Of a stretch of 64,000 nucleotides of DNA, positions 1 to 64,000 are shown one piece after another. Position numbers and translations under genes: made by a program. The notes under the pieces were generated by a model. The model made no database searches. It was given only the letters and a program-made list of their open reading frames with translations, and was not told where the DNA came from. Every line of letters starts with the position of its first letter. Position 1 is the first letter of the stretch. The DNA is from Teredinibacter turnerae (GTDB lineage: Bacteria; Pseudomonadota; Gammaproteobacteria; Pseudomonadales; Cellvibrionaceae). The DNA lies in the NCBI RefSeq assembly GCF_037935975.1, contig NZ_CP149817.1, forward strand, positions 620,001 to 684,000, in the 5' to 3' direction.

Positions 1-1689
1 CAATCTACATTGTATGTGGATGACGGCACAGGCAACCGTATTGCCTATGATGGTGCGCCGGAAGTTATGGGTACTAATGTGGACCGCTACAGCCTCACAT
101 CGACAAATTACAGTGGCTATTACCGCTTTGCCGAGCTGGATGCGGCGCGCTTAGATGCAAGCTATACATTCGAATTTAATCATTTGCGCAGCGTGGATTT
201 CGGTGTTCGTGCAGCAACGCGCGATGTAAAACAGGATACCTGGGTAGGGGTGGGCATGCATACGAACGGCTATGCGGATCCATTCGTTGCACGCTGGAAA
301 GACCCAAACACGCAAGCCCCGCTCACCGGCGAAAGTTACATTGATACCATTGCATTTAGTGACCCACGCCTTGCGGGCATGGTAACCGAAATTACTGATT
401 TACAAGGCGTGACGGGTGTCGACAGCTTTTGGACAATAGATCCGAAAGCCATGGATAACCCTACCCGGTTTCATGAGCAGGTCTATGGTAATCAAGCGAA
501 ACTCGCCGATCCTTCGTTGACCTACAACTACAAAGAAACAACAACCAACTATTATTTCCAGGCAAATTTTGCCGGAGACATTGCTGCCAGCAGTATGACC
601 TATGCGGCCAATATTGGTGTACGCGTGGTCGACACTGAAATGGACATACAGCAAACTGAAATTGCAACGGCGGAATATTTTACGCTTGGCGGCCAACAGT
701 TTTTACCCGGCCCGGGTGCGCCGGCGATTGCCGGTGGCCAACTCGAAACCAATCGTCAATACACTGACGTACTGCCCGTGGCAAACGCCAGTATCGATCT
801 AACCCCGCGCCATAAGCTGCGTTTCGCCTACGCTAAAAATATGAGTAATCACAATGCAAACAGCCTGGCCGGGGGTGTTTCAGTGACCCGCCTTATTGGT
901 TGTGACATCACAACCTCGAGTGGCGAAGCGGTTTTTTGTGCGGTAAATGCCAACGCCAACGGCAACCCGAATCTAGATCCGTGGCGTTCAACAAATATGG
1001 ACGTGAGTTGGGAATGGTATTTAACCGACCTGGCAATGGTAAACGTGGGGCTTTTCCAATATGAAATAGAAAGTTTTCCCGTACGCTCCACCTGGGAAGA
1101 TCCAAACATTGCCGATTCCGATGGCGTCGTACGCGGTTGGGATTTAGAAACGGATGCACTTACCGGGACCGTTACAACCACGGGGATGGTGAACGGCGAT
1201 GACGGTGGCACAATCGAAGGGCTTGAACTGGGTTATCAGCAGGAACTCAACGATCTTGTCGCCGACACGCCATTGGCCGGACTTGGTTGGCAATTAAATT
1301 ATACCTATTCACCCTCTGAGAGTGGGTTGCGTGATTACTACGGTAAAGAGCTGGCTATGCTCGACAACTCCGAACACCAGTACAATGCCGTGTTGTACTA
1401 CGAAAATTATAATTGGGAGGCACGCCTGGCCTACAACTGGCGCTCCGAACGGTTTATCAGTCAACGTACGGAATCTCCGGTGGTACTGGCGCGAATGGCA
1501 AAAGCGGTGGGCTATCTGGATGCATCTGTACGTTACTCGCCGTGGGAAAGTATCACCTTTTCGCTGCAGGCAACAAACCTGACCGAAGAGCATGCGGAAG
1601 AGTATTTGCAATGGCAGGATCTTGTCGATAAACGCTATTACAACGAACGGCGGATAACGCTGGGTGTGCAAATTCGAGAAGCGTTTTAA
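1..1689 (+). CDS. TonB-dependent receptor, C-terminal part (5' end outside window)
   Basis: The reading frame is open from the first base, so the N-terminal signal, TonB box, plug and first strands lie upstream of the window. About 560 residues remain, rich in alternating aromatic and polar beta-strand sequence with long acidic loops. The protein ends in Phe, as outer-membrane barrels assembled by BAM usually do. This is the barrel of an energised outer-membrane importer. Its place 27 bp before an alpha-galactosidase and a mannanase-like gene suggests uptake of galactomannan oligosaccharides; that substrate is inferred from context only. A TTG at 10 could be mistaken for a start but the frame continues upstream of it. 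Confidence 0.88.
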   Translation, partial: QSTLYVDDGTGNRIAYDGAPEVMGTNVDRYSLTSTNYSGYYRFAELDAARLDASYTFEFNHLRSVDFGVRAATRDVKQDTWVGVGMHTNGYADPFVARWKDPNTQAPLTGESYIDTIAFSDPRLAGMVTEITDLQGVTGVDSFWTIDPKAMDNPTRFHEQVYGNQAKLADPSLTYNYKETTTNYYFQANFAGDIAASSMTYAANIGVRVVDTEMDIQQTEIATAEYFTLGGQQFLPGPGAPAIAGGQLETNRQYTDVLPVANASIDLTPRHKLRFAYAKNMSNHNANSLAGGVSVTRLIGCDITTSSGEAVFCAVNANANGNPNLDPWRSTNMDVSWEWYLTDLAMVNVGLFQYEIESFPVRSTWEDPNIADSDGVVRGWDLETDALTGTVTTTGMVNGDDGGTIEGLELGYQQELNDLVADTPLAGLGWQLNYTYSPSESGLRDYYGKELAMLDNSEHQYNAVLYYENYNWEARLAYNWRSERFISQRTESPVVLARMAKAVGYLDASVRYSPWESITFSLQATNLTEEHAEEYLQWQDLVDKRYYNERRITLGVQIREAF

Positions 1690-1716
1690 CCCTGCGATAT
1701 ACGAGCTATTTTGACT

Positions 1717-2952
1717 ATGAAAACTATCGTAATCTTGGTGCTGTTGCCGTTTGTTTCGCTGGCGGCTCTGGCAAATAAATTTGAAGGGCTCGCTCTGTCG
1801 CCGCCAATGGGTTGGAACAGCTGGAACACCTTCGGCTGCGACATTGATGAGGGCCTGATAAAGACCATTGCCGATAAAATGGTGGCCTCGGGTATGCGCG
1901 ATGCGGGTTATCAGTACGTAAATATCGATGATTGCTGGCATGGCGAGCGCGATGAAAATGGCTTTATTCAGGCAGATAAAACCCGTTTTCCGTCCGGTAT
2001 AAAAGCGCTCGCGGATTATGTTCACAATAAAGGTTTGAAACTGGGTATTTATTCCGATGCTGGCGATAAAACCTGTGGCGGGCGACCTGGGTCGAACGGC
2101 CATGAATATCAGGACGCGATCCAGTATGCCCGCTGGGGTATTGATTATCTGAAATACGATTGGTGCAACACCGAGAACCTTAGCGCCCCCGGCGCATATC
2201 GTACAATGCGCGATGCACTCGCAGCCGCTGGCCGACCAGTGGTGCTCAGTATCTGCGAGTGGGGTGACAATAAGCCCTGGTTGTGGGGCAAAGAGATGGG
2301 CCATCTTTGGCGCACCACAGGCGATATTATTAATTGCTGGGATTGTGAAGTGGACCATGGGAGCTGGTCGTCCTGGGGTATTTTGCGCATTTTGGATATG
2401 CAGGACGGGTTACGCCAGTACGCGGGGCCAGACCACTGGAATGACCCGGACATGATGGAAGTGGGCAACGGGATGAGCGAACACGAAGATCGCGCGCATT
2501 TTTCTATATGGGCGATGTTGGCCGCGCCATTGATTGCCGGCAACGACTTAAGAAGCATGTCAAAATCCACCCAAAAAATACTGACCCATTCAGATGTTAT
2601 CGCGATAAACCAGGATGCGCTTGGGGTGCAGGCTTTTAAATATAAAACGCAGAACGATGTGGAGATTTGGTTTAAGCCCTTGCAGGATAAACAATGGGCA
2701 ATGATGATTCTTAATCGGGGTGACAAAAAAGCCAGCGTATCGTTTGACTGGCGCAACGAAAACGTTGTTGATCCAGACTTTCCTGGCAACGGACAATTTT
2801 ATACCGCGGGTTTTGCAAATTCCCGGTACACAATTTTCGATCTGTGGGCGAACAAATCTGCCGGCACGACAAAATCTTCGCTGCGTGTATCAGTGGAACC
2901 CCACGCGGTAAAAATGTATCGGTTGGAAAAAATCACCCGTGAAATTCATTAA
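1717..2952 (+). CDS. GH27 alpha-galactosidase, secreted
   Basis: 411 residues. A hydrophobic signal peptide (about residues 1-19, ending ALA) precedes a GH27 TIM barrel. The family signature SPPMGWNSWNTFGC is at 28-41 and NIDDCW at 69-74. The catalytic nucleophile is D148 in YLKYDWCN, and the WNDPDMMEVG motif (241-250) supplies the acid/base. GH27 enzymes remove alpha-1,6-galactosyl side chains, for example from galactomannan or raffinose-type sugars. A beta-sandwich C-terminal domain follows. ATG 1717 is preferred to the in-frame TTG at 1711. The gene overlaps the next one by 14 bp, so the two are probably translated together. Acts in the periplasm or outside the cell. Confidence 0.93.
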   Translation: MKTIVILVLLPFVSLAALANKFEGLALSPPMGWNSWNTFGCDIDEGLIKTIADKMVASGMRDAGYQYVNIDDCWHGERDENGFIQADKTRFPSGIKALADYVHNKGLKLGIYSDAGDKTCGGRPGSNGHEYQDAIQYARWGIDYLKYDWCNTENLSAPGAYRTMRDALAAAGRPVVLSICEWGDNKPWLWGKEMGHLWRTTGDIINCWDCEVDHGSWSSWGILRILDMQDGLRQYAGPDHWNDPDMMEVGNGMSEHEDRAHFSIWAMLAAPLIAGNDLRSMSKSTQKILTHSDVIAINQDALGVQAFKYKTQNDVEIWFKPLQDKQWAMMILNRGDKKASVSFDWRNENVVDPDFPGNGQFYTAGFANSRYTIFDLWANKSAGTTKSSLRVSVEPHAVKMYRLEKITREIH

Positions 2953-4459
2953 TAGATTGATGTGCCATCGCCAGACGTTTGCGGCTGTTGCATTGCTGTG
3001 TGTGTTTGCGGGGCAGGCGTTCGGTAGTTTCGATAACTACATTACCCGCGAGGGTTCGCGCCTGTATGATGGCGACGAGGTGTTTCGGTTTGCGGGTATT
3101 CACATGCCGGAGCTGCATCGCATTGAGGATGACGCAAAGGGGGTGTGCAAGGCCGATCCTCGGGGGTGGGGCCAATATTTTAAATGGCCGACACTGCAAG
3201 AGCAGGAGAACTGGATTAAGTCGCTGGTGCGCACCGGGCATAAAGCAATGCGGGTGTACGTATTGTCTGTTGCAACGCCTTTTGACAATGCCTGTGGTCG
3301 GGAAACCCACATACTCCCGCCGACAGAGCCGGGTGGTATGCCTGTGCTTAATGAAACCGCGATGCGGCATTACGACCGCTTGATTGCGCTGGCAGATGAA
3401 TATCAATTGCGGTTGATTTTACCGTTTATTGATCACTGGCAGTGGTGGGGTGGCCGCGAGCAACTGGCCGCATTTTACGGCGAATCCGGCGATGATTTTT
3501 ATCGTCTGGAAAGCCAGACATATAAGGCTTATACGCACATTATCACTCAGGTGCTTACCCGTAAAAATACCCTGACAGGGCGACCTTACAACCGCGAAAA
3601 GGCCATTATGGCGTGGGAAACTGGTAATGAACTCAAAGGATCGACGGCAGAATTTGTACGGGAAACAGCGGCGCTCATCAAGCGAATCGCACCAGACCAA
3701 CTGGTAGTCGATGGTACCTATCTGAAAATCATTCCCGAATCCTTGACCGATCCAAACGTGGATATTATTTCCAACCATTTCTATACCACCAATAACAACA
3801 ACCGGCCTGAACAGGTCAGTCTGGACCTTGCTGCCGTGGCTGGAAAAAAAGCCTACATGGTGGGAGAGTTCGGTTTGCGCGACGCGGCAGGACTACACGA
3901 AATAATGCAGGCTGTGGTTTTTGCTGACTACCAGGGGCACAAAGCTTCAGGTGCCTTTATCTGGGGAGGGCGCGGGCATCGCCACAACGGTGGGTTTTAT
4001 TGGCACCGGGAGTACACCGGGCATTTTAGCTATCATCTACCCGGGTTCCCCGAGGGAGAGAGCAATCAGGAGCAAGCGGTTATTGATTTGGTTCGCCTCG
4101 CGCAGGCCCAACAAAACGGGCAGTCCAGCCCACCGCCGTTGCCAGTACCGGAACCTCCGGTTCTGCGTGAAATCACCGAAGCGGGCGCGTTGCGTTGGCT
4201 GGGAGCACCGGTCGGCCGGCACTATCGCGTCGAACGTTCTGTGCGCAGGCGTTGTTTGGGTTTTATTCCCTGCTGGAGCGAATGGATAACCCGCGCGTCC
4301 GGCCTGAGCGACGGCATTCAGCAATACGACCCGGCGCAAGCCCCGCTCTATCTCGATGAGCAACTTCCACCAGGTCTCTACCGTTACAGAGTTTTCGCAG
4401 GCAACGAAAGCGGCGAATCTGCACCCTCCAATATCCAGACTTTTCGCGTCGAACGCTGA
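2939..4459 (+). CDS. GH5 beta-mannanase-like glycoside hydrolase, secreted
   Basis: 506 residues from a GTG that lies inside the end of the alpha-galactosidase gene. There is a signal peptide (about 1-29), then a GH5 clan-A barrel resembling the GH5_7 endo-beta-1,4-mannanase group. The acid/base is E231 in AWETGNEL and the nucleophile E310 in YMVGEFG. A Pro-rich linker (about 405-415) leads to a C-terminal Fn3-like domain of about 90 residues ending SNIQTFRVER. Together with GH27 it would cut the mannan backbone after galactose removal. The mannan assignment rests on family resemblance and the GH27 partner; other beta-mannosidic or glucosidic activity in GH5 is possible. Confidence 0.85.
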   Translation: MKFINRLMCHRQTFAAVALLCVFAGQAFGSFDNYITREGSRLYDGDEVFRFAGIHMPELHRIEDDAKGVCKADPRGWGQYFKWPTLQEQENWIKSLVRTGHKAMRVYVLSVATPFDNACGRETHILPPTEPGGMPVLNETAMRHYDRLIALADEYQLRLILPFIDHWQWWGGREQLAAFYGESGDDFYRLESQTYKAYTHIITQVLTRKNTLTGRPYNREKAIMAWETGNELKGSTAEFVRETAALIKRIAPDQLVVDGTYLKIIPESLTDPNVDIISNHFYTTNNNNRPEQVSLDLAAVAGKKAYMVGEFGLRDAAGLHEIMQAVVFADYQGHKASGAFIWGGRGHRHNGGFYWHREYTGHFSYHLPGFPEGESNQEQAVIDLVRLAQAQQNGQSSPPPLPVPEPPVLREITEAGALRWLGAPVGRHYRVERSVRRRCLGFIPCWSEWITRASGLSDGIQQYDPAQAPLYLDEQLPPGLYRYRVFAGNESGESAPSNIQTFRVER

Positions 4460-4765
4460 CGGTCGCTAAGCGACGGGTAAATCCTCAAAACTGCTAACAG
4501 TTCACAGCTGTCCCTTGCCAGACTTGTCGAACTGATGGCAATATCCCGCCATACGTATACATTGAATATCGTAAACAGGCTCTACCCATTTGACTCAAAA
4601 GGTCTAAGAGGTCGATAGAGCACAATTCTAAAAACAATAAAAATTACAATCGCGATGGCTAGAGTCCCTTTTGTCGTGCAAAAAGTCCGCTTTGCGGCGT
4701 CCCGCATCCAACAGTCCGCGGTAATTCGTAAACTATTCGCCGATGAACATAGTGCGGATATAAGA
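4460..4765 (+). other. Intergenic region before the LytS gene
   Basis: About 300 bp without a confident gene. A small hairpin (CGTCGCT-type arms around 4460-4477) follows the GH5 stop but lacks a T tract. A frame extending the kinase upstream to an ATG at 4655 is open, but its 37 extra residues are basic and unlike a kinase N-terminus. No clear promoter was recognised. Confidence 0.4.
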
Positions 4766-5914
4766 ATGAGGGCAGCACAGCACACCCACTCCGGCGCTCA
4801 TGAATGGCTGGACAAAATCGACCGCGATTACGGTATGCAGTTTTGGATACTGCAGCTCTTTGGCTGGACAGGCGTAGCCGTTTTCACCTTTCTATCGTTA
4901 ACGCTCTACTACAACACCATTTACTGGCAGCACATCGTACACACCATTTTGCAATCGATAATTGGTTTGGCGGTGACTTTGCCTCTGCGTTGGATTTTCA
5001 AAGCGCTTTGGCAGAAAAACGTGGCGTTGCGCATATTCGTGACCGCCATGGCGGTCGTTGCCGGGGCAACCGTGTGGACGCTGCTACGCATGATTGCCTT
5101 TATGTGGCTCGATCACAAAGAAAACCTGCTTTCCACTGAGTTCGGTGGATGGTTCTATCCCAGCTTCTTTATTTTCTCATGCTGGGCTGCACTCTATTAC
5201 AGTATAAAGCTTTACCAGGAGCGTCAGGCTCAGCTGGTGTTCTCACTTCGCCTCGATGCAGACCGGCGCGAGGAGCACCTCAAGCGCCTGGAGGCAGAAA
5301 CCACGGCCAAAGAAGCGCAACTGAAAATGCTGCGTTATCAATTAAATCCGCATTTTCTCTTTAATACACTCAATGCTATTTCCGCGCTGGTTCATCTTAA
5401 AGAAAATAGCAAAGCGCGTGAAATGCTGGTTCGCCTCTCGGAATTTCTGCGCTTCTCACTGGCCAACGATCCGAAGTTACAAACGTCTTTGGAGCAGGAG
5501 CTACATGCGCTGACCTTGTATTTGCAGATAGAGCAGGCCAGATTTGCTGATCGATTGAGTGTGCGCGTGGAAGTTACGCCCGAGGCGCGACGCAGTGCTG
5601 TACCAAGTTTATTGTTGCAACCATTGATTGAGAACGCAGTTAAATACGGTATCGCCAATAAAGAGGATGGCGGGGAGATAAAAATTCAGGGCTTTGTCGC
5701 CAAGGGCGTACTAACTATTGTGGTGGCCGACGACGGCCCCGGATTTAACAGTGTGGAACAAACCACCTCGGGGCGCGGTGTCGGGCTGCGCAACACGCGG
5801 GAACGACTCCATCTGCTCTATGGCGACGAAAGCAGGTTGGACATGCGCAACCGGGAAACTGGTGGCGCACAGGTCAAGTTACGCATTCCGCACGTACTAT
5901 TTAACGAGTGCTAG
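4766..5914 (+). CDS. LytS/AlgZ-type sensor histidine kinase
   Basis: 382 residues from ATG 4766; an upstream in-frame ATG at 4655 would add 37 residues and cannot be excluded. Four hydrophobic membrane segments occupy roughly residues 25-150. A short charged coiled coil follows, then the His_kinase domain with the phosphoacceptor in the motif QLNPHFLFNTLN (H196 in this numbering) and an HATPase_c domain (IENAVKYG N-box, DDGPGF G1 box, GRGVGLRNTRERL G2 box). It is paired 3 bp upstream of a LytTR response regulator, a standard two-component layout. No periplasmic ligand domain is visible, so the signal is probably sensed within the membrane. Its place between two glycan-use gene sets suggests control of one or both. 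Confidence 0.9.
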   Translation: MRAAQHTHSGAHEWLDKIDRDYGMQFWILQLFGWTGVAVFTFLSLTLYYNTIYWQHIVHTILQSIIGLAVTLPLRWIFKALWQKNVALRIFVTAMAVVAGATVWTLLRMIAFMWLDHKENLLSTEFGGWFYPSFFIFSCWAALYYSIKLYQERQAQLVFSLRLDADRREEHLKRLEAETTAKEAQLKMLRYQLNPHFLFNTLNAISALVHLKENSKAREMLVRLSEFLRFSLANDPKLQTSLEQELHALTLYLQIEQARFADRLSVRVEVTPEARRSAVPSLLLQPLIENAVKYGIANKEDGGEIKIQGFVAKGVLTIVVADDGPGFNSVEQTTSGRGVGLRNTRERLHLLYGDESRLDMRNRETGGAQVKLRIPHVLFNEC

Positions 5915-5917
5915 GCA

Positions 5918-6688
5918 ATGAAACAAGCGATCTCTGCCGTTATTGTCGAAGATGAACCGCTGGCTTTGGACCTTACGGTGTCTATGCTGAGTGACATGGA
6001 CAATGTAAAAATCGTGGGCACTGCCCGCAATGGCCAGCGCGGTTTGGAACTTATTCAGCAGCTGGAGCCGGACGTGGTGTTTCTGGATATTGAAATGCCA
6101 ATACTGAACGGTATAGAGCTGGTCAAAAAGCTACAGGCGGATGTTGTGCCGCTCATAGTGTTTACCACCGCGTTTAATCAGTACGCGGTCGAGGCGTTTA
6201 ACCTGCACGCGGTGGACTACCTGTTAAAACCTTTTAGTGAAGATCGCATTCGCCATGCGGTGGCACGGGTTTTTCAACGGTTGACGATTGTCGACGACAG
6301 CTACAAGGGCAATTTACTAAAAGCGCTGGGTGTGCTCAAGGACGCAGAGCCTGAAAATACCTGGGAGACCGCGCGCCTGGCGATCCGCGAAAACGATGGT
6401 GTATTGCTGGTACCGCAACATGAAATCGACTGGATTGATGCCGCCGGAGATTACATTTGTGTACACAGCAAGGGCGAAACTCACATTATGCGATGCACCA
6501 TGAAGCAGTTGGAAAAAATCTTAAACGGTAATCATTTTCGCCGCATACACCGCTCCACGATTGTCAATATTGATCAGATAAAACAGATTATTCCGTTAAC
6601 CAAAGGCGAGAGCCGCCTGCTGTTACATTGCGGTGAGGAATTAAAAGTCAGCAGGAATTATCGAAAGGAAATATCCCATCTCGCGTGA
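5918..6688 (+). CDS. LytTR-family response regulator
   Basis: 256 residues. The receiver domain (about 5-120) has the acidic pocket VEDE, phosphoacceptor D57 in VVFLDIEMP, switch Thr in FTTAF and Lys in LLKPF. A LytTR DNA-binding domain (about 155-255) carries IDWIDAAGDYICVH and the typical FRRIHRSTIVNIDQI. LytTR proteins bind promoters as dimers on spaced direct repeats. The kinase gene ends 3 bp upstream. The next gene, 145 bp downstream on the same strand, is a TonB-dependent receptor and is a likely target; no LytTR site could be assigned by eye. Confidence 0.93.
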   Translation: MKQAISAVIVEDEPLALDLTVSMLSDMDNVKIVGTARNGQRGLELIQQLEPDVVFLDIEMPILNGIELVKKLQADVVPLIVFTTAFNQYAVEAFNLHAVDYLLKPFSEDRIRHAVARVFQRLTIVDDSYKGNLLKALGVLKDAEPENTWETARLAIRENDGVLLVPQHEIDWIDAAGDYICVHSKGETHIMRCTMKQLEKILNGNHFRRIHRSTIVNIDQIKQIIPLTKGESRLLLHCGEELKVSRNYRKEISHLA

Positions 6689-6832
6689 TGGCATTCATAA
6701 TCCCGTTTTGCCGCATGCTAAGTCCGCTTTGTCGTTTATCGATATTATTTACAAATGCTTTATGCGACTGTAATAAAACCCTTTAGGAATTTTCCGAAGA
6801 CAAAAATAATAACCTACGTGGGGAATCGTATA

Positions 6833-9538
6833 ATGCAATCTCGAAAACTCCTGGCTATCTCTATTGCGCTTATTAACAGTGGGCTTGCACTGCCAGCTCT
6901 CGCGCAGGATGAAGCAGCAGAAAACAATAAAGTAAACAGTAATAAATCGGTCGTTGAGGAAGTTATTGTCACGGCCTTTAAACGTGAAACAAGTCTTATG
7001 GAAACTCCCGTTGCAGTGTCTGCGCTTGATGCGGCGTCACTGGATCGACAAGGGGTTACCAATATCAAAGACCTGGGTGACCTGGTACCCAGTCTCAGCA
7101 TTCAAATGGATAACGGCCAGTCTACACCGGTAGTTTCCATGCGCGGGGTGCGTTCTACTAACACCACGGAGCTGGGCGACCCGGCGGTCGGTTTGCATGT
7201 GGATGGTGTCTACGCGCCGCGTATGCAAAGTTGGAATGCGACTTTTCTGGATGTTGATCGTGTCGAAGTTTTGCGTGGTCCTCAGGGCACATTGTTCGGC
7301 CGAAACTCTACCGTCGGTAGCATTAACGTGATTACCAATCGCGCCAGTACTGAAGAGTTCGAGGCAAATGTGTCCACGGAGCTCGCGCGCTGGAATAACC
7401 GTGAGTTAACGGGTGTTGTTAATATTCCTGTGTCCGATACCTTCGCGTTGCGGTTTGCCGCAAAAGGTCAAAAGCGCGACTCCTACCTGAAAGGCTATTA
7501 CGACCCCAATCAGTTTGATACGCGTTACCTGCCAGACGAGGTTCGCAACTCACCTGAGCTGGGTGATGGGGAGCGTGAGTTCTACGCTCAGACCAGCGAG
7601 AACTGGTGGATCGATTGGGCGTCGTCAGATTGGTCCGGTACACCTCGCCGCGAAGTGGTGAAAGCAGACTCAAGCGATTTTTATGGTTCGGTTAACGAGT
7701 ACGCTTATAGAGCATCTCTGGCATGGGACCCGGTCGACAGCCTGTCGGTTGATGTTTCCTACCAGAAATTTGTCAACGACAGCGCCGGCGGAATTAATCT
7801 TCTGAACTGCGACAAAATGCGTGGTCGTCAAGCCCGTGATGAAGACGGTAATCAGACCGGAGAGTTAACCGACTGTAGTGCCCGTTTCCCAACCAACGAC
7901 AACTATCAGGTTTCGGTGAACGTACCTGGCAAATTAAAGTTAGACATCGATAACGTACGCGGTACGGTGGACTGGTCCGCGACCAGTTTTATGGATATCA
8001 CCTACGTGTTTGGTTTCGAAAAAATTGCCCGTGAATCCGCAATTGATAGCGATGGCGGTATCAACCTCTACGACCAGAGTATGTTCTTCCTGGATGGCAC
8101 TGGGTCGGAATCCAATTACCACGAACTGCAGTTTAAATCCACAGATGCAGATAACTACACCTGGATTGTGGGGTTAAATTATTTCCACGAGCAAACCAAA
8201 ACCGCTGGCTACTTTAACAACTCGATGGATGGTAAAACCTTCTGGGATCAGCCAAACCGTACCACTGACGCCTACGCCATTTTCTCCCAGGGCACCTACG
8301 ACATTACCGATAAGCTGCACCTGATTTTGGGCGGACGGTTCAGCTCAGAAACCAAAGAGGACAACGGCGGTCGCACCCTGGATTGCAATAATGACGATGG
8401 TTGTACCACGGTTGCCTATGGTGCGCGAGATATTTACAACCAACTGCCAGCCGATTTTTACGAAGACAAATCCATGTACACCTCTGGTTTATACACTAAC
8501 GATAACAAAGGGGATTGGAGCAGCACGGACTATCGCATCGGGTTCGACTACAACCTGACCGACGACACCATGATATACACCTCATATGCCACTGGCTTTA
8601 AAGCGGGCGGTATTGGCGACGTGATTAACGTGGTGGACCAATATACCGGGGAAAGGATTATTCACGTTACCAGTTACGATCCGGAAACAGTGGGTACCTT
8701 TGAACTGGGTGGTAAATCGGTTTTGTTAGATGGTAGCCTGAATTTTAGCGCGACCTACTTTTATTCCGACTACGAAAACATGCAGTACGCGTCTCCGGGA
8801 TCTTTAGGACAGATTCACCGATTGGTGAACGAGGAAGACGAAAACGGCCAACCGGTGCTGGACCCGGATACCAACGAACCGGTTCTGGTTTGGGATGTGG
8901 TGCCGCTCATTGCGTTTTATACCCAGAATGTACCCGGTTCCGAAATTCAAGGTCTTGAACTGGAATTCGACTGGGCACCTTATGAGAATGGTCGTATTAC
9001 CGGTTTCGCGACCTGGACCAAAGCTGAAGTGGTTGAAGACTGGAATACCAAGTGGGACTACGACGCGGAGGCTATGTTCGGTATTGAATATGCCAGCTCC
9101 GTAGATCCTGAAAACGACTTGCTCGCGGTTAACCTGAAGGGAAACTCGCTACCAGTAACCCCGGAGTACGTGTTTAATATTAATTTCGAACACACTTTCG
9201 ATTTCGGTTCTGCAGGTACCCTCAAACCGTGGATGGGTGTCCATTGGCAGAGTTCAAGCTACCTCACCATTTGGAACGTCGACAAACACACGGACGACCT
9301 GGATTTCGCTATACATGATGACGACATCAAATATATGGACGATAAACAGGAAGCCTACTACACCGTAAATCTTTCACTGCGATATGAATCTGCAGATGAA
9401 GACTGGTATGCGGAAGCCTTTGTCAATAACGCAACGGACGAAGTCGTTCAACACTGGGGCGGTAGCAGTACTGGCGCACCAGTAGGCAGTTTAAGTATGC
9501 CCCGTTACTACGGTGTTCGACTGGGTTACACCTTCTGA
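6833..9538 (+). CDS. TonB-dependent receptor, probably glycan-specific
   Basis: 901 residues from ATG 6833, preceded by GGGGA; an upstream in-frame ATG at 6755 has no such site and would disrupt the signal peptide. The signal peptide ends ALAQ (about residue 25). A TonB box-like EEVIVTAFKR follows, then a plug domain with VVSMRGVRS and VEVLRGPQGTLFGRN, and a large barrel with many acidic loops ending YGVRLGYTF. It is an outer-membrane active importer. It leads a gene set with GH3, GH5-CBM6 and GH16/GH128 enzymes, so beta-1,3-glucan oligosaccharides are the most likely substrate (inference from neighbours). A strong terminator follows it. Confidence 0.92.
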   Translation: MQSRKLLAISIALINSGLALPALAQDEAAENNKVNSNKSVVEEVIVTAFKRETSLMETPVAVSALDAASLDRQGVTNIKDLGDLVPSLSIQMDNGQSTPVVSMRGVRSTNTTELGDPAVGLHVDGVYAPRMQSWNATFLDVDRVEVLRGPQGTLFGRNSTVGSINVITNRASTEEFEANVSTELARWNNRELTGVVNIPVSDTFALRFAAKGQKRDSYLKGYYDPNQFDTRYLPDEVRNSPELGDGEREFYAQTSENWWIDWASSDWSGTPRREVVKADSSDFYGSVNEYAYRASLAWDPVDSLSVDVSYQKFVNDSAGGINLLNCDKMRGRQARDEDGNQTGELTDCSARFPTNDNYQVSVNVPGKLKLDIDNVRGTVDWSATSFMDITYVFGFEKIARESAIDSDGGINLYDQSMFFLDGTGSESNYHELQFKSTDADNYTWIVGLNYFHEQTKTAGYFNNSMDGKTFWDQPNRTTDAYAIFSQGTYDITDKLHLILGGRFSSETKEDNGGRTLDCNNDDGCTTVAYGARDIYNQLPADFYEDKSMYTSGLYTNDNKGDWSSTDYRIGFDYNLTDDTMIYTSYATGFKAGGIGDVINVVDQYTGERIIHVTSYDPETVGTFELGGKSVLLDGSLNFSATYFYSDYENMQYASPGSLGQIHRLVNEEDENGQPVLDPDTNEPVLVWDVVPLIAFYTQNVPGSEIQGLELEFDWAPYENGRITGFATWTKAEVVEDWNTKWDYDAEAMFGIEYASSVDPENDLLAVNLKGNSLPVTPEYVFNINFEHTFDFGSAGTLKPWMGVHWQSSSYLTIWNVDKHTDDLDFAIHDDDIKYMDDKQEAYYTVNLSLRYESADEDWYAEAFVNNATDEVVQHWGGSSTGAPVGSLSMPRYYGVRLGYTF

Positions 9539-9550
9539 TCACTCCTCCAT

Positions 9551-9592
9551 GAGTGGCACGCCAGCCAGCTAGTCGGCTGCCACTCGTTTTTT
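9551..9592 (+). terminator. Rho-independent terminator after the receptor gene
   Basis: Arms GAGTGGCA (9551-9558) and TGCCACTC (9578-9585) enclose a loop with further complementarity (GCCAGCC / GGCTG) and are followed by GTTTTTTCT. It sits just after the receptor stop, so the GH3 gene needs its own promoter or partial readthrough. Confidence 0.8.
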
Positions 9593-9652
9593 CTCATTTG
9601 TTAATTTATGGCTCGCTGTAGTTTCAGCGATCGTATTCGTATGGAGTTTACT

Positions 9653-12208
9653 ATGTCGATGTCGCATCTGTGGGCTGCAGTTCTTTGCCTGAGTGTATTG
9701 GTAGGTTGCAGTACCGACGACGCTAAATCCACGTCCGAGAGCAAGCACCAACATGCAGATTCTCATTCAAAAAATATTCAATTGTGGCCCAAAGTAAAAA
9801 GCCCGATTAAGTCAGACCCGGCGCTCGAGGCGATGATCAATGATCGCTACCTGGCGAAAATGTCGATTGAAGCAAAAGTTGCACAAATTATTCAACCTGA
9901 AATTCGCAGCATTTCGCCCGAGCAATTTGCCGAATACCGGTTTGGTTCAATCCTCAATGGCGGTGGCGCATTTCCCCAAAACAATAAACACGCGAGCGTC
10001 GCCGACTGGGTTGCGCTCGCGGATGCCTATTACGAAGCATCCAAAGCAGGGCCCAACGCCGAAATTGCTATTCCGGCTATCTGGGGAACCGATGCCGTCC
10101 ACGGTCACAACAACGTAATTGGTGCAACGCTGTTCCCGCACAATATTGGTCTTGGCGCTACCCATAATGCTGAATTGATTAAGCAAATCGCGGCGGCGAC
10201 TGCGCAGGAAGTTGCCGCAACCGGTATCGATTGGGTATTCGCACCAACCGTCGCGGTTGTGCGCGATGACCGCTGGGGCCGCACCTACGAAGGTTTCAGC
10301 GAAGATCCGGAACTGGTTACTGCCTATGCCAAAGCTTACGTAAACGGTATGCAAGGCAAGGTAGACGCGGAGGATTTTTTACGGGATGGTCATGTGATTG
10401 GTACGGCGAAACACTTCCTTGGTGATGGCGGTACCGATAAAGGTGACGATCAGGGAAATAATCTTGCGAGCGAAGACGCACTTATTCGTTTACACGCGCA
10501 GGGGTACGTCGCGGCAATGGAAGCTGGTGTGCAAACGATTATGGCGTCCTTTAATAGCTGGCACGGTTTAAAAATGCACGGCAATGACTACTTGTTAACC
10601 GAAGTGTTGAAAAATCGTATGGGCTTCGACGGCTTTGTGGTTGGCGATTGGAATGGGCACGGCCAGGTAGACGGTTGTACCAATACCAGTTGCGCGGCGT
10701 CTATTAACGCTGGTGTGGATATGATTATGGTACCGGATGACTGGCAGGGCATGTACGAAAATACCGTTGCGCAAGTCAAGTCTGGTGAAATTTCCATGGC
10801 GCGTCTGGACGATGCCGTACGCAGAATTTTGCGGGTAAAAATTCGTGCTGGCCTGTTTGACGATGTCGGCGCGCCGTCTACTCGTGCCTACGCAGGCAAA
10901 GCCGAGGTGCTGGCCAGTGAAGCACATCGCGAAATCGCCCGCCAAGCCGTGCGCGAATCACTGGTGCTATTAAAAAATAAAGGCGGTTTATTGCCCATTT
11001 CGCCAACGGCCAATATTTTGGTTGCAGGCGATGGTGCTGACAACATAGGTAAACAAAGCGGTGGCTGGACCATAACCTGGCAGGGAACCGGCAATACCAA
11101 TGCTGATTTCCCCAACGGTAGTTCTATTTACGCCGGGCTCGCTGCTAAGGTGGAACAGGCGGGTGGAAAAATCACCCTGAGTGCGGATGGAAGTTTCGGC
11201 CAAAAGCCCGATGTGGCCATCGTGGTGTATGGCGAAAACCCCTATGCGGAGGGGCAAGGTGATCTTGGCTCGTTGGAATACCAAGTTAATTCCCACAGCG
11301 ATTTAGCACTGCTTAAAAAGTTAAAAGCCGCTGGAATTCCGGTCGTATCGGTATTTCTGACCGGCCGCCCCTTGTGGATAAATCCAGAGCTGAATGCATC
11401 CGATGCATTTGTGGTTGCCTGGTTGCCGGGGAGTGAAGGCGGTGCTGTGGCGGATGTGTTGTTGCGTGATTCCGCTGGCAAAGTACAAACTGATTTTTCC
11501 GGTAAACTTAGTTATTCCTGGCCTGCCCACGAATATCAGTTGGCTAATCGCGGGGATAAGCAAACGCCATTGTTTGCTTATGGTTATGGCTTAAACTACC
11601 GCACTACGGATAAAACGGCTTATCCGCTGCCCGAAGAGCGCCAAACCAATTTAGGGGATGCCGACCGTGGTGTTGATTTATTCCGAGGTCGCGCGTTGCC
11701 GCCTTGGGAAATGACCCTGATATCCGGCACGCAAAGTAAGCCGATGGATTCCAGCGTGGTGACCTTGGACGGCCTCACCGTGCGTACCTCCGATAGAAAG
11801 GTTCAGGAGGATGCACGGGAACTCAGTTGGCAGGTGGGCTCGACAGCAAGTTTCGCATTGACTGCTGAAAAAATGCAGGATCTCGCGGTTAATCTCAGTA
11901 ATAACAGTTCGCTATTTTTCGATCTTAAATTGCAAACTAAAGCGCCGAAAAATGTGTTGCTGGGAATGACTTGTGGCGGCACCTGTGGCGGAAACCTGCT
12001 GTTGGATTCGCTCTTGGCACCGTTAAGTACCGGTGAATGGCACACAGTCGAAATCGATTTACAGTGCTTGAATCTGGCGGGCGTGGAGTTTTATCACATT
12101 GACTCACCCTTCCGGTTAACCTCGCAAGGCGACGCGAAATCCCTGCACTTGAGTAATATCCGCATCAGTGCCAAATCCGGCACACCTTTAACGTGTCCTG
12201 GAGAATAA
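9653..12208 (+). CDS. GH3 beta-glucosidase (ExoP-like), lipoprotein
   Basis: 851 residues. ATG 9653 is chosen because GGAG lies 7 bases upstream; earlier in-frame starts at 9608 and 9641 are less well placed. The lipobox LVGC puts the lipidated Cys at 19, so the enzyme is membrane anchored. The GH3 barrel (about 55-410) contains GTDAVHGHNN, the KHFLGDGGT loop and nucleophile D332 in VVGDWNG. The alpha/beta sandwich domain follows (about 430-640). A C-terminal beta-sandwich of about 150 residues (LFFDLKL, GEWHTVEIDL, LHLSNIRIS) resembles two modules of the GH16/GH128 protein downstream. It would release glucose from beta-glucan oligosaccharides. The next gene starts 4 bp after its stop. Confidence 0.92.
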   Translation: MSMSHLWAAVLCLSVLVGCSTDDAKSTSESKHQHADSHSKNIQLWPKVKSPIKSDPALEAMINDRYLAKMSIEAKVAQIIQPEIRSISPEQFAEYRFGSILNGGGAFPQNNKHASVADWVALADAYYEASKAGPNAEIAIPAIWGTDAVHGHNNVIGATLFPHNIGLGATHNAELIKQIAAATAQEVAATGIDWVFAPTVAVVRDDRWGRTYEGFSEDPELVTAYAKAYVNGMQGKVDAEDFLRDGHVIGTAKHFLGDGGTDKGDDQGNNLASEDALIRLHAQGYVAAMEAGVQTIMASFNSWHGLKMHGNDYLLTEVLKNRMGFDGFVVGDWNGHGQVDGCTNTSCAASINAGVDMIMVPDDWQGMYENTVAQVKSGEISMARLDDAVRRILRVKIRAGLFDDVGAPSTRAYAGKAEVLASEAHREIARQAVRESLVLLKNKGGLLPISPTANILVAGDGADNIGKQSGGWTITWQGTGNTNADFPNGSSIYAGLAAKVEQAGGKITLSADGSFGQKPDVAIVVYGENPYAEGQGDLGSLEYQVNSHSDLALLKKLKAAGIPVVSVFLTGRPLWINPELNASDAFVVAWLPGSEGGAVADVLLRDSAGKVQTDFSGKLSYSWPAHEYQLANRGDKQTPLFAYGYGLNYRTTDKTAYPLPEERQTNLGDADRGVDLFRGRALPPWEMTLISGTQSKPMDSSVVTLDGLTVRTSDRKVQEDARELSWQVGSTASFALTAEKMQDLAVNLSNNSSLFFDLKLQTKAPKNVLLGMTCGGTCGGNLLLDSLLAPLSTGEWHTVEIDLQCLNLAGVEFYHIDSPFRLTSQGDAKSLHLSNIRISAKSGTPLTCPGE

Positions 12209-12212
12209 CCCT

Positions 12213-14138
12213 GTGAAATGCCTGCTGCCGTTATTGTGTTTATTTTTTTCACTATCGGCGCAGGCTGCGTTGTCGCCGCTGCATATCCGCAATAGTCAGT
12301 GGGTCGATGTGAACAATACCCCGGTAGCGCTAATAGGCACCAACCTGGGTAACTGGCTGAGCCTCGAATTCTGGATGCTGGCAATGGCGGACGACATTGC
12401 CGATCAGTGCGCACTGGAAAAAATACTGGACCGCCGCTTTGGTCACAAAGAAACAGAAAAGCTGTTAGCAGCCTACCGTCAAAGTTGGCTGACCGAAGCG
12501 GATTGGGACATTCTGGCGTCATTCGGATTTAACCTTGTGCGCCTGCCTTTTCATTGGAGCATTATCGAATCCGAGGATAAACCTCAAACCTTGCGTGCCG
12601 ATGCCTGGATGTATCTCGATTGGGCTGTGGCGCAGGCAAAACAGCGTGGCATGTATGTTCTACTGGATTTGCACGGGGCGCCTGGCGGTCAGGGTTGGGA
12701 GCATCACACTGGTTGCGGCGGACAAAACGCGCTTTGGGCGAGCGAGGAAAATCGAGCGCGCACGCGTTGGATCTGGCAACAGATCGCAGTGCATTTCAGG
12801 CATGAACCCGCAGTGGCGGGTTATGGGCTGTTAAATGAACCCTGGGGGGCGTCGCCCGAAGTGATGGCCACGTTTGCCGAAGAGCTTTACCGTGAAGTTC
12901 GCAAGTTAGATAAAGAACATGTGATTGTTTTACCGGGGCATTTACAGGGTATCGCTGCCTACGGAAATCCAGCGGATAGAGGCTTAACCAATGTCGCCTT
13001 GGAAATGCATTTTTATCCCGGTCATTTTGGTTGGCAATCGCCAGGGTATGCTGTGCATAGGGACTGGTTAACCTGTGGTGCCAACGGTAAAGGTGGTGTA
13101 TGCAATTGGCAGAACCAGTTACGTGGGATCAATGCTGGCTTTTTGGTGGGAGAGTTTCAACCTTGGGAAGATATTCCCACTGAACTCGCTGCGCCTATTA
13201 CCAGAGCCACTTACGACCGTTATAGCGACCTGCATTGGGCCGCCACCAGTTGGGCGTACAAAGTGGTTGCGCGCGCGGACGATATTCACAGTTGGGGGCT
13301 GGTTACAACAACGCCTAATCTGGCAAAGGTAGATTTTTCCACGGCCAGTCTCGATCAGATACATCAGTATTTCGCACAATTCGCCGATGCTCCGCGCCAA
13401 ATTAACACGGCATTGCACGATGCACTTACGGCACCTGAACCTGCTAAAATTTTCTCGCTTCCATCAGCGCCGAGAGCCGTAACAATAAACACACACAACG
13501 ACGGTGTTGAACTGCGCTGGAAAAAGTCCGGTGTGCCCCGGTATCGCATTTATCGGAGTGCGTACCCGGATGTGGGGTATGAGCTGCTGGCTGACACCGA
13601 ACGTGCGACTTACGTCGATCCATCTCCCAGTGATCGCGATAATTTTTATCGTGTTACATCGGTAAAAGATCTGGATGAAAGCTTTCCTGGCGAGTCTGTA
13701 TCACTCGCGCGCAAGCGACAGGTTATTCCCGGTCAAATTGAAGCCGAAGCATACTTATCCATTACCGGTATGGAGGCGCAACGCAGTGACGATATTCCGA
13801 GCACAGGTGACGCGCATGCATTTAATCTGGGCTGGATCGATAAGGGGGATACAGCAACGTATGCGGTTACGGTTCGGGAAACCGGTTGTTACAAGGTAAC
13901 CGCACGGCTAGCCAGTGAGTCTGGCAGTGAGCCCGGTATCGAGATAAAAATTGGCGACGCTGCAACCGTGCTTAGCGTCCCCGATACCGGCGGCTGGCAA
14001 TTCTGGAGTAGTGCATCACGCTATTTGCCCCTGGTAACCGGCGATCAACGGCTAACTATAGTGGCTGCAAGTGGTGGCTGGAATATCAACTGGCTTGATT
14101 TTCAATTCCAGCCTGACCCGGTTTTCTGTAAAAAATAG
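12213..14138 (+). CDS. GH5 glucanase with Fn3-like domain and C-terminal CBM6
   Basis: 641 residues from GTG 12213, with GGAGAA just upstream and only 4 bp after the GH3 stop. A signal peptide (about 1-19, SAQA) is followed by a GH5 catalytic barrel of the exo-beta-1,3-glucanase-like type: GTNLGNWLSLE (42-52), acid/base E209 in GLLNEPWG, nucleophile E314 in LVGEFQPW. An Fn3-like segment (about 425-500) and a CBM6-like beta-sandwich (about 508-638, IPGQIEAEAY to WNINWLDFQF) follow. It is probably secreted and acts on beta-glucan. The exact GH5 subfamily and linkage preference are inferred; beta-1,3 is favoured by the GH16/GH128 neighbour. Confidence 0.87.
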   Translation: MKCLLPLLCLFFSLSAQAALSPLHIRNSQWVDVNNTPVALIGTNLGNWLSLEFWMLAMADDIADQCALEKILDRRFGHKETEKLLAAYRQSWLTEADWDILASFGFNLVRLPFHWSIIESEDKPQTLRADAWMYLDWAVAQAKQRGMYVLLDLHGAPGGQGWEHHTGCGGQNALWASEENRARTRWIWQQIAVHFRHEPAVAGYGLLNEPWGASPEVMATFAEELYREVRKLDKEHVIVLPGHLQGIAAYGNPADRGLTNVALEMHFYPGHFGWQSPGYAVHRDWLTCGANGKGGVCNWQNQLRGINAGFLVGEFQPWEDIPTELAAPITRATYDRYSDLHWAATSWAYKVVARADDIHSWGLVTTTPNLAKVDFSTASLDQIHQYFAQFADAPRQINTALHDALTAPEPAKIFSLPSAPRAVTINTHNDGVELRWKKSGVPRYRIYRSAYPDVGYELLADTERATYVDPSPSDRDNFYRVTSVKDLDESFPGESVSLARKRQVIPGQIEAEAYLSITGMEAQRSDDIPSTGDAHAFNLGWIDKGDTATYAVTVRETGCYKVTARLASESGSEPGIEIKIGDAATVLSVPDTGGWQFWSSASRYLPLVTGDQRLTIVAASGGWNINWLDFQFQPDPVFCKK

Positions 14139-14591
14139 CACGTATTCATAAAATTAATATAGCGTGTTCTTTTGTTTCATACTTTTTCAGCTATCTATAG
14201 GTTTTTTTATTTTTTTAAATGTGTTCTGCTTCACGGCTGTGTTGTGATTTATCGCGATCGACGGCATTATTTTCGTTATAAGCTGGCGTAAAAAACGATG
14301 TGATCAATAACGCAAATTAATTGGAATAAAAAAACTTCTTTCTTATTAATGATGGCGTTCAGAAAAACAGAACGAAAACATTGCTCTCCCTTCTGCCGCA
14401 CTTAGAATCCCTCCCAACGCTTTTTTATTGTTTAGTCCGTCGCGGACTGCCATCCTGAACTCAAGGAATACCTGTGTTAGATATGGGCCGGGAAGGCTCT
14501 GCGATGAAAACGTCAGTATTCTGAATTCAGAATGTTGTACTGAACAAAAAAAAGAATAAACAATATCACATCATTCTTACGGAGACCTTCC
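14139..14591 (+). promoter_or_regulatory. Long AT-rich upstream region of the GH16/GH128 gene, with a 16-bp palindrome
   Basis: About 450 bp without a gene. It contains T and A tracts, a small hairpin AGTCC-GTCGC-GGACT near 14433, and a perfect palindrome ATTCTGAATTCAGAAT at 14518-14533, about 60 bp before the start codon. The palindrome could be an operator. The promoter itself was not assigned with confidence. Confidence 0.4.
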
Positions 14592-17500
14592 ATGAGAAAA
14601 CCCCTGATCGCGGCAATTGCGAGTCTTTCGCTTGCTGCGCCAATAACTTACGCCCAGCAGTTAGTCTGGTCGGATGAATTCGATAATAATACTCTGGATA
14701 CCAGTACCTGGACATTCACTACCGGCGGTAGTGGTAACGGTAATGGTGAGTTACAGTATTATACGGCTTCCCAAAAAAATATTTTTCAGCAAGATGGCAA
14801 CCTGGTCATTCAGGCACTGCGGGAAGAAAAGGAAGGCAAGCAGTTCAGCTCTTCGCGCATTCATACCAACGGTCGTTTTAGTTTTACTTACGGTACGTTG
14901 GTTGCGCGTATTCAGCTGCCGGATCTAGCCGAAGGCCTTTGGCCCGCATTCTGGACACTAGGCGATAATATCGGCGTTGACGGTTGGCCCAAATCCGGTG
15001 AGTTCGATATTCTCGAAGCCGGTTTTGCAACGGCGCGCGCTGAAGGTCGTACCAATCGCAGTGTATCTTCAGCCGCGCACTGGTGGCACGAATCTGGTGA
15101 CTGGAGTGACTGGCTCCAGGCGGATGCCAGCAACGAAGTACAGATCCCCACGCCTTTGCAAGAATTTCATCTCTACAAGATGGATTGGACTCCTAGTACG
15201 TTAACCTTTAGTGTCGATGACACCGTCGTATTCAACATGGATATCGACGATCCGAATATGTCTGAATTTCACTTGCCGCAACATATTCTGTTGAACCTTG
15301 CGGTCGGTGGTTTCAATTTCGTGGATATTACCGACCCCGCACAAATAACCGCCCCGTTTCCTGCGCAAATGCGCGTTGACTACGTGCGCCTTTACGATAA
15401 TGGCTACACGGTTGTCGACCAAAAGGAATCGTGCAACGGCGTATTCGGTGTAATGACCGAACTGACCACTACTGATTGTGATTACGACTGGGGTGATCTC
15501 GCCAATATTTATTTGTGGAACAATATGGCGGCGGTGGCTACCCAGCCTTCGGAGGGGAGTTCCGCTCTTGCCTACGAAATACAGCCAGGCGATTGGTGGG
15601 GTATGGGACTGCTGCACAGAGATTACAACCTTGCGCATTTTAGTCACGGCCATTTACATTTCGATATGAAAACGGCTTCCAACACAGATATTTCCATCAA
15701 TATGGAATCATCTGCAGCGGCGGGCGGCTCGGTAGTTTTAACCGCGGGCGGCGACGAATACGGCTTGGTGCGCGACGGCGAATGGCACCATGTGGCCATT
15801 CCGCTGAGTAAATTTGGCGGGGTGGACTGGAGCACAGTAAAAACCCTCTTCAGTATGTCTGGTCCAGCGCCGCAATCACTGATGACGCTTGCAGTGGATA
15901 ATATTTATTTAACGCCTGATGTCACCTTGGACATGCCGGAGTACGGTAACTACGGTTTGTACACGGAGACACCGGATCACCAGAGCGCGGGCAATTTTGG
16001 CTTTGGCGTTACTGGCGATTTATTTATCTGGGAAGAAACCCTGGAAATACAGCCTGGCAATGTCGCTGAAGGCAATGGTTCGCTGCATGTTTCTTCGACA
16101 GGCAAAGGCTGGTTTGGTCTCGGGCTGACTGCGCGTGAAGCCGTAAATTTAACGGCCTTCGACAATGGCAATGCGGCACTGCATTTTAAAATGAAAACCA
16201 CAGACACTACGCCGTTTTCTATTGGTATTAAGAGCGGAAATGTGGATGTGATCGGGCAAACCTGGATCGATTTTAAACCCGGTGCTGATCCTTATGGTTT
16301 TGCTCGTGATGGTCAGTGGCACGAATTAGTTATACCAATGAGCGATCTTGTTGCGGATTTAAACCTATACGACGTGCGACAGGTATTCCAGCTGTTGGGT
16401 ACTGGAGAAATCAGCAGCCTGGCAATTGACGACATTTACCTGTCTGGCGGCGAAGCAGGCAGTGCGATTCCCGGCGTGCCGGAAGTTAATCGCGAGCCCC
16501 TGGCGGCCATTAAACCGTCGGTGCTCGGGGGTGAAAAAGGCGTAACTATTGATTTCGACGGCAGTAAGTCGCTGGATTTAAATGGTGATCCATTGACCTA
16601 TGCCTGGAATTTCGGCGATGGCGAAACGGCCAGCGGTGCACAGGTCAGTCACACCTTTGACGAAGAAGGCAGTTATAAAGTCAGCCTGACCGTGAGCGAT
16701 GGTTCGCTCTCTGCCACGACGGCAGCCTACATTCTGGTAGACAATGATTTTGGCCAGCAGCGCAGTTGGAAGCGCGGTCTGGGTTATGGCAACCACTCGC
16801 AGGAGGATTTGGCGGCGATTGCGCAGGGGGTCACCTGGTGGTACAACTGGTCGATTAAACCGGATGTCATGGTAGCCGATGTCTCTCAGGATTACGGCAT
16901 GGAATTCGTGCCGATGACCTGGAATGGCAATTTCGACGATCAGGCGCTGCGCGACTACATCGACGCCCACCCCGAAGTGAAGTACCTGCTCGCGTTCAAC
17001 GAGCCTAACTTTATTGATCAGGCCAATATGACGCCTTCGGAAGCCGCTGCACAGTGGCCACGACTGGAAGCCATTGCTGATGCATACGACTTAAAAATTG
17101 TCAGCGTGGCGATGAATTACTGTGGCAACTGTAACGAAGAAAATGGCGTAACCTTCTATGACCCGATCGATTATCTCGACCGCTTTTTCGAGGTGTGTTC
17201 AGATTGTCGTGTCGATGCCATTTCGATTCACGCTTATATGCCGGATGCCGGCGCAGTCGAATGGTATATCGACAGGTTCAACAAATATGGTCGGCCCATT
17301 TGGCTCACCGAGTTTTCTGCCTGGGAAGACAGTACGACCCTGGCTGATCAAAAACATTTCCTGACGCAAATCGTCGATTCGATGGAAACCATGGATCACC
17401 TGGAGCGCTACGCCTGGTTTGTGGGCCGCCGTCAGGGTCACCCGTACAACGGTTTATTCGACTGGCGCCAGTCTGGCGTACTGAGCGAACTGGGTAATGT

Positions 17501-18731
17501 GTATGTGCAAATGCCAGTACACAATGATTCAGTCGTGCATACCCTTCCCGGTTTAATTGAAGCGGAAACCTATAATAGCGCTGCGGGTATACGCGTGGAA
17601 TTAACGGAAGACACCACGGGATTCCTGAATATCTCTGCTGTGGAAAGTGGGGATAATCTGCAATACCGCACTACTGGCGACGCGGGCAGCTACCGCATAG
17701 AAGCACGGGTAGCGAGCGTCACGGGTGGTCGGCTGTTGTTGCAAGTGGGCGGTACGACGGTTGGCGAGCTGGATATACCTGCTACCGGCGGTTTACAAAG
17801 CTGGCAAACGGTAGACACCACGGTATCGCTGCCGGGCGGCAGCCAAATGTTAAATCTGGTCGCGACTGCCGCGATTAATATTAACTGGTTAAATACCGAG
17901 GTGGACGATCTCGTTGAACCTACGCCGACACCCACACCAACTCCAACTCCCACACCGGGCGATGCGTTGCCTTGCAGTGCTTATGCCTCCTCTGTAGAGG
18001 GTGCTTACAGTGCCGATGCGGTGTGTGATGGTAACGGACAAACCCGTTGGAGCAGTGCTTTTAGTGATACCGAATGGATTGTTGTGGACCTGGGAGCCGA
18101 AACCGCGATCAATAAAATCGAGTTAGTCTGGGAGGCGGCATTTGGTAAAACCTACGCGCTGCAGGTTTCCAGCGATGGTAACAACTGGCAGACCATCGTC
18201 TCGGAAATGGAAGGTAATGGCGGTACCGATACCTTTGCGGTATCGGCAAGCGGTCGTTATGTGCGTATGCTCGGCTCCGAGCGTGGAACCCCATGGGGCT
18301 ACTCGCTATGGGCGTTTGATGTGTACGGCGAAACTGGTGTTGTGCCGGGTGATTTGGCCGAAGGTAAATCGGTAACGGCATCCAGCGAGCAGGACGGCTA
18401 TTGGCTGGCGACATACGCGGTGGACGGCGATTCCGGCACACGCTGGTCCAGCGCCTGGACCGACAGTGAGTGGATTACCATTGATTTAGGTAGTAGCTTC
18501 ACGGTTTCACGAGTGGCGTTGGAATGGGAAGCGGCTTTCGCTAGCGGTTACGATATTCGCGTTTCCACAGATGGTAGCCAGTGGAATACGGTAAGTGAAA
18601 TTCGCAATGCCGATGGCGGCCGCGACGAAATTGAATTTGCTGCGACACAAGCGCGTTACGTACAAATGCGAGGTGTTACTCGCGCAACAGCCTACGGCTA
18701 TTCGCTGTTTAGCTTCGAGGTTTACAACTAA
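14592..18731 (+). CDS. Bifunctional beta-1,3-glucanase: GH16 plus GH128 with PKD, CBM6 and two F5/8-type domains
   Basis: 1379 residues, signal peptide ending TYAQ (about 22). GH16 laminarinase-type domain about 22-270, with catalytic E137 and E142 in GEFDILE. Two homologous beta-sandwich modules lie at about 290-442 and 455-618. A PKD domain spans about 635-717. A GH128 endo-beta-1,3-glucanase domain covers about 724-965, with likely catalytic E804 in AFNEPN and E907 in IWLTEFSAW. CBM6-like about 984-1104, a Pro-Thr linker (1109-1122), and two F5/8-type C domains (about 1125-1246 and 1254-1379). Both catalytic families cut internal beta-1,3-glucosidic bonds, so one secreted chain carries two unrelated folds for the same polymer. 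A GGAGAC site lies upstream of ATG 14592. Confidence 0.92.
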   Translation: MRKPLIAAIASLSLAAPITYAQQLVWSDEFDNNTLDTSTWTFTTGGSGNGNGELQYYTASQKNIFQQDGNLVIQALREEKEGKQFSSSRIHTNGRFSFTYGTLVARIQLPDLAEGLWPAFWTLGDNIGVDGWPKSGEFDILEAGFATARAEGRTNRSVSSAAHWWHESGDWSDWLQADASNEVQIPTPLQEFHLYKMDWTPSTLTFSVDDTVVFNMDIDDPNMSEFHLPQHILLNLAVGGFNFVDITDPAQITAPFPAQMRVDYVRLYDNGYTVVDQKESCNGVFGVMTELTTTDCDYDWGDLANIYLWNNMAAVATQPSEGSSALAYEIQPGDWWGMGLLHRDYNLAHFSHGHLHFDMKTASNTDISINMESSAAAGGSVVLTAGGDEYGLVRDGEWHHVAIPLSKFGGVDWSTVKTLFSMSGPAPQSLMTLAVDNIYLTPDVTLDMPEYGNYGLYTETPDHQSAGNFGFGVTGDLFIWEETLEIQPGNVAEGNGSLHVSSTGKGWFGLGLTAREAVNLTAFDNGNAALHFKMKTTDTTPFSIGIKSGNVDVIGQTWIDFKPGADPYGFARDGQWHELVIPMSDLVADLNLYDVRQVFQLLGTGEISSLAIDDIYLSGGEAGSAIPGVPEVNREPLAAIKPSVLGGEKGVTIDFDGSKSLDLNGDPLTYAWNFGDGETASGAQVSHTFDEEGSYKVSLTVSDGSLSATTAAYILVDNDFGQQRSWKRGLGYGNHSQEDLAAIAQGVTWWYNWSIKPDVMVADVSQDYGMEFVPMTWNGNFDDQALRDYIDAHPEVKYLLAFNEPNFIDQANMTPSEAAAQWPRLEAIADAYDLKIVSVAMNYCGNCNEENGVTFYDPIDYLDRFFEVCSDCRVDAISIHAYMPDAGAVEWYIDRFNKYGRPIWLTEFSAWEDSTTLADQKHFLTQIVDSMETMDHLERYAWFVGRRQGHPYNGLFDWRQSGVLSELGNVYVQMPVHNDSVVHTLPGLIEAETYNSAAGIRVELTEDTTGFLNISAVESGDNLQYRTTGDAGSYRIEARVASVTGGRLLLQVGGTTVGELDIPATGGLQSWQTVDTTVSLPGGSQMLNLVATAAININWLNTEVDDLVEPTPTPTPTPTPTPGDALPCSAYASSVEGAYSADAVCDGNGQTRWSSAFSDTEWIVVDLGAETAINKIELVWEAAFGKTYALQVSSDGNNWQTIVSEMEGNGGTDTFAVSASGRYVRMLGSERGTPWGYSLWAFDVYGETGVVPGDLAEGKSVTASSEQDGYWLATYAVDGDSGTRWSSAWTDSEWITIDLGSSFTVSRVALEWEAAFASGYDIRVSTDGSQWNTVSEIRNADGGRDEIEFAATQARYVQMRGVTRATAYGYSLFSFEVYN

Positions 18732-18756
18732 TTTTACTACACACGATACCACTAAC

Positions 18757-18909
18757 CTGGCAATGACTATTGCGAAGTGCGTCGCCGGTGCAGGGAAGCA
18801 CCGCTGATGCCCGAAGTCTAATGTAAGCCATTGAAATATCAGAAAATTCCTACATTTTCGCCGGTACGGGCGCGTAGTTAAATAGACGGGACCATCTATT
18901 GTATTAGCC
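18757..18909 (+). repeat. Hairpin-rich interspersed repeat, copy 1
   Basis: Starts TGGCAATGACTATTGCGAAG just after the glucanase gene and continues through AATGTAAGCCATTGAAATAT and CCTACATTTTCGCC to a CCATCTATT end. The same succession of blocks appears near 61.85 kb (+), and on the - strand near 23.0 and 63.4 kb. The first half matches the 63.4 kb copy (TGGCAATGA, ATTGCGAAGT, CACCGC). Function unknown. Confidence 0.7.
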
Positions 18910-18940
18910 TTGAGAGATTGCCAACTCTCGACCTTTGTCA

Positions 18941-18967
18941 GGCGCCTTCGGGCGCCTTTTTTTATTT
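18941..18967 (+). terminator. Rho-independent terminator
   Basis: GGCGCC-TTCG-GGCGCC followed by seven Ts. A weaker hairpin (GAGAG / CTCTC) lies just before it at 18912-18929. It probably ends the glucanase transcript after the repeat. Confidence 0.85.
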
Positions 18968-19104
18968 AAGAAGCTCTGATTAACCGAGTGATTCCTCTGG
19001 CTTACAGGAATTTAACGTGAGTAGGCGCGCGATTGAATAGATAGGGCCATCTAATTAATCGCCGGGTTACTAGGGACCCTTGATTAGGTTAATCAGAGGC
19101 TCCG
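18966..19104. mobile_element. Miniature inverted-repeat element, degenerate, TTAA-associated
   Basis: About 139 bp with imperfect terminal inverted repeats: left AAGCTCTGATTAACC, right GGTTAATCAGAGGCT. The left half (GTGATTCCTCTGGCTTACAG, then GAATTTAACGTGAGTAGGCG) is nearly identical to the inverted end of the 308-bp element at 61314-61621. The right half carries the palindrome-like AATAGATAGGGCCATCTAAT seen in the hairpin-rich repeat family. No protein is encoded. Confidence 0.6.
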
Positions 19105-19164
19105 TTATGACTTCTGTAACTTGCTTTTCATATTCATGCGCTTATAATTCGCCCAACTTTAACT

Positions 19165-19271
19165 GGAGGTAACTACCTTGCCTGGCATAAAACACAACAA
19201 TACTGTTTGCGCTGTTCCTTGGAGTCTTGATCGACTTCAGCCTGGGGCTGTGCGTCTATCTGGTGTCTGCT
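19165..19271 (+). other. Possible degenerate small membrane-peptide gene
   Basis: A strong Shine-Dalgarno GGAGGT (19163-19168 region) precedes TTG 19179 by 7 bases, but that frame gives an unremarkable 31-residue peptide. The next frame, without a start codon, encodes a plausible membrane peptide (ILFALFLGVLIDFSLGLCVY, then LVSASAKIW and a stop). Skipping one base near the AAAAC at about 19190 would join the two. It could be a decayed or frameshifted small gene. Confidence 0.25.
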
Positions 19272-19275
19272 AGTG

Positions 19276-19312
19276 CAAAAATCTGGTAGGCACCTCGCCT
19301 TTCAGATTTTTA
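19276..19312 (+). terminator. Hairpin AAAAATCTG / CAGATTTTT
   Basis: Inverted repeat flanking a 17-base loop and ending in a short T run. It overlaps the end of the possible small peptide frame and may be its terminator. Confidence 0.4.
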
Positions 19313-19328
19313 GTTAATCACTTAATTA

Positions 19329-19368
19329 AAAAACCCGAGGGGCGAAACTCCCTCGGGTTTTTTTTCGC
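19329..19368 (+). terminator. Strong Rho-independent terminator
   Basis: AAAACCCGAGGG / CCCTCGGGTTTTTTTT hairpin with an A-rich 5' side, so it could stop transcription in either direction. Confidence 0.85.
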
Positions 19369-19430
19369 CTACAAAAAGGTGACATTGCCCGATAAAAACA
19401 CGCCGATTACGGCAGAACTGGCAGAGCGTT

Positions 19431-19790
19431 ATGAGCGAAACTATTTGGGTAAAAATTGAAACCACCAAAGGCAACGACGATGTGTGGTCGTTCAAAGGCC
19501 TTATGTGGCAACGTGATTTTGAAAAAATCACATCCAACGAACAACGTGACGGGTATTTTCAATTAAATAACGTGTATTGGATTTCCACGGTTTACGATGA
19601 TTCTGGAAACAGCGAGGAGGAAAAGCTGTATCAATATGGTAAGGGTAAACTTGAAGCGTTTCGTGGTGACCTCTATTTAAAGGTTGAACACCTGGTGTCT
19701 ATTGCGCCGATTGATGGGGCGAGCGAACTGGAACGCTATCAAAAACGACAAGATTCGCCGTTGCGCGCGGTCACGCCGATCCGGTCGTGA
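19431..19790 (+). CDS. Hypothetical protein
   Basis: 119 residues from ATG 19431. Soluble and mixed-charge, with no signal peptide or membrane segment. The sequence has regular beta-strand character (MSETIWVKIETTKGNDDVW, YFQLNNVYWISTVYDD) and a basic C-terminus ending VTPIRS. Family not recognised. It lies after a strong terminator and converges on the DUF4112 gene. The start is supported only weakly (GAGCG upstream). Confidence 0.6.
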   Translation: MSETIWVKIETTKGNDDVWSFKGLMWQRDFEKITSNEQRDGYFQLNNVYWISTVYDDSGNSEEEKLYQYGKGKLEAFRGDLYLKVEHLVSIAPIDGASELERYQKRQDSPLRAVTPIRS

Positions 19791-19839
19791 ACGTGCGCCG
19801 TGGCGTTCGTACATAGGTGCCCGGGTACGCGCGATAACG

Positions 19840-20190
19840 TTACCTGGGCTGTACGCCCTGTTCGTGTTTGTCGAGATGTTTTTGCAGCAGTTCCAGATTG
19901 CGCATATTGGCTTTAAATGCAATGTCAAACAGGTCGCCAATTAATGGAATGGAACCGAGGGTAAAATCGAGAAAAGTGTTGAATATCATGCGAGCAAGCA
20001 CCGTCTTGGGTACGCCCAGTTGCTTCGCTTGCGCGATGATCCACAGCGATATCGCTCCGGTTGCAAAATCGCCGACGCCAGGAATCAAGCCAATTACGCC
20101 ATCGAGTCCGATTCTAATACCACCGGGTAGCGGAATGCTTTTGTCCAGCAGCCATGCGAGATTTTGAGCGGATTTACTGTCTTTTATCAT
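19840..20190 (-). CDS. DUF4112 membrane protein
   Basis: 116 residues. The core with Gly/Pro-rich turns (PGGIRIGLDGVIGLIPGVGD and GSIPLIGDLFDIAFKAN) is typical of DUF4112, a small family with two membrane-associated segments and unknown function. It is the last gene of a three-gene - strand set (Pmp3-like, phospholipase-D-like, DUF4112), 39 bp after the preceding stop. Confidence 0.85.
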   Translation of the reverse strand: MIKDSKSAQNLAWLLDKSIPLPGGIRIGLDGVIGLIPGVGDFATGAISLWIIAQAKQLGVPKTVLARMIFNTFLDFTLGSIPLIGDLFDIAFKANMRNLELLQKHLDKHEQGVQPR

Positions 20191-20229
20191 GGTGTGTCCC
20201 TGCGGGCAGGCCGGGTAAGCGTGTGTGCT

Positions 20230-21525
20230 TTACGTACAGTTCGCCCGTTCGCTGTTGCGATTGTCTATCCGTTCGTGCTCCACCGTTTGTTTGTTCCCGT
20301 CCAGCCGCTTTGCGGTGTTGTCAATGGCATCCCCGTCGCGACGTAAGCGACGCACTAGCGGATTGCCCACTTTAATAAGCACGGCGAATTTAAGCAAGAG
20401 TCGGAAAAACCACCAGGATACGCGATAGCCGATACTCTTCAATGAGACGCAGCGGCCGTAGTCCGCCTTATTTATTGCCTCGCTTTCGTCGATCAAGGTT
20501 TCCAGCTCCCCGCGCAGCTCACGGGTCAATGTGCTGTCCTTTACCAGTATATTGGCCTCCAGGTTAAGCGTAAGGCTCCAGGGGTCGAGGTTACTGGAGC
20601 CGATCGTGCACCAATTATCGTCGATCGCGGCAACCTTAGCGTGGAGTGGCCGGGTTTTGTACTCGTAGATCTCAATTCCATGGTGTAGAAAGTGAGCGTA
20701 GTGCGACCGGGCCGCTGTGAGTACCAGAGGGATATCTGGCTTTTTTTGAAAAATTAAACGGACTTTTACGCCCCGGTCTGCCGCTTTGCGCAAGGCGTGG
20801 CGAAGGCGCAACCCCGGAAAAAAGTAGGCGCAAGCCAGCGTGATGCTGTGTTTTGCCTCGTTTATAGCGTCGAGGTAACACATTTCAATAGCTCGCCTTC
20901 GCCCCACATGATTGTCTCGGCAAGTGAGTGCGAGCTCGGTATTTCCCTGGTCCCTCGCAGGCTTCAACGTCGCTTCATCTTTGTAGGGTTCGTCATCTGG
21001 AATATTTTCAAGGCAATGCTTGCGCACCTGATCGGTCGCAGGCCCCTCAATACGCAGCATGAAGTCACGCATGCCGTCTTCACCAAACTTCAAAGTGTAT
21101 TTCTCTGTGAGGTTAACACCACCTACATAGCCAATTTTATTGTCGATGACCGCGAGTTTGCGGTGTAGACGTCCGTATGCCTGCGCATTGAAGGGCAAAC
21201 GATGCTTGGGTTCATAGAGATAAATTTTGATTCCAGCTTTGACGAAGTCAAAAATGAAATCGTCGCTACAAAAATCACTGCTACCATAGGCATCAATGGT
21301 GAGTTTTACCTCTGCGCCATTTGCTACCGCCTTTTTGCAGGCATCGAAAACGCTTTTACCCACATCGTCTTCGGCAAACTCGTAGGTCTCGATGAGGACT
21401 TCCTCTGTCGCCCGCGCGATTTCCTCGACCAAGTCCGGTACAAACTCGTCGCCGTTATTGAGCAATGCAACCTTGTTGCCCGCTTCAAATTCGATGGCCG
21501 AAGCCGTGTGTTTTTTATGTTTCAT
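20230..21525 (-). CDS. Phospholipase-D superfamily protein, cardiolipin synthase-like
   Basis: 431 residues from ATG 21525; an extension to 21579 would run into the Pmp3-like gene in another frame. Two HKD half-sites are visible: H121 in LHRKLAVID and H295 in LHAKVAAID, each followed by a Gly-rich strand (YVGGVNLT, CTIGSSNLD). No N-terminal membrane segments are present, which is like ClsB rather than ClsA. A hydrophobic patch (VSWWFFRLLLKFAVLI) lies near the C-terminus. Members condense phosphatidylglycerol or related lipids to cardiolipin. The gene lies 19 bp after the Pmp3-like gene, suggesting a membrane-stress role. Confidence 0.85.
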   Translation of the reverse strand: MKHKKHTASAIEFEAGNKVALLNNGDEFVPDLVEEIARATEEVLIETYEFAEDDVGKSVFDACKKAVANGAEVKLTIDAYGSSDFCSDDFIFDFVKAGIKIYLYEPKHRLPFNAQAYGRLHRKLAVIDNKIGYVGGVNLTEKYTLKFGEDGMRDFMLRIEGPATDQVRKHCLENIPDDEPYKDEATLKPARDQGNTELALTCRDNHVGRRRAIEMCYLDAINEAKHSITLACAYFFPGLRLRHALRKAADRGVKVRLIFQKKPDIPLVLTAARSHYAHFLHHGIEIYEYKTRPLHAKVAAIDDNWCTIGSSNLDPWSLTLNLEANILVKDSTLTRELRGELETLIDESEAINKADYGRCVSLKSIGYRVSWWFFRLLLKFAVLIKVGNPLVRRLRRDGDAIDNTAKRLDGNKQTVEHERIDNRNSERANCT

Positions 21526-21544
21526 GCTGAAATGCTTGACGTAG

Positions 21545-21703
21545 TTAGCGTCGCGCGATAATCCAGATTGCATGCACAATACCCGGGATGTAACCCAGAA
21601 TTGTCAGCAAAATGTTAATCCAGAAATGAAGGCCGAACCCCACCTGTAAAAATACCCCGACTGGGGGGAGTAGGATAGAGAGCAAAACGCGAATAAGATC
21701 CAT
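21545..21703 (-). CDS. Pmp3/YqaE-family small membrane protein
   Basis: 52 residues: MDLIRVLLSILLPPVGVFLQ at the start, then VGFGLHFWINILLTILGYIP and GIVHAIWIIARR. The LLPP-GVFLQVG turn and the LGYIPGIVHAIWII segment are hallmarks of the Pmp3/YqaE (UPF0057) family, two transmembrane helices, linked to membrane potential and salt or cold stress. AGAGGAT precedes the ATG at a good distance. First gene of the operon with the phospholipase-D-like and DUF4112 genes. Confidence 0.92.
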   Translation of the reverse strand: MDLIRVLLSILLPPVGVFLQVGFGLHFWINILLTILGYIPGIVHAIWIIARR

Positions 21704-22023
21704 GATTGTTATCCTCTGTTGAAATTTACCATCTTCACAATTGCTAAAGCGGGAACTGTGCCAAACAGCGGAAGACCGCGTACTGCGGCCCTTGAGATGC
21801 TGTTGGCTGAGCAGGCTGCAATGAAATAGGCTGCGGGTTTACCCCCTTTTTTACACGTTCGATGGAAAACTTACAGTTGAATGCTGCCCTCTTGCGGGGA
21901 TAGATAGTCTATAGCCCAGAAAATACGGACAGTTCACAAAAAAAATCATCCTAGCACGGTAGTTGCTACGTATAGCAAAAGCGCTCTGTATCGCGCGGTC
22001 AGGACCTTCGGGATGGATAACCA
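21704..22023. other. Divergent intergenic region
   Basis: About 320 bp between the Pmp3-like operon (-) and the DUF2959 gene (+). Promoters for both must lie here, but no unambiguous -35/-10 pair, operator or repeat was recognised. Confidence 0.3.
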
Positions 22024-22665
22024 ATGAAAAACAAAACTCTGCAAGCTTTCTGCTTTGTCGGCGCTTTGAGCGCCTGTTCCAGCGCCTACTACGGCACCAT
22101 GGAAAAGTTCGGCGTTTACAAACGAGATATTATGGTGGACAGGGTGCAGGATGCGCGCAAAGCGCAGGACGACGGTGAAGAGCAGTTTACCAGCGCACTG
22201 GACGCATTCAAATCGGTACATGAATTTGATGGTGGCAAGCTGGAAAAGGTGTACAACACCTTAAATGACGAATATGAAGATTCGCGCGAAGCCGCCGATG
22301 ACATTAGCGAGCGTATTGACGCGATAGAGAGCGTGGCGAACGCTATGTTCCGCGAGTGGCGTAAAGAGCTGGGGGAATACAGTAGTGACTCTCTGCGCAA
22401 AAAAAGCGAATTGCGTTTGAAACAAACGCAGGTGCGCTATGAAGAACTGATAGCTGCGATGCATCAAACCGAATCGCGAATGCAGCCGGTGCTCGCATTG
22501 ATGCTGGATCAGGTATTATTTTTAAAACACAACCTCAACGCCCAGGCAATTCAATCACTGAAAACGGAAGTGCCAAAAATTGATGCGGATGTGGATCGCC
22601 TGTTAAACGCCATGCAAGAGGCTATCGCACAGGCAGACGCGTTCATTGCAGAGATGAAGCGCTAG
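22024..22665 (+). CDS. DUF2959 lipoprotein
   Basis: 213 residues. An N-terminal lipoprotein signal has the box LSAC at about 15-18. The rest is almost wholly helical with heptad-like charge patterns, as in DUF2959 (YYGTMEKFGVYKRDI is a family-typical start). Probably an envelope coiled-coil protein of unknown role. Monocistronic by spacing. Confidence 0.85.
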   Translation: MKNKTLQAFCFVGALSACSSAYYGTMEKFGVYKRDIMVDRVQDARKAQDDGEEQFTSALDAFKSVHEFDGGKLEKVYNTLNDEYEDSREAADDISERIDAIESVANAMFREWRKELGEYSSDSLRKKSELRLKQTQVRYEELIAAMHQTESRMQPVLALMLDQVLFLKHNLNAQAIQSLKTEVPKIDADVDRLLNAMQEAIAQADAFIAEMKR

Positions 22666-22817
22666 TTGGTAAAATTGTGGCGATTGGCGATGACTGTTCT
22701 TCTGCTATCGCTGTATCGCCGTCCCCGATTTCTACCGTTGTTCTGCTAAACACGACCGAAAATCCCTCGATTCGCCACAGTTACTCCTTTTCTTAAATAC
22801 GGCTATCTATTTAACCC

Positions 22818-22848
22818 GGTGGATTTTTTAGACCAAAGAAAATCCACC
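22818..22848. terminator. Hairpin GGTGGATTTT / AAAATCCACC
   Basis: Perfect 10-bp arms around an 11-base loop, 150 bp after the DUF2959 gene. It has T and A runs within the stem and could act as a weak bidirectional terminator; it has no following T tract. Confidence 0.4.
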
Positions 22849-22965
22849 ATGCCGTAATCGTAAAATAACACCATAGTGGTCTTCGAAGAAATTCCTATAT
22901 CTTAAACAGGGGCAGCAGCAACGATGAGCAATATTGAATTGCGTATATCGTAACGCTATTTATTC

Positions 22966-23104
22966 ACCCAGCAATTAAACATCTGATCCTATCTATTAAT
23001 CGTGTGTCTTTAACATACTGGCGAAATCATGGGAGTTTTATAATAGTTCAAGAGCTTACAATGCCCCTGGGCAATGGTGGAGCGTCCCTGTACCGTCATT
23101 ATTG
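22966..23104 (-). repeat. Hairpin-rich interspersed repeat, copy 2
   Basis: Read on the - strand: CACCATTGCCCAGGGGCATT, GTAAGCTCTTGAACTATTAT, ATTTCGCCAGTATGTTAAAG and a TTAATAGATAGGATCAGATG block. These align in order with copies at 18.8, 61.85 and 63.4 kb. The TA-flanked miniature element at 23111 sits within about 10 bp of its 5' edge. Function unknown. Confidence 0.65.
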
Positions 23105-23110
23105 ATACTA

Positions 23111-23373
23111 GGGCCTGTTAACACTAATTCGATTCATTCTGTTGCGGCTAAAATTTCGCTGTCAAGGCGTTTGGAGCATAGTTTGGTTGTTCCAAATGAG
23201 CGATAAACAACGCTGAGAGCGGGATTTTAGCCGCAACCCGCAGGGCTGGGCCTGTATTTCCAGGCTGATGCGTTATTTTTCGCTCGTTTAGCCCGCTAAA
23301 CAACGCCAAAAATGCCTTTCATCCTGAAAATACAGGCTCCAGCAGAGCGAATTGAATTAGTGTTAACAGGCCC
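23111..23373. mobile_element. 263-bp TA-flanked miniature inverted-repeat element, copy 1
   Basis: Terminal inverted repeats begin GGGCCTGTTAACACTAATTC and are matched at the other end by GAATTAGTGTTAACAGGCCC. TA dinucleotides (23109-23110 and 23374-23375) flank it, as expected for IS630/Tc1-type TA target duplication. An internal stem GCGGCTAAAAT / ATTTTAGCCGC is present. No transposase is encoded, so it is non-autonomous. A copy of the same length at 63599-63861 differs at only about three positions. Confidence 0.85.
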
Positions 23374-23436
23374 TAAGCCAGGTTAACAGTCGACGCTGGT
23401 TCTACACACGTCGCGACATGTCTCGGGATCGTTCAC

Positions 23437-24039
23437 TCACATGATGCTTTGGCTAACCCACTTGAGTCCAAAATACATCACTGCCAAAAGAGCAGCAGCA
23501 CCGAGGCTGACGGCAATTGCATGTTTTTTCCACAGGGACTGCGCTTTTTCTCCATAGCGTTTTACCAGGAATGCGAGCCCGTAATAACGCAGGCCACGTG
23601 CGATTACTGCAGCGAGAGCAAAGAGTGTAATTGAGTAGCCCGCAGCACCTGCGGTAATCATGGCCACCTGAAAAGGTATAGGTAATATACCAACTGCCAA
23701 CACTGCCCAGAAGCCGTGGCTGTCGAAAAACGTTTTATAGGAATTATAGGCTGATTGGTAGCCCATGGTATCGATAAACCACTTGCCGACAGATTCATAC
23801 ACCGCCATACCGACGGCGTAACCCACGATGGAGGCAACCAGGCAACCAGCCGTTGTCACAGTTGCCAGTCGCCATATTCGGTCGCGATTTGCCGCCATTA
23901 AGGGAATCAGAATAAGCTCGATTGGAATCGGGATAATAATGGTTTCGAGAAACGACAAAGCGAACAACAGCCAAAGAGCGTGCTTTGATTGAGCGATCTT
24001 GTCGAACCATTTTTTTGCGCTTTGGGATTTAAATTCCAA
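23437..24039 (-). CDS. YqaA-like DedA/VTT-domain membrane protein
   Basis: 200 residues with about five hydrophobic segments. The sequence LSFLETIIIPIPIELILIPL near the N-terminus and VLAVGILPIPFQVAMITAGA in the middle match the SNARE-associated (VTT) domain of the YqaA branch. These proteins act in the inner membrane; DedA relatives are linked to lipid flipping and envelope homeostasis, while YqaA itself is uncharacterised. Single gene, 76 bp after the start of the DUF1206 gene on the same strand. Confidence 0.85.
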   Translation of the reverse strand: MEFKSQSAKKWFDKIAQSKHALWLLFALSFLETIIIPIPIELILIPLMAANRDRIWRLATVTTAGCLVASIVGYAVGMAVYESVGKWFIDTMGYQSAYNSYKTFFDSHGFWAVLAVGILPIPFQVAMITAGAAGYSITLFALAAVIARGLRYYGLAFLVKRYGEKAQSLWKKHAIAVSLGAAALLAVMYFGLKWVSQSIM

Positions 24040-24115
24040 GGTGTGAGTTCCTTTCTTTGCCGGTTGTTATTCATTATCCGCGCTTGGATGGCGAAAGCGC
24101 GGATTGGTGTGCGGT

Positions 24116-24895
24116 CTACGCATTAATGCGGCGGTAGCCTGCCTCGAGAAAGCCATAAACACCGAAAGCGACCAGCCCGAAGGCAATAACTGAGAACAGT
24201 CCTGTGCCATAGTCGCTTTCCTGAATAGTGTGTAGCGCGTCTGCCATGCCGGAAATCTCGCCTTGGTGAGCGATTAGCGCTGAATGAAGTAAGAGAGAGC
24301 CAAGAATGCACCACACCACACCGCGAGCGATCAATCCGAACTGACATAGAATTTTTGCTACAGAGCGGGTATCGGGTATATCCATATGGCGTTCAAATTT
24401 TGCGGTCCAGCCTTTCACAATGTGAGCTATTCCAGCACCAAATACGCATGCGCCAACAATGGCGAGCCCGATCTGACCGATGGTCGAGTCCAACCAACCG
24501 CTTTGCTCTACGCCGCCTGAGTCTTGCTGCGAGCCAAAAACGGCGGACATTGCCCAGTAGGCAAGGAACAGATGTACCAGGCAGCTCACCAGCAGGCCGC
24601 CGCGTATGGCGAGACCTTTTGCGTCTGTGCCGTGGTCGTCCGTATCTTTCACCGCCTGAATAAATCGCCATACGGAATAACCGCATAAACCAATACTCAG
24701 CAAAATAATAAGAAAATAGCCAAACGGCTGCTCCATGATTTTTTGTAAGGCGCCTTTACTATCGGTAACTTCACCACCGCTACCCACGGCAGCAAATACC
24801 GCAAGCGTTCCGACGATAACGTAAATAAGGCCGCGCGATGCGTAGCCTGTTCGCGCCCAAACTTTAAAGTTTTCCTTTGTCTCGGTGTAATGCAT
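24116..24895 (-). CDS. DUF1206 membrane protein
   Basis: 259 residues with six predicted transmembrane helices in three repeated pairs. Each pair begins with a motif like ARTGYASRGLIYVIVG, IRGGLLVSCLVHLFLAYWA or IARGVVWCILGSLLLHSA. This triplication is diagnostic of DUF1206, whose function is not known. It is upstream of the YqaA-like gene on the same strand and may share a transcript with it. Confidence 0.88.
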   Translation of the reverse strand: MHYTETKENFKVWARTGYASRGLIYVIVGTLAVFAAVGSGGEVTDSKGALQKIMEQPFGYFLIILLSIGLCGYSVWRFIQAVKDTDDHGTDAKGLAIRGGLLVSCLVHLFLAYWAMSAVFGSQQDSGGVEQSGWLDSTIGQIGLAIVGACVFGAGIAHIVKGWTAKFERHMDIPDTRSVAKILCQFGLIARGVVWCILGSLLLHSALIAHQGEISGMADALHTIQESDYGTGLFSVIAFGLVAFGVYGFLEAGYRRINA

Positions 24896-25198
24896 CGTCT
24901 AATCCTGTACGCAATCTCTGCAATGTTGCTTTGAAAAATTGTTCTCTCGTTGAATTCTGAGAGCTGTGGTTATTCAGCTTAAAGGCTAATGGTAATTACG
25001 GATTTGCAAATACCGAGCCTTTTATATTATTTCGATGTGAGTATGTATTTTTTTCGAAAGACGGTGGTAACCAGATTTCGAAAAAAATTGGTAATCAATT
25101 TGTCTGGTTTTTAAAAAAATGTGCGCTGGCATAGTCTGTGCGTAATCAGGTTAGCACTCGCGATTGAGTGAACTCATTTACAACGATTGGAGGATGTT
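24896..25198. other. Divergent promoter region
   Basis: About 300 bp, AT-rich, between the DUF1206 gene (-) and the DUF4398 gene (+). GGAGG at 25189-25193 is the ribosome site of the latter. No clear -35/-10 pair or operator was assigned. Confidence 0.35.
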
Positions 25199-25555
25199 AT
25201 GAATATGAGGACGTTAGTTTTATTTTTTCTCGCCGGCTGTCTTATAGCCGTTGCGGGCTGTACCTCGCAGGGCACAGCCCCCAACAGCTTGATGAGTGAA
25301 GCCCAGGCGGATATCCGAACGGCTGAAGAAATGGGCGCAGATCAACTGGCACCCGTTGCATTAGCAGACGCAAAACAACACCTGAAAGACGCAAGGATTG
25401 CAATGGCGGACGAAAAATTTACAAAAGCCCGCTACGACCTGGAGAAGTCAATGGCCGATTCGCAATTCGCCATTGCCAAAACCAATGCGACGCGTTCAAA
25501 CAAAGCTGAGGAGCAGTTGCAGGAAAGTTTGAACACGCTTGAGCAGGAACTATAA
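25199..25555 (+). CDS. DUF4398 lipoprotein
   Basis: 118 residues. GGAGG lies 5 bases before ATG 25199, which decides the start over the in-frame TTG at 25187. The lipoprotein signal has the box VAGC (Cys about 21). The mature part is helical (ADIRTAEEMGADQLAPVALA, DAKQHLKDARIAMADEKF), matching DUF4398, a periplasmic helical domain often found next to or fused with OmpA domains. The next gene starts 19 bp after its stop. Confidence 0.85.
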   Translation: MNMRTLVLFFLAGCLIAVAGCTSQGTAPNSLMSEAQADIRTAEEMGADQLAPVALADAKQHLKDARIAMADEKFTKARYDLEKSMADSQFAIAKTNATRSNKAEEQLQESLNTLEQEL

Positions 25556-25574
25556 CGGAGACAGGAGACGAATT

Positions 25575-26489
25575 ATGAAATACGCAATGAAGAAAATGAC
25601 ATTGGCAACAGCAAGTGCATCGATGATCCTTTTGGCCGGTTGCGCAACCACCCATGAGCCCAGTAATGAATTAACCGAACTGCAAACCCGTTATAACTCT
25701 GTAGTATCCAGCCAGAACCTGGAAGAGTACGCGCCAGTGGCGTTTGACGAAGCGGGTAAATCGATTGCGCGTTTGGAAACGCTCGAGAACGATGACGCCG
25801 ACGATTACGAGTTGGAGCATCAGCAGTACCTCGCAGAGCGAAAGCTCGATACCGCTATTGAACTGGCAAAACACAACCGCAGTCAGGAATATATCGACGA
25901 TGCCGATGTGCGCCGCAAAGATCTGATGCTACAGGCGCGCGAACGCGACTTGACGCAGGCAGAGCGTGAAGCCGCCTTTATGAAATCTCGTGCGGAAGCG
26001 GCGGAGCAGCGCGCGGAGATGGCCGTGGCGCGTGCAAACTCGATGGAAGAAAAAGCATCGCAAATGGCGAGCAAATTGGAGTCGGTGACGACTAAACTCG
26101 ACAAGCGTGGTCTGGTTATCACCATGGGTGATATTTTATTTGCGACCGATGAATCCGAAGTGAAGCCCGGTGCAGTGCGCACGCTGGAAAAAGTGAGTGA
26201 TTTACTGGCAGAGTATCCGGACCGCGAAATTCTTGTTGAAGGTTTCACCGATAGTACTGGTGCTGCAGACTACAACAAGAATTTGAGCGAACGCCGTGCT
26301 GAGGCCGTCGTAGAACAGCTGGTCGACAACGGGCTTGCCGAAGACCGTTTAAGTGCGAAAGGGTATGGTGAGGAGTATCCGGTTGCCTCTAACGATACGG
26401 CAGCAGGTCGACAGCAAAACCGCCGGGTGGAATTGGTGGTCGCCAATAAAGCTGATGAAGCGGTAGACGACCGTGTTGCTCAACGTTAG
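25575..26489 (+). CDS. OmpA-family lipoprotein with DUF4398-like helical region
   Basis: 304 residues from ATG 25575 (AGGAGACG upstream; the open frame reaches 25539 but overlaps the previous gene). The lipobox LAGC places the lipid at Cys23. Residues about 30-160 are a long helical, DUF4398-like and coiled-coil region. The C-terminal OmpA domain (about 170-290) has GDILFATDESEVKPGA, VEGFTDSTG and NLSERRAEAV, the peptidoglycan-binding signature. It probably links the outer membrane to peptidoglycan. It is cotranscribed with the shorter DUF4398 lipoprotein, which shares its helical type. Confidence 0.9.
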   Translation: MKYAMKKMTLATASASMILLAGCATTHEPSNELTELQTRYNSVVSSQNLEEYAPVAFDEAGKSIARLETLENDDADDYELEHQQYLAERKLDTAIELAKHNRSQEYIDDADVRRKDLMLQARERDLTQAEREAAFMKSRAEAAEQRAEMAVARANSMEEKASQMASKLESVTTKLDKRGLVITMGDILFATDESEVKPGAVRTLEKVSDLLAEYPDREILVEGFTDSTGAADYNKNLSERRAEAVVEQLVDNGLAEDRLSAKGYGEEYPVASNDTAAGRQQNRRVELVVANKADEAVDDRVAQR

Positions 26490-26524
26490 TTGCTTATCTC
26501 TTATTGCTAAATTGGTATGTGGTA

Positions 26525-26550
26525 CTCGGGTTTCGGGCTTTTTGCCCGAG
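26525..26550. terminator. Terminator-like hairpin after the OmpA-like gene
   Basis: CTCGGG / CCCGAG outer arms with an inner GGGC-TTTTT-GCCC stem. It lacks a long following T tract, so the strength is uncertain. Confidence 0.45.
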
Positions 26551-26664
26551 CCCGCACATATTTCTGAGGGCAGTTTCAATTGCCTGCTAAAGTTTGCCCC
26601 GTATTTTTATTCCATCGCCTGTCTTTCCCCGCGTTAAAAGCATTTCCCCGTGTTAAAACAGTTG

Positions 26665-26693
26665 TTGACTTCATGTTCTTGTATTTTTATAGT
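26665..26693 (+). promoter_or_regulatory. Sigma-70 promoter of the ArsR/AHSA1 operon
   Basis: -35 TTGACT at 26665-26670 and -10 TATAGT at 26688-26693, separated by 17 bp, about 45 bp before the start codon. Confidence 0.75.
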
Positions 26694-26712
26694 TAGCTAA
26701 TCGGCTAACTAT
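26689..26712. promoter_or_regulatory. Palindromic operator overlapping the -10 element
   Basis: ATAGTTAGC-6 bp-GCTAACTAT, a perfect 9-bp inverted repeat that covers the -10 hexamer and probable transcription start. This is the expected layout for repression by the ArsR-type protein encoded immediately downstream. Confidence 0.7.
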
Positions 26713-26736
26713 TGGGGTGCATAGCGTATTTGCTCG

Positions 26737-27075
26737 ATGAATACATTAGATGCGGTATTTCACGCACTGGGTGACAATACAAGGCGTGCGGTGATCGCTC
26801 GTTTGGGTGACGGGCCTGCCTCTGTTAAGGAATTGGCGGAACCTTTTCCGATGGCATTGCCATCGTTTATGAAGCATATCGCTATTTTAGAGAACAGCGG
26901 GCTGATTACCTCAGAAAAGCAGGGCCGTGTACGTACCTGTCGCTTGCGCGAGGACAATTTCGCGTTAGCACAGCAGTGGTTCGATGCGCAGCGCGACCTG
27001 TGGGAATCCCGCACAGACCGCCTCGCCGATTTCGTTGAAAATCAAATGATGAAAGGAAAAAATCGTGATGGATGA
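26737..27075 (+). CDS. ArsR-family transcriptional regulator
   Basis: 112 residues. A winged helix-turn-helix is visible: VFHALGDNTRRAVIARLGDG, then SVKELAEPFPMALPSFMKHI (recognition helix) and a wing around GRVRTCRLRE. There are no metal-binding Cys pairs, so it belongs with the metal-independent ArsR proteins that accompany SRPBCC/AHSA1 genes. It overlaps the next gene by 8 bp. A palindrome covering its own -10 suggests autorepression. Confidence 0.9.
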   Translation: MNTLDAVFHALGDNTRRAVIARLGDGPASVKELAEPFPMALPSFMKHIAILENSGLITSEKQGRVRTCRLREDNFALAQQWFDAQRDLWESRTDRLADFVENQMMKGKNRDG

Positions 27076-27532
27076 AAAGTTAGATATCGAAATTAGCCGG
27101 GTACTTAAAGCGCCTCGTGACATCGTCTGGCAGGCGTGGCGTGACCCCGCGAACCTGGTGCAATGGTGGGCTCCGAAACCTGTGGTCACCGAATCGATTA
27201 AACACGAATTTTACTCGGGTGGCGGTTTCGGAACCTTGATGCGTATGGAAGACGGTTCCGAGTTCGCAAGCGAAGGTTGTTTTTTACAGGTGGTGGAAAA
27301 TGAGAAAATTATTTTTTCGGATGCGCTAAGTGGCGGTTGGCGACCCAATGCCTCGCCATTTATGACAGCAATAATAAGCTTGGAAGATCACCCAGAGGGC
27401 ACCGCCTATAGCGCACAGGTGTTACACAATAGTGAAGAAGCCCGTCAGCGGCACCTGGACATGGGCTTTTTCGATGGCTGGGGAACGGTGTTCGAACAAC
27501 TGGATAGTTTTGTTCAGCAACTTAAAAATTAA
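27068..27532 (+). CDS. SRPBCC/AHSA1-domain protein
   Basis: 154 residues from ATG 27068 (a GTG at 27065 is also in frame). The AHSA1 signature appears early (RVLKAPRDIVWQAWRDPANL, QWWAPKP) and late (MGFFDGWGTVFEQLDSFV). These START-like folds bind hydrophobic ligands; the role of the ArsR-linked branch is generally unknown. It is translationally coupled to the ArsR gene. Confidence 0.9.
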   Translation: MDEKLDIEISRVLKAPRDIVWQAWRDPANLVQWWAPKPVVTESIKHEFYSGGGFGTLMRMEDGSEFASEGCFLQVVENEKIIFSDALSGGWRPNASPFMTAIISLEDHPEGTAYSAQVLHNSEEARQRHLDMGFFDGWGTVFEQLDSFVQQLKN

Positions 27533-27552
27533 TGTGTTCACCAGGCCAATTA

Positions 27553-27613
27553 TAAAGCGCTCTTCTCAACTTTATTAATCAGGTTCCTGTATTAATAAAA
27601 TATTCGAGCGCTT
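27553..27613. terminator. Nested hairpin, probably a bidirectional terminator
   Basis: Outer arms AAAGCGCTC (27553-27561) and GAGCGCTTTTTTTT (from 27605) enclose an inner stem TTATTAAT / ATTAATAA. It separates the AHSA1 gene (+) from the end of the siderophore operon (-). Confidence 0.65.
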
Positions 27614-27621
27614 TTTTTTCT

Positions 27622-28875
27622 TTAGGCGGTGCTGGCGGAGTCGGTCAATGCCGTGTCCGTTAAACCGGCACTGCGCAATTGTTTGCACAACCCCAGAGTA
27701 ACCAGGCCCAGGGTGAGCGCACCTGCGCCCAGCAACACAATGCTTCCTGCGGTAGAAAGCACTTTGCCAATTAAACCAATGCCAACGGTTCCTATCGAAT
27801 CGCCGCAGGCGTCCTGCGCTGTCCATATTCCATTAATGCGGCCAAGGTACTCATCGGGTGTGTGCCCCTGCACCAGGGTGTATTGCAGTAGCGAAGCGAT
27901 GCAAGTGAGGTAGCCAAACACCACAAGCGTTGCCAGCGACAGCCATAAATTTTCTACCAAACCAAACGCCACCACCGAGCCAAACACACCGCAACATATT
28001 AATCCCATCCATTTTCCCGGTTGTTCCAGGCGTTCGGCCCAGGCGCTGAGCAACGCGCCCAGAGTCGCGCCGAGGGGGACGGCGGAATAGAGCAAACCCA
28101 GCGCCATGGGGTTATCCTGAAACAGGGATTCAGCCATTTCCGGAAACAGCACGCGGATGGCGGTGGTCAAGGTGACTAGGGTGCCTATAATCACCACGGC
28201 CCCCACGATACGGTTTTGAAACAGAAATCTGACGCCATCGAACAGTTCCCGGAGCGGGTGTTGCGGCTCAAATTCCGGTGGCTGCATGCGCGGCAAACGC
28301 AGTAGTGGCAACAGGGTGATCGCAGTGCCCAGAGCCGCGAGTACATAGTTCCAGGCGACATCGCTAACGGCGATGATCCAGCCACCGAGTGCCGGGGATG
28401 CGACTCCGGCGAGCCGCATCGAAACCATGCTGACGGCGCGCGCCTGCATCAGGTTTTCCCGACCGACAATGTGCGGCATGGCAGCGAGCAGTGCAGTAAC
28501 CCCCAAGGCGCCGAAAAAGCCGTCCCAGAGCGCAAATACATAAATCACCCACAGTGACGGTTGCGGCAGGAATGCATTCACCGCAAGCCAGAAAAAGCCG
28601 AGTCCGCATATGCTGCGGGCGAGCAAAATCAGGCCTTTGCGATCGTGTCGGTCGGCGAGCACGCCGCCATACAGCAGGCCGACGAACATGCCAACGCCGT
28701 CGAGCGCCATCACGATGCCCACTTGTAGGCTGTCTCCGGTGAGGTCGTACACCTGTTTCGGCAGCGCCACTGCGAGCATTCCCAGGCCGATTAACGAAAT
28801 GGTGCGGGCAATAAACACGGCGCGAAAGTTGGCGTTGTGTTGCAAGATATCAAAATTGACGAATAGGTTTTTCAT
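27622..28875 (-). CDS. entS: EntS-like MFS siderophore exporter
   Basis: 417 residues from ATG 28875; the open frame extends further upstream but runs into the NRPS gene. Twelve hydrophobic segments are visible, with the MFS loop motif GGVLADRHDRKGLIL between helices 2 and 3. The sequence follows EntS (enterobactin exporter) closely in start (FRAVFIARTISLIGLGMLAVALP) and organisation. It would move the finished catecholate siderophore across the inner membrane. Last gene of the ten-gene biosynthetic operon, 34 bp after the NRPS stop. Confidence 0.9.
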   Translation of the reverse strand: MKNLFVNFDILQHNANFRAVFIARTISLIGLGMLAVALPKQVYDLTGDSLQVGIVMALDGVGMFVGLLYGGVLADRHDRKGLILLARSICGLGFFWLAVNAFLPQPSLWVIYVFALWDGFFGALGVTALLAAMPHIVGRENLMQARAVSMVSMRLAGVASPALGGWIIAVSDVAWNYVLAALGTAITLLPLLRLPRMQPPEFEPQHPLRELFDGVRFLFQNRIVGAVVIIGTLVTLTTAIRVLFPEMAESLFQDNPMALGLLYSAVPLGATLGALLSAWAERLEQPGKWMGLICCGVFGSVVAFGLVENLWLSLATLVVFGYLTCIASLLQYTLVQGHTPDEYLGRINGIWTAQDACGDSIGTVGIGLIGKVLSTAGSIVLLGAGALTLGLVTLGLCKQLRSAGLTDTALTDSASTA

Positions 28876-28909
28876 AGTCCAGCTCTTGTCAAAAATTGGC
28901 GGCGCGGTC

Positions 28910-31900
28910 TCACACGTTGGCGAGCTGCGCGCGGGTGTCGGGTTCCGGGTGGCGTTCAGTCTGTCGCTGTTTGATGGCCTGGTTAATTTGGGGGCCAAGA
29001 ATCTGCAGCGATGCTGGCGACATGATGTCCTGGTGTTCGCAGTGCGCCAGCGGGTGTAGCGTGAGGTCGCTGACGTAAGGCTGCCAGCAGGTGGCGGGCT
29101 CGATATAGTCCGGTCGGTCTTTCTCTGCCACGAACACATTCACCGGGCCGTCATAACTCGGTGTTTTGGTGGCCGCCAGCAGGGTGACCGCATCCTTGTA
29201 GTTAGCGAAAATCTGTGCCAGCATCGCCTGCCTTTCCTGTTGCAACTCACCGTCGGCGTTGTCCATCGCCTCGTTTAACACCTGTTGTTGCTCCCGCTCC
29301 GCGCCCAGGGTCGCTTCGGCATCGTCTGGGTCGGTCCAGTCGTGCACTTCTGCTGGGTAGGTATCCAGCAGGCCAAGAAAATCCACGCGCTCACCCGCAG
29401 CGCGCAAGCGTGCGGCCATGCCGTAGGCGATGGTGCCGCCCAGGGAATAGCCGAGCAGGAAGTAGGGCCCGTGCGGTTGTTGGTCGCGCAGAATCTGCAG
29501 TTGCCGCTCGATCAGCTCGTCCATGTCGCGGCTGCTGGCAATAAGCCCGTGGGGGCGCGGCGACTGCAGCCCGACAATAGGCATGTTGTTGTCCAGGTAA
29601 CGGGACAGCACGCTGTACTGCCAGGCGAAGCCGGAGCCAGGGTAAACGCAAAACAAGGGGGTATCGCTGCCTGCGCGCAGCTGAATAACCGGGTCGAAAC
29701 CGTCGCTGCCAAAGTCGTTCAGCATGACATCGCTGTTTAACTGGGCGGCGAGCAATGCTACGGTCGGCGAGGTCATAATCTGGCCCACAGGTACGCTGCG
29801 CTCCAGCTCTTTGCGAATTTCCACGGCGAGTGTCATGGCCAATAAAGAATGGCCGCCTATTGCGAAGAAGTCGTCATCGGCATTCACAGAATCCACGCCC
29901 AGAACACGGGCAAAAATTGCGGCGAGACGGGATTCCAGCCCGCGCGCGGGCGCGCGACCGGATAGTGTGTGGACTGGTGTTGTGTTGGGTGCGGGTAATG
30001 CCTTGCGGTCCAGTTTGCCGTTGGCGTTGAGGGGGAGTGCATCCATTGCGACCAGGGCGGCTGGCACCATGGCGCTGCTCAGTTGTTGGGCCAGGCGCGT
30101 TTGTAATATGTCACTGGTAAGCGACGGGCTGCTGTGGGTCGCGCTGTCTTTCAGCACATAGTAGGCGACCAACTGGCGCTGGTCGCCCTGCGCCTGGCGA
30201 TCGCTACCGAGTACCTGGGCGTGAACTGCGGCATCGGCAATTTCCGGCTGAGCCCGCAAAACGGCTTCGATTTCACCGAGTTCGATACGCTGGCCGCGAA
30301 TTTTGAGCTGGTCGTCTACCCGGCCCAGGTATTCCACTTTGCCGCTGGCCAGGTGGCGCACGATGTCGCCGGTGCGGTACATACGGGTACCGTTGCCCTG
30401 CGGGTCAGCAACGAATCGCGACGCGCTCAACTCGGCGCGTTGCAGATAACCCGCTGCGAGCTGATCGCCACACAAATACAGTTCGCCACTGGCACCCAGT
30501 GGCACCGGACGCAGATAGGCATCCAGCACCCGTAACTGGGTATTCCACACGGGCAGCCCGATGGGCACGCCGCTACCACCTTCGTCTAGGTCACCGCAGG
30601 CGGGTTCGTAGGTCACATCTACCGCAGCTTCGGTGGGGCCGTAAAGATTGTGGAGCTGCGCCTCGAACATTTCGCTGAAGGTTCTCGCGAGCACTTTGCT
30701 CAGTGCTTCACCACTGCAAAACACCCGGCGCAGGCTGCGACAATCACGGTATTCGCTCGCCGCCAGGCTGTTGCAAAACACCGCCAGCATCGACGGCACA
30801 AAGTGCATGGTGGTGATCTGGTAGTGGTCTATTGTTCGGGCCAGTGCGTCCGGGTCGCGATGGGCATCGGGTGCGGCCATTACCAGGCGCGCGCCAACCA
30901 TAAAGCTCCAGAAAAACTCCCACACGGATACATCAAAGCTGCTTGGGGTTTTTTGCAGCACCACATCGTCGCTGTGCAGTGGGTATTGGTGCTGCATCCA
31001 CAATATGCGGTTAACAATGGCGTTGTGTGGCACCAATACGCCTTTGGGGCGGCCTGTGGTGCCAGAGGTATACAGCAGGTACGCCGGTGCATTGGCCGTC
31101 AATGCGACTTCGCGGAACTGGTGCTGGGCGGTGTCTGGCATCAGGGTCTCGAAGTGCACACAGGAAACATCGCTAAAGCGCGCGGCATTGGCTGTTTCGG
31201 TGATCAATAATCGCGGCTTGGCATCACTTAGCATAAATGCCAGGCGTTCGTCGGGGTAACTCGTGTCCAGTGGCAGATAGGCGGCACCGGCTTCGATAAC
31301 TGCCAGCAGCGCGATACTAAGTCGCACCGAGCGGGGCAGTGCCACCGCGACAATATCCCCGGGACACACACCCTGTGCTTGCAGGTCGCCGGCCAAACAT
31401 TGCACCTGGTGGCGCACCTGCGCGTAGGTCAGGCTGTGCTCCGCATCCTGCAGTGCCAGTGCGGAAGGGCTGCGCGCGGCTTGTTCGCGGAGGTGGTCGC
31501 GCAGGGTGCTGACCGGCAAGGCTTGGTAGGTGGCATTGATGGCGGCAAGCTGTGCCTGCTCCTCCAGGGTTTGCAGTTCGTAACGGCACACTGGTGTTTG
31601 TGGTGCCTTCAGTAGCGTATCGATAAATCCGGCAATGCGTTTGGCCAGTTGTGCCGGTTGGGCAATGGCGCCCCGGTTTTCCACCAACAGGGTGGTGCGT
31701 TCGCCCGGCAACACCAGCAGCGCCAGTGGGTAGTGGCTGTAACCACGGTTGTGAATATCGGTAATACGTGTGCCTGCCAGGTCGTAACCGAGATAGTCAC
31801 TATCCGGGTAGTTCTCCACCACTAGCAGGCTGTCAAACAGCGGTTGGCCGCCAGCCTGGCGCTGGATTTCCGCAAGCCCTGGCCCATCGTGTTCCAGCAA

Positions 31901-34900
31901 TGTCATATGAGTCGCTGCCACGGTGCCAAGTTGTTGCCACAGGTCCTGATGCGGATTTAATTGGAAAGCGACCGGAATGGTGTTCAAAAACAGTCCGAGT
32001 TGTTGGTCGAGACCATCGATATTCGCACTGCGGCCCGACACCGGCATGCCGAAGGTGACGGCTTCGCGTCCGCTTATCGCCGACAGTGCCAGCGCCCAGA
32101 TGCCTTGCATGACCAGGTTGAGGGTGAGCCCGTGTGCCTGCGTCGCTTGTCTCAGCGCGAGGCTGGTGGCTTCATCCAGGGTGAACACCGCTTCCTCAAC
32201 GGTTGGCGTGGCCTGCTCGAACAGCACGCAAGGGCGAGCGTCGGCGAGGTAGTCCCGCCACAGATCGAGGCTGGCAGTGTGATCGCGATTCACTAACTGC
32301 TGCAGTACTCGGGGGTAAGGCGACTCGCTGCGCGCGCGCGGTTGCTCGTTGTCGCGGTAAGCCGCCAGCAATCTGCGCAACAGCAGCGGCGTGGACCAGC
32401 CGTCGATCAGCAGGTGGTGAATCACCAGATATAGGCTGAACTGCTCAGTACCGGTTTTCACCAGACAGGCGCGCAACATACCGCCAAACCGTTCGCTGGG
32501 TAGGGGAGCGTCGATCACCTCCGTTGTGATGTTTGCCAGCGCCTGGGCTCGATCGCTTGGGGGCAGATAGCTGATGTCCTCAAAGCGCCAGGGCCAGCGC
32601 AGTACACCGGCGGCGGGCAGCAGGAATACCGGCTGCGTCGCAGTCTCCATATCGAACAGGCCCGCCAGCTGCGGGTTTTCACTCAGCACCACGCTCAGCG
32701 CGCGATGCAGGCGCTCAGTATTGAGCGAGCCTGCCAGATCCAGCCGGGTCCAGGCGCTGTAGTTCGCGCCGTCCGCTGCGGTCTGTGCCAGGTAGAGCAT
32801 GCCCTGCTGCAGAGGTAGCACGGGTGCCAGGGCACGATAAACGCCGTGCCGCTGCTTCAGTTTGTCAGTGTCGGCAGTAGTTAGCGCTAAGTCGGCGCCG
32901 GGGTTTCGCTCCAGCCCGGTGACCGCCAGCGCGGTCATCGCGAGCGCCATGGCGCGTGGCGTGCGGGCGACGAATACTGCGCTGGGCTTCAGTTGGTAGC
33001 CTTTGCCGCGCAACGCGGTGGTGAGGCCAATGGCGAGAATACTGTCGCCCCCCAGTTCGAAAAAATCGTCCTCGGCGCCTGGGTTGTCTACCGCCAGAAT
33101 ATCCGCCATCAGCGCGCATAACAGTTGTTCGCGCTCCCCTACGGGCACAACGTGATTGCGGCTGAGCAGTCGCGGTCGCGGCAGGGCTTTTTTGTCGATT
33201 TTGCCATTGACTGTAAAGGGCATTTGGGTGAGCAGGGTGAGTGCGGCGGGCACCATGTATTCGGGCAGTTTTGCGTGCAGAATATCGAGAAATTCGCGTG
33301 TGAGAGCTTCGCTGTTGTGGCTCTCCAGATCCGGCACCGCGCAGTAACCCAGCAGGCGGTGGCTGTTGTTGACGGCTTCGGCTACCACCGTCGCCGTCTC
33401 CACGCCGGGCAACAGAGAGAGCGCGTTTTCCACATCGGCCAGCTCGATGCGGTAACCACGTACTTTCACCTGGTCGTCCGCACGGCCCAGATACTCAATT
33501 AGCCCGTCGTTGCTCCAGCGCACGAGATCACCGCTGCGGTACATGCGCTCGCCGTCGCGAAACGGGTTGGCTACAAACCGGCTGGCGGTGAGGTCGGAGC
33601 GATTCACATAACCGTTGGCGAGGCTGGCGCCGGCGATATACAACTCGCCCACTGCACCGAGGGGTACTGGTTGCAGACTGGTATCCAACACATAGACGTG
33701 AACATTGCCGATCGGTCGGCCGACAGTGGGCTCAGGCGCCATATCGAGGGATGCCCCCAGGGTATCGACGGTATTCTCTGTGGGCCCGTACAGGTTGTAG
33801 CTCACCACCTCCGGGTGTTCGCGCAGTTCGTGCCAGAGCGCCGCTGGTGCCGCCTCGCCGCCAATGCCAATCAAGCCGGGGCGGTGCAGGTCTGTGGTGA
33901 GCAAGCCATTGTTCAGCAGTGCGCTGCACAGCGAGGGCGGCATGTCGAGCGCGTCCAGCTGATTTTCCTGGACATAGCGAACAATCTCGAACGCGTCGCG
34001 CCGCAGCTCTTCGTCGAACAGATGCAATTCCTGCCCAAGAGCCAGCCATAGGGTTTGATCCCAGGCGGAGTCAAAGGCGATGGAGTGGCTGTGCATGGTG
34101 CGCACACGGCGGCCGTGGCTTGCCTGTATCTGTGCAATAAACGGCTCGAACAATTGCTGGCCGTGGCTGTTCAGCAGGTTGGCCAGCGCGCCGTGGGATA
34201 CCTGCACACCCTTGGGGGTGCCGGTGCTGCCAGAGGTGAAGATGATATACGCCGGGTCTTCGGGTGACGGTTGCGCAAGGGCATCCGCCAGCCGCAACAT
34301 GACGTCTGGTGAAACAGGTGCAGCCTGGCTCATGTCCGACGGCGCATCCAGGTCCATGCGTGCACAGGCAGGCAGTTCGATGGAACTCAAGCTGATGACC
34401 AACACCGGGTTGGCAACGGAAAAAATGGCGTCGATTCGCTCACGCGGATACTCAGGTTCGATCGGGACCCAGCAGGCGCCGGTTTGCATAATGGCGAACA
34501 TCGCAGCGATAGCGTCGGTCTGGCGAGGCAGTGCCACGGCGACGTTCTGGCCGGGCTGCACGCCGCACATTAGGAGCCATTCGCTGAGCTGGTCCACCCG
34601 CGCCCCCAGTTGGGCAAAGGTCAGTTTGTGCGTGCCGCACACCAGTGCCAGATCGCTGGGTTGTTCGGCGACGCGCTGGCGGAAGGCGGTGCACAGCGTG
34701 GGAAGCTGATGCGTAACCGCCGGGCCTTGCGACCAGTGGTCGAGCTGCGCACGTTCACTGTCGGCAAGCAGAGAAAGGGTTTGCAGCGACTGTTCGGGCT
34801 GGCCCAGCAGCGCGGTGATAAAGCCCTGCAAGCGCTCTCCGTGGAGTGCGACGTCGGCGGCAGTGTAATAACGGGCGTTGGCCCGCAGATCCAAACGGAT

Positions 34901-36109
34901 ACGCTGATCGTGAATTTGCACGCCAAATTCAAAGTCGTCCAGTGGTCCTGCCGCCAGGTGCTCGGTGGTACCGCTGAGGGTGTCGAATTGCAGGTGATAG
35001 TCGAACATTTTGTAGTTGAGCAGCGGGCCGTAAAGGCGGCGACCGCTGCCGACGAGATGGGCGTCCCGCTGAATGGCTTCGGCGTCGTAGCGACTGTGTT
35101 TGCGTACCTGTTTAATTTCCTGTTTCAGCTGGCGGGCGGCGTCGAGCCAGCTATCGCCCAAGTTCAGGCGAAGTGCCACCGGCAGCACGGTAACGACCGG
35201 AGCCGATGCGGTAATGGCCACCGAACCCATGCGGCGCATAAACGGCATTCCCAGGGTCTGCTGGTTCGCCCCGGTGATGCGGGCGATGTAGCTGGCGAGC
35301 GCACTGAGTAGTAGATCGGGCGCGCTCAGGCTGTGGTGTTGCGCAAGCTGTTGCAGCTGACCGAGGGTTGTCTCCGGCAGCGTCAGGTAGTGAGTGTGCT
35401 GCGCGGCCGTGGGCAATACATCGGTAATGGGTACACGGCTCAGGCTTGCCACCGGGGGCAGCTCGGCGCAATAGGTTTGCCAGAAAGCTTTGTCGCGGGC
35501 GTGCTGGGGCGAGGCCCGATACTGGTCGCACTCCGCGATTACATCGGCAACTGGACAAGGGCGGGCATCAGGCGGTGTGGTTTGCCTAACCAGGGCGGTG
35601 TAGTGCTGTGCGATACGTTTGGTCAACGCGGTGAAGCTGTAGCCGTCCAGCATGATGTGGTGATAGCGCTGGTACCACAGCCAGCGTGGTTGCGCTTTGC
35701 CCGCTGGTGTAGATTCGGGCGCGAGCTTGAACAGCATATTTACCAGCGCCGGGTTCTCGCCGTCGCAGAGATGGTCGGCCGCGATGTCGGCTTGCATCCA
35801 CTGCCTGGCACGCGCCTCGGCGTCACTGTGAGCAGCATAGTCGATTTGCTGCAACGCGGGCAGCGATTCCAGGCTAACAGCGGCAGGAATTCTCTGGCAG
35901 CCGACACCGTCAACTTCGGTGTAGCCTGCGATAACGGTATCCGCCTCCTGTAACCCCAGCGCAACGGCACGTTCAAACAGGGCGGGCTGCAATGCGCCGG
36001 TAATCGTCACTGCATGGGCAATCACAAAGGTGTTTTTTTCTTCGCTGACCTGCTCCGCCAGCCAGATGCCTTCCTGGGTCGGCAACAGAGGGAGTGTGTG
36101 CGATGTCAT
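28910..36109 (-). CDS. Two-module NRPS, C-A-T-C-A-T-TE (turnerbactin synthetase-like)
   Basis: 2399 residues from ATG 36109, which overlaps the MbtH stop (TGATG). Domains: C1 about 5-450 (HHIMLDG 150-156), A1 470-975, T1 with S1023 in GGDS, C2 1092-1500 (HHLLIDG 1231-1237), A2 1525-2040, T2 with S2088 in GGHS, TE 2150-2390 (S2222 in GYSLGG). My reading of the A2 pocket is DVWHFSLVD, the usual Ser code. A1 reads about DSWDIGYVD, with an acidic residue at the 278 position that would suit a basic amino acid such as Orn. No epimerase domain is present. C1 would condense DHB from EntB onto the first residue, and TE would oligomerise through Ser esters. This matches the published turnerbactin (DHB-Orn-Ser trimer) cluster; identity is inferred. 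Confidence 0.93.
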   Translation of the reverse strand: MTSHTLPLLPTQEGIWLAEQVSEEKNTFVIAHAVTITGALQPALFERAVALGLQEADTVIAGYTEVDGVGCQRIPAAVSLESLPALQQIDYAAHSDAEARARQWMQADIAADHLCDGENPALVNMLFKLAPESTPAGKAQPRWLWYQRYHHIMLDGYSFTALTKRIAQHYTALVRQTTPPDARPCPVADVIAECDQYRASPQHARDKAFWQTYCAELPPVASLSRVPITDVLPTAAQHTHYLTLPETTLGQLQQLAQHHSLSAPDLLLSALASYIARITGANQQTLGMPFMRRMGSVAITASAPVVTVLPVALRLNLGDSWLDAARQLKQEIKQVRKHSRYDAEAIQRDAHLVGSGRRLYGPLLNYKMFDYHLQFDTLSGTTEHLAAGPLDDFEFGVQIHDQRIRLDLRANARYYTAADVALHGERLQGFITALLGQPEQSLQTLSLLADSERAQLDHWSQGPAVTHQLPTLCTAFRQRVAEQPSDLALVCGTHKLTFAQLGARVDQLSEWLLMCGVQPGQNVAVALPRQTDAIAAMFAIMQTGACWVPIEPEYPRERIDAIFSVANPVLVISLSSIELPACARMDLDAPSDMSQAAPVSPDVMLRLADALAQPSPEDPAYIIFTSGSTGTPKGVQVSHGALANLLNSHGQQLFEPFIAQIQASHGRRVRTMHSHSIAFDSAWDQTLWLALGQELHLFDEELRRDAFEIVRYVQENQLDALDMPPSLCSALLNNGLLTTDLHRPGLIGIGGEAAPAALWHELREHPEVVSYNLYGPTENTVDTLGASLDMAPEPTVGRPIGNVHVYVLDTSLQPVPLGAVGELYIAGASLANGYVNRSDLTASRFVANPFRDGERMYRSGDLVRWSNDGLIEYLGRADDQVKVRGYRIELADVENALSLLPGVETATVVAEAVNNSHRLLGYCAVPDLESHNSEALTREFLDILHAKLPEYMVPAALTLLTQMPFTVNGKIDKKALPRPRLLSRNHVVPVGEREQLLCALMADILAVDNPGAEDDFFELGGDSILAIGLTTALRGKGYQLKPSAVFVARTPRAMALAMTALAVTGLERNPGADLALTTADTDKLKQRHGVYRALAPVLPLQQGMLYLAQTAADGANYSAWTRLDLAGSLNTERLHRALSVVLSENPQLAGLFDMETATQPVFLLPAAGVLRWPWRFEDISYLPPSDRAQALANITTEVIDAPLPSERFGGMLRACLVKTGTEQFSLYLVIHHLLIDGWSTPLLLRRLLAAYRDNEQPRARSESPYPRVLQQLVNRDHTASLDLWRDYLADARPCVLFEQATPTVEEAVFTLDEATSLALRQATQAHGLTLNLVMQGIWALALSAISGREAVTFGMPVSGRSANIDGLDQQLGLFLNTIPVAFQLNPHQDLWQQLGTVAATHMTLLEHDGPGLAEIQRQAGGQPLFDSLLVVENYPDSDYLGYDLAGTRITDIHNRGYSHYPLALLVLPGERTTLLVENRGAIAQPAQLAKRIAGFIDTLLKAPQTPVCRYELQTLEEQAQLAAINATYQALPVSTLRDHLREQAARSPSALALQDAEHSLTYAQVRHQVQCLAGDLQAQGVCPGDIVAVALPRSVRLSIALLAVIEAGAAYLPLDTSYPDERLAFMLSDAKPRLLITETANAARFSDVSCVHFETLMPDTAQHQFREVALTANAPAYLLYTSGTTGRPKGVLVPHNAIVNRILWMQHQYPLHSDDVVLQKTPSSFDVSVWEFFWSFMVGARLVMAAPDAHRDPDALARTIDHYQITTMHFVPSMLAVFCNSLAASEYRDCRSLRRVFCSGEALSKVLARTFSEMFEAQLHNLYGPTEAAVDVTYEPACGDLDEGGSGVPIGLPVWNTQLRVLDAYLRPVPLGASGELYLCGDQLAAGYLQRAELSASRFVADPQGNGTRMYRTGDIVRHLASGKVEYLGRVDDQLKIRGQRIELGEIEAVLRAQPEIADAAVHAQVLGSDRQAQGDQRQLVAYYVLKDSATHSSPSLTSDILQTRLAQQLSSAMVPAALVAMDALPLNANGKLDRKALPAPNTTPVHTLSGRAPARGLESRLAAIFARVLGVDSVNADDDFFAIGGHSLLAMTLAVEIRKELERSVPVGQIMTSPTVALLAAQLNSDVMLNDFGSDGFDPVIQLRAGSDTPLFCVYPGSGFAWQYSVLSRYLDNNMPIVGLQSPRPHGLIASSRDMDELIERQLQILRDQQPHGPYFLLGYSLGGTIAYGMAARLRAAGERVDFLGLLDTYPAEVHDWTDPDDAEATLGAEREQQQVLNEAMDNADGELQQERQAMLAQIFANYKDAVTLLAATKTPSYDGPVNVFVAEKDRPDYIEPATCWQPYVSDLTLHPLAHCEHQDIMSPASLQILGPQINQAIKQRQTERHPEPDTRAQLANV

Positions 36110-36366
36110 CAGATGCCCTCCCGCAATTCTGGATTGTGGGGGCGCGCAGACTCGGCATTTGGAAATAACGGCCCGGTGGTCCAGTGGGTTTCCACGTAGG
36201 CGCTGCATTCATCCCGCGAGGCGGGGCCGAATTGCGGTTCCCAGCCTTTAGGCGTGGGCACAAAGGTCGGCCACAAGCTGTATTCCTGCTGCTGGTTGGT
36301 GAGCACCAGAAAGGTATGATTGGGGTTGTCAAAAGGGTTGATAGCTTCTTCATTGAACGTCGACAT
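36109..36366 (-). CDS. MbtH-like protein
   Basis: 85 residues. The MbtH signature is present: NPFDNPNHTFLVLTNQQQEY, SLWPTFVPTPKGW, then a C-terminal helix with CSAYVETHW. MbtH proteins bind adenylation domains and help their folding and activity. The gene sits between fes and the NRPS, overlapping the fes stop by 17 bp and the NRPS start by one base, so it should be made with its client. Confidence 0.95.
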   Translation of the reverse strand: MSTFNEEAINPFDNPNHTFLVLTNQQQEYSLWPTFVPTPKGWEPQFGPASRDECSAYVETHWTTGPLFPNAESARPHNPELREGI

Positions 36367-37702
36367 GGAAAACTCCTTCGCACTGGTGGCGGGTGGCAGC
36401 GGGGTAAGGTTGCGGCAGGGCGGTCAGTAGCGCTTCGCGCCAGCAGAGCCAATCGTGGCCGCCTTCAAATTCCTGGTAATGCGTGGTGTAACCTGATGCG
36501 CTCAGGGCGGCGGACATGCGCTGGCTTTCGCACCGCATATCACTTTCAAAACGGCCTGCTTGCAGCAGAAACTGGACTTCGCCAGCGCGCGCGCGGCCTG
36601 TTGCGGCAAGGCTGGTTGCGGCAAAGTGATCGAGGCGTGCACCTTGTGGACTCTGCCACCAAAACGAGCCGGACTGGCTGATAACGCGGGAGACTGTGTC
36701 GGGAAATAGCAGCCCGGCGTAGCATGCGGCGAGGCCGCCTAAACTCTGGCCGATCAGGGTGATCCCGCGGGCACAGGACGCGGTGGTGATTGCGGACAGC
36801 GGCTCGTCCGGGAAGGGGGTGTTCGCCTGCGCGACTGCTCGCAGAGCTTCGGTATTGCGATGATTGAGCAGAGTGAGTGGTGTAATGTTGCCCTGCCAGT
36901 CCAGCTGCGGCAGAAGCTCGAGCAGCACCGCAAGCCAGAACGTCGGATTGCAGGTGAGTTCGTCGGCGCGGGTATGGCTGTCCAGAGCTTCGATAAACAC
37001 ATATCGAGCGGCGGGCAGCAGACCCGCGTGGGTCTGCTCTCGCAACCAGTTGACCACTGGCAGCTGTTCCGCCCAGATAGCGCCATCGAGAAATATCAGC
37101 AGGGGCAGGTCTGCCTGTGCGCCGTCAGCGTCGTCACAGTGTAATTGCCAGACGCGGCGCTGGTTGTCGAGACAGTGGCTGTGCCAGTGTGCGAGACGCA
37201 ATGGGCCATCAGCCAGAGCGGCGGACCGTGTTTCGCTCGCCAGGCTGCACACCGACGGTTTTAGCAGCAGACGCGAGAGCGCGTGGCTGCCACTCGTGTA
37301 CGACGGCAGCGGGTTATATGGGTCTGCCTCACCGAAGAGGGCAATGGCATTGATCCACCAGGCGCGGCGCTGCTGATGGTGCACCGGGAAGCCGTCGCCA
37401 TCCGCTACGGGAATAAAAAAATAGGAACCCTGCCAGGTCTCCGGCAGACACACCTCCCAGTACCAGACATCGCTGGCGGGAATATGCAGCATGGCGGTGG
37501 GAGCTTCTACCGGGTGAGGCGTGAGCGACCAGCAGTCGATATAGACTGTTTGAATTGCACTGTCCTGCGGTTGGCGCCAATAAAATGTGACGCGACAGTA
37601 ACCGTTGTGCAGCCGTTCGATCAGCGGGGTGCCGCGCCTCGCAATCTGTTGCCACCAGGCCTCACTGCCAATAGCTGCACGAAAATTAGGTGCGTGTTTC
37701 AT
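36350..37702 (-). CDS. fes: Enterochelin esterase-like siderophore hydrolase
   Basis: 450 residues from ATG 37702, which overlaps the RND pump stop (ATGA). An N-terminal Fes domain (about 20-160, VTFYWRQP, WYWEVCLPETWQGSYFFIPV) is followed by an esterase-D-type alpha/beta hydrolase domain with the nucleophile in IGQSLGG and a terminal His in GGHDWLCW. No signal peptide is visible, so it should act in the cytoplasm, cleaving the Ser ester bonds of the imported ferric siderophore to release iron. Its presence fits a tri-ester catecholate product. Confidence 0.93.
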   Translation of the reverse strand: MKHAPNFRAAIGSEAWWQQIARRGTPLIERLHNGYCRVTFYWRQPQDSAIQTVYIDCWSLTPHPVEAPTAMLHIPASDVWYWEVCLPETWQGSYFFIPVADGDGFPVHHQQRRAWWINAIALFGEADPYNPLPSYTSGSHALSRLLLKPSVCSLASETRSAALADGPLRLAHWHSHCLDNQRRVWQLHCDDADGAQADLPLLIFLDGAIWAEQLPVVNWLREQTHAGLLPAARYVFIEALDSHTRADELTCNPTFWLAVLLELLPQLDWQGNITPLTLLNHRNTEALRAVAQANTPFPDEPLSAITTASCARGITLIGQSLGGLAACYAGLLFPDTVSRVISQSGSFWWQSPQGARLDHFAATSLAATGRARAGEVQFLLQAGRFESDMRCESQRMSAALSASGYTTHYQEFEGGHDWLCWREALLTALPQPYPAATRHQCEGVFHVDVQ

Positions 37703-40700
37703 AGCGGAACACCTTCGCCCGCGACTGGATGTATCGGTTGCGCGGAAGACGACAACCAGCCGCGTACCCGGCAAATCCCCAGGTAGGCAAGAGGAACATA
37801 AAAAATAGTGAGCAGGGTCGCGGTGATCACGCCGCCGAGCACCGCAAGGCCAATGGCATGTTGAGCATTGGCCGCGGGGCCCGTGGCCACGATGAGTGGC
37901 ACTACGCCCGCACCGAAACTGAGTGAGGTCATTAAAATCGGGCGCAAACGCAGACTGGCTGCTGTGCGGATGGCGTGGAAAGCGGAGCCACCCCGTTGAA
38001 TCGCGTGTTCAGCAAATTCCACGATTAAAATGCCGTTGCGTGCGGACAACCCGATAGAGGTAAGCACTCCGATCTGAAAGAAAATATCGTTGCTTTGGCC
38101 GCTCAACATCACCAGCACTACCGCCCCTAACACGCCGAGAGGGATCACCAATAAAATAGCGAGCGGAATACTCCAGCTTTCGTACAGTGCGGCGAGACAT
38201 AAAAAGACGAACAGTATCGAAACCGTGTAAAGCAAAGTGGCTGAGCCACTGGAAATTTTGTCCTGGTAGGAAAGGCCGCTCCACTCGTAGTTGGTGCCCG
38301 GCAGTGTGGCCGCCAGTGTTTCGATGCGTTCCATAATGCGCCCGGAGCTGGCACCCGGCGCTGCAGCGCCGGTAATCCGCACGGCGGGCAAGCCATTGAA
38401 CCGGGAAATCTGACCTGGCCCGGATTTCCATTGCTGCGCGGTAAATGCGGAAAATGGCACCATCTCGCCCAGGTTGTTGCGCACCTGCCAATCGTTGATA
38501 TTTTCCGGTGCTGAACGGAAGGGAGCATCCGCCTGAATAAAGACTTTGCGCAACTGGCCGTCGTAAACAAAATCGTTGACGTAGCGGCCACCCCAGGCAG
38601 TGCTCAGGGTTTGGTTGATGGTGTGAAGGTTTAGCCCCATGGCTGAGGCTTTTTGCTGGTCGATGTGGATGTTGAGGTTGGGACTGGATTCGCCGCCGTC
38701 GGCATCGGCGAACATAATGTCTGGCTCATTAGTTAACGAATTTACTAATTGCCAGGCGTCGGCTACCAACGCTTCGCGGCCCCGCCCCGCTACATCCTGC
38801 AGCCAGAATTCAAAGCCGTTGGTATCGCCGAGGCCATCGATGGGTGGCAACACCATGGCAAACACTTTGCCCTCGACCAGATCCGCCAGCGCTCTATTGG
38901 CGCGTGCGGCAATCGCCTGCGCTGAATTTTCCTGGCCCTGGCGCTGTGACCAGTCTTTTAGTGGTACAAAACCGATACCGGCGTTTTGCCCGGAGCCGGA
39001 AAAGCTGAACCCCGATACCGTATAAATACCGGCGATATTTTTTGCCTCGTGTTGCATAAAATAGTTTTCGACTGTGCGCACCAGCTCACGTGTGCGGGTA
39101 TAGCTGGCGCCTTCGGGCAGGGCATAGCGAACCATGACCGTACCCTGATCGTCTTCTGGAATAAATGCGGTCGGCAGCGACTGATACGCCCACCAGGTAC
39201 TGCCTAGCAACACCAGATAAATTGCGCTAAAGCGCAAGGGGCGTTTGAGTAGCGCGGTCACCCTGTGGTGGTAACGCAATTTCACCACAGAAAATAAGCG
39301 ATTGAACGCGCGCGTGACCGGATTGCGTTTGTGCGCGTCTGCCGGTTTGAGCAAGGCGGCGCAGAGTGCAGGTGTGAGGGTGAGGGCAACGACGGCTGAT
39401 AACGCCATTGCGGTTACCAGGGTGACGGAGAACTGGCGATAAATAACACCCACGGAACCGGGGAAGGCGGCCATGGGCAAAAACACTGCCGCGAGCACCA
39501 GCGCAATACCTATTAACACGCGCGTCATGTGCTGCATGGATTTTAAGGTTGCGCTACGGGCGTCGAGTTTTTCCTGCACCATGGTGCGTTCGACATGTTC
39601 GACGACCACAATGGCGTCGTCGACTAATAAGCCGATGGCCAATACCATGGCAAACAGGTTTAACGTATTCAGGCTATAACCCAGCAGTGCAATAACACAA
39701 CAGGTGCCGAGTAATACGATAGGGATGGTGAGCGTTGGAATTAAAGTGACGCGCCAGTTTTGCAAAAATAAATACATCACCAGCACCACCAACACCAGGG
39801 CTTCCGCCAGGGTGCGTAGCACATCGCGAATAGAGCGTTTTACAAAGCGCGACGCATCTTCCGGATAAAATACATCGACACCAGCGGGAAATGTATGGCG
39901 CAACTGGGCGATACGATTTTTTACCGCAGACGCGGTAGCCATGGCATTCGCGCCGGGCGCCATCATCATCGCGAGTCCTGATGCAGGTTTGCCATTGAGG
40001 CGCGATGTGCTGGCGTAGCTTTCGCGTCCAATTTCAATACGCGCGACATCGCCCAAGCGCACGACGTCGCCCTGGGCTCGGGTTTTAAGTACGATGCTGG
40101 CGAAATCGTCTACCGATTGTAATCGCGACATCGCCGTGACGGTGACGTTTAGCTGTTGGCCGTCGCGATGCGGACGCGCGCCCAGTTCACCGACCGGGAC
40201 TTCGGTATTTTGTGCGTGTATCGCCTCTTCCACGTCACTGGGCATCAGTTGGTGAGCGGCGAGCTGGTGTGGGTCCAACCAGATACGCATTGCATAGGGC
40301 GCACCGAAATTGCGGATAGCACCGACGCCAGGTACCCGGCTCAGCGGGTCTTCCATACTACTGCTAATCCAGTTGGCGATATCGCTGTCGCTCAAGCGGC
40401 CACTGGCAGCGTGAAAAACTGCGACCATTAAAAAGCTGTTTTGCAGGCTGTTTACAGTAATTCCACGTTGTTGTACTTGCGCAGGCAGGCGATAACTTAT
40501 TTGGTTAACTTTATTTTGAACGCGCACCTGCGCGACTTCCACGTCGGTGTTTAAATCAAACACCAGGGTGAGCTCCACGACGCCGTCCGATGTGCTGACC
40601 GAATCAAAATACAGTAATCCATCGAGACCTTTGAGAGATTGCTCGAGAATTTGCGTTACGCTGTTTTCGACCACCTGTGCCGATGCGCCCGGATAAACCG

Positions 40701-40842
40701 CTTCAACAAGGACCATGGGCGGTGAAATACTGGGGTATTGACTGACCGGTAAGAACCGCAGTGCGATACTGCCAAGCAACATCAGTGCAATCGCAAATAC
40801 ACCAGCAAGTACCGAGCGTTGAACAAAAATTTTGGCAATCAT
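37699..40842 (-). CDS. RND efflux pump, inner-membrane subunit (siderophore operon)
   Basis: 1047 residues from ATG 40842, overlapping the adaptor stop by ATGA. Twelve transmembrane helices with two large periplasmic loops. The start MIAKIFVQRSVLAGVFAIAL and motifs VEAVYPGASAQVVENSVTQ and [15 protein letters not shown] are HAE1/AcrB-type, the latter bearing the proton-relay Asp pair. Within a siderophore operon it probably exports siderophore or its precursors from the periplasm to the outside, completing the EntS step; general drug export cannot be excluded. No outer-membrane channel gene is in the window. Confidence 0.93.
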   Translation of the reverse strand: MIAKIFVQRSVLAGVFAIALMLLGSIALRFLPVSQYPSISPPMVLVEAVYPGASAQVVENSVTQILEQSLKGLDGLLYFDSVSTSDGVVELTLVFDLNTDVEVAQVRVQNKVNQISYRLPAQVQQRGITVNSLQNSFLMVAVFHAASGRLSDSDIANWISSSMEDPLSRVPGVGAIRNFGAPYAMRIWLDPHQLAAHQLMPSDVEEAIHAQNTEVPVGELGARPHRDGQQLNVTVTAMSRLQSVDDFASIVLKTRAQGDVVRLGDVARIEIGRESYASTSRLNGKPASGLAMMMAPGANAMATASAVKNRIAQLRHTFPAGVDVFYPEDASRFVKRSIRDVLRTLAEALVLVVLVMYLFLQNWRVTLIPTLTIPIVLLGTCCVIALLGYSLNTLNLFAMVLAIGLLVDDAIVVVEHVERTMVQEKLDARSATLKSMQHMTRVLIGIALVLAAVFLPMAAFPGSVGVIYRQFSVTLVTAMALSAVVALTLTPALCAALLKPADAHKRNPVTRAFNRLFSVVKLRYHHRVTALLKRPLRFSAIYLVLLGSTWWAYQSLPTAFIPEDDQGTVMVRYALPEGASYTRTRELVRTVENYFMQHEAKNIAGIYTVSGFSFSGSGQNAGIGFVPLKDWSQRQGQENSAQAIAARANRALADLVEGKVFAMVLPPIDGLGDTNGFEFWLQDVAGRGREALVADAWQLVNSLTNEPDIMFADADGGESSPNLNIHIDQQKASAMGLNLHTINQTLSTAWGGRYVNDFVYDGQLRKVFIQADAPFRSAPENINDWQVRNNLGEMVPFSAFTAQQWKSGPGQISRFNGLPAVRITGAAAPGASSGRIMERIETLAATLPGTNYEWSGLSYQDKISSGSATLLYTVSILFVFLCLAALYESWSIPLAILLVIPLGVLGAVVLVMLSGQSNDIFFQIGVLTSIGLSARNGILIVEFAEHAIQRGGSAFHAIRTAASLRLRPILMTSLSFGAGVVPLIVATGPAANAQHAIGLAVLGGVITATLLTIFYVPLAYLGICRVRGWLSSSAQPIHPVAGEGVPL

Positions 40843-42008
40843 CGCGCGCTGATCTCCAATGCATTCGTCGCCTGCCATGGCGTTACTGTGAGTTGCTGGC
40901 CTTCCTGCACCCGATGGAGTCCTTCCACAATGACCCGTTCGCCTGAGGCAAGCACGCCGGCGATTGCCCAGTGATGGCCCTCGCGTGCCACGATAGTCAC
41001 TGGTCGCCGGGTGGCTTTATTGTCGGAGTCGGCAAGCCACACGGATGCGTTGCCCGCGGCGCTGTATATCACTGCCTGTTGTGGCACCAGCGCAACGTTC
41101 GGCTCTATACCTTGGTTGACCTGAGCGCGTACATACATACCGGGCAGCAATAAATTGTCGGGGTTGGGAAATTTTGCGCGTAAGGTGACCGCGCCAGAGC
41201 TTGGTTCAACCTGCATTTCGGTGAATTGAATATCGCCGTCGTGTGCATAGGGCAAACCGTCGGCCAGCAAAAGTTGAACCTGACCGTCACCGGCATGGAG
41301 AGTGCCGGCTTGCAAGCGGCGTTTCAGCTGAAGAAATTGCTGACTCGATTGCACCATGTCCACATAAATGGGATCGAATTGCTGGATAACGGCGAGTGCG
41401 TCTATTTGTGCGGGCGATACCAGGGCGCCTTCAGTGACGGCAGAGCGACCGATAACCCCGCCAATGGGTGCGCGAATCTGTGTGCGCTCTAAATCGATTT
41501 CCGCTTTTTCAAGGGCAGCGTCGGCGGCGGCGAGTTGGGCGCTTGCCTGCTGGAAACTGGCTTCGGCGAGATCGACTTCATGGGGGGCAATCCCCTGGCT
41601 TTCAGCGAGTTTGCGAAGCCGTGCCAAATGGGTTTCGGCGTTGAACAAGGTCGCAGCGGCCACGTTTCGTTCACCATCTGCGATAGCGACCTCTGCTCGA
41701 TAGCTGTCCGCATTGATTTCGTAAAGTAACTCGCCTTTGTTAACGCGAGAACCCTCACGAAAAAAGCGCTTTTCTATTAGTCCGCCAACTTGCGGTCGAA
41801 TTTCTGCGCTGCGAAAAGCGCGGGTACGACCGGCGATTTCACTGCGTACCGGTAAATTCTGTAAGCGAATATCAAGCGCAGAAACGCGCAGGGTGGACTC
41901 AGCCTTGCTGTGAATTAATTCTTTATGGACTGATTCGTCATGGATGGTATCGCTTTGACAACCGCAGAGCGAACCTAATAACAAAAATGTCGAGAGAAAT
42001 TTTTTCAT
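40839..42008 (-). CDS. RND periplasmic adaptor lipoprotein (siderophore operon)
   Basis: 389 residues. Lipoprotein signal with box LCGC (Cys17). Membrane-fusion-protein layout: barrel-sandwich EIRPQVGGLIEKRFFREGS, a helical hairpin around 100-165, the lipoyl second half AGTQ-like RTQIRAPIGGVIGRS, a beta-barrel and a membrane-proximal domain (GERVIVEGLHRVQEGQQLTV). It would bridge the RND pump and an outer-membrane channel. It starts 12 bp after entA, within the same operon. Confidence 0.93.
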   Translation of the reverse strand: MKKFLSTFLLLGSLCGCQSDTIHDESVHKELIHSKAESTLRVSALDIRLQNLPVRSEIAGRTRAFRSAEIRPQVGGLIEKRFFREGSRVNKGELLYEINADSYRAEVAIADGERNVAAATLFNAETHLARLRKLAESQGIAPHEVDLAEASFQQASAQLAAADAALEKAEIDLERTQIRAPIGGVIGRSAVTEGALVSPAQIDALAVIQQFDPIYVDMVQSSQQFLQLKRRLQAGTLHAGDGQVQLLLADGLPYAHDGDIQFTEMQVEPSSGAVTLRAKFPNPDNLLLPGMYVRAQVNQGIEPNVALVPQQAVIYSAAGNASVWLADSDNKATRRPVTIVAREGHHWAIAGVLASGERVIVEGLHRVQEGQQLTVTPWQATNALEISAR

Positions 42009-42020
42009 GGTGTTACGTCT

Positions 42021-42788
42021 TCAGGCTGAGAGTGTTGCGCCGCCATCAACCACCAAGTTGTGCAGTGTGATGTGGCTGGCGAGATCGGATGCGAGAAACA
42101 GCACGCTGTTGGCAATATCATTGGGGTGCGCGATTTTGCGCAGGGGAATGCCATTCTTAAATGTGGCGAGCGAGCCTTGAATGGTGCGTTCGAATCCCGT
42201 GTCGTTGCTTACCATGTTTTGCAACATGGGGGTGTTGGTGGAGCCCGGCGATACCAGATTGCAGCGCACGCCATAAGCTGCAAGCTCCAATGCGATACAG
42301 TGACTAAAACTTTCCAGTGCAGCTTTTGACGCGCAATAGGCGGCCATACCCATGCGGGGAACGCGTGCCGCATTAGATGCAATATTGACAATAACGCCAG
42401 ATTTTTGCTGTTTAAACTGGGGAACACACTGCTGTATTACGTGAAAAACAGCGCTGACGTTAACGTCCAAGCTGGCTTGCCAGTCGTCCTCAGTCAGTTC
42501 TGTTATTTCCGCAAATCGCAAAATTCCGGCAGCGTTTACCAGTACGTCGATTTGGCCATTTTCAACGAATAAATACTGGCAACACGCGCGAATTTTTTCC
42601 GGTTCGCGCAGGTCACATTCCACCGTGGCAAAGGGGTATTCGTGCTGAGGAAATGCGCAATCCACCCCGGTGACCTGTGCGCCGGCACGGTAAAAACTCT
42701 CGGCTATGGCGTAGCCAATACCGCGTCCGGCACCGGTAACCCACACCTGCTTACCGGAAAAATTTAATGCTTCTACAAGGCTGTTCAT
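42021..42788 (-). CDS. entA: 2,3-dihydro-2,3-dihydroxybenzoate dehydrogenase
   Basis: 255 residues from ATG 42788, overlapping the entB stop (ATGA). Short-chain dehydrogenase: the NAD site TGAGRGIGYAIAESF, NVAGIL-type VNAAGIL, and catalytic YCASK are all present. It oxidises 2,3-dihydro-DHB to 2,3-dihydroxybenzoate, the catechol building block. Context (entC, entE, entB upstream) separates it from generic SDR enzymes. Confidence 0.93.
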   Translation of the reverse strand: MNSLVEALNFSGKQVWVTGAGRGIGYAIAESFYRAGAQVTGVDCAFPQHEYPFATVECDLREPEKIRACCQYLFVENGQIDVLVNAAGILRFAEITELTEDDWQASLDVNVSAVFHVIQQCVPQFKQQKSGVIVNIASNAARVPRMGMAAYCASKAALESFSHCIALELAAYGVRCNLVSPGSTNTPMLQNMVSNDTGFERTIQGSLATFKNGIPLRKIAHPNDIANSVLFLASDLASHITLHNLVVDGGATLSA

Positions 42789-43663
42789 GCGGCACGCTTG
42801 CTTTCTATCAATTGCCACCAACTGTTAAAGGTTGGCTGGCGAGCCAGTTCTTCAAAATGAAAGTCGAGCCCGTGCTTTTTCCATTCACCGATTAATTGCA
42901 TGACCTGAACCGAGTCCAAGCCGTAATCCACCAGGTTTTCATCTGGGTCAAAATCCAATTCGCTTTCATCAATTAACGTGAGTAATTGCTGTTGCAGAGA
43001 TTCACGGGTGAGCGAGGGGGTATCGCTTGCACCTGTAGATATGACCTGGCCACAAGACATAACCTGGCCACATCGACCTGCGACATAGTCCAGCGACATG
43101 CGATGATCATTCTCAGTGAAATCAGCGACTGCATCTGCAATAAAAAACGGTTTGATATCGCGCATAAAGGCATCGAGCGCTGTAGTCAGGCAGCCAATGT
43201 GGGCGTAAATGCCGACGATAATGAGCTGGTCGCGCCGACCCTCCTGCAATAGGTCCTGCAAATGGGTGCGTTGAAATGCACTGTAGCGCCACTTTACTAA
43301 TGTAGTGTCGCCCGGTTGTGGGGCCAGAGCAGGAATAATATTTTGTAGCTGGGGGTTGGCGTCGGTAAGACCAGGCCCCCACATGTCGTTGAGCAGGGCA
43401 CGTTGTGCCGGTGGTTGCTCTGATGGTTGCGCGGTATAAATAATTGGCAGACCCTGTGCGCGTGCCCAGTTCAGAATCAGTGCAATATTCTCGATCACCT
43501 TCTCGAGTAGTGGATTGTTATCGCCGTAATAGCGGGCGAAATAGTTTTGCATATCGTGCACCAGTACAGCTGCGCGAGAGGCATCCAGTGGCCAGTTCAC
43601 CCGGTTTGTCGGCAGTTGGCTTTCTGTGGGAAGCGGATAAGAATTAATCTGTGGAATACTCAT
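42785..43663 (-). CDS. entB: Isochorismatase / aryl carrier protein
   Basis: 292 residues from ATG 43663 with GGAGT upstream. The isochorismatase domain (about 25-210, VLVHDMQNYFARYY, KWRYSAFQRTHL, IVGIYAHIGCLTTALDAFMR) converts isochorismate to 2,3-dihydro-DHB and pyruvate. A C-terminal aryl carrier domain (about 220-290) has the phosphopantetheine Ser251 in DYGLDSVQVMQL. EntE loads DHB there for the NRPS. No phosphopantetheinyl transferase gene lies in the window. Confidence 0.95.
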   Translation of the reverse strand: MSIPQINSYPLPTESQLPTNRVNWPLDASRAAVLVHDMQNYFARYYGDNNPLLEKVIENIALILNWARAQGLPIIYTAQPSEQPPAQRALLNDMWGPGLTDANPQLQNIIPALAPQPGDTTLVKWRYSAFQRTHLQDLLQEGRRDQLIIVGIYAHIGCLTTALDAFMRDIKPFFIADAVADFTENDHRMSLDYVAGRCGQVMSCGQVISTGASDTPSLTRESLQQQLLTLIDESELDFDPDENLVDYGLDSVQVMQLIGEWKKHGLDFHFEELARQPTFNSWWQLIESKRAA

Positions 43664-43688
43664 AATTGGACTCCTTCGGTAAAGTTTT

Positions 43689-45305
43689 TCACAGGCTCTG
43701 CATGTGTGCGCGCAAGGCTTTTTTGTTGATTTTGCCAACCGCGGTTAATGGGAATTCCGGTAACACCGCAATGTGATCCGGCAGTTTGAATTCGGCGACG
43801 CCTTGCGCACGTAAAAATTTACGTACCACAAGGGGCTTGATTTTTTCGTCCTGAGTGACCAGGCAGGCGCAGCTCTTTTCGCCGAGTCGCTCGTCGGGCA
43901 ATGCGACTAATGCGGCGTTAATAATTTGTGGGTGTTTAACCAAGAGATTTTCGATTTCTTCAGCGGCAATTTTTTCGCCACCGCGATTAATCTGGTCTTT
44001 AACACGCCCCACCACACGAATATTTCCGTCGGGCGTTTGCTGTACCAGATCGCCTGAGTAGTAAAACCCTTGATTATCAAAGGCTCGGTTATTGTGTTGT
44101 GGCGTCTTGTAGTAGCCGCGAATGGTGTAAGGACCACGGGTAATCAGCTGGCCGGTGTGGCCAGGTGCGACGTCCTCGCCCTCGCTGTTTATAATGCGAA
44201 TTTCGTCGGCCGGACTCATTGGGCGACCCTGACTGGTAAGGATCACCTTATCGCTGTCATCCAAGCGTGTGTAATTCACTAACCCTTCAGCCATGCCGAA
44301 TACTTGCTGCAATTTGCAGCCAAGTTCAGGGGAGACGCGCCGTGCAGTCGTCTCTGAAAAATTAGCACCACCAACTTGCAGCAACGTCAGGGTACGCAGC
44401 TTTTCGCGGGCCGTTGCCGCGTGGGCCAGCCAGAGGAGAACGGCCGATGGCACCAGCGCGGTGGTATTAACAGAGTGCTGTTCGATAAGTTCGAAGCAAC
44501 GTGTGGGTTCCGGGTTGCTCGCCATAACCAGGGTTCCACCCGCGAACAATACGCCGAGTGCCCCGGGTGAACTGAGTGGGAAATTATGCGCAGCAGGCAA
44601 GGCGACTAAAAATCGGGTGGCGGGCGAGAACCCACAGATTTCCACACTGCGTCTTACGCTGTAAAAATAATCGTTGTGGGTACGTGGAATAAGTTTAGGT
44701 GTACCGGTACTTCCGCCTGACAGTTGAAAGAAAGCAACCTGTTCCGGATTTGTTGGCAGAAAACTATTGGTTGTTTTACTCTCAATGTTCTTGTCAAAGA
44801 CGCGTGTTAGATTTTCGCGGTGAAACAGCGTCAGGCGAATGTTAGTTAATGCCTTTAACTCTTCTAGATAGCCGTCGTCGGCAAACAATGCGTGGTCGCG
44901 AGATGCAATTAACAGGCTTGGCTCTAATTGACGGGCATACTCAGTTAACTCCAACCGCTGATGATTAAACAAGGCGTTAACTGGCGCGATACCCGCTTTG
45001 AGCAATGCAAAAAAAGTAATATACAACTCGGCGACATTGGGCAATTGCACCAGTGCCGTATCACCCGGGCCAAGGCCATGTTCACAGAAATGAAGCGCCA
45101 GCAGCGAACTCGCAGAATCCAGATCACGGTAGGTATAGGTGCGCTTACCGCACACTATCGCGATACTGTCTGAATTGCGGTGCTCGCTTAGAATTTCCGT
45201 GAGAGGCAAATCCAACCAGTAGCCTTTGTCGCGATATTGATGCGCTATATCGTTTGGCCAGGGCGTGAATTCAACAGCGGTGGACGGCAGGTGTTGTTGT
45301 CTCAC
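43689..45305 (-). CDS. entE: 2,3-dihydroxybenzoate-AMP ligase
   Basis: 538 residues from GTG 45305, overlapping the entC stop (GTGA). Start sequence AVEFTPWPNDIAHQYRDKGYW is characteristic of the EntE/DhbE group. Adenylation motifs are present: QLSGGSTGTPKLIPRTHNDY (P-loop), YSGDL, VVGRVKDQINRGGEKI, and the catalytic Lys in VGKINKKALR. It activates DHB with ATP and loads it on the EntB carrier domain. Confidence 0.95.
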   Translation of the reverse strand: MRQQHLPSTAVEFTPWPNDIAHQYRDKGYWLDLPLTEILSEHRNSDSIAIVCGKRTYTYRDLDSASSLLALHFCEHGLGPGDTALVQLPNVAELYITFFALLKAGIAPVNALFNHQRLELTEYARQLEPSLLIASRDHALFADDGYLEELKALTNIRLTLFHRENLTRVFDKNIESKTTNSFLPTNPEQVAFFQLSGGSTGTPKLIPRTHNDYFYSVRRSVEICGFSPATRFLVALPAAHNFPLSSPGALGVLFAGGTLVMASNPEPTRCFELIEQHSVNTTALVPSAVLLWLAHAATAREKLRTLTLLQVGGANFSETTARRVSPELGCKLQQVFGMAEGLVNYTRLDDSDKVILTSQGRPMSPADEIRIINSEGEDVAPGHTGQLITRGPYTIRGYYKTPQHNNRAFDNQGFYYSGDLVQQTPDGNIRVVGRVKDQINRGGEKIAAEEIENLLVKHPQIINAALVALPDERLGEKSCACLVTQDEKIKPLVVRKFLRAQGVAEFKLPDHIAVLPEFPLTAVGKINKKALRAHMQSL

Positions 45306-46486
45306 TGCGCTGCCTCCGCGTCTGCCTGTAAAGGTAGGGCTTTAAGCATGGTTTGCAGCTTAGCCTGAGTTTCCGCCCATTCGGATTCCGGACAGGAGTC
45401 TTCCACGATACCGGCTCCAGCAAAGAGGGAGACCTGGTTTCCGCGCACGATACCGCAGCGAATCGTGACTGCCCATTCACCATTGCCGTCGCTGTCCTGC
45501 CAGCCCACCATGCCAGCGAATAATCCGCGGTCGAAAGATTCCACCAGATTAATAAGTTTGTGTGCCAACGGTGTCGGATAGCCACAAACGGCAGGTGTGG
45601 GGTGCAAAGCACTGGCGATGTCTAAAGCGCTGATATTGGCATTGCTTAAACGACCGCGAATTAAGGTCGATAAATGCCACATGGTTTCGGTGTTCAGTAG
45701 TGACGGTGCAGGGGGGATATCCAGCTCGGCGCAAAAAGGTTGCAATACACGATTTATTTCTTCAATCACGAGTCGGTGTTCGTAGAGATCTTTGTGTGAT
45801 GACTGGAGCGCTAGTGCGGCAGCTGTATCGTCGTCGGTATTGCGCAAACGCCGTGTTGAACCGGCCAGTGGGTTAGAGGTAATCCACTCAGCTTCTTTGC
45901 GGATTAATAACTCTGGGCTGACCCCCACCAATTGACCGCCGTCTTCCAGGGGGACACTAAAATGATAGCCCGTGGGGTTTTGGTGTTGCAGGCTGTGAAA
46001 AAGGGTGTTTGCTGGAAGTTGAGTGTTTAAATCCAGTTCTAACACACGGGAAAGTACCGCTTTGCGAATGTCGCTTAATTGAAAATTTGCGATAGCTTGT
46101 TTTACTGATTGTTTATACCGCGCTTCCTCTGGAAAACTGCGCCGGTTCACGATTTCTATCGGGTCGCGTTTGCTGAACTGGTTAACAATAGGCGTGGTTC
46201 CAAAGTGACTTTCGACGGGAATAAACAGACTGCATGGCTGGGTAAGGTCAAATGGAATAGCGCCAACCACAATTGGGTTTGAGATACCGTTTGCATGTGC
46301 ACGCTGGAACGCGGAGCGCAGAGATTTAGTAAACCGCTGTGTGGTGTTGTGTTCGAAAATCGGGAGGTGAAGATTTTCTGCGATACCGGTAGTGTGCAGT
46401 TTGCGGTGGCTGGAGCAAAACGTGAAGTTGGAAGCTGTGGGAATAGCGTGAGCCGATAAACGTGATTCTGCAAATGTGACGGACAT
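45302..46486 (-). CDS. entC: Isochorismate synthase
   Basis: 394 residues from ATG 46486, with GGAGGTG at a good distance. Chorismate-binding fold: VVGAIPFDL early, LAGSTRRLRNTDDD, the HKDLYEHRLVIEEI helix, ALHPTPAVCGYPT, and the Mg-binding FAGAGIVEDSCPESEWAET. It converts chorismate to isochorismate, the first committed step to DHB. It is the first gene of the operon and sits directly behind a Fur-box promoter. Confidence 0.95.
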   Translation of the reverse strand: MSVTFAESRLSAHAIPTASNFTFCSSHRKLHTTGIAENLHLPIFEHNTTQRFTKSLRSAFQRAHANGISNPIVVGAIPFDLTQPCSLFIPVESHFGTTPIVNQFSKRDPIEIVNRRSFPEEARYKQSVKQAIANFQLSDIRKAVLSRVLELDLNTQLPANTLFHSLQHQNPTGYHFSVPLEDGGQLVGVSPELLIRKEAEWITSNPLAGSTRRLRNTDDDTAAALALQSSHKDLYEHRLVIEEINRVLQPFCAELDIPPAPSLLNTETMWHLSTLIRGRLSNANISALDIASALHPTPAVCGYPTPLAHKLINLVESFDRGLFAGMVGWQDSDGNGEWAVTIRCGIVRGNQVSLFAGAGIVEDSCPESEWAETQAKLQTMLKALPLQADAEAAQ

Positions 46487-46508
46487 GAGACACCTCCGAA
46501 GACTTATC

Positions 46509-46556
46509 AATAATGAGAATGATTCGCATTATTGTGTCGGGAGTGCCTTCTGTCAA
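46509..46556 (-). promoter_or_regulatory. Fur-box promoter of the siderophore biosynthesis operon
   Basis: On the - strand, -35 TTGACA (46556-46551), 17-bp spacer, -10 AATAAT (46533-46528). The -10 lies in the inverted repeat AATAATGCGAATCATTCTCA (46533-46514), matching the Fur consensus of GATAAT-type hexamers. Iron-bound Fur would block RNA polymerase here. Confidence 0.85.
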
Positions 46557-46726
46557 CGCTCTTTTGGTTATTTTGAGAAAAATACTAGTTAACAAAACAA
46601 CAAAAATAATTCGCGCCAAATAATTGTGGTTTTTTCTATAAAAAATTATTTTTTTATCACGTAAAAACAGGTTTTTTTTCGTTAATTGATAGATGAACTA
46701 TATAAAGATTTTGTTATTTATATTGT
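46557..46726. other. AT-rich spacer upstream of entC
   Basis: Very AT-rich stretch with A and T tracts (for example TTTTTTATCACGTAAAAACA) between the entC promoter and the heptamer repeats. No gene or clear site seen; may act as an UP-type or bent region. Confidence 0.35.
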
Positions 46727-46770
46727 GTGTTAGGTGTTAGGTGTTAGGTGTTAGGTGTTAGGTGTTAGGT
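46727..46770 (+). repeat. Tandem heptanucleotide repeat, six copies of GTGTTAG
   Basis: Six perfect, uninterrupted GTGTTAG units followed by GT. It lies in non-coding DNA about 170 bp upstream of the entC promoter and is a candidate for slippage. Confidence 0.9.
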
Positions 46771-46830
46771 TTAACTATTTTTTGAAAATTAATATTTTTA
46801 ATAGATTAGTGTTGAAGGGTTGGTGCCGTA

Positions 46831-46874
46831 ATCAACTTAAGGTGGCGCATACACATGCGCCACCTTAAGTTGAT
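46831..46874. repeat. Perfect 20-bp-arm hairpin
   Basis: Arms ATCAACTTAAGGTGGCGCAT (46831-46850) and its exact complement (46855-46874), loop ACAC. It lies about 75 bp after the stop of the PepSY gene, so it may end or stabilise that transcript. No T tract follows on either strand. Confidence 0.7.
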
Positions 46875-46949
46875 CTCAGCTAGCGCTATTTTAAGAGGCC
46901 GGTGATTGCACACTGGCCTGGTGGGTCCTGTTGCTATTGCCCGCGGGGA

Positions 46950-48602
46950 TCAATCGATTAAAGGCGCCGTTTCCAGTGCTGTTTTTGGCGAGGCGTCGCC
47001 CAGCGACCACACGCTATCTGCCGGGCCATTTTTAGCGCGCTGCCAGGCAATTTTAGCGAAGCTGAAAAAGCAGATCGCGCCTATGAGGGCGGTCAGATCA
47101 ACCGCAACGACTCCAACGCTGGTGTGCGCCCAAGGCCCCAGGGCAGGCAAGAGCGCGCCAGTCAGACTGGTGGCGGGAATAAGCAGTGCCGTTATCGCAC
47201 ATAACAGGCATAGTTCGACCCCCGCGCGGGCCGCGCCACGAAACAGCGCCCAAGCGACACCACCGATAAATACCGCGTAGTAGATGCTTGTTGCAGCGAC
47301 GTTGGTATTTTCCAGATGGATGTGAAACCATTTTACGCTAACCATTGCCGCGAATACGCCGGCGATAGATCCGAGGCACACGCCGACGGTAAGTCGCGCC
47401 ATAACATGGCAGGCGCGCCTTTGGCTTGGCAGATCATCATTGCGTTTTAATTTTTTGCGCCGTTTTTCCAGCCAGAGGAGATTTCCAGTATAAAAAAGCA
47501 CAGCGCCGCCTATGCCAAGAAAAAAGTAGACCCAACGAATGGGATCGCCGCCAAAACTTCCGAAATGCAACGAGAAAAATTTGTTAACAATACTGCCCCA
47601 GGTACCTTCCTGGCCAGGCAGCATGCCGCTGCGTAGTACGTCACCGGTATACGGGTGAATGCCAAGGTAGCCTTCGCGTGCGCCGGTTACCATAAAGTCT
47701 GTGTCTATTACGGCGGCGCGCACCATCGCGCGGGGTGTATCCAGATTCATATAAAGTAGTTCTGATACTTGAACGTTGGGAGCACGTTCTTTTATATCGG
47801 CAAGAACCTCGCTTACTGGTCGTATATCGTATACAGAAAAATCGCGTTTTGGCGGCTGTTCACCGAGATTAAACATGGTCTCCGGTGAAGGGTATACCAC
47901 CTGTCGCAGGCCGTCGTAAAATTGATCGTGGAAGGCAAATACAATCGCGCTGAGGCTGATAATAATATGAAACGGCAGGCTGGTAATGCCGATGATATTG
48001 TGCGCATCCAACCAGAAGCGCTTTTTGTTTTTTCCTGGGCGCAATGCAAAAAAGTCTTTTACCAGTGTCGGAAGCAGCAGGATAACGCCAGAAGCCAACG
48101 CGAGAAAATACAGTACGGATGCGATACCCAGAATATAAATTCCAATATATTCGTGCCCCGCGAGAAACGGAATTCCCGCAGTTCGATGCAACATATCGAT
48201 GAGCTCGGCCAATACCGATGGCGTTGTTTCGCGCACCACCAACTCTTTGTCGGGCCCGAGAGTGGCGTAAGTGTTGGGTGACGATAACTCAATCTCATGC
48301 CCTCGGCCTCCGGTGTTCCACATAATGGGTGCAACAACGTTTTCAGTGGTTTCCAGTTTTAACGTGAAACCTTTGTGGCTCTCGGGGTATTCGGTTAGCA
48401 CCTGATCTATCAGTAAATCGTAATCTTCGATGGCCAGCGGCGTCATGCGTTGTGAGGGTGGGTTCAACCAGCGATCGATCGGCTGCTTGAACATCGTGAG
48501 TGCGCCAGCGTAGAACGCGATAAAGAGCAGGAGCCCGGCAACGATGCCTGTCCAGGTATGGAGTGATTGGTAAACCTTGAGAATATCGCTGCGTAATTTC
48601 AT
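46950..48602 (-). CDS. PepSY-associated membrane protein, iron-uptake linked
   Basis: 550 residues from ATG 48602; an in-frame GTG at 48611 would add three. The start YQSLHTWTGIVAGLLLFIAF and the later DAHNIIGITSLPFHIIISLS and LHFGSFGGDPIRWVYFFLGI are typical of PepSY_TM proteins, with several transmembrane His residues. Eight or so membrane segments are visible. Members are found beside TonB-dependent siderophore receptors and are suspected inner-membrane ferric-siderophore reductases. It is last in the receptor operon. Confidence 0.88.
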   Translation of the reverse strand: MKLRSDILKVYQSLHTWTGIVAGLLLFIAFYAGALTMFKQPIDRWLNPPSQRMTPLAIEDYDLLIDQVLTEYPESHKGFTLKLETTENVVAPIMWNTGGRGHEIELSSPNTYATLGPDKELVVRETTPSVLAELIDMLHRTAGIPFLAGHEYIGIYILGIASVLYFLALASGVILLLPTLVKDFFALRPGKNKKRFWLDAHNIIGITSLPFHIIISLSAIVFAFHDQFYDGLRQVVYPSPETMFNLGEQPPKRDFSVYDIRPVSEVLADIKERAPNVQVSELLYMNLDTPRAMVRAAVIDTDFMVTGAREGYLGIHPYTGDVLRSGMLPGQEGTWGSIVNKFFSLHFGSFGGDPIRWVYFFLGIGGAVLFYTGNLLWLEKRRKKLKRNDDLPSQRRACHVMARLTVGVCLGSIAGVFAAMVSVKWFHIHLENTNVAATSIYYAVFIGGVAWALFRGAARAGVELCLLCAITALLIPATSLTGALLPALGPWAHTSVGVVAVDLTALIGAICFFSFAKIAWQRAKNGPADSVWSLGDASPKTALETAPLID

Positions 48603-48645
48603 GCGCTTCACTTTCTATTTAAAGTTTGGAATTGATAGGCAGTTG

Positions 48646-48948
48646 TTAAAAACTATGCTTAATAAAAAATAATGCGCCGTATGCCAACAGGTTGGCGGTA
48701 CCGTAACTGAGCAACGCGCGGTTGCCAGTCTGGAACAAATAAACAGCGGCGAACAGCAGCATCCACATCGGGGCGATGGACCACATCACAAACTGTGTTT
48801 TGTTTTCAGCACTGAGCCCGCCTGGACCCAGCCACGCAAATAATCCGCTCAAACAGAGTGCAAGGGAAAACCCCAGTACACCACCGGCAATGGTTTTTCG
48901 CCACCAGTCCGGTTGAATTTTTGGTTTTCGCGCAGCGCTATTGGGCAT
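48646..48948 (-). CDS. DUF3649-like small membrane protein
   Basis: 100 residues from ATG 48948 (GGAGGGC upstream). Three hydrophobic segments: IAGGVLGFSLALCLSGLFAW, FVMWSIAPMWMLLFAAVYLF and a C-terminal NLLAYGALFF. Size, layout and position between a DUF3325-like and a PepSY gene match the DUF3649 iron-uptake-associated family. Function unknown. Overlaps the preceding gene by 11 bp. Confidence 0.75.
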   Translation of the reverse strand: MPNSAARKPKIQPDWWRKTIAGGVLGFSLALCLSGLFAWLGPGGLSAENKTQFVMWSIAPMWMLLFAAVYLFQTGNRALLSYGTANLLAYGALFFIKHSF

Positions 48949-49201
48949 GGTGTTGCCCTCCAAAAAAGAGTTGAAAAAAAGGCAAGGTTCCAAATACCGC
49001 CATGGATATAGTGAGTGCGCTGAAAATTGCGGTGCTGGTGGCGACCGTTGCGGTTGCGACGTAAACGCCGGCAATCCACCAGAGTAACGCAACCCAACGC
49101 CAGCGGGTATGCAATGCTTTTGGTTTGATTTTCTGGTTGGGATGAGTAAGGTAAAACAGTGTACAAGCGCAGATAACGCTGATGAAAAAAATGAAAAACA
49201 C
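48938..49201 (-). CDS. DUF3325-like small membrane protein
   Basis: 87 residues with three hydrophobic segments (MFFIFFISVICACTLFYLTH, WVALLWWIAGVYVATATVAT and a Phe-rich C-terminus). Position directly after a TonB-dependent siderophore receptor and before DUF3649/PepSY genes is that of DUF3325 proteins in other proteobacteria. The family call is from layout and general pattern, not from a strong motif. Confidence 0.7.
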   Translation of the reverse strand: MFFIFFISVICACTLFYLTHPNQKIKPKALHTRWRWVALLWWIAGVYVATATVATSTAIFSALTISMAVFGTLPFFQLFFGGQHHAQ

Positions 49202-49364
49202 GTTAATCTCTCCCTTTAACTGTGTGAAAATTTGTGGCGTTCAGTTGAGATAAAGTCGCCGTGCAGCAGATTGTTGGTATTTGCTGTGCGGCGACCAGTG
49301 AGTATGTATTTCTGTCTTGCTATTTAAATCCGGGTGCCCAGCTCCGGTACATGCTTACGCCGGG

Positions 49365-51311
49365 CTAGAAGCTGTAAGTCGCACTCAAATACACGTTGCG
49401 TCCAAGTTCAAAGGTATTGAAATTGGCGTCTTCCTCCTGGGTTTGTACGTCCGTCAGGTTTTTTATGCCGGCGCGCAGCGTGAAAGACGAGGATAGTGGA
49501 CTGCTCAATCCCAGGTCGTAACGGGTATAGGCTGGCAGTGTCTGGTAGTCCGGCCATACATAAATTTCCTGCTCGCCAATATGGTTGGCCGAAAGACTGC
49601 TGGAAAGCGTGTCCAGAATTTTCCAGTTCAGGCTCACGTTGGCCTGAATTTCAGGACGGTTTTCCAGTTTATCGCCGGAGCCGACATTTTCGGTGTCCAA
49701 TTTGGTCAGGTTACCGCTTAGCGACACCGCATCGGTAATAGCGAGGGCGCCCTCAATTTCGAAACCTTTGGTTTTTACTTTGTCGACGTTGGACCAGTAG
49801 CGGCTGTTCGTGTCTGCGTCGTACAAGGCGGAAATCATATCGTCCACATCGTTCTGGAAATACACCAGGCTGAGGTCCCAGTGGCTTTTAGCGATGGAAA
49901 TTCCGGCCTCGATATTGGCGCTGGTTTCCGGTTCGAGATCTTCGTCGCCGCTCAGGAAGCAACTGCCGCCGCAACTGACGATGCTGTATTCGCTACTCAG
50001 TTGATAAGCGCCTGGTGCCTTAAATGCTTCTGCGTAGCCGCCTTTTACCGCGATGCTGTCGGTCAGTTCGACTACCACATACGCGCGAGGGGTAAAGTGA
50101 CTACCGAAAAATTCGTTGTCGTCCATACGCCCGCCCAGGGTTAAGGTGACGCGTTCGCCGAGACTGATTTCATCTTGCATGAAGAGTGCTTTATCAGTAA
50201 TCGACACCTCACCGGTTTGCGCGTAGCTGACATCGTCGCCCACGGTTTGCTGGCGATAGTCAAAACCAACGGTTAACGCGTTATATTTTCCGGCAGCAAA
50301 GTTGCTGTAGCCTTTAAGAGACAGGTTTTCTTCTGTCAGTTCGCGGTTCTGGGGTTCGTCGTAGCGGGAATTAAAATCGTCGATGGAGGCGTCTTCGCGC
50401 TGTAATTGCAGGCTGGTGTTACCCCAGCCCCATTCACCCAGGTAACTTACGCCCAGGGTGTTACGGCTGATTTCCTGCTCGCGGTAATCTTTGCTGTCGC
50501 CTGCGGCATAGAAGGTATCGTAAGGGCGGTTGTCCTGGTTTACGCCTAAGTCAAAATCGAGCTTCTGATTGTCTGCCAGGTTCCAGGTCAGTGTTGCTGC
50601 CACGTTGGTGGCTTCTTTTTCCTCGAGTTTGGGCGAATTTACGCCTTCTTCCTCGCCGTCGATATACCAGGCATCGCGACTTAAGGTGTCCAGCGCAACC
50701 GACAGTGCCAGTTGCTCATTCAGGCGACCTTGCGCTGCCGCACCTAGGCGCGCTTGCGTACCGCCCTCGCCAGTTAACACGGAGCGATACTCGCCGTTCA
50801 CCTGCCCGCTCCACTCGTCCTCTGGTGCTTTAGTGATAATGTTAATGACACCACCCATGGCATCGGCGCCGTAGAGGGAGGACATGGGGCCGCGTACAAT
50901 TTCAACCTGTTGAATGCTGGATAAAGGCACTGAGCTCAGGTCGAAATCCCCTCCGCGCCAGAGCGCGCTGGAAGAAGACACCCGCTTGCCGTTAACCAAA
51001 ATGAGTGTGTACTGGCCATCGAGGCCGCGCAAACGCAAGCTGTCGCGGCCGCTGGCGTCGGAGTAATCGTTAACACCGGCGGTTTGCCCCAGTATTTCGG
51101 GGAGCGCAGTGATGGGGGTCGCGAGTATATCGTCGCCTGTAATAACGCTGGTAAACGCAGGCGCGGTCTGTGTGGTCTTGGCCGTGAGCGACGCGGTGAC
51201 GATCATGGTTTCCAGTCGCGAGGACGCATCGTCGTTGTCCTGTGCGAATGTCGGCAGACTTGCAGCAGCACTCGCGATGGCCGTGGCCAATAATAATTTC
51301 CTGTTAAACAT
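49365..51311 (-). CDS. TonB-dependent catecholate siderophore receptor
   Basis: 648 residues. Signal peptide ends TFAQ (about 23). TonB box-like LETMIVTAS is followed by a plug with LRLRGLDGQYTLILVNGKRV and VEIVRGPMSSLYGADAMGGV, then a barrel ending in Phe. It is of the FepA/CirA/ViuA type and is shorter than the glycan receptors in this window. With a Fur box upstream and the DHB siderophore operon next door, it is the likely receptor for that siderophore. No fepBCDG-type ABC transporter genes are in the window. Confidence 0.92.
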   Translation of the reverse strand: MFNRKLLLATAIASAAASLPTFAQDNDDASSRLETMIVTASLTAKTTQTAPAFTSVITGDDILATPITALPEILGQTAGVNDYSDASGRDSLRLRGLDGQYTLILVNGKRVSSSSALWRGGDFDLSSVPLSSIQQVEIVRGPMSSLYGADAMGGVINIITKAPEDEWSGQVNGEYRSVLTGEGGTQARLGAAAQGRLNEQLALSVALDTLSRDAWYIDGEEEGVNSPKLEEKEATNVAATLTWNLADNQKLDFDLGVNQDNRPYDTFYAAGDSKDYREQEISRNTLGVSYLGEWGWGNTSLQLQREDASIDDFNSRYDEPQNRELTEENLSLKGYSNFAAGKYNALTVGFDYRQQTVGDDVSYAQTGEVSITDKALFMQDEISLGERVTLTLGGRMDDNEFFGSHFTPRAYVVVELTDSIAVKGGYAEAFKAPGAYQLSSEYSIVSCGGSCFLSGDEDLEPETSANIEAGISIAKSHWDLSLVYFQNDVDDMISALYDADTNSRYWSNVDKVKTKGFEIEGALAITDAVSLSGNLTKLDTENVGSGDKLENRPEIQANVSLNWKILDTLSSSLSANHIGEQEIYVWPDYQTLPAYTRYDLGLSSPLSSSFTLRAGIKNLTDVQTQEEDANFNTFELGRNVYLSATYSF

Positions 51312-51364
51312 CTAAACCCCCGGTAAATCAATTTGCGATAAGCGATAAAGTTTTACTATTTAAT

Positions 51365-51406
51365 CTATATGATAATTATTCGCATTATCATTAATAGAAA
51401 ATAAAA
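51365..51406 (-). promoter_or_regulatory. Fur-box promoter of the receptor operon
   Basis: The palindrome-like TGATAATGCGAATAATTATC (51390-51371 on the - strand) matches the Fur consensus. A -35-like TTGCAT at about 51406-51401 with a 16-bp spacer to GATAAT places the -10 in the box. Confidence 0.75.
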
Positions 51407-51489
51407 TGCAAGACCGATGTTTTATCGGACACACAATTTTTTGATCTGAGCCGGGTTGTACAGCGGTAAGAGGCAGGCGATGAGCCGCA

Positions 51490-51506
51490 AGGGCTCACCG
51501 TTTATG
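51490..51506. terminator. Hairpin GAGCC / GGGCTC after the GH44 gene
   Basis: TGAGCC-GCAAG-GGCTCA lies between the GH44 stop and the receptor promoter. No T tract follows; a weak terminator at most. Confidence 0.3.
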
Positions 51507-51545
51507 GGTAGGAATGGAGGGGGACCACCCCGTTGACATTTCTCC

Positions 51546-53159
51546 TTAGGGCCGGGCCTTGAGCAATACTGCAGTAACGGATAGAGGAGGCAACTCCAGT
51601 GTTACCGTATTGTCGCTGGCGCGCACGTTACCTTTTTCCAGGGCGTTGTCCCGGTGAGATACGAAGGTTTCCTCCGCTGGTAAGTTGTGTAAGCGCAGGG
51701 TGCGGTAGGGGCCATCCAGTGGGAAATCGTCGATAGCGACGGTGGCGGTGTGGCTCTCACTCGTGGAACGATTCACCAGCAGTACCGTCATGGCGTCTTC
51801 TGCTTCGTTAATGGAGCTGTAGGCGCTGACAAACTCTTCAAGACTGGAGCTGGAGGCGACACGATAAGGTTTGTTGTAGCGGCTGAAGAGGTGGAGCGTT
51901 TCCCACATGCCGGTGTTCCAGCACCATGGAGTAAATATTTCGACGCCGTTATCCGCGAAAGTGCCGAGCATGGACGCATACCAGATGGCGGTAGTGATCG
52001 GGTTTACATCGCGCACGCACATTTCGGTTAAGCCCAGGGTTACCCCATGGTCTGGCCCCATATATTCAGCGAGCCAATCGTTCACTCGCCCGAAAATATA
52101 CTCTTTATTGATGCTGTCATCCCAGCCGCCTTCCACCATTTTCACCCCGTTGGCATCGAGCGAAACAAAGTCACGGTCAAAGAATGTGCGGTGTAATTGC
52201 ACGATATCTTCCGCATTGTAAGCGCCAGGATAATAGTGAAGATCGAGTACATCGAGGAGGCGAACACCACTTGCGCGTTGCTCTTCAGACACCCGCTTGA
52301 TGAAATACTCCATCCAGCTCATAAACCCTTCTTCCTGAGGTACAGAGAAACCGCCCCAGGCGTACCACTGCCATTCATTCGCGGGCACCGGGCCGGTAAT
52401 TTTAATGCCGGGAAATTTGGCGCGGGCTTTTTTGGCGGTTTCGAAATAGGTGTGCAGGAAATCTTCGACCGGCGTTTGTTCTTTCACGACGTCGTCGTGG
52501 GTCCCAGCCCAGATACCGGGCTCGTTATCCATACTCCAGTACTTGGCTTTGCCACGCCGCACGCCCAACCCGTTTACGCCAAACCAGTGGTCGAGAATAC
52601 CCACGGTGTCGTCGGGCGACCAATCCATGAGGTAGAGATTGGGGTCTCCTTCAACCAGAGCTTCGCCGCCGCCGTCCAGATTGGGTTCGCCGCCGCCAGC
52701 GAGATTCTGAGCGACACCGGTCCACCATTGCGACTGGTTAAATTCCCAATCGTTAAAGTTGTAGGCAGAGGTAGCCGCGACCTTACCGATGAGCTGGAAG
52801 GCCCACATGGTGTCGGCGCCGGGCAGGTTTTCCTGAATCAGGGCTACCCGGTTGTCCCAGTTGTTGTTGCCAGCGTAGACATTGTTGTACCAATCCGGAT
52901 GACTGCTCAGGTGCAGTTGCCAGTTATATTTGGTGCTGTTGTTGCCGCCATTCTCGCGCAGCAAGCGCACACCTGCATCGCGAAAACGCTGCCAGTCAGC
53001 ATCGGAAAGGCTTTCTGCGTTGGAGTTATTCATGCCATACAGGGCACGGCTGATGAGTTTTTTACCGCCGTCGGCGTCGATTTGTACGGTTACATTATCT
53101 GCAAAGGTGGCTGGGCTCAGCGCTGCGCAGAGCGCGAGCGTCGCTAAACGTATTCTCAT
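51546..53159 (-). CDS. GH44 endoglucanase/xyloglucanase-like enzyme, secreted
   Basis: 537 residues. Signal peptide ends TFAD (about 20). GH44 features: ISRALYGMNNSN, LLRENGGNNSTKYNW (67-80), acid/base E213 in YWSMDNEPGIWAGTHDD, and nucleophile E379 in GLTEM. A C-terminal beta-sandwich of about 90 residues ends the protein. GH44 enzymes act on cellulose, xyloglucan and related beta-1,4-glucans. It lacks the carbohydrate-binding modules often joined to GH44 in this bacterial group, and it stands alone between iron-uptake and LPS genes. Confidence 0.87.
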   Translation of the reverse strand: MRIRLATLALCAALSPATFADNVTVQIDADGGKKLISRALYGMNNSNAESLSDADWQRFRDAGVRLLRENGGNNSTKYNWQLHLSSHPDWYNNVYAGNNNWDNRVALIQENLPGADTMWAFQLIGKVAATSAYNFNDWEFNQSQWWTGVAQNLAGGGEPNLDGGGEALVEGDPNLYLMDWSPDDTVGILDHWFGVNGLGVRRGKAKYWSMDNEPGIWAGTHDDVVKEQTPVEDFLHTYFETAKKARAKFPGIKITGPVPANEWQWYAWGGFSVPQEEGFMSWMEYFIKRVSEEQRASGVRLLDVLDLHYYPGAYNAEDIVQLHRTFFDRDFVSLDANGVKMVEGGWDDSINKEYIFGRVNDWLAEYMGPDHGVTLGLTEMCVRDVNPITTAIWYASMLGTFADNGVEIFTPWCWNTGMWETLHLFSRYNKPYRVASSSSLEEFVSAYSSINEAEDAMTVLLVNRSTSESHTATVAIDDFPLDGPYRTLRLHNLPAEETFVSHRDNALEKGNVRASDNTVTLELPPLSVTAVLLKARP

Positions 53160-53593
53160 GGTGGAGAGCTCCTGTTATGAAATTCGATATTCCTGTAGTG
53201 GATGGACTGAATACACAGCCGCAGAGCGCCCGCGAGGAGCTGTTAAAAAGCAAATGTATGACTGGATAGTTGCGAGCGGTATGCGTGCGATGTGTAACGA
53301 TTGTTATTGTTATAGGCGCGCTAATCGCGGTTAAAACCTTCGCGTCGACGCTCGCACAGTGTGGTTGGCGGCGCTACTGAATACAACGGCAGCGCCTTGG
53401 AGTTTTCGCAAAAAAACTTAGAATTTCGTCGCGTTAAAGGTTTAAAAAAACGAAAAGTTTATCTTCTGGTTTGTCGGCTTCGCCAAACAAATTATTTTGA
53501 CGTGTATATTTGAAACTGATAAAGCCGCTGGGGCTGCTACACATGGTTTCTTGCATTGGCCTTATCGGTTGGCATGGGCTCTAGCGTCGAGGT
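53160..53593. other. Intergenic region upstream of the GH44 gene
   Basis: About 430 bp between the GH44 start and the LpxR-like stop, both on the - strand. The GH44 promoter must lie here. Only A/T tracts and a weak hairpin (GGC-TTC-GCC near 53490) were noticed; no gene is supported. Confidence 0.35.
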
Positions 53594-54583
53594 TTAGCGC
53601 AGGCGGTAGGTGAAGCTAATGGAACCGAATTTTCCGGTGCCGGGTTGTGTCGCGTATTCCTTGCTGGTAAACGCGCCTTCATAGGTAAATGCCCAGTTGC
53701 CTAGATTAATCGACGCCCCGAATCCCAGGCGCACCTGTTCGTGGGTGAGTTCAACGCCGTGACTGTCCTGGTAGCTGTTGCCTTCAATCAGAATATCGTT
53801 AAATACGTAGCGTCCCTCCAGGTTAATAAAAAAATGCCAGTGGGTGTTGTGCATTCCCGCGGTTGGATTGATTTCGCGCCCCGGCAAATCCATGGCGATG
53901 GGAAAGCTCTCGTTTAAACGCGCACCAAAACGCAGGCGCATACCGAAGCCAAGATCGCTGGCAAGGTTGCCGATACCACCCTCTGCAATGGCCGACACGT
54001 CGCCGCCCAGGGTACGGCCAAACTGAGTGGTCCACAGGCGTCGGGTACGAGATGACTCCAGGCGAAACACGGGTTCAGTTTTGAGCTGGTTGTCCCAGCC
54101 CTGTGGTTGTTTGGAACCGGTGATATGGTGCACCAGCTTTTGCGACTGTTCCGCGCCACTGGCGGGGCCAACGACACCGGCAATAAAACCCAAGCGACGA
54201 CTGCTCTGCTCGGTGAGCCCGTAAAAATTGATGCGCCCCATCAACAGGCCTGCGTAGGGCTGTTGGTCCGCAATCAGCTCCGGTGTGGTGATGTCTTCCG
54301 GGGTACTCATGATCTGGCCAAACTGATAGCTGATGCCGCGCATCCGGTCGCTGGCGCGGTTGAATCCTGCGTGCTCCACGAGCGGTAATAAGAGCGAAGG
54401 GGCATTTCTTTCGCTGAAAGGTGCATCGAATCCGCGGGCGTAATTCAGCGCAAATCCATTGGTATAGCCGCCGTCTTCCTGGAAAAAAATATCATTTTCG
54501 TAGATGACGTTAAAAAAACGGATATCGGTTTCGGCGTAGGCTGGAAGGGCAAAAAACAACAGGCTGGCGAGCGCTTTGTTCAT
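53594..54583 (-). CDS. LpxR-like outer-membrane lipid A deacylase (DUF2219)
   Basis: 329 residues from ATG 54583; the longer open frame to 54673 would add residues before the signal peptide (LASLLFFALPAYAE). Family motifs are visible: YENDIFFQEDGGYTNGFALN near the start of the mature protein, ADQQPYAGLLMG, and GPASGAEQSQKLVHHITG. In LpxR the Asn, Asp and His in such motifs form the active site that removes the 3'-acyloxyacyl group of lipid A. An even-stranded barrel ending FGSISFTYRLR fits an outer-membrane location. Confidence 0.88.
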   Translation of the reverse strand: MNKALASLLFFALPAYAETDIRFFNVIYENDIFFQEDGGYTNGFALNYARGFDAPFSERNAPSLLLPLVEHAGFNRASDRMRGISYQFGQIMSTPEDITTPELIADQQPYAGLLMGRINFYGLTEQSSRRLGFIAGVVGPASGAEQSQKLVHHITGSKQPQGWDNQLKTEPVFRLESSRTRRLWTTQFGRTLGGDVSAIAEGGIGNLASDLGFGMRLRFGARLNESFPIAMDLPGREINPTAGMHNTHWHFFINLEGRYVFNDILIEGNSYQDSHGVELTHEQVRLGFGASINLGNWAFTYEGAFTSKEYATQPGTGKFGSISFTYRLR

Positions 54584-54613
54584 GGAAGTCCATCGTGTGT
54601 TTAGTTGAAGCGA

Positions 54614-54645
54614 CAATGAAACCGGACAGCTGTCCAGTTTCATTG
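54614..54645. promoter_or_regulatory. 32-bp near-perfect palindrome
   Basis: CAATGAAACCGGACAG is followed directly by CTGTCCAGTTTCATTG; only one base pair mismatches. It lies 30 bp before the LpxR-like start and 70 bp after the RND stop. It may be an operator for lpxR or a transcript-end hairpin of the efflux operon. Confidence 0.55.
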
Positions 54646-54714
54646 CCGAGAACCCTGTGAGGTTCGGGTGCAAGTGTGGCTATGGCTCTAGGTATGGATC
54701 GTATCGACGCTGCC

Positions 54715-57700
54715 TTAGGTCGATTGTGTTTTCGCTGGTTCGCCGCTGTCTGCCGCGGTTTTGTTGCCAAACCGATGACTCAATTGAAACACCACAACAA
54801 AGAATACAGGAACGAAAAAAATTGCCAGTACGGTAGCACTCAGAACACCGCCGAACACCCCGGTTCCGATCGCGTTCTGACTGCCGGAACCGGCGCCAGA
54901 GGCGATCACCAGTGGTAACACGCCAAGACCAAACGCCAGGGAGGTCATGATGATCGGTCGCAAACGCATGCGCACCGCTTCCATCGTGGCCTCCATAAGC
55001 GATTTTTTCTCTTCCTCGTATATTGCCCGAGCGAATTCGACGATAAGAATCGCATTTTTCGCTGACAACCCGATAGTGGTGAGCAGCCCTACCTGGAAGT
55101 ACACGTCGTTAGACATGCCGCGCAGCATGGCGAACAGCAGCGCACCGATTACCCCGAGAGGAACCACCATCAATACTGCGATTGGCACCGACCAACTTTC
55201 ATAGAGCGCGGCCAAACACAAAAACACGACCAGAATCGACAGCGCATAAAGCATTGGGGCTTGATCGCCGGATTGGCGTTCCTGCAGCGACATCCCGGTC
55301 CATTCGAAGCCAAAGCCGGGCGGTAATTTCGCCGCTAATTCTTCCATAATTGCCATAGCCTCACCAGAACTGACGCCCGGTGCACCCTGACCCTGGATAT
55401 TCACACTGGAAATACCGTTGTAGCGCTCAAGGCGCGGCGAACCATAGATCCAGCGGCCGCTGGCAAACGCCGAGAAAGATACCATTTCGCCGTTGTTGTT
55501 GCGCACGTACCAGTCGCCGACATCGTCGGGATTCATGCGGTATGGGGTGTCGCCCTGCACGTACACCCGCTTTACGCGGCCGTTGTCGATAAAGTCGTTA
55601 ACATAGCTTGCCGCCCAGGCGGTGGAGAAAACGGCGTTGATCTGGTCGACCGACACACCCAGGGCCGCAGCGCGGGCGGTATCCACATCCAGCTTGAACT
55701 GCGGCATGTCTTCCTGGCCGTTGGGGCGCACGCGAGCGAGGCGACTGTCCTGTGCTGCCATCCCCAATAGCTGATTGCGCGCGGCCATGAGTGCATCGTG
55801 GCCCTGCGCGCTCAGGTCTTTTAACTGCAGGTTAAAGCCGGACGATGTGCCGAGCTGGGTAATTGCCGGCGGGACAAACGGGAATACCATGGCTTCACGC
55901 ATTTGCATGAAGTACCCCATGGCGCGCCCGGCTATGGACTGCACGTCCTGGCCTGCACCGGTTCGCTCGCTCCAGTCGCGCATCTTCACGAAGGCGATAC
56001 CATTATTCTGGCCGCGACCGCTGAAACTGAAACCGATCACCGAGAATACCGACTCCACGTTGGCTTTTTCCTGTTCGAGGAAATAGCTTTCCACTTTATC
56101 CATGACCGCCATTGAGCGCTCTTTAGTGGAACCCACGGGCAGCGACATCTGGGTGAACATAATGCCCTGATCCTCGTCGGGCAGAAAGGAGCCGGGCAGG
56201 CGGCCGAACAGCAGGGCCAGGGCGCCGACGATCACCAGATACACCACCATAAAACGGCCTTTACGCGCCAGCATATAGCCAACACCGCGTTGATAGCTGT
56301 CGCTGCTGCTGTCGAATTTACGGTTAAACCAGCCGAAGAAACCGCGCCGCGCGTAGTGGTCGACATCGCTCTTACGCAACATGCTGGCACACAGTGCCGG
56401 GGTTAGGGTTAGGGCGACCACTACCGAGAGCAGCATGGCAGACACAATGGTGATCGAGAACTGGCGATAGATAATCCCGGTGGAACCGCCAAAGAACGCC
56501 ATCGGAATAAAGACGGCCGACAGTACCAGCGCGATACCAATAAGGGCACCGGTAATCTGCGACATGGATTTGCGTGTCGCCTCGCGCGGCCCGAGATTGT
56601 CTTCGTGCATGACGCGCTCGACGTTTTCCACCACTACAATGGCGTCGTCCACCAACAGGCCGATAGCCAGCACCATAGCGAACATGGTCAGGGTGTTTAC
56701 TGAAAAGCCGAATGCCAGCAAGGTGGCAAAAGTACCCATCAGCACCACCGGTACCGCAATGGTTGGAATGAGCGTGGCGCGGAAGTTTTGTAGAAACAGG
56801 TACATCACCAGAAACACCAGCACGATGGCTTCGATCAGGGTGTGTACGACGCCTTCAATCGATAGCTTGACGAAGGGTGTGGTATCAAACGCTTTCACCA
56901 CAGTTAGCCCATGGGGGAAGAAGGGTTTGAGGTCTTCGATACGCGCCATGACCGCATCCGCTGTATCCAGCGCATTGGCACCCGAGGCGAGCGTGACCGC
57001 CAGCCCGGTGGCGGCTTGGTTGTTGTACTCGGTTTCAAATTGGTAGTTTTCTGCGCCCATTTCCACGCGTGCAACGTCGCCGAGGGTAATTTGCGAACCG
57101 TCGGCATTGACCCGCAGTAAAATATTGCTGAACTCCCGGGCGTTGTTCAGTCGGGTTTGAACCACAATACTGGCGTTAATATCCTGCCCAGGTAAGGCGG
57201 GCGCGCCACCCAATTCGCCGGCGGCGATTTGAGCATTTTGGGCGCGGATGGCGTTGACCACATCGACAGTGGTGAAGTCGTAGGCCGCCATCTTGTGGGC
57301 GTCCAGCCAGATGCGCATGGCGTATTGCGAGCCGAATAGCTGGATCGTACCCACACCATTAACCCGGCTTAGTGGTTCACGCACGTTGGCTGCGATAAAG
57401 TCGGAAATATCGTACTTGTCCAGGCTGCCGTCTTCCGACACAAAACCCAGTACCATTAAAAACCCAGCGGTGGATTTGGTAACCCGAATACCTTGTTGTT
57501 GCACCTCGTTTGGCAGCAATGGCATCGCGGCCTGTAATTTGTTTTGCACCTGTACCTGGGCGATATCCGGGTCGGTGCCGGCGAGAAAGGTGAGGGTCAC
57601 CTCGGCGGTACCGCTGGAATCACTGGTGGACGACATATATTGCATATTGTCCACGCCGGTAAGATTTTGCTCGATGATCTGCACCACAGAGTCCTCAACC

Positions 57701-57867
57701 ACCTTGGCCGAGGCGCCAGGGTAACTCGCGCGAATAGACACCGACGGTGGCGCGACTTCCGGGTACTGGGCGACTGGCAGCTGGATAATGGCCAGGACGC
57801 CGGCCAACATAATGACGATTGCAATCACCCATGCGAAAACAGGGCGATCAATAAAAAAACGCGCCAT
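54715..57867 (-). CDS. RND efflux pump, inner-membrane subunit (TetR-linked)
   Basis: 1050 residues, full AcrB/MexB length. The start [20 protein letters not shown], the motif [20 protein letters not shown], and [17 protein letters not shown] with the proton-relay Asp pair are HAE1 hallmarks. The C-terminus ends in a charged tail after the last helix. It is 3 bp after its adaptor gene and belongs to a TetR-adaptor-pump operon. Probably exports amphiphilic toxic compounds; it is more AcrB-like in its start than the pump of the siderophore operon. No outer-membrane channel gene is adjacent. Confidence 0.95.
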
Positions 57868-57870
57868 GGC

Positions 57871-59067
57871 TTAACCCTCCTGCGCTGGCTTTGTGGTCGG
57901 CGTAGTTGAGGCTGTCTCCGCGTTTAACTCCACCGCTTGCACAGGCGCACCGGGCGCGGTTTTTTGCAGGCCTTCGACGATCACGCGGTCGCCGGCTTGC
58001 AGGCCGGATTCCACCAGCCAATGGTTATTAATGGTCTGGCCCAACTGCAATGTACGAGATTCAACAGTGTTGTTTGCTGCCACCACCAGTGCAGTGGCTT
58101 CGCCCTGACGGTTGCGGGTGACGCCCCGTTGGGGTACGAGCAACGCGTTGTTGCGCGCGCCTTCTTCCAGCACCGCGCGCACAAACAGGCCCGGCATTAA
58201 CAGATGATCCGGGTTGGGTACCAGTGCCCGAACAGTCACGCTGCCCGTGCTCTGATTTACGCTCATCTCAGAGAACTGCATCGTGCCTGCGTGTTCGTAC
58301 AGCGAGCCGTCTTCCATCAATATCTGCACCTTGCCCAAATCATCGCGCTGCAGGGTGCCGGCCATCGCCTGGCGGCGCAATTTGAGCAGCTCTTTAGCAG
58401 GCTGGGCTACATCCACATAAATTGGGTCCAGCTGGTGAATGGTTGCTAGTGTTGCCGCCTGTCCGGCAGTCACCAGCGCCCCTTCTGTTACATTCGATTT
58501 ACCGATTCTGCCGCTAATAGGCGCCAACACCTTGGTGTAGGCCAGGTCGATCTGGGCGGTTTTGACGGCAGCGTCTGCCACCGCTACTTCGGCTTTACCC
58601 TGCAAGTAGGACGCCTCTGCGTTGTCGAAATCCCGCTGACTCACAGCTTTGTCTTTTAGCAGTTCCTGGTAGCGTTTGTACTGGGTGTCACTACTGTTTA
58701 AATTGGCTTTGGCTCGAGCCAGGTTTGCACGGGCGGTACTCAGCGCCGCGTCGTACCGCGCCGGGTCGATTTGGTAAAGCTGTTGCCCGGCTTCAACGTG
58801 AGAGCCTTCTTCAAACAGTCGCCGCTGGATGAGCCCGGTTATTTGCGGACGCACTTCGGCCTGACGGGTCGCTACCGTGCGCCCCGGCAACTCTGATGTC
58901 AGTTTTACCGTTTGTGGCTTGAGGGTAACCACGGCGACCTGGGTGGGTGGGCGTTCACCGCCTGCTGCCGCACCGGCACCGGCGTCTTTCTGACAAGCAC
59001 TGAGCGCCATTGCGGCTAAGAGGCCGAGACTCAATGTGCGAAAAATGGGGGAGTGTTTAACTAACAT
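57871..59067 (-). CDS. RND periplasmic adaptor lipoprotein (TetR-linked)
   Basis: 398 residues from ATG 59067 (AGGAGTCAGGTG upstream). The lipobox LSAC places the lipid at about Cys24. AcrA/MexA organisation: TVATRQAEVRPQITGLIQRR, a helical hairpin with ARAKANLNSSDTQYKRYQEL, the lipoyl half KVLAPISGRIGKSNVTEGAL, and barrel plus membrane-proximal domains. It joins the pump to an outer-membrane channel encoded elsewhere. Lies 81 bp after the TetR gene, with the pump 3 bp downstream. Confidence 0.94.
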   Translation of the reverse strand: MLVKHSPIFRTLSLGLLAAMALSACQKDAGAGAAAGGERPPTQVAVVTLKPQTVKLTSELPGRTVATRQAEVRPQITGLIQRRLFEEGSHVEAGQQLYQIDPARYDAALSTARANLARAKANLNSSDTQYKRYQELLKDKAVSQRDFDNAEASYLQGKAEVAVADAAVKTAQIDLAYTKVLAPISGRIGKSNVTEGALVTAGQAATLATIHQLDPIYVDVAQPAKELLKLRRQAMAGTLQRDDLGKVQILMEDGSLYEHAGTMQFSEMSVNQSTGSVTVRALVPNPDHLLMPGLFVRAVLEEGARNNALLVPQRGVTRNRQGEATALVVAANNTVESRTLQLGQTINNHWLVESGLQAGDRVIVEGLQKTAPGAPVQAVELNAETASTTPTTKPAQEG

Positions 59068-59148
59068 CACCTGACTCCTGAAAAATGGGTGCCGCAAATC
59101 GGGCGTAACGCTGAAAAATAAAAAGCTGACATGGTGTTTGTACCGGCC

Positions 59149-59745
59149 TTAACCGGGGTTCTGAATACTGCGCCAGGATGCCTCGATTACTTGTTTGAGC
59201 ATGACCTCGTCTACGTGAACGATATCGAGCATGTGCCGCCGAGCAAGCTGCCACAAGGTGTCTATCGAGAGAGAAAACAATGCGTGGTCTGGCAGGTCGA
59301 TCAACTCACCACGACGGCGGCCTTCGGTGAACAAATCGGCCAGTGGCAGGAACAGGCTCTGCGCCTCTTCGTACTGGGTACGCAACACGGCTGGTGGCAG
59401 CTGGTCGAACTGGCCTTTGCACAGCAAGGTGTCGGGGTGATCCATACAGTATTGCCACATTTGCTCGCACACACTGAAATAACGCCTGGCGCTGCTGGCG
59501 TTTGGGTCCCAGTGGGTGAAGGCCGCTGCCGCAATATCCTCGATCACCGCCATATGAAGCTGTTCAATCAAGTCCTGTCTATCGCGAAAATATAAATACA
59601 CGGTGCCAGTGGCTACGCCGGCCAGCGCTGCCACCTGCTTGATCGAAAAGCCGTGAAACCCGCGCTCGGCGAGGAGCTTGCGAGTGGCTTTCAGAATTTG
59701 TACGCGCTTGTGTTGCTGACGATCTTCGAGTGACGTTATGGCCAT
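59149..59745 (-). CDS. TetR/AcrR-family repressor of the efflux operon
   Basis: 198 residues from ATG 59745. A start at 59775 is also open but lies in the operator and close to the presumed transcription start. The N-terminal helix-turn-helix is clear: ILKATRKLLAERGFHGFSIK, QVAALAGVATGTVYLYFRDR. The ligand-binding part is helical. It precedes the adaptor and pump genes on the same strand and a TetR-type palindrome lies just upstream, so it probably represses its own operon until a pump substrate binds. Confidence 0.92.
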   Translation of the reverse strand: MAITSLEDRQQHKRVQILKATRKLLAERGFHGFSIKQVAALAGVATGTVYLYFRDRQDLIEQLHMAVIEDIAAAAFTHWDPNASSARRYFSVCEQMWQYCMDHPDTLLCKGQFDQLPPAVLRTQYEEAQSLFLPLADLFTEGRRRGELIDLPDHALFSLSIDTLWQLARRHMLDIVHVDEVMLKQVIEASWRSIQNPG

Positions 59746-59760
59746 AGGGGGTGGAATAAA

Positions 59761-59790
59761 TGAATGAACGTTCATTCACTATATAGGCTG
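59761..59790 (-). promoter_or_regulatory. TetR-type operator and -10 region
   Basis: TGAATGAACGTTCATTCA (59761-59778) is a perfect 18-bp palindrome of the form common for TetR/AcrR repressors. A TATATA-like -10 (rc of 59779-59785) abuts it, so binding would block initiation. Confidence 0.8.
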
Positions 59791-59846
59791 AAGCGTTAGC
59801 TCGGCGTGAAAACGCGATTTTTTGATAAGGCGGTGTGGCGGCGGGT

Positions 59847-60158
59847 TTACTGAGTGAGGTTCAGTACTGCCGCGATCAGCTGGAGGAAGAAACCCAGGGC
59901 AATAAAGCTGAGCCCTTGGAGCGCCGACAACCCGTTCTCCTCACCGAATGCCAGTGCGGCTTTGGCAGAGCGCTTAGCAAGTTCGCCTCTAACCAGCGCA
60001 ACCAATAGGATCTTCATAAACAGCGTACCGCGACGGCGTGGGCTCTCTGCGGAATCGTAAAAGTAGGCATTGGCCATCAGGATCACGCCAATCATCTCCA
60101 GGCTCGCGCTGATGATCGGTTGAAATTCGAGAAAGGTTGCGAGCGTACAAACCGGCAT
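59847..60158 (-). CDS. Hypothetical small membrane protein
   Basis: 103 residues with hydrophobic segments at both ends (PIISASLEMIGVILMANAYF and FIALGFFLQLIAAVLNL) and a basic middle (SPRRRGTLF). Family not recognised. Its start overlaps the stop of the preceding gene (TAATG), so the two are translationally coupled. Confidence 0.65.
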   Translation of the reverse strand: MPVCTLATFLEFQPIISASLEMIGVILMANAYFYDSAESPRRRGTLFMKILLVALVRGELAKRSAKAALAFGEENGLSALQGLSFIALGFFLQLIAAVLNLTQ

Positions 60159-60442
60159 TATGAACGGTCAGGGCTGGCTGGCGTTGTGTCGATATCGATA
60201 AGGACCAGTATTGGTCCGCTGGGGTCGGGTTTTTCGCGACAGGTTAAGCCAAGCTGGCCATTCGCCAGTAACAGATACATGTCGCCACGGGGGTAGGTGG
60301 TACCCAAGGTGGGTACATTTCCACTTTTTATACGGCTAACAAAGGCGGCTAGCTGCGCGTGTTGAGCGGTGCTCAAACGATAAGATGTGTCCACAAATTC
60401 TGCGGTAAGCGTAACTTTTTGGTATGGGCCAACCTGTAGCAT
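60158..60442 (-). CDS. Hypothetical protein
   Basis: 94 residues, soluble, from ATG 60442 with AGGA upstream. Beta-rich pattern (YQKVTLTAEFVDTSYRLS, DMYLLLANGQLGLTC, GPILVLIDID). Family not recognised. Coupled to the small membrane protein downstream through a TAATG overlap, suggesting a shared task. Confidence 0.65.
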   Translation of the reverse strand: MLQVGPYQKVTLTAEFVDTSYRLSTAQHAQLAAFVSRIKSGNVPTLGTTYPRGDMYLLLANGQLGLTCREKPDPSGPILVLIDIDTTPASPDRS

Positions 60443-60579
60443 TCGACATTCCTGTTAACCTGTCCCTGTTCGACTACGCCGCAGTGCGGAGAGTGAGCCA
60501 GGCAAACGGGGGTTATTGGATGATACGCAATACCCCTCTTGATTTTTCTTGGGTGTGCAGTGGTTGGGCTAGGGCCTGT

Positions 60580-61107
60580 CTAGGACTGTAGCTCGTGCAC
60601 TCTGGGGGCTTGGGGCTTGTGAGTACTGGCGAGAAACTCCGAATCGACCAGAGATCCCGCGTCTTTGTCGATTTTACTGGCAGCGGTTTGTAAGCGATCG
60701 AGAACACCCTCGCGGCAGTAATAGGACTGAGCTGCCCACAGCAGTTTGAATTGCGACACCGGTAACGCGTAGGCCATTGGAAAACTCCGTTGGTCATCGA
60801 GACTCAAGGGCACAGCTTTGCCATCTTCTCGCACCAGGGTAATGAGGTCCTGATCGTTGTCGGAAAATTGGACACGCTTAATCGGTTGCGGCACGGATTT
60901 AAGGCGCAGGTTCACTTGCAGCGGATTAACGTGTGATTCTCGTGTAAGCGTGTCGTAGAGTGTGGTTGAAATAACCGCCGCAACTGGGTTTTTCCCGGCG
61001 CTGTCTAAGAGGTAAAAGGCGTTACATTTCTCTTTTGAGCTGAGTTGCTTTACCGCGTCGTAGAAAAGTGTATTGCGCGGTGTCACTGCGTATGAAACTT
61101 TTGTCAT
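60580..61107 (-). CDS. Hypothetical protein
   Basis: 175 residues from ATG 61107 (an upstream start at 61134 is possible). Soluble, no signal peptide. It contains a PilZ-like short stretch (FYLLDSAGKNPVAAVISTTL) but no motif strong enough to name a family. Three consecutive hypothetical genes on this strand (61107 to 59847) may form a unit, though 137 bp separate this one from the next. Confidence 0.65.
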   Translation of the reverse strand: MTKVSYAVTPRNTLFYDAVKQLSSKEKCNAFYLLDSAGKNPVAAVISTTLYDTLTRESHVNPLQVNLRLKSVPQPIKRVQFSDNDQDLITLVREDGKAVPLSLDDQRSFPMAYALPVSQFKLLWAAQSYYCREGVLDRLQTAASKIDKDAGSLVDSEFLASTHKPQAPRVHELQS

Positions 61108-61313
61108 CGCTCGTCCCTGTGTTACTTGATGCAACCTATAGATTCGTTCAATCTAAACCTATAAGCGGTTTAACCGTGATAGATACGGTATACGAATGGG
61201 TGCCAGGCACCGATGGGTTCTGTATATTTGGCTCTGTAAATAAAGGGTATTGCGCGGACTAAATACTGCAAGCGCTATAACTTACCACTATTTAAATTGC
61301 CGCTTCAACTTAA

Positions 61314-61621
61314 GGAACCTCTGAGTAACCTAGTAATTTCTCTGCGTGACCTGCGGCGATTAGTTGTTAGGCGCCTTTCGCAGTTAATGGCTTAGTCCTT
61401 AATAAGAAAGGCAACGCCACAAATGATCGCCGCAGGCCGCGCCCTATGGGGCTTACAGGAATTTAACCTGAGGGTGTTGCGCTCGTTCGCCGTGCAAAGC
61501 TTCCGCGCCTGCTCGCGCTACTTACCTACGTCCATGTAGGCAACCAGCACGCCTCGCTCCCGCGCCTACTCACGTTAAATTCCTGTAAGCCAGAGGAATC
61601 ACTAGGTTACTCAGAGGTTCC
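61314..61621. mobile_element. 308-bp miniature inverted-repeat element flanked by TTAA
   Basis: Terminal inverted repeats start GGAACCTCTGAGTAACCTAG and are matched at the right end (CTAGGTTACTCAGAGGTTCC). TTAA flanks both sides (61310-61313, 61622-61625). A nested inverted repeat around CTTACAGGAATTTAAC lies inside at about 61450 and 61572. No protein is encoded. Its right end is shared, inverted, with the degenerate element at 18966-19104. Confidence 0.8.
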
Positions 61622-61625
61622 TTAA

Positions 61626-61839
61626 TAATAATGTGGTCCCCGACTCGGGTTTTTCTATACTTCTACTCGAATCACTTCAATCAACAGGATGAGCCGACTT
61701 GTGCTCGGCTTACACTGAAATGGGTGTGTTTTGCTAAGCAGTTAATATGCCTTTTATGTCGCGGAGTCTGAAATGCATTGTTTGCGTAGGGTTGACCATT
61801 TCGAACGGGTTCCAACTCGGTGTTGGCAGCATTGAGAGC
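61626..61839. other. Intergenic region between repeats
   Basis: About 210 bp between the TTAA element and the hairpin-rich repeat. A small hairpin AGCCGA-CTTGTGC-TCGGCT lies near 61691. No gene is supported. Confidence 0.35.
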
Positions 61840-61957
61840 TTGGCAATGTAAGCCTTTGAAATATCAGAGCATTCATACATTTTCGCCAGTATTTCAAGAG
61901 CGCGTGATTATACAGAAATGATCATTTATTTAATTGCCTGGTTGAACTGCCGGGTTG
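61840..61957 (+). repeat. Hairpin-rich interspersed repeat, copy 3
   Basis: TGGCAATGTAAGCCTTTGAA, ATACATTTTCGCCAGTATTT, CAAGAGCGCGTGATTATACA and ATGATCATTTATTTAATTGC follow the same order as the other copies. It lacks the first half (the ATTGCGAAG and CACCGC blocks). TTGAAATA and TATTTCAA form one stem. Confidence 0.7.
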
Positions 61958-62158
61958 ATAGTACGGCGCACGACGCTCCCGGTAAATTTAGCAAAAACAG
62001 CGCCGGCGTTGTCGACGTGGGTATACGCGTTTCCGCCGCGTTACCCTGCGTCTTGCGAGGGCCCTAGCATTTTACTGCCAAGTTTTGGCTTGGTTTTGCA
62101 GCAAAGCTTGCTAACGGATTGATTGACTAGACAGCTGAATTTTACTTGTGTTAATGAG

Positions 62159-62368
62159 ATGGCGATGCGGTGCATGAGCGTGCAGAAATTTGAACAACTT
62201 TATCTGGCAGCAAAGCAGAGCTATGCCTTGCCGCCGGCCAAAGCCGAAGAAATTGACGCGGCCTATCGTAAATATGTGCGTGCGATGGAGCTTCTTAATG
62301 GCGATCCGCAGATGGTTGTTCAGTTTTCTCCACGTCAGGACGGTACCCTCGGTGTTGCACTCAATTAA
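62159..62368 (+). CDS. Hypothetical small protein
   Basis: About 69 residues if started at ATG 62159; ATGs at 62165 and 62174 and a TTG at 62123 are alternatives. Helical and charged (VQKFEQLYLAAKQSY, AEEIDAAYRKYVRAMELL), no signal peptide. Family not recognised. The ordered, non-repetitive amphipathic sequence suggests it is real, but the ribosome site (AATGAG) is weak. Confidence 0.5.
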   Translation: MAMRCMSVQKFEQLYLAAKQSYALPPAKAEEIDAAYRKYVRAMELLNGDPQMVVQFSPRQDGTLGVALN

Positions 62369-62437
62369 CCCTGCTTAAGTCCGTAAGCTTCTTCAAGGCT
62401 TTTGCAACGTTTCTGCAGCAAAACGCCTGACAACATC

Positions 62438-63103
62438 CTACGCCGCTGTGCTGAACCGGCGTTGGCGGTTAAGCTCGTAGATGGCCGCGAGTGCCTGACT
62501 GCCATTTCCTTGCATCAACCAGCGTATTCCCGGCTTATCAATATTTTCTGGTGCCAAAGCCCGGTAGAGCCAAAGTGTGGCGGGTAGTAGGAGAAGCGAG
62601 AGGGCGGCGTGCAGTAACAGCCAGCCTTGCGAGGCGTTCTGCAGCAGGTCGAACCCCAGAAGCGCTTGTGCCATCACCAATAGAAAAGCTGGATAAAAAG
62701 GTACAATCAACACTGCTGTCCGCGTATGTATCAACGCTGATAAACGAATATGCTGCAATTGTTGCTGCAGCTTTAGCACCGGCGCACTGTAATCCAACAT
62801 TAAAATACGCCTAATCTGCATTACTGCGCCTGTACATATAAATACTCCCCAGACGCTGAGTACAAGGCCGGCGCTGAGCAGATGGGTCTGCTCTGCGTGG
62901 TTAAATGCAAAGAAAAGTACGAAGCTGCTAAACAGGCAGCCAAGCAGCAATGAAAGTATATTCAGGCCCAGATAATTGTTGAGGTGACTTTGGGCTTTCA
63001 TTATTTTCAGCCCGCGCAATGTCTCAAGGTTCAGATGAAACTGTTGCTGTATGGCAGAATTTTGATCCTGCCATAGTCGTTCCAGTTTTGAGTAAGAATC
63101 CAT
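62438..63103 (-). CDS. Membrane protein encoded downstream of the ECF sigma gene
   Basis: 221 residues. An N-terminal cytoplasmic helical part (MDSYSKLERLWQDQNSAIQQ) is followed by about four transmembrane helices in two pairs. It starts 12 bp after the sigma-factor stop, the position where anti-sigma partners are usually encoded, but it shows no zinc-binding HxxxCxxC motif. It could regulate the sigma factor or be an effector of its regulon. Its promoter may have been separated from it by insertions in the sigma gene. Confidence 0.75.
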   Translation of the reverse strand: MDSYSKLERLWQDQNSAIQQQFHLNLETLRGLKIMKAQSHLNNYLGLNILSLLLGCLFSSFVLFFAFNHAEQTHLLSAGLVLSVWGVFICTGAVMQIRRILMLDYSAPVLKLQQQLQHIRLSALIHTRTAVLIVPFYPAFLLVMAQALLGFDLLQNASQGWLLLHAALSLLLLPATLWLYRALAPENIDKPGIRWLMQGNGSQALAAIYELNRQRRFSTAA

Positions 63104-63115
63104 AGGTCGATTTCC

Positions 63116-63352
63116 TTAGCGGTGTTCTGCAATCAGGCGTTGCCTGATGCGATTGATTTTAGTGCCGACGTTGGATTTAGAGATCGCCAAAATGCTGGCG
63201 ATTTCGTCGTACTTAAAGCCTTCCAAATGAAAGATCATCAACGCCCGTTCATATTTGTCCAGACTGTTCAATATTCGATAAAGTTCCAACTGAGGCTCGC
63301 TGGCACTTGATGTCACAGGTTCAGCCTGATGTTCTGGTTCTATATTCACCAC
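63116..63352 (-). pseudogene. ECF sigma factor, C-terminal fragment (region 4)
   Basis: 78 residues remain readable from GTG 63352. The region-4 helix-turn-helix is intact: LDKYERALMIFHLEGFKYDE, IASILAISKSNVGTKINRIR, QRL. Full ECF factors also need region 2, which is found upstream on the same strand, separated by two inserted repeats. On its own this fragment should not direct transcription. In-frame sequence upstream (SKVV) continues toward the insertion edge at about 63360. Confidence 0.85.
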
Positions 63353-63359
63353 CTTACTA

Positions 63360-63524
63360 TTAACGTGGCGATCAAATAGATGATCCTACCTATTTGATCG
63401 CGCACCCTTGAAATACTGACGAAAATGTCTGAGTTTTATGATATTTCAATGATTTACATTGCCCTTTGGGCAATGGCGGTGTTTCTCTGTCCCGTTTATC
63501 AACTTCGCAATTTTCATTGCCAAG
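63360..63524 (-). repeat. Hairpin-rich interspersed repeat, copy 4, inside the sigma-factor gene
   Basis: Read on the - strand: TTGGCAATGAAAATTGCGAA, CACCGCCATTGCCC-AAA-GGGCAATG, a TTGAAATA / TATTTCAA stem, and GATCAAATAGATAGG-type palindrome near 63370-63400. It begins right after sigma codons (CTGCGTATATTAGC) and ends before the region-4 fragment. This insertion gives an approximate boundary for the whole element, about 165 bp. Confidence 0.75.
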
Positions 63525-64000
63525 CTAATATACGCAGGCTGGTTTTGCGCAGCTGGGAAATTGCGGTATTCAGTGCGATCCGATAAATCCAGGTGTTAGG
63601 GCCTGTTAACACTAATTCGATTCATTCTGTTGCGGCTAAAATTTCGCTATCAAGGCGTTTAGAGCATAGTTTGGTTGTTCCAAATGAGCGATAAACAACG
63701 CTGAGAGCGGGATTTTAGCCGCAACCCGCAGGGCTGGGGCTGTATTTCCAGGCTGATGCGTTATTTTTCGCTCGTTTAGCCCGCTAAACAACGCCAAAAA
63801 TGCCTTTCATCCTGAAAATACAGGCTCCAGCAGAGCGAATTGAATTAGTGTTAACAGGCCCTAGGTTTGTACTGCGCGTCGTACTGCTCAAAGCCTACCC
63901 GCAGCTGTAGGGTAATTTCCTGTACGAGATCGTGAGTGGCTTCGGCGTTCGTTGTATAGCTGCGTGCGATCTTGAATATCATCGCCTTGTAATCGGCGAA
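63525..64000 (-). pseudogene. ECF sigma factor, N-terminal part (region 2), interrupted; runs off the window
   Basis: From the window edge the - strand reads YKAMIFKIARSYTTNAEATH, DLVQEITLQLRVGFEQYDAQ, a typical sigma region 2. The miniature element then splits a codon at TA. Beyond it the gene resumes as TWIYRIALNTAISQLRKTSL, RIL before the second insert. Removing the element and one TA restores QYKPNTWIYRIALNTAIS without a frameshift, which is good evidence for one ancestral gene. The N-terminus is outside the window. Confidence 0.85.
63599..63861. mobile_element. 263-bp TA-flanked miniature inverted-repeat element, copy 2
   Basis: Same length and nearly same sequence as 23111-23373 (about three differences, for example CTATCAAGG for CTGTCAAGG). 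TA dinucleotides at 63597-63598 and 63862-63863 flank the GGGCC...GGCCC ends. It interrupts the sigma-factor region 2. The high identity between copies suggests recent movement. Confidence 0.88.

Follow-up and report, generated by a model that had tools for sequence, protein, structure and literature searches.

In the genome of Teredinibacter turnerae, a gene for an extracytoplasmic-function-type (ECF) sigma factor appears to have lost its function in steps to two small non-autonomous transposons that are unrelated to each other, with the one termed insert B arriving before the one termed insert A, a reading to which we assign a probability of about 0.87. The window, the 64,000-nucleotide stretch that was analysed, comprises bases 620001-684000 of a single-contig genome of 5,348,823 bp. 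The pieces of the sigma gene run on the minus strand from genome position 684042 down to 683116 and are followed by a membrane-protein gene at 682438-683103. The first-pass annotation, to which the start of the gene was not visible because the ATG at genome position 684042 lies 42 bp beyond window position 64000, had recognized regions 2 and 4 of one ECF sigma factor on the minus strand. Profile searches agree: the 63-aa first piece matches the region 2 family PF04542 (E 8e-6), the 78-aa last piece matches the region 4 family PF08281 (E 1e-11), and the pieces can be aligned to uninterrupted ECF homologues. Neither of the outcomes that the first-pass annotation had named as refuting its view, a lack of ECF matches or fragments that had never belonged to one gene, came up. 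On sequence grounds, both inserts are real, and the fragments once formed a single ECF sigma-factor gene. The features, in window coordinates, are as follows.

63864..64000, running 42 bp past the window, minus strand: first piece of ECF region 2, from the PF04542 match
63531..63596, minus strand: second piece of ECF region 2 (NTWIYRIALNTAISQLRKTSLR), from frame reading and alignment to intact homologues
63597..63863, no strand assigned: insert A, a 263-bp MITE with TA target duplication and DUF4096 (IS5-type) ends, from its ends, its copies and same-ended elements in genomes G003 and G007
63358..63530, no strand assigned: insert B, a MITE-like, hairpin-rich repeat of 169 bp bounded by TA on either side, from the family alignment, its ends, one empty site elsewhere, the 3' half in common with G003, and covariation
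63116..63352, minus strand: ECF sigma region 4 remnant, a 78-codon open frame with a GTG start, from the PF08281 match, a dN/dS of 0.12 and an open frame in both species
62438..63103, minus strand: gene for a 221-aa helical membrane protein, the probable anti-sigma partner, from operon pairing, homologues and an AlphaFold2 model

Region 2 in this genome carries an arginine at an alignment column that is tryptophan in all 11 intact homologues. No second match to the region 4 remnant was found in the genome at E 0.001, and no empty sigma site was seen among close relatives. Upstream of the sigma gene, and with the same orientation, lies a gene for a 1361-aa protein (L009:2703-6788), whose match to a Cache domain is weak and falls short of the curated cut-off. 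A scan of 1.3 kb for sigma-70-type promoters gave 3 promoter-like sites against 2.2 in shuffles, and a search of 1.1 kb of the locus in Rfam gave a single match of 20.5 bits against a gathering score of 62, which we took as chance.

Insert A spans 63597-63863 with both TA dinucleotides included, and the element itself measures 263 bp. It had been described as a TA-flanked insert of that length whose removal with one TA restores the frame, and this was confirmed to the letter: excision yields exactly QYKPNTWIYRIA, at a place where the intact homologue of Cellvibrionaceae bacterium 1162T.S.0a.05 (G020) has EYKLSTWIYRIA. With up to 3 mismatches allowed, the A end was found 56 times in forward and 55 times in reverse orientation across the genome, and a reversed-pattern control was found on neither strand, so the repeats are not a product of chance. 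TA was present on both sides at 29 of 30 A loci read, the exception (L012) being a compound locus, and copies measured 263, 278, 343 and 351 bp. Folded as DNA, the A strand gives a z of -10.4; the interior is palindromic, with 68% identity to its own reverse complement. The longest frame overlapping A is 53 aa among listed frames of at least 40 aa, and no transposase gene lies inside.

Of the eight genus genomes, G003 and G007 have a transposase match to DUF4096 (PF13340); this genome has none. The G003 element (L160:1450-2243, 794 bp) has a frame that is broken as read, and both of its ends are A ends (21/21 bp, TA included); the 802-bp element of G007 matches the ends of A at 20/20 and 19/20 positions. 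The ends of A and of the G003 element are alike, whereas the interior of A is unrelated. Elements with a DUF4096 transposase we take to be of the IS5 family. The common ends, together with the TA duplication, the lack of a transposase and the many copies, mark A as an IS5-type (DUF4096) MITE. A helper for A was not found in this genome among the two transposase types searched, PF13340 and PF13358, nor was any transposase recognized by eye among the long frames of 13 stretches near A ends, 8 of them chosen for an unpaired end (in one case a short pair after all) and the other 5 containing short pairs.

Insert B occupies 63358-63530, that is, 173 bp with both terminal TA and 169 bp between them, and its ends are imperfect inverted repeats, TTAACCCGG and TTAACTTGG. 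The second insert had earlier been called a hairpin-rich repeat of roughly 165 bp; it is indeed a repeat and hairpin-rich, with the length now set at 169 bp. Empty sites were sought in ten 20-kb stretches chosen by expected position, of which 8 matched the flank of the copy and six had their junctions shown. One of these six (L048 against L180) is a clean empty site that reveals TA duplication by the B family, and the remaining five contain deletions or other elements. Because the family duplicates TA, exact removal of B from the sigma gene takes out 171 nt, which leaves region 4 out of frame, the frame ending SLRIVRW. An in-frame join requires the removal of 173 nt and, read by eye, gives S-L-R-S-K-V-V. 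The proposed joining of SLRIL to SKVVNIEP is thus only approximate, since exact excision frameshifts and the cuts that produce SLRIL plus SKVV fall inside the element ends. Either the two surplus bases were gained beside B after its insertion or the gene was already shifted.

Matches to the B family, counted as aligned pieces and not as copies, number at least 48 in this genome, at least 43 in G003, 7 in G005, 3 in G007, 1 in G001 and 0 in G002, G004 and G006, with 40 candidates scored in each of this genome and G003; a separate count in this genome, which scored 40 of 78 candidates, gave at least 41. The B strand folded as DNA gives a z of -5.9, and a seven-helix structure of our own naming is 91.8% paired over 21 of the 30 loci fetched. 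Covariation is moderate: 11 pairs changed on both sides, against 4.9 in shuffles and 4 to 9 in slid versions of the structure. For further pair types the observed value was reached by 78 of 500 shuffles and is not unusual, and two pairs that separate subfamilies supply 16 of the 28 both-side cells. B is a member of an older family of hairpin-rich, TA-inserting, MITE-like repeats. An IS630-type element was considered as the helper of B and gained no support: its transposase (PF13358) was not found in this genome, and in the two of eight genus genomes that have such genes, G001 and G006, no B end with 5 or fewer mismatches in 20 occurs in their loci, some B-like ends with 6 mismatches in 20 near these genes being taken as chance. 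A search of a plasmid collection with most of B and its flank gave no match.

The sister species, represented by G003, has a second version of the locus. Among the eight genus genomes it alone shares the membrane gene with this genome, and across the family the gene occurs in 4 of 144 genomes, this one included. Neighbouring genes are collinear between the two, the membrane genes are 95% identical, and region 4 is open in G003 and 92% identical. In G003 the 3' half of B occupies the same junction, A is not present, and region 2 has been lost; this state supports the earlier view of decay by two unrelated inserts. In place of the lost region 2, G003 has a quasi-palindrome with 33-bp arms (L100:3957-4049), paired at 29 of 33 positions, where the corresponding arms in this genome pair at 14 of 33; the loss itself looks like a template-switch deletion.

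Of nine G003 copies of B compared, seven lie in the same place as a copy in this genome, which makes a shared old insertion the plain reading at the sigma site. The sequences of the copies tell less. The two half-B copies differ at 8 of 80 positions and another copy in this genome differs by 6, so that they appear not to be each other's clear nearest relatives. At one shared site (L127 and L047), the two species carry different B subtypes, with 28 of 174 positions different, and the adjoining 300 bases to either side show 2-4% difference, which suggests gene conversion or repeated insertion at one site. At another (L109 and L041), the two species share a B copy that shows no difference over 174 bp, and the flanks differ by 4-6%. 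Against descent of B from a common insertion stand the deletion of its 5' junction in G003, where the duplication is accordingly out of sight, the unclear relationship of the half-B copies and the mixed subtypes at L127/L047; with the last two in view, it is position that carries the argument for an old B. One A copy elsewhere has no counterpart at the corresponding site of G003. B probably predates the species split, and A probably came later.

The history that we propose would begin, going by position, with the insertion of B into a TA of the linker that joined region 2 to region 4, in the ancestor shared by both species. With B alone the frame ends at 87 aa, and the sigma factor would thereby have been cut into a region 2 piece and a region 4 piece. 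From the sister lineage, region 2 would then have disappeared, as would the 5' half of B; in the lineage of this genome, a W-to-R change would have arisen in region 2 and A would have entered a second TA, in either order. The membrane gene and the region 4 frame would have survived, at least for now, and at no step would a working switch have arisen. Against this history count the 2 surplus bases left by exact excision of B and the fact that every close relative examined was without an empty sigma site. Going by these lesions, the sigma factor is nonfunctional as a sigma factor in both species. The locus is mostly a case of ordinary gene decay, and its odd leftover is the surviving region 4.

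Outside the two species, an ECF gene without internal stops precedes the membrane-gene homologue in all 11 cases examined. These comprise G020, Marinimicrobium sp. ABcell2 (G031), a Prevotellaceae MAG and the 8 other genomes for which a search of 398 genomes of the phylum gave a match (E 4e-75 to 5e-6). In one of the 11 pairs (L197), the match used ends within region 4. Identity to the membrane protein is 40-42% for the G020 and G031 homologues and 24% for that of the MAG. TIGR02937 matches the ECF proteins of two family neighbours with E 1e-28, and both regions, 2 and 4, lie in one protein. The sigma and membrane genes are therefore a fixed pair in the sample examined, and among the genomes compared the broken sigma state is found only in this species pair. 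The membrane protein itself has no match in Pfam or NCBIfam. AlphaFold2 predicted an all-helical protein, with a pLDDT of 84 for the best model and 62-70 for the other four. Since all 11 homologues follow an ECF gene, the protein is probably the partner or anti-sigma factor of the ECF sigma factor. The first-pass annotation had suggested that the membrane gene may be left without its regulator; the relationship is better reversed.

Tentatively, one may add to the decay of sigma activity that the region 4 remnant is still made and useful, as a stand-alone sigma-4 (HTH) protein that would act on the membrane protein, as its partner or as a decoy, or would be a small regulator that binds DNA. Substitutions in region 4 between the two species number 15, 9 of them at third positions, with 10 synonymous and 5 non-synonymous (five amino-acid changes), no stop and a dN/dS of 0.12. 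In unconstrained simulations with a transition bias of 1 to 8, five or fewer amino-acid changes among 15 substitutions arose in 0.0003 to 0.006 of runs, and the corresponding figure for the region 4 domain alone (11 substitutions, 3 changes) was 0.0007 to 0.005. Region 4 has a dN of 0.028, less than the divergence of the half of B that both species have (8/80), and the membrane gene is constrained too (21 synonymous and 13 non-synonymous substitutions, dN/dS 0.18). Region 4 and the membrane gene thus look constrained between the two species. The support, however, comes from one species pair and 15 substitutions, and the dN/dS of region 4 exceeds the 0.046 obtained for the last 300 codons of the upstream 1361-aa gene (56 synonymous, 11 non-synonymous), which are strongly constrained. 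The open frame says little, since 53-69% of neutral simulated frames stayed open as well.

More distant relatives do not show region 4 to be better kept than region 2. Of the columns kept in at least 10 of the 11 intact homologues, 3 of 13 are changed in region 4 here, one of the three being by our reading an alignment misplacement, against 2 of 18 in region 2 and 1 of 11 in region 4 of G003; of the columns invariant in three intact homologues, 3 of 18 are changed in region 4 and 7 of 35 in region 2. Relative-rate counts made against L105 are more favourable to retention, being near even for region 4 (4 against 4 with G020, 6 against 4 with G031) and skewed towards this genome for region 2 (10 changes of its own, compared with 3 for G020 at p 0.09 and 5 for G031 at p 0.30). 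The case for the retention of region 4 rests on the dN/dS of the species pair. In G003, two changes have placed AGGA upstream of an ATG just ahead of the region 4 domain, which would suit a retained sigma-4 protein, but the same codon here is only a GTG, and its ribosome site is, by eye, poorly placed. Retention further requires that B preceded the split, a dating that leans on position over sequence, and the constraint on region 4 may stem from translational coupling to the membrane gene. That selection has kept region 4 in both species as a small stand-alone -35-binding protein, working with or buffered by the membrane partner, is accordingly a possibility that we regard as doubtful.

The remaining explanations would keep the sigma factor alive or deny that it was broken. 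A reversible switch, in which excision of A and B restores the sigma factor in some cells, had been raised in the first-pass annotation and finds an argument in the exactly in-frame removal of A with one TA. It fails at B, whose exact excision leaves a frameshift; in addition, PF13340 and PF13358 transposases, the two types searched, were not found in this genome, the helper-type element of G003 has a frame broken as read, and region 2 here is without its invariant tryptophan. G003 could not switch back at all, since its region 2 is gone. We consider such a switch very improbable, and give equally little credit to the idea that B, possibly along with A, is passed over at the level of RNA or translation in a self-splicing or bypass-like manner so that the sigma factor is still made. 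The conserved hairpins of B and some compensatory changes among them (the 11 both-side pairs noted above) speak for such skipping, but it too would leave a frameshift, nothing in Rfam reached the gathering score on the B locus, and G003 retained region 4 although region 2 was lost. Moreover, at the 22 other B copies with both ends located no clear in-frame gene runs across the site, save for one marginal 20-codon tail, in a test that would miss out-of-frame sites such as that in the sigma gene. Misassembly is usually due to repeats, and an assembly artefact, or chance similarity between fragments that never were one gene, might be invoked here. No specific support for it was found, and the half-B at the same junction in G003, the collinear gene neighbours there, and the agreement of frame and linker length with intact homologues in other genera reduce its probability to almost nothing.

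Stepwise inactivation by the two inserts, with B first, presents a regulator lost in ordered steps to mini-transposons of two unrelated kinds, and both intact gene pairs and the pseudogene of the sister species are at hand for comparison. Gene inactivation by bacterial MITEs is treated in a review, with Anabaena mcy and Acinetobacter hns among the examples (PMC10969869). As in the cases given there, small non-autonomous inverted-repeat elements lie in a coding gene; unlike in those cases, two unrelated families have entered one gene, and the older can be dated relative to a species split. A two-subunit sigma factor, SigO-RsoA of Bacillus subtilis, with sigma-4 and sigma-2 as separate proteins, is described elsewhere (PMC8103513). 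Here, by contrast, the sigma-2 piece is interrupted in this genome and deleted in G003. With sigma-2 destroyed in both species, no two-part sigma factor would come from this locus. The sigma-like domain of PhyR acts as a sigma mimic. It is a degenerate sigma domain according to the same source (PMC8103513), and a remnant unable to initiate transcription might similarly bind an anti-sigma protein; in PhyR, however, a whole sigma-like domain sits in a response regulator, whereas here there is only region 4. Our literature searches found no work joining miniature inverted-repeat elements with Teredinibacter and none on a stand-alone sigma region 4. MITE inactivation is of a known kind, and the region 4 remnant is the part worth testing: if region 4 is under selection, a sigma factor would have become a different kind of regulator, which is directly testable in cultivated strains.

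Both families have left other traces. A second full copy of A lies in the window at 23109-23375 and is 98.9% identical to the sigma-gene copy, and two degraded B fragments lie at 61842-61938 and 18758-18900. At L013 (genome 4606422-4606686), an A copy splits a gene into two pieces with matches to DUF3391 and an HD domain. We presume this gene to be HD-GYP-like; with an A copy inside it, the sigma gene is not the sole gene hit. A third A copy, at L019, has a shorter frame running across its site. Minimal derivatives of A, 57 bp with both TA counted and consisting of nearly only the two ends, occur at L094:179-235, L095:228-284, L098:248-304 and L099:233-289.
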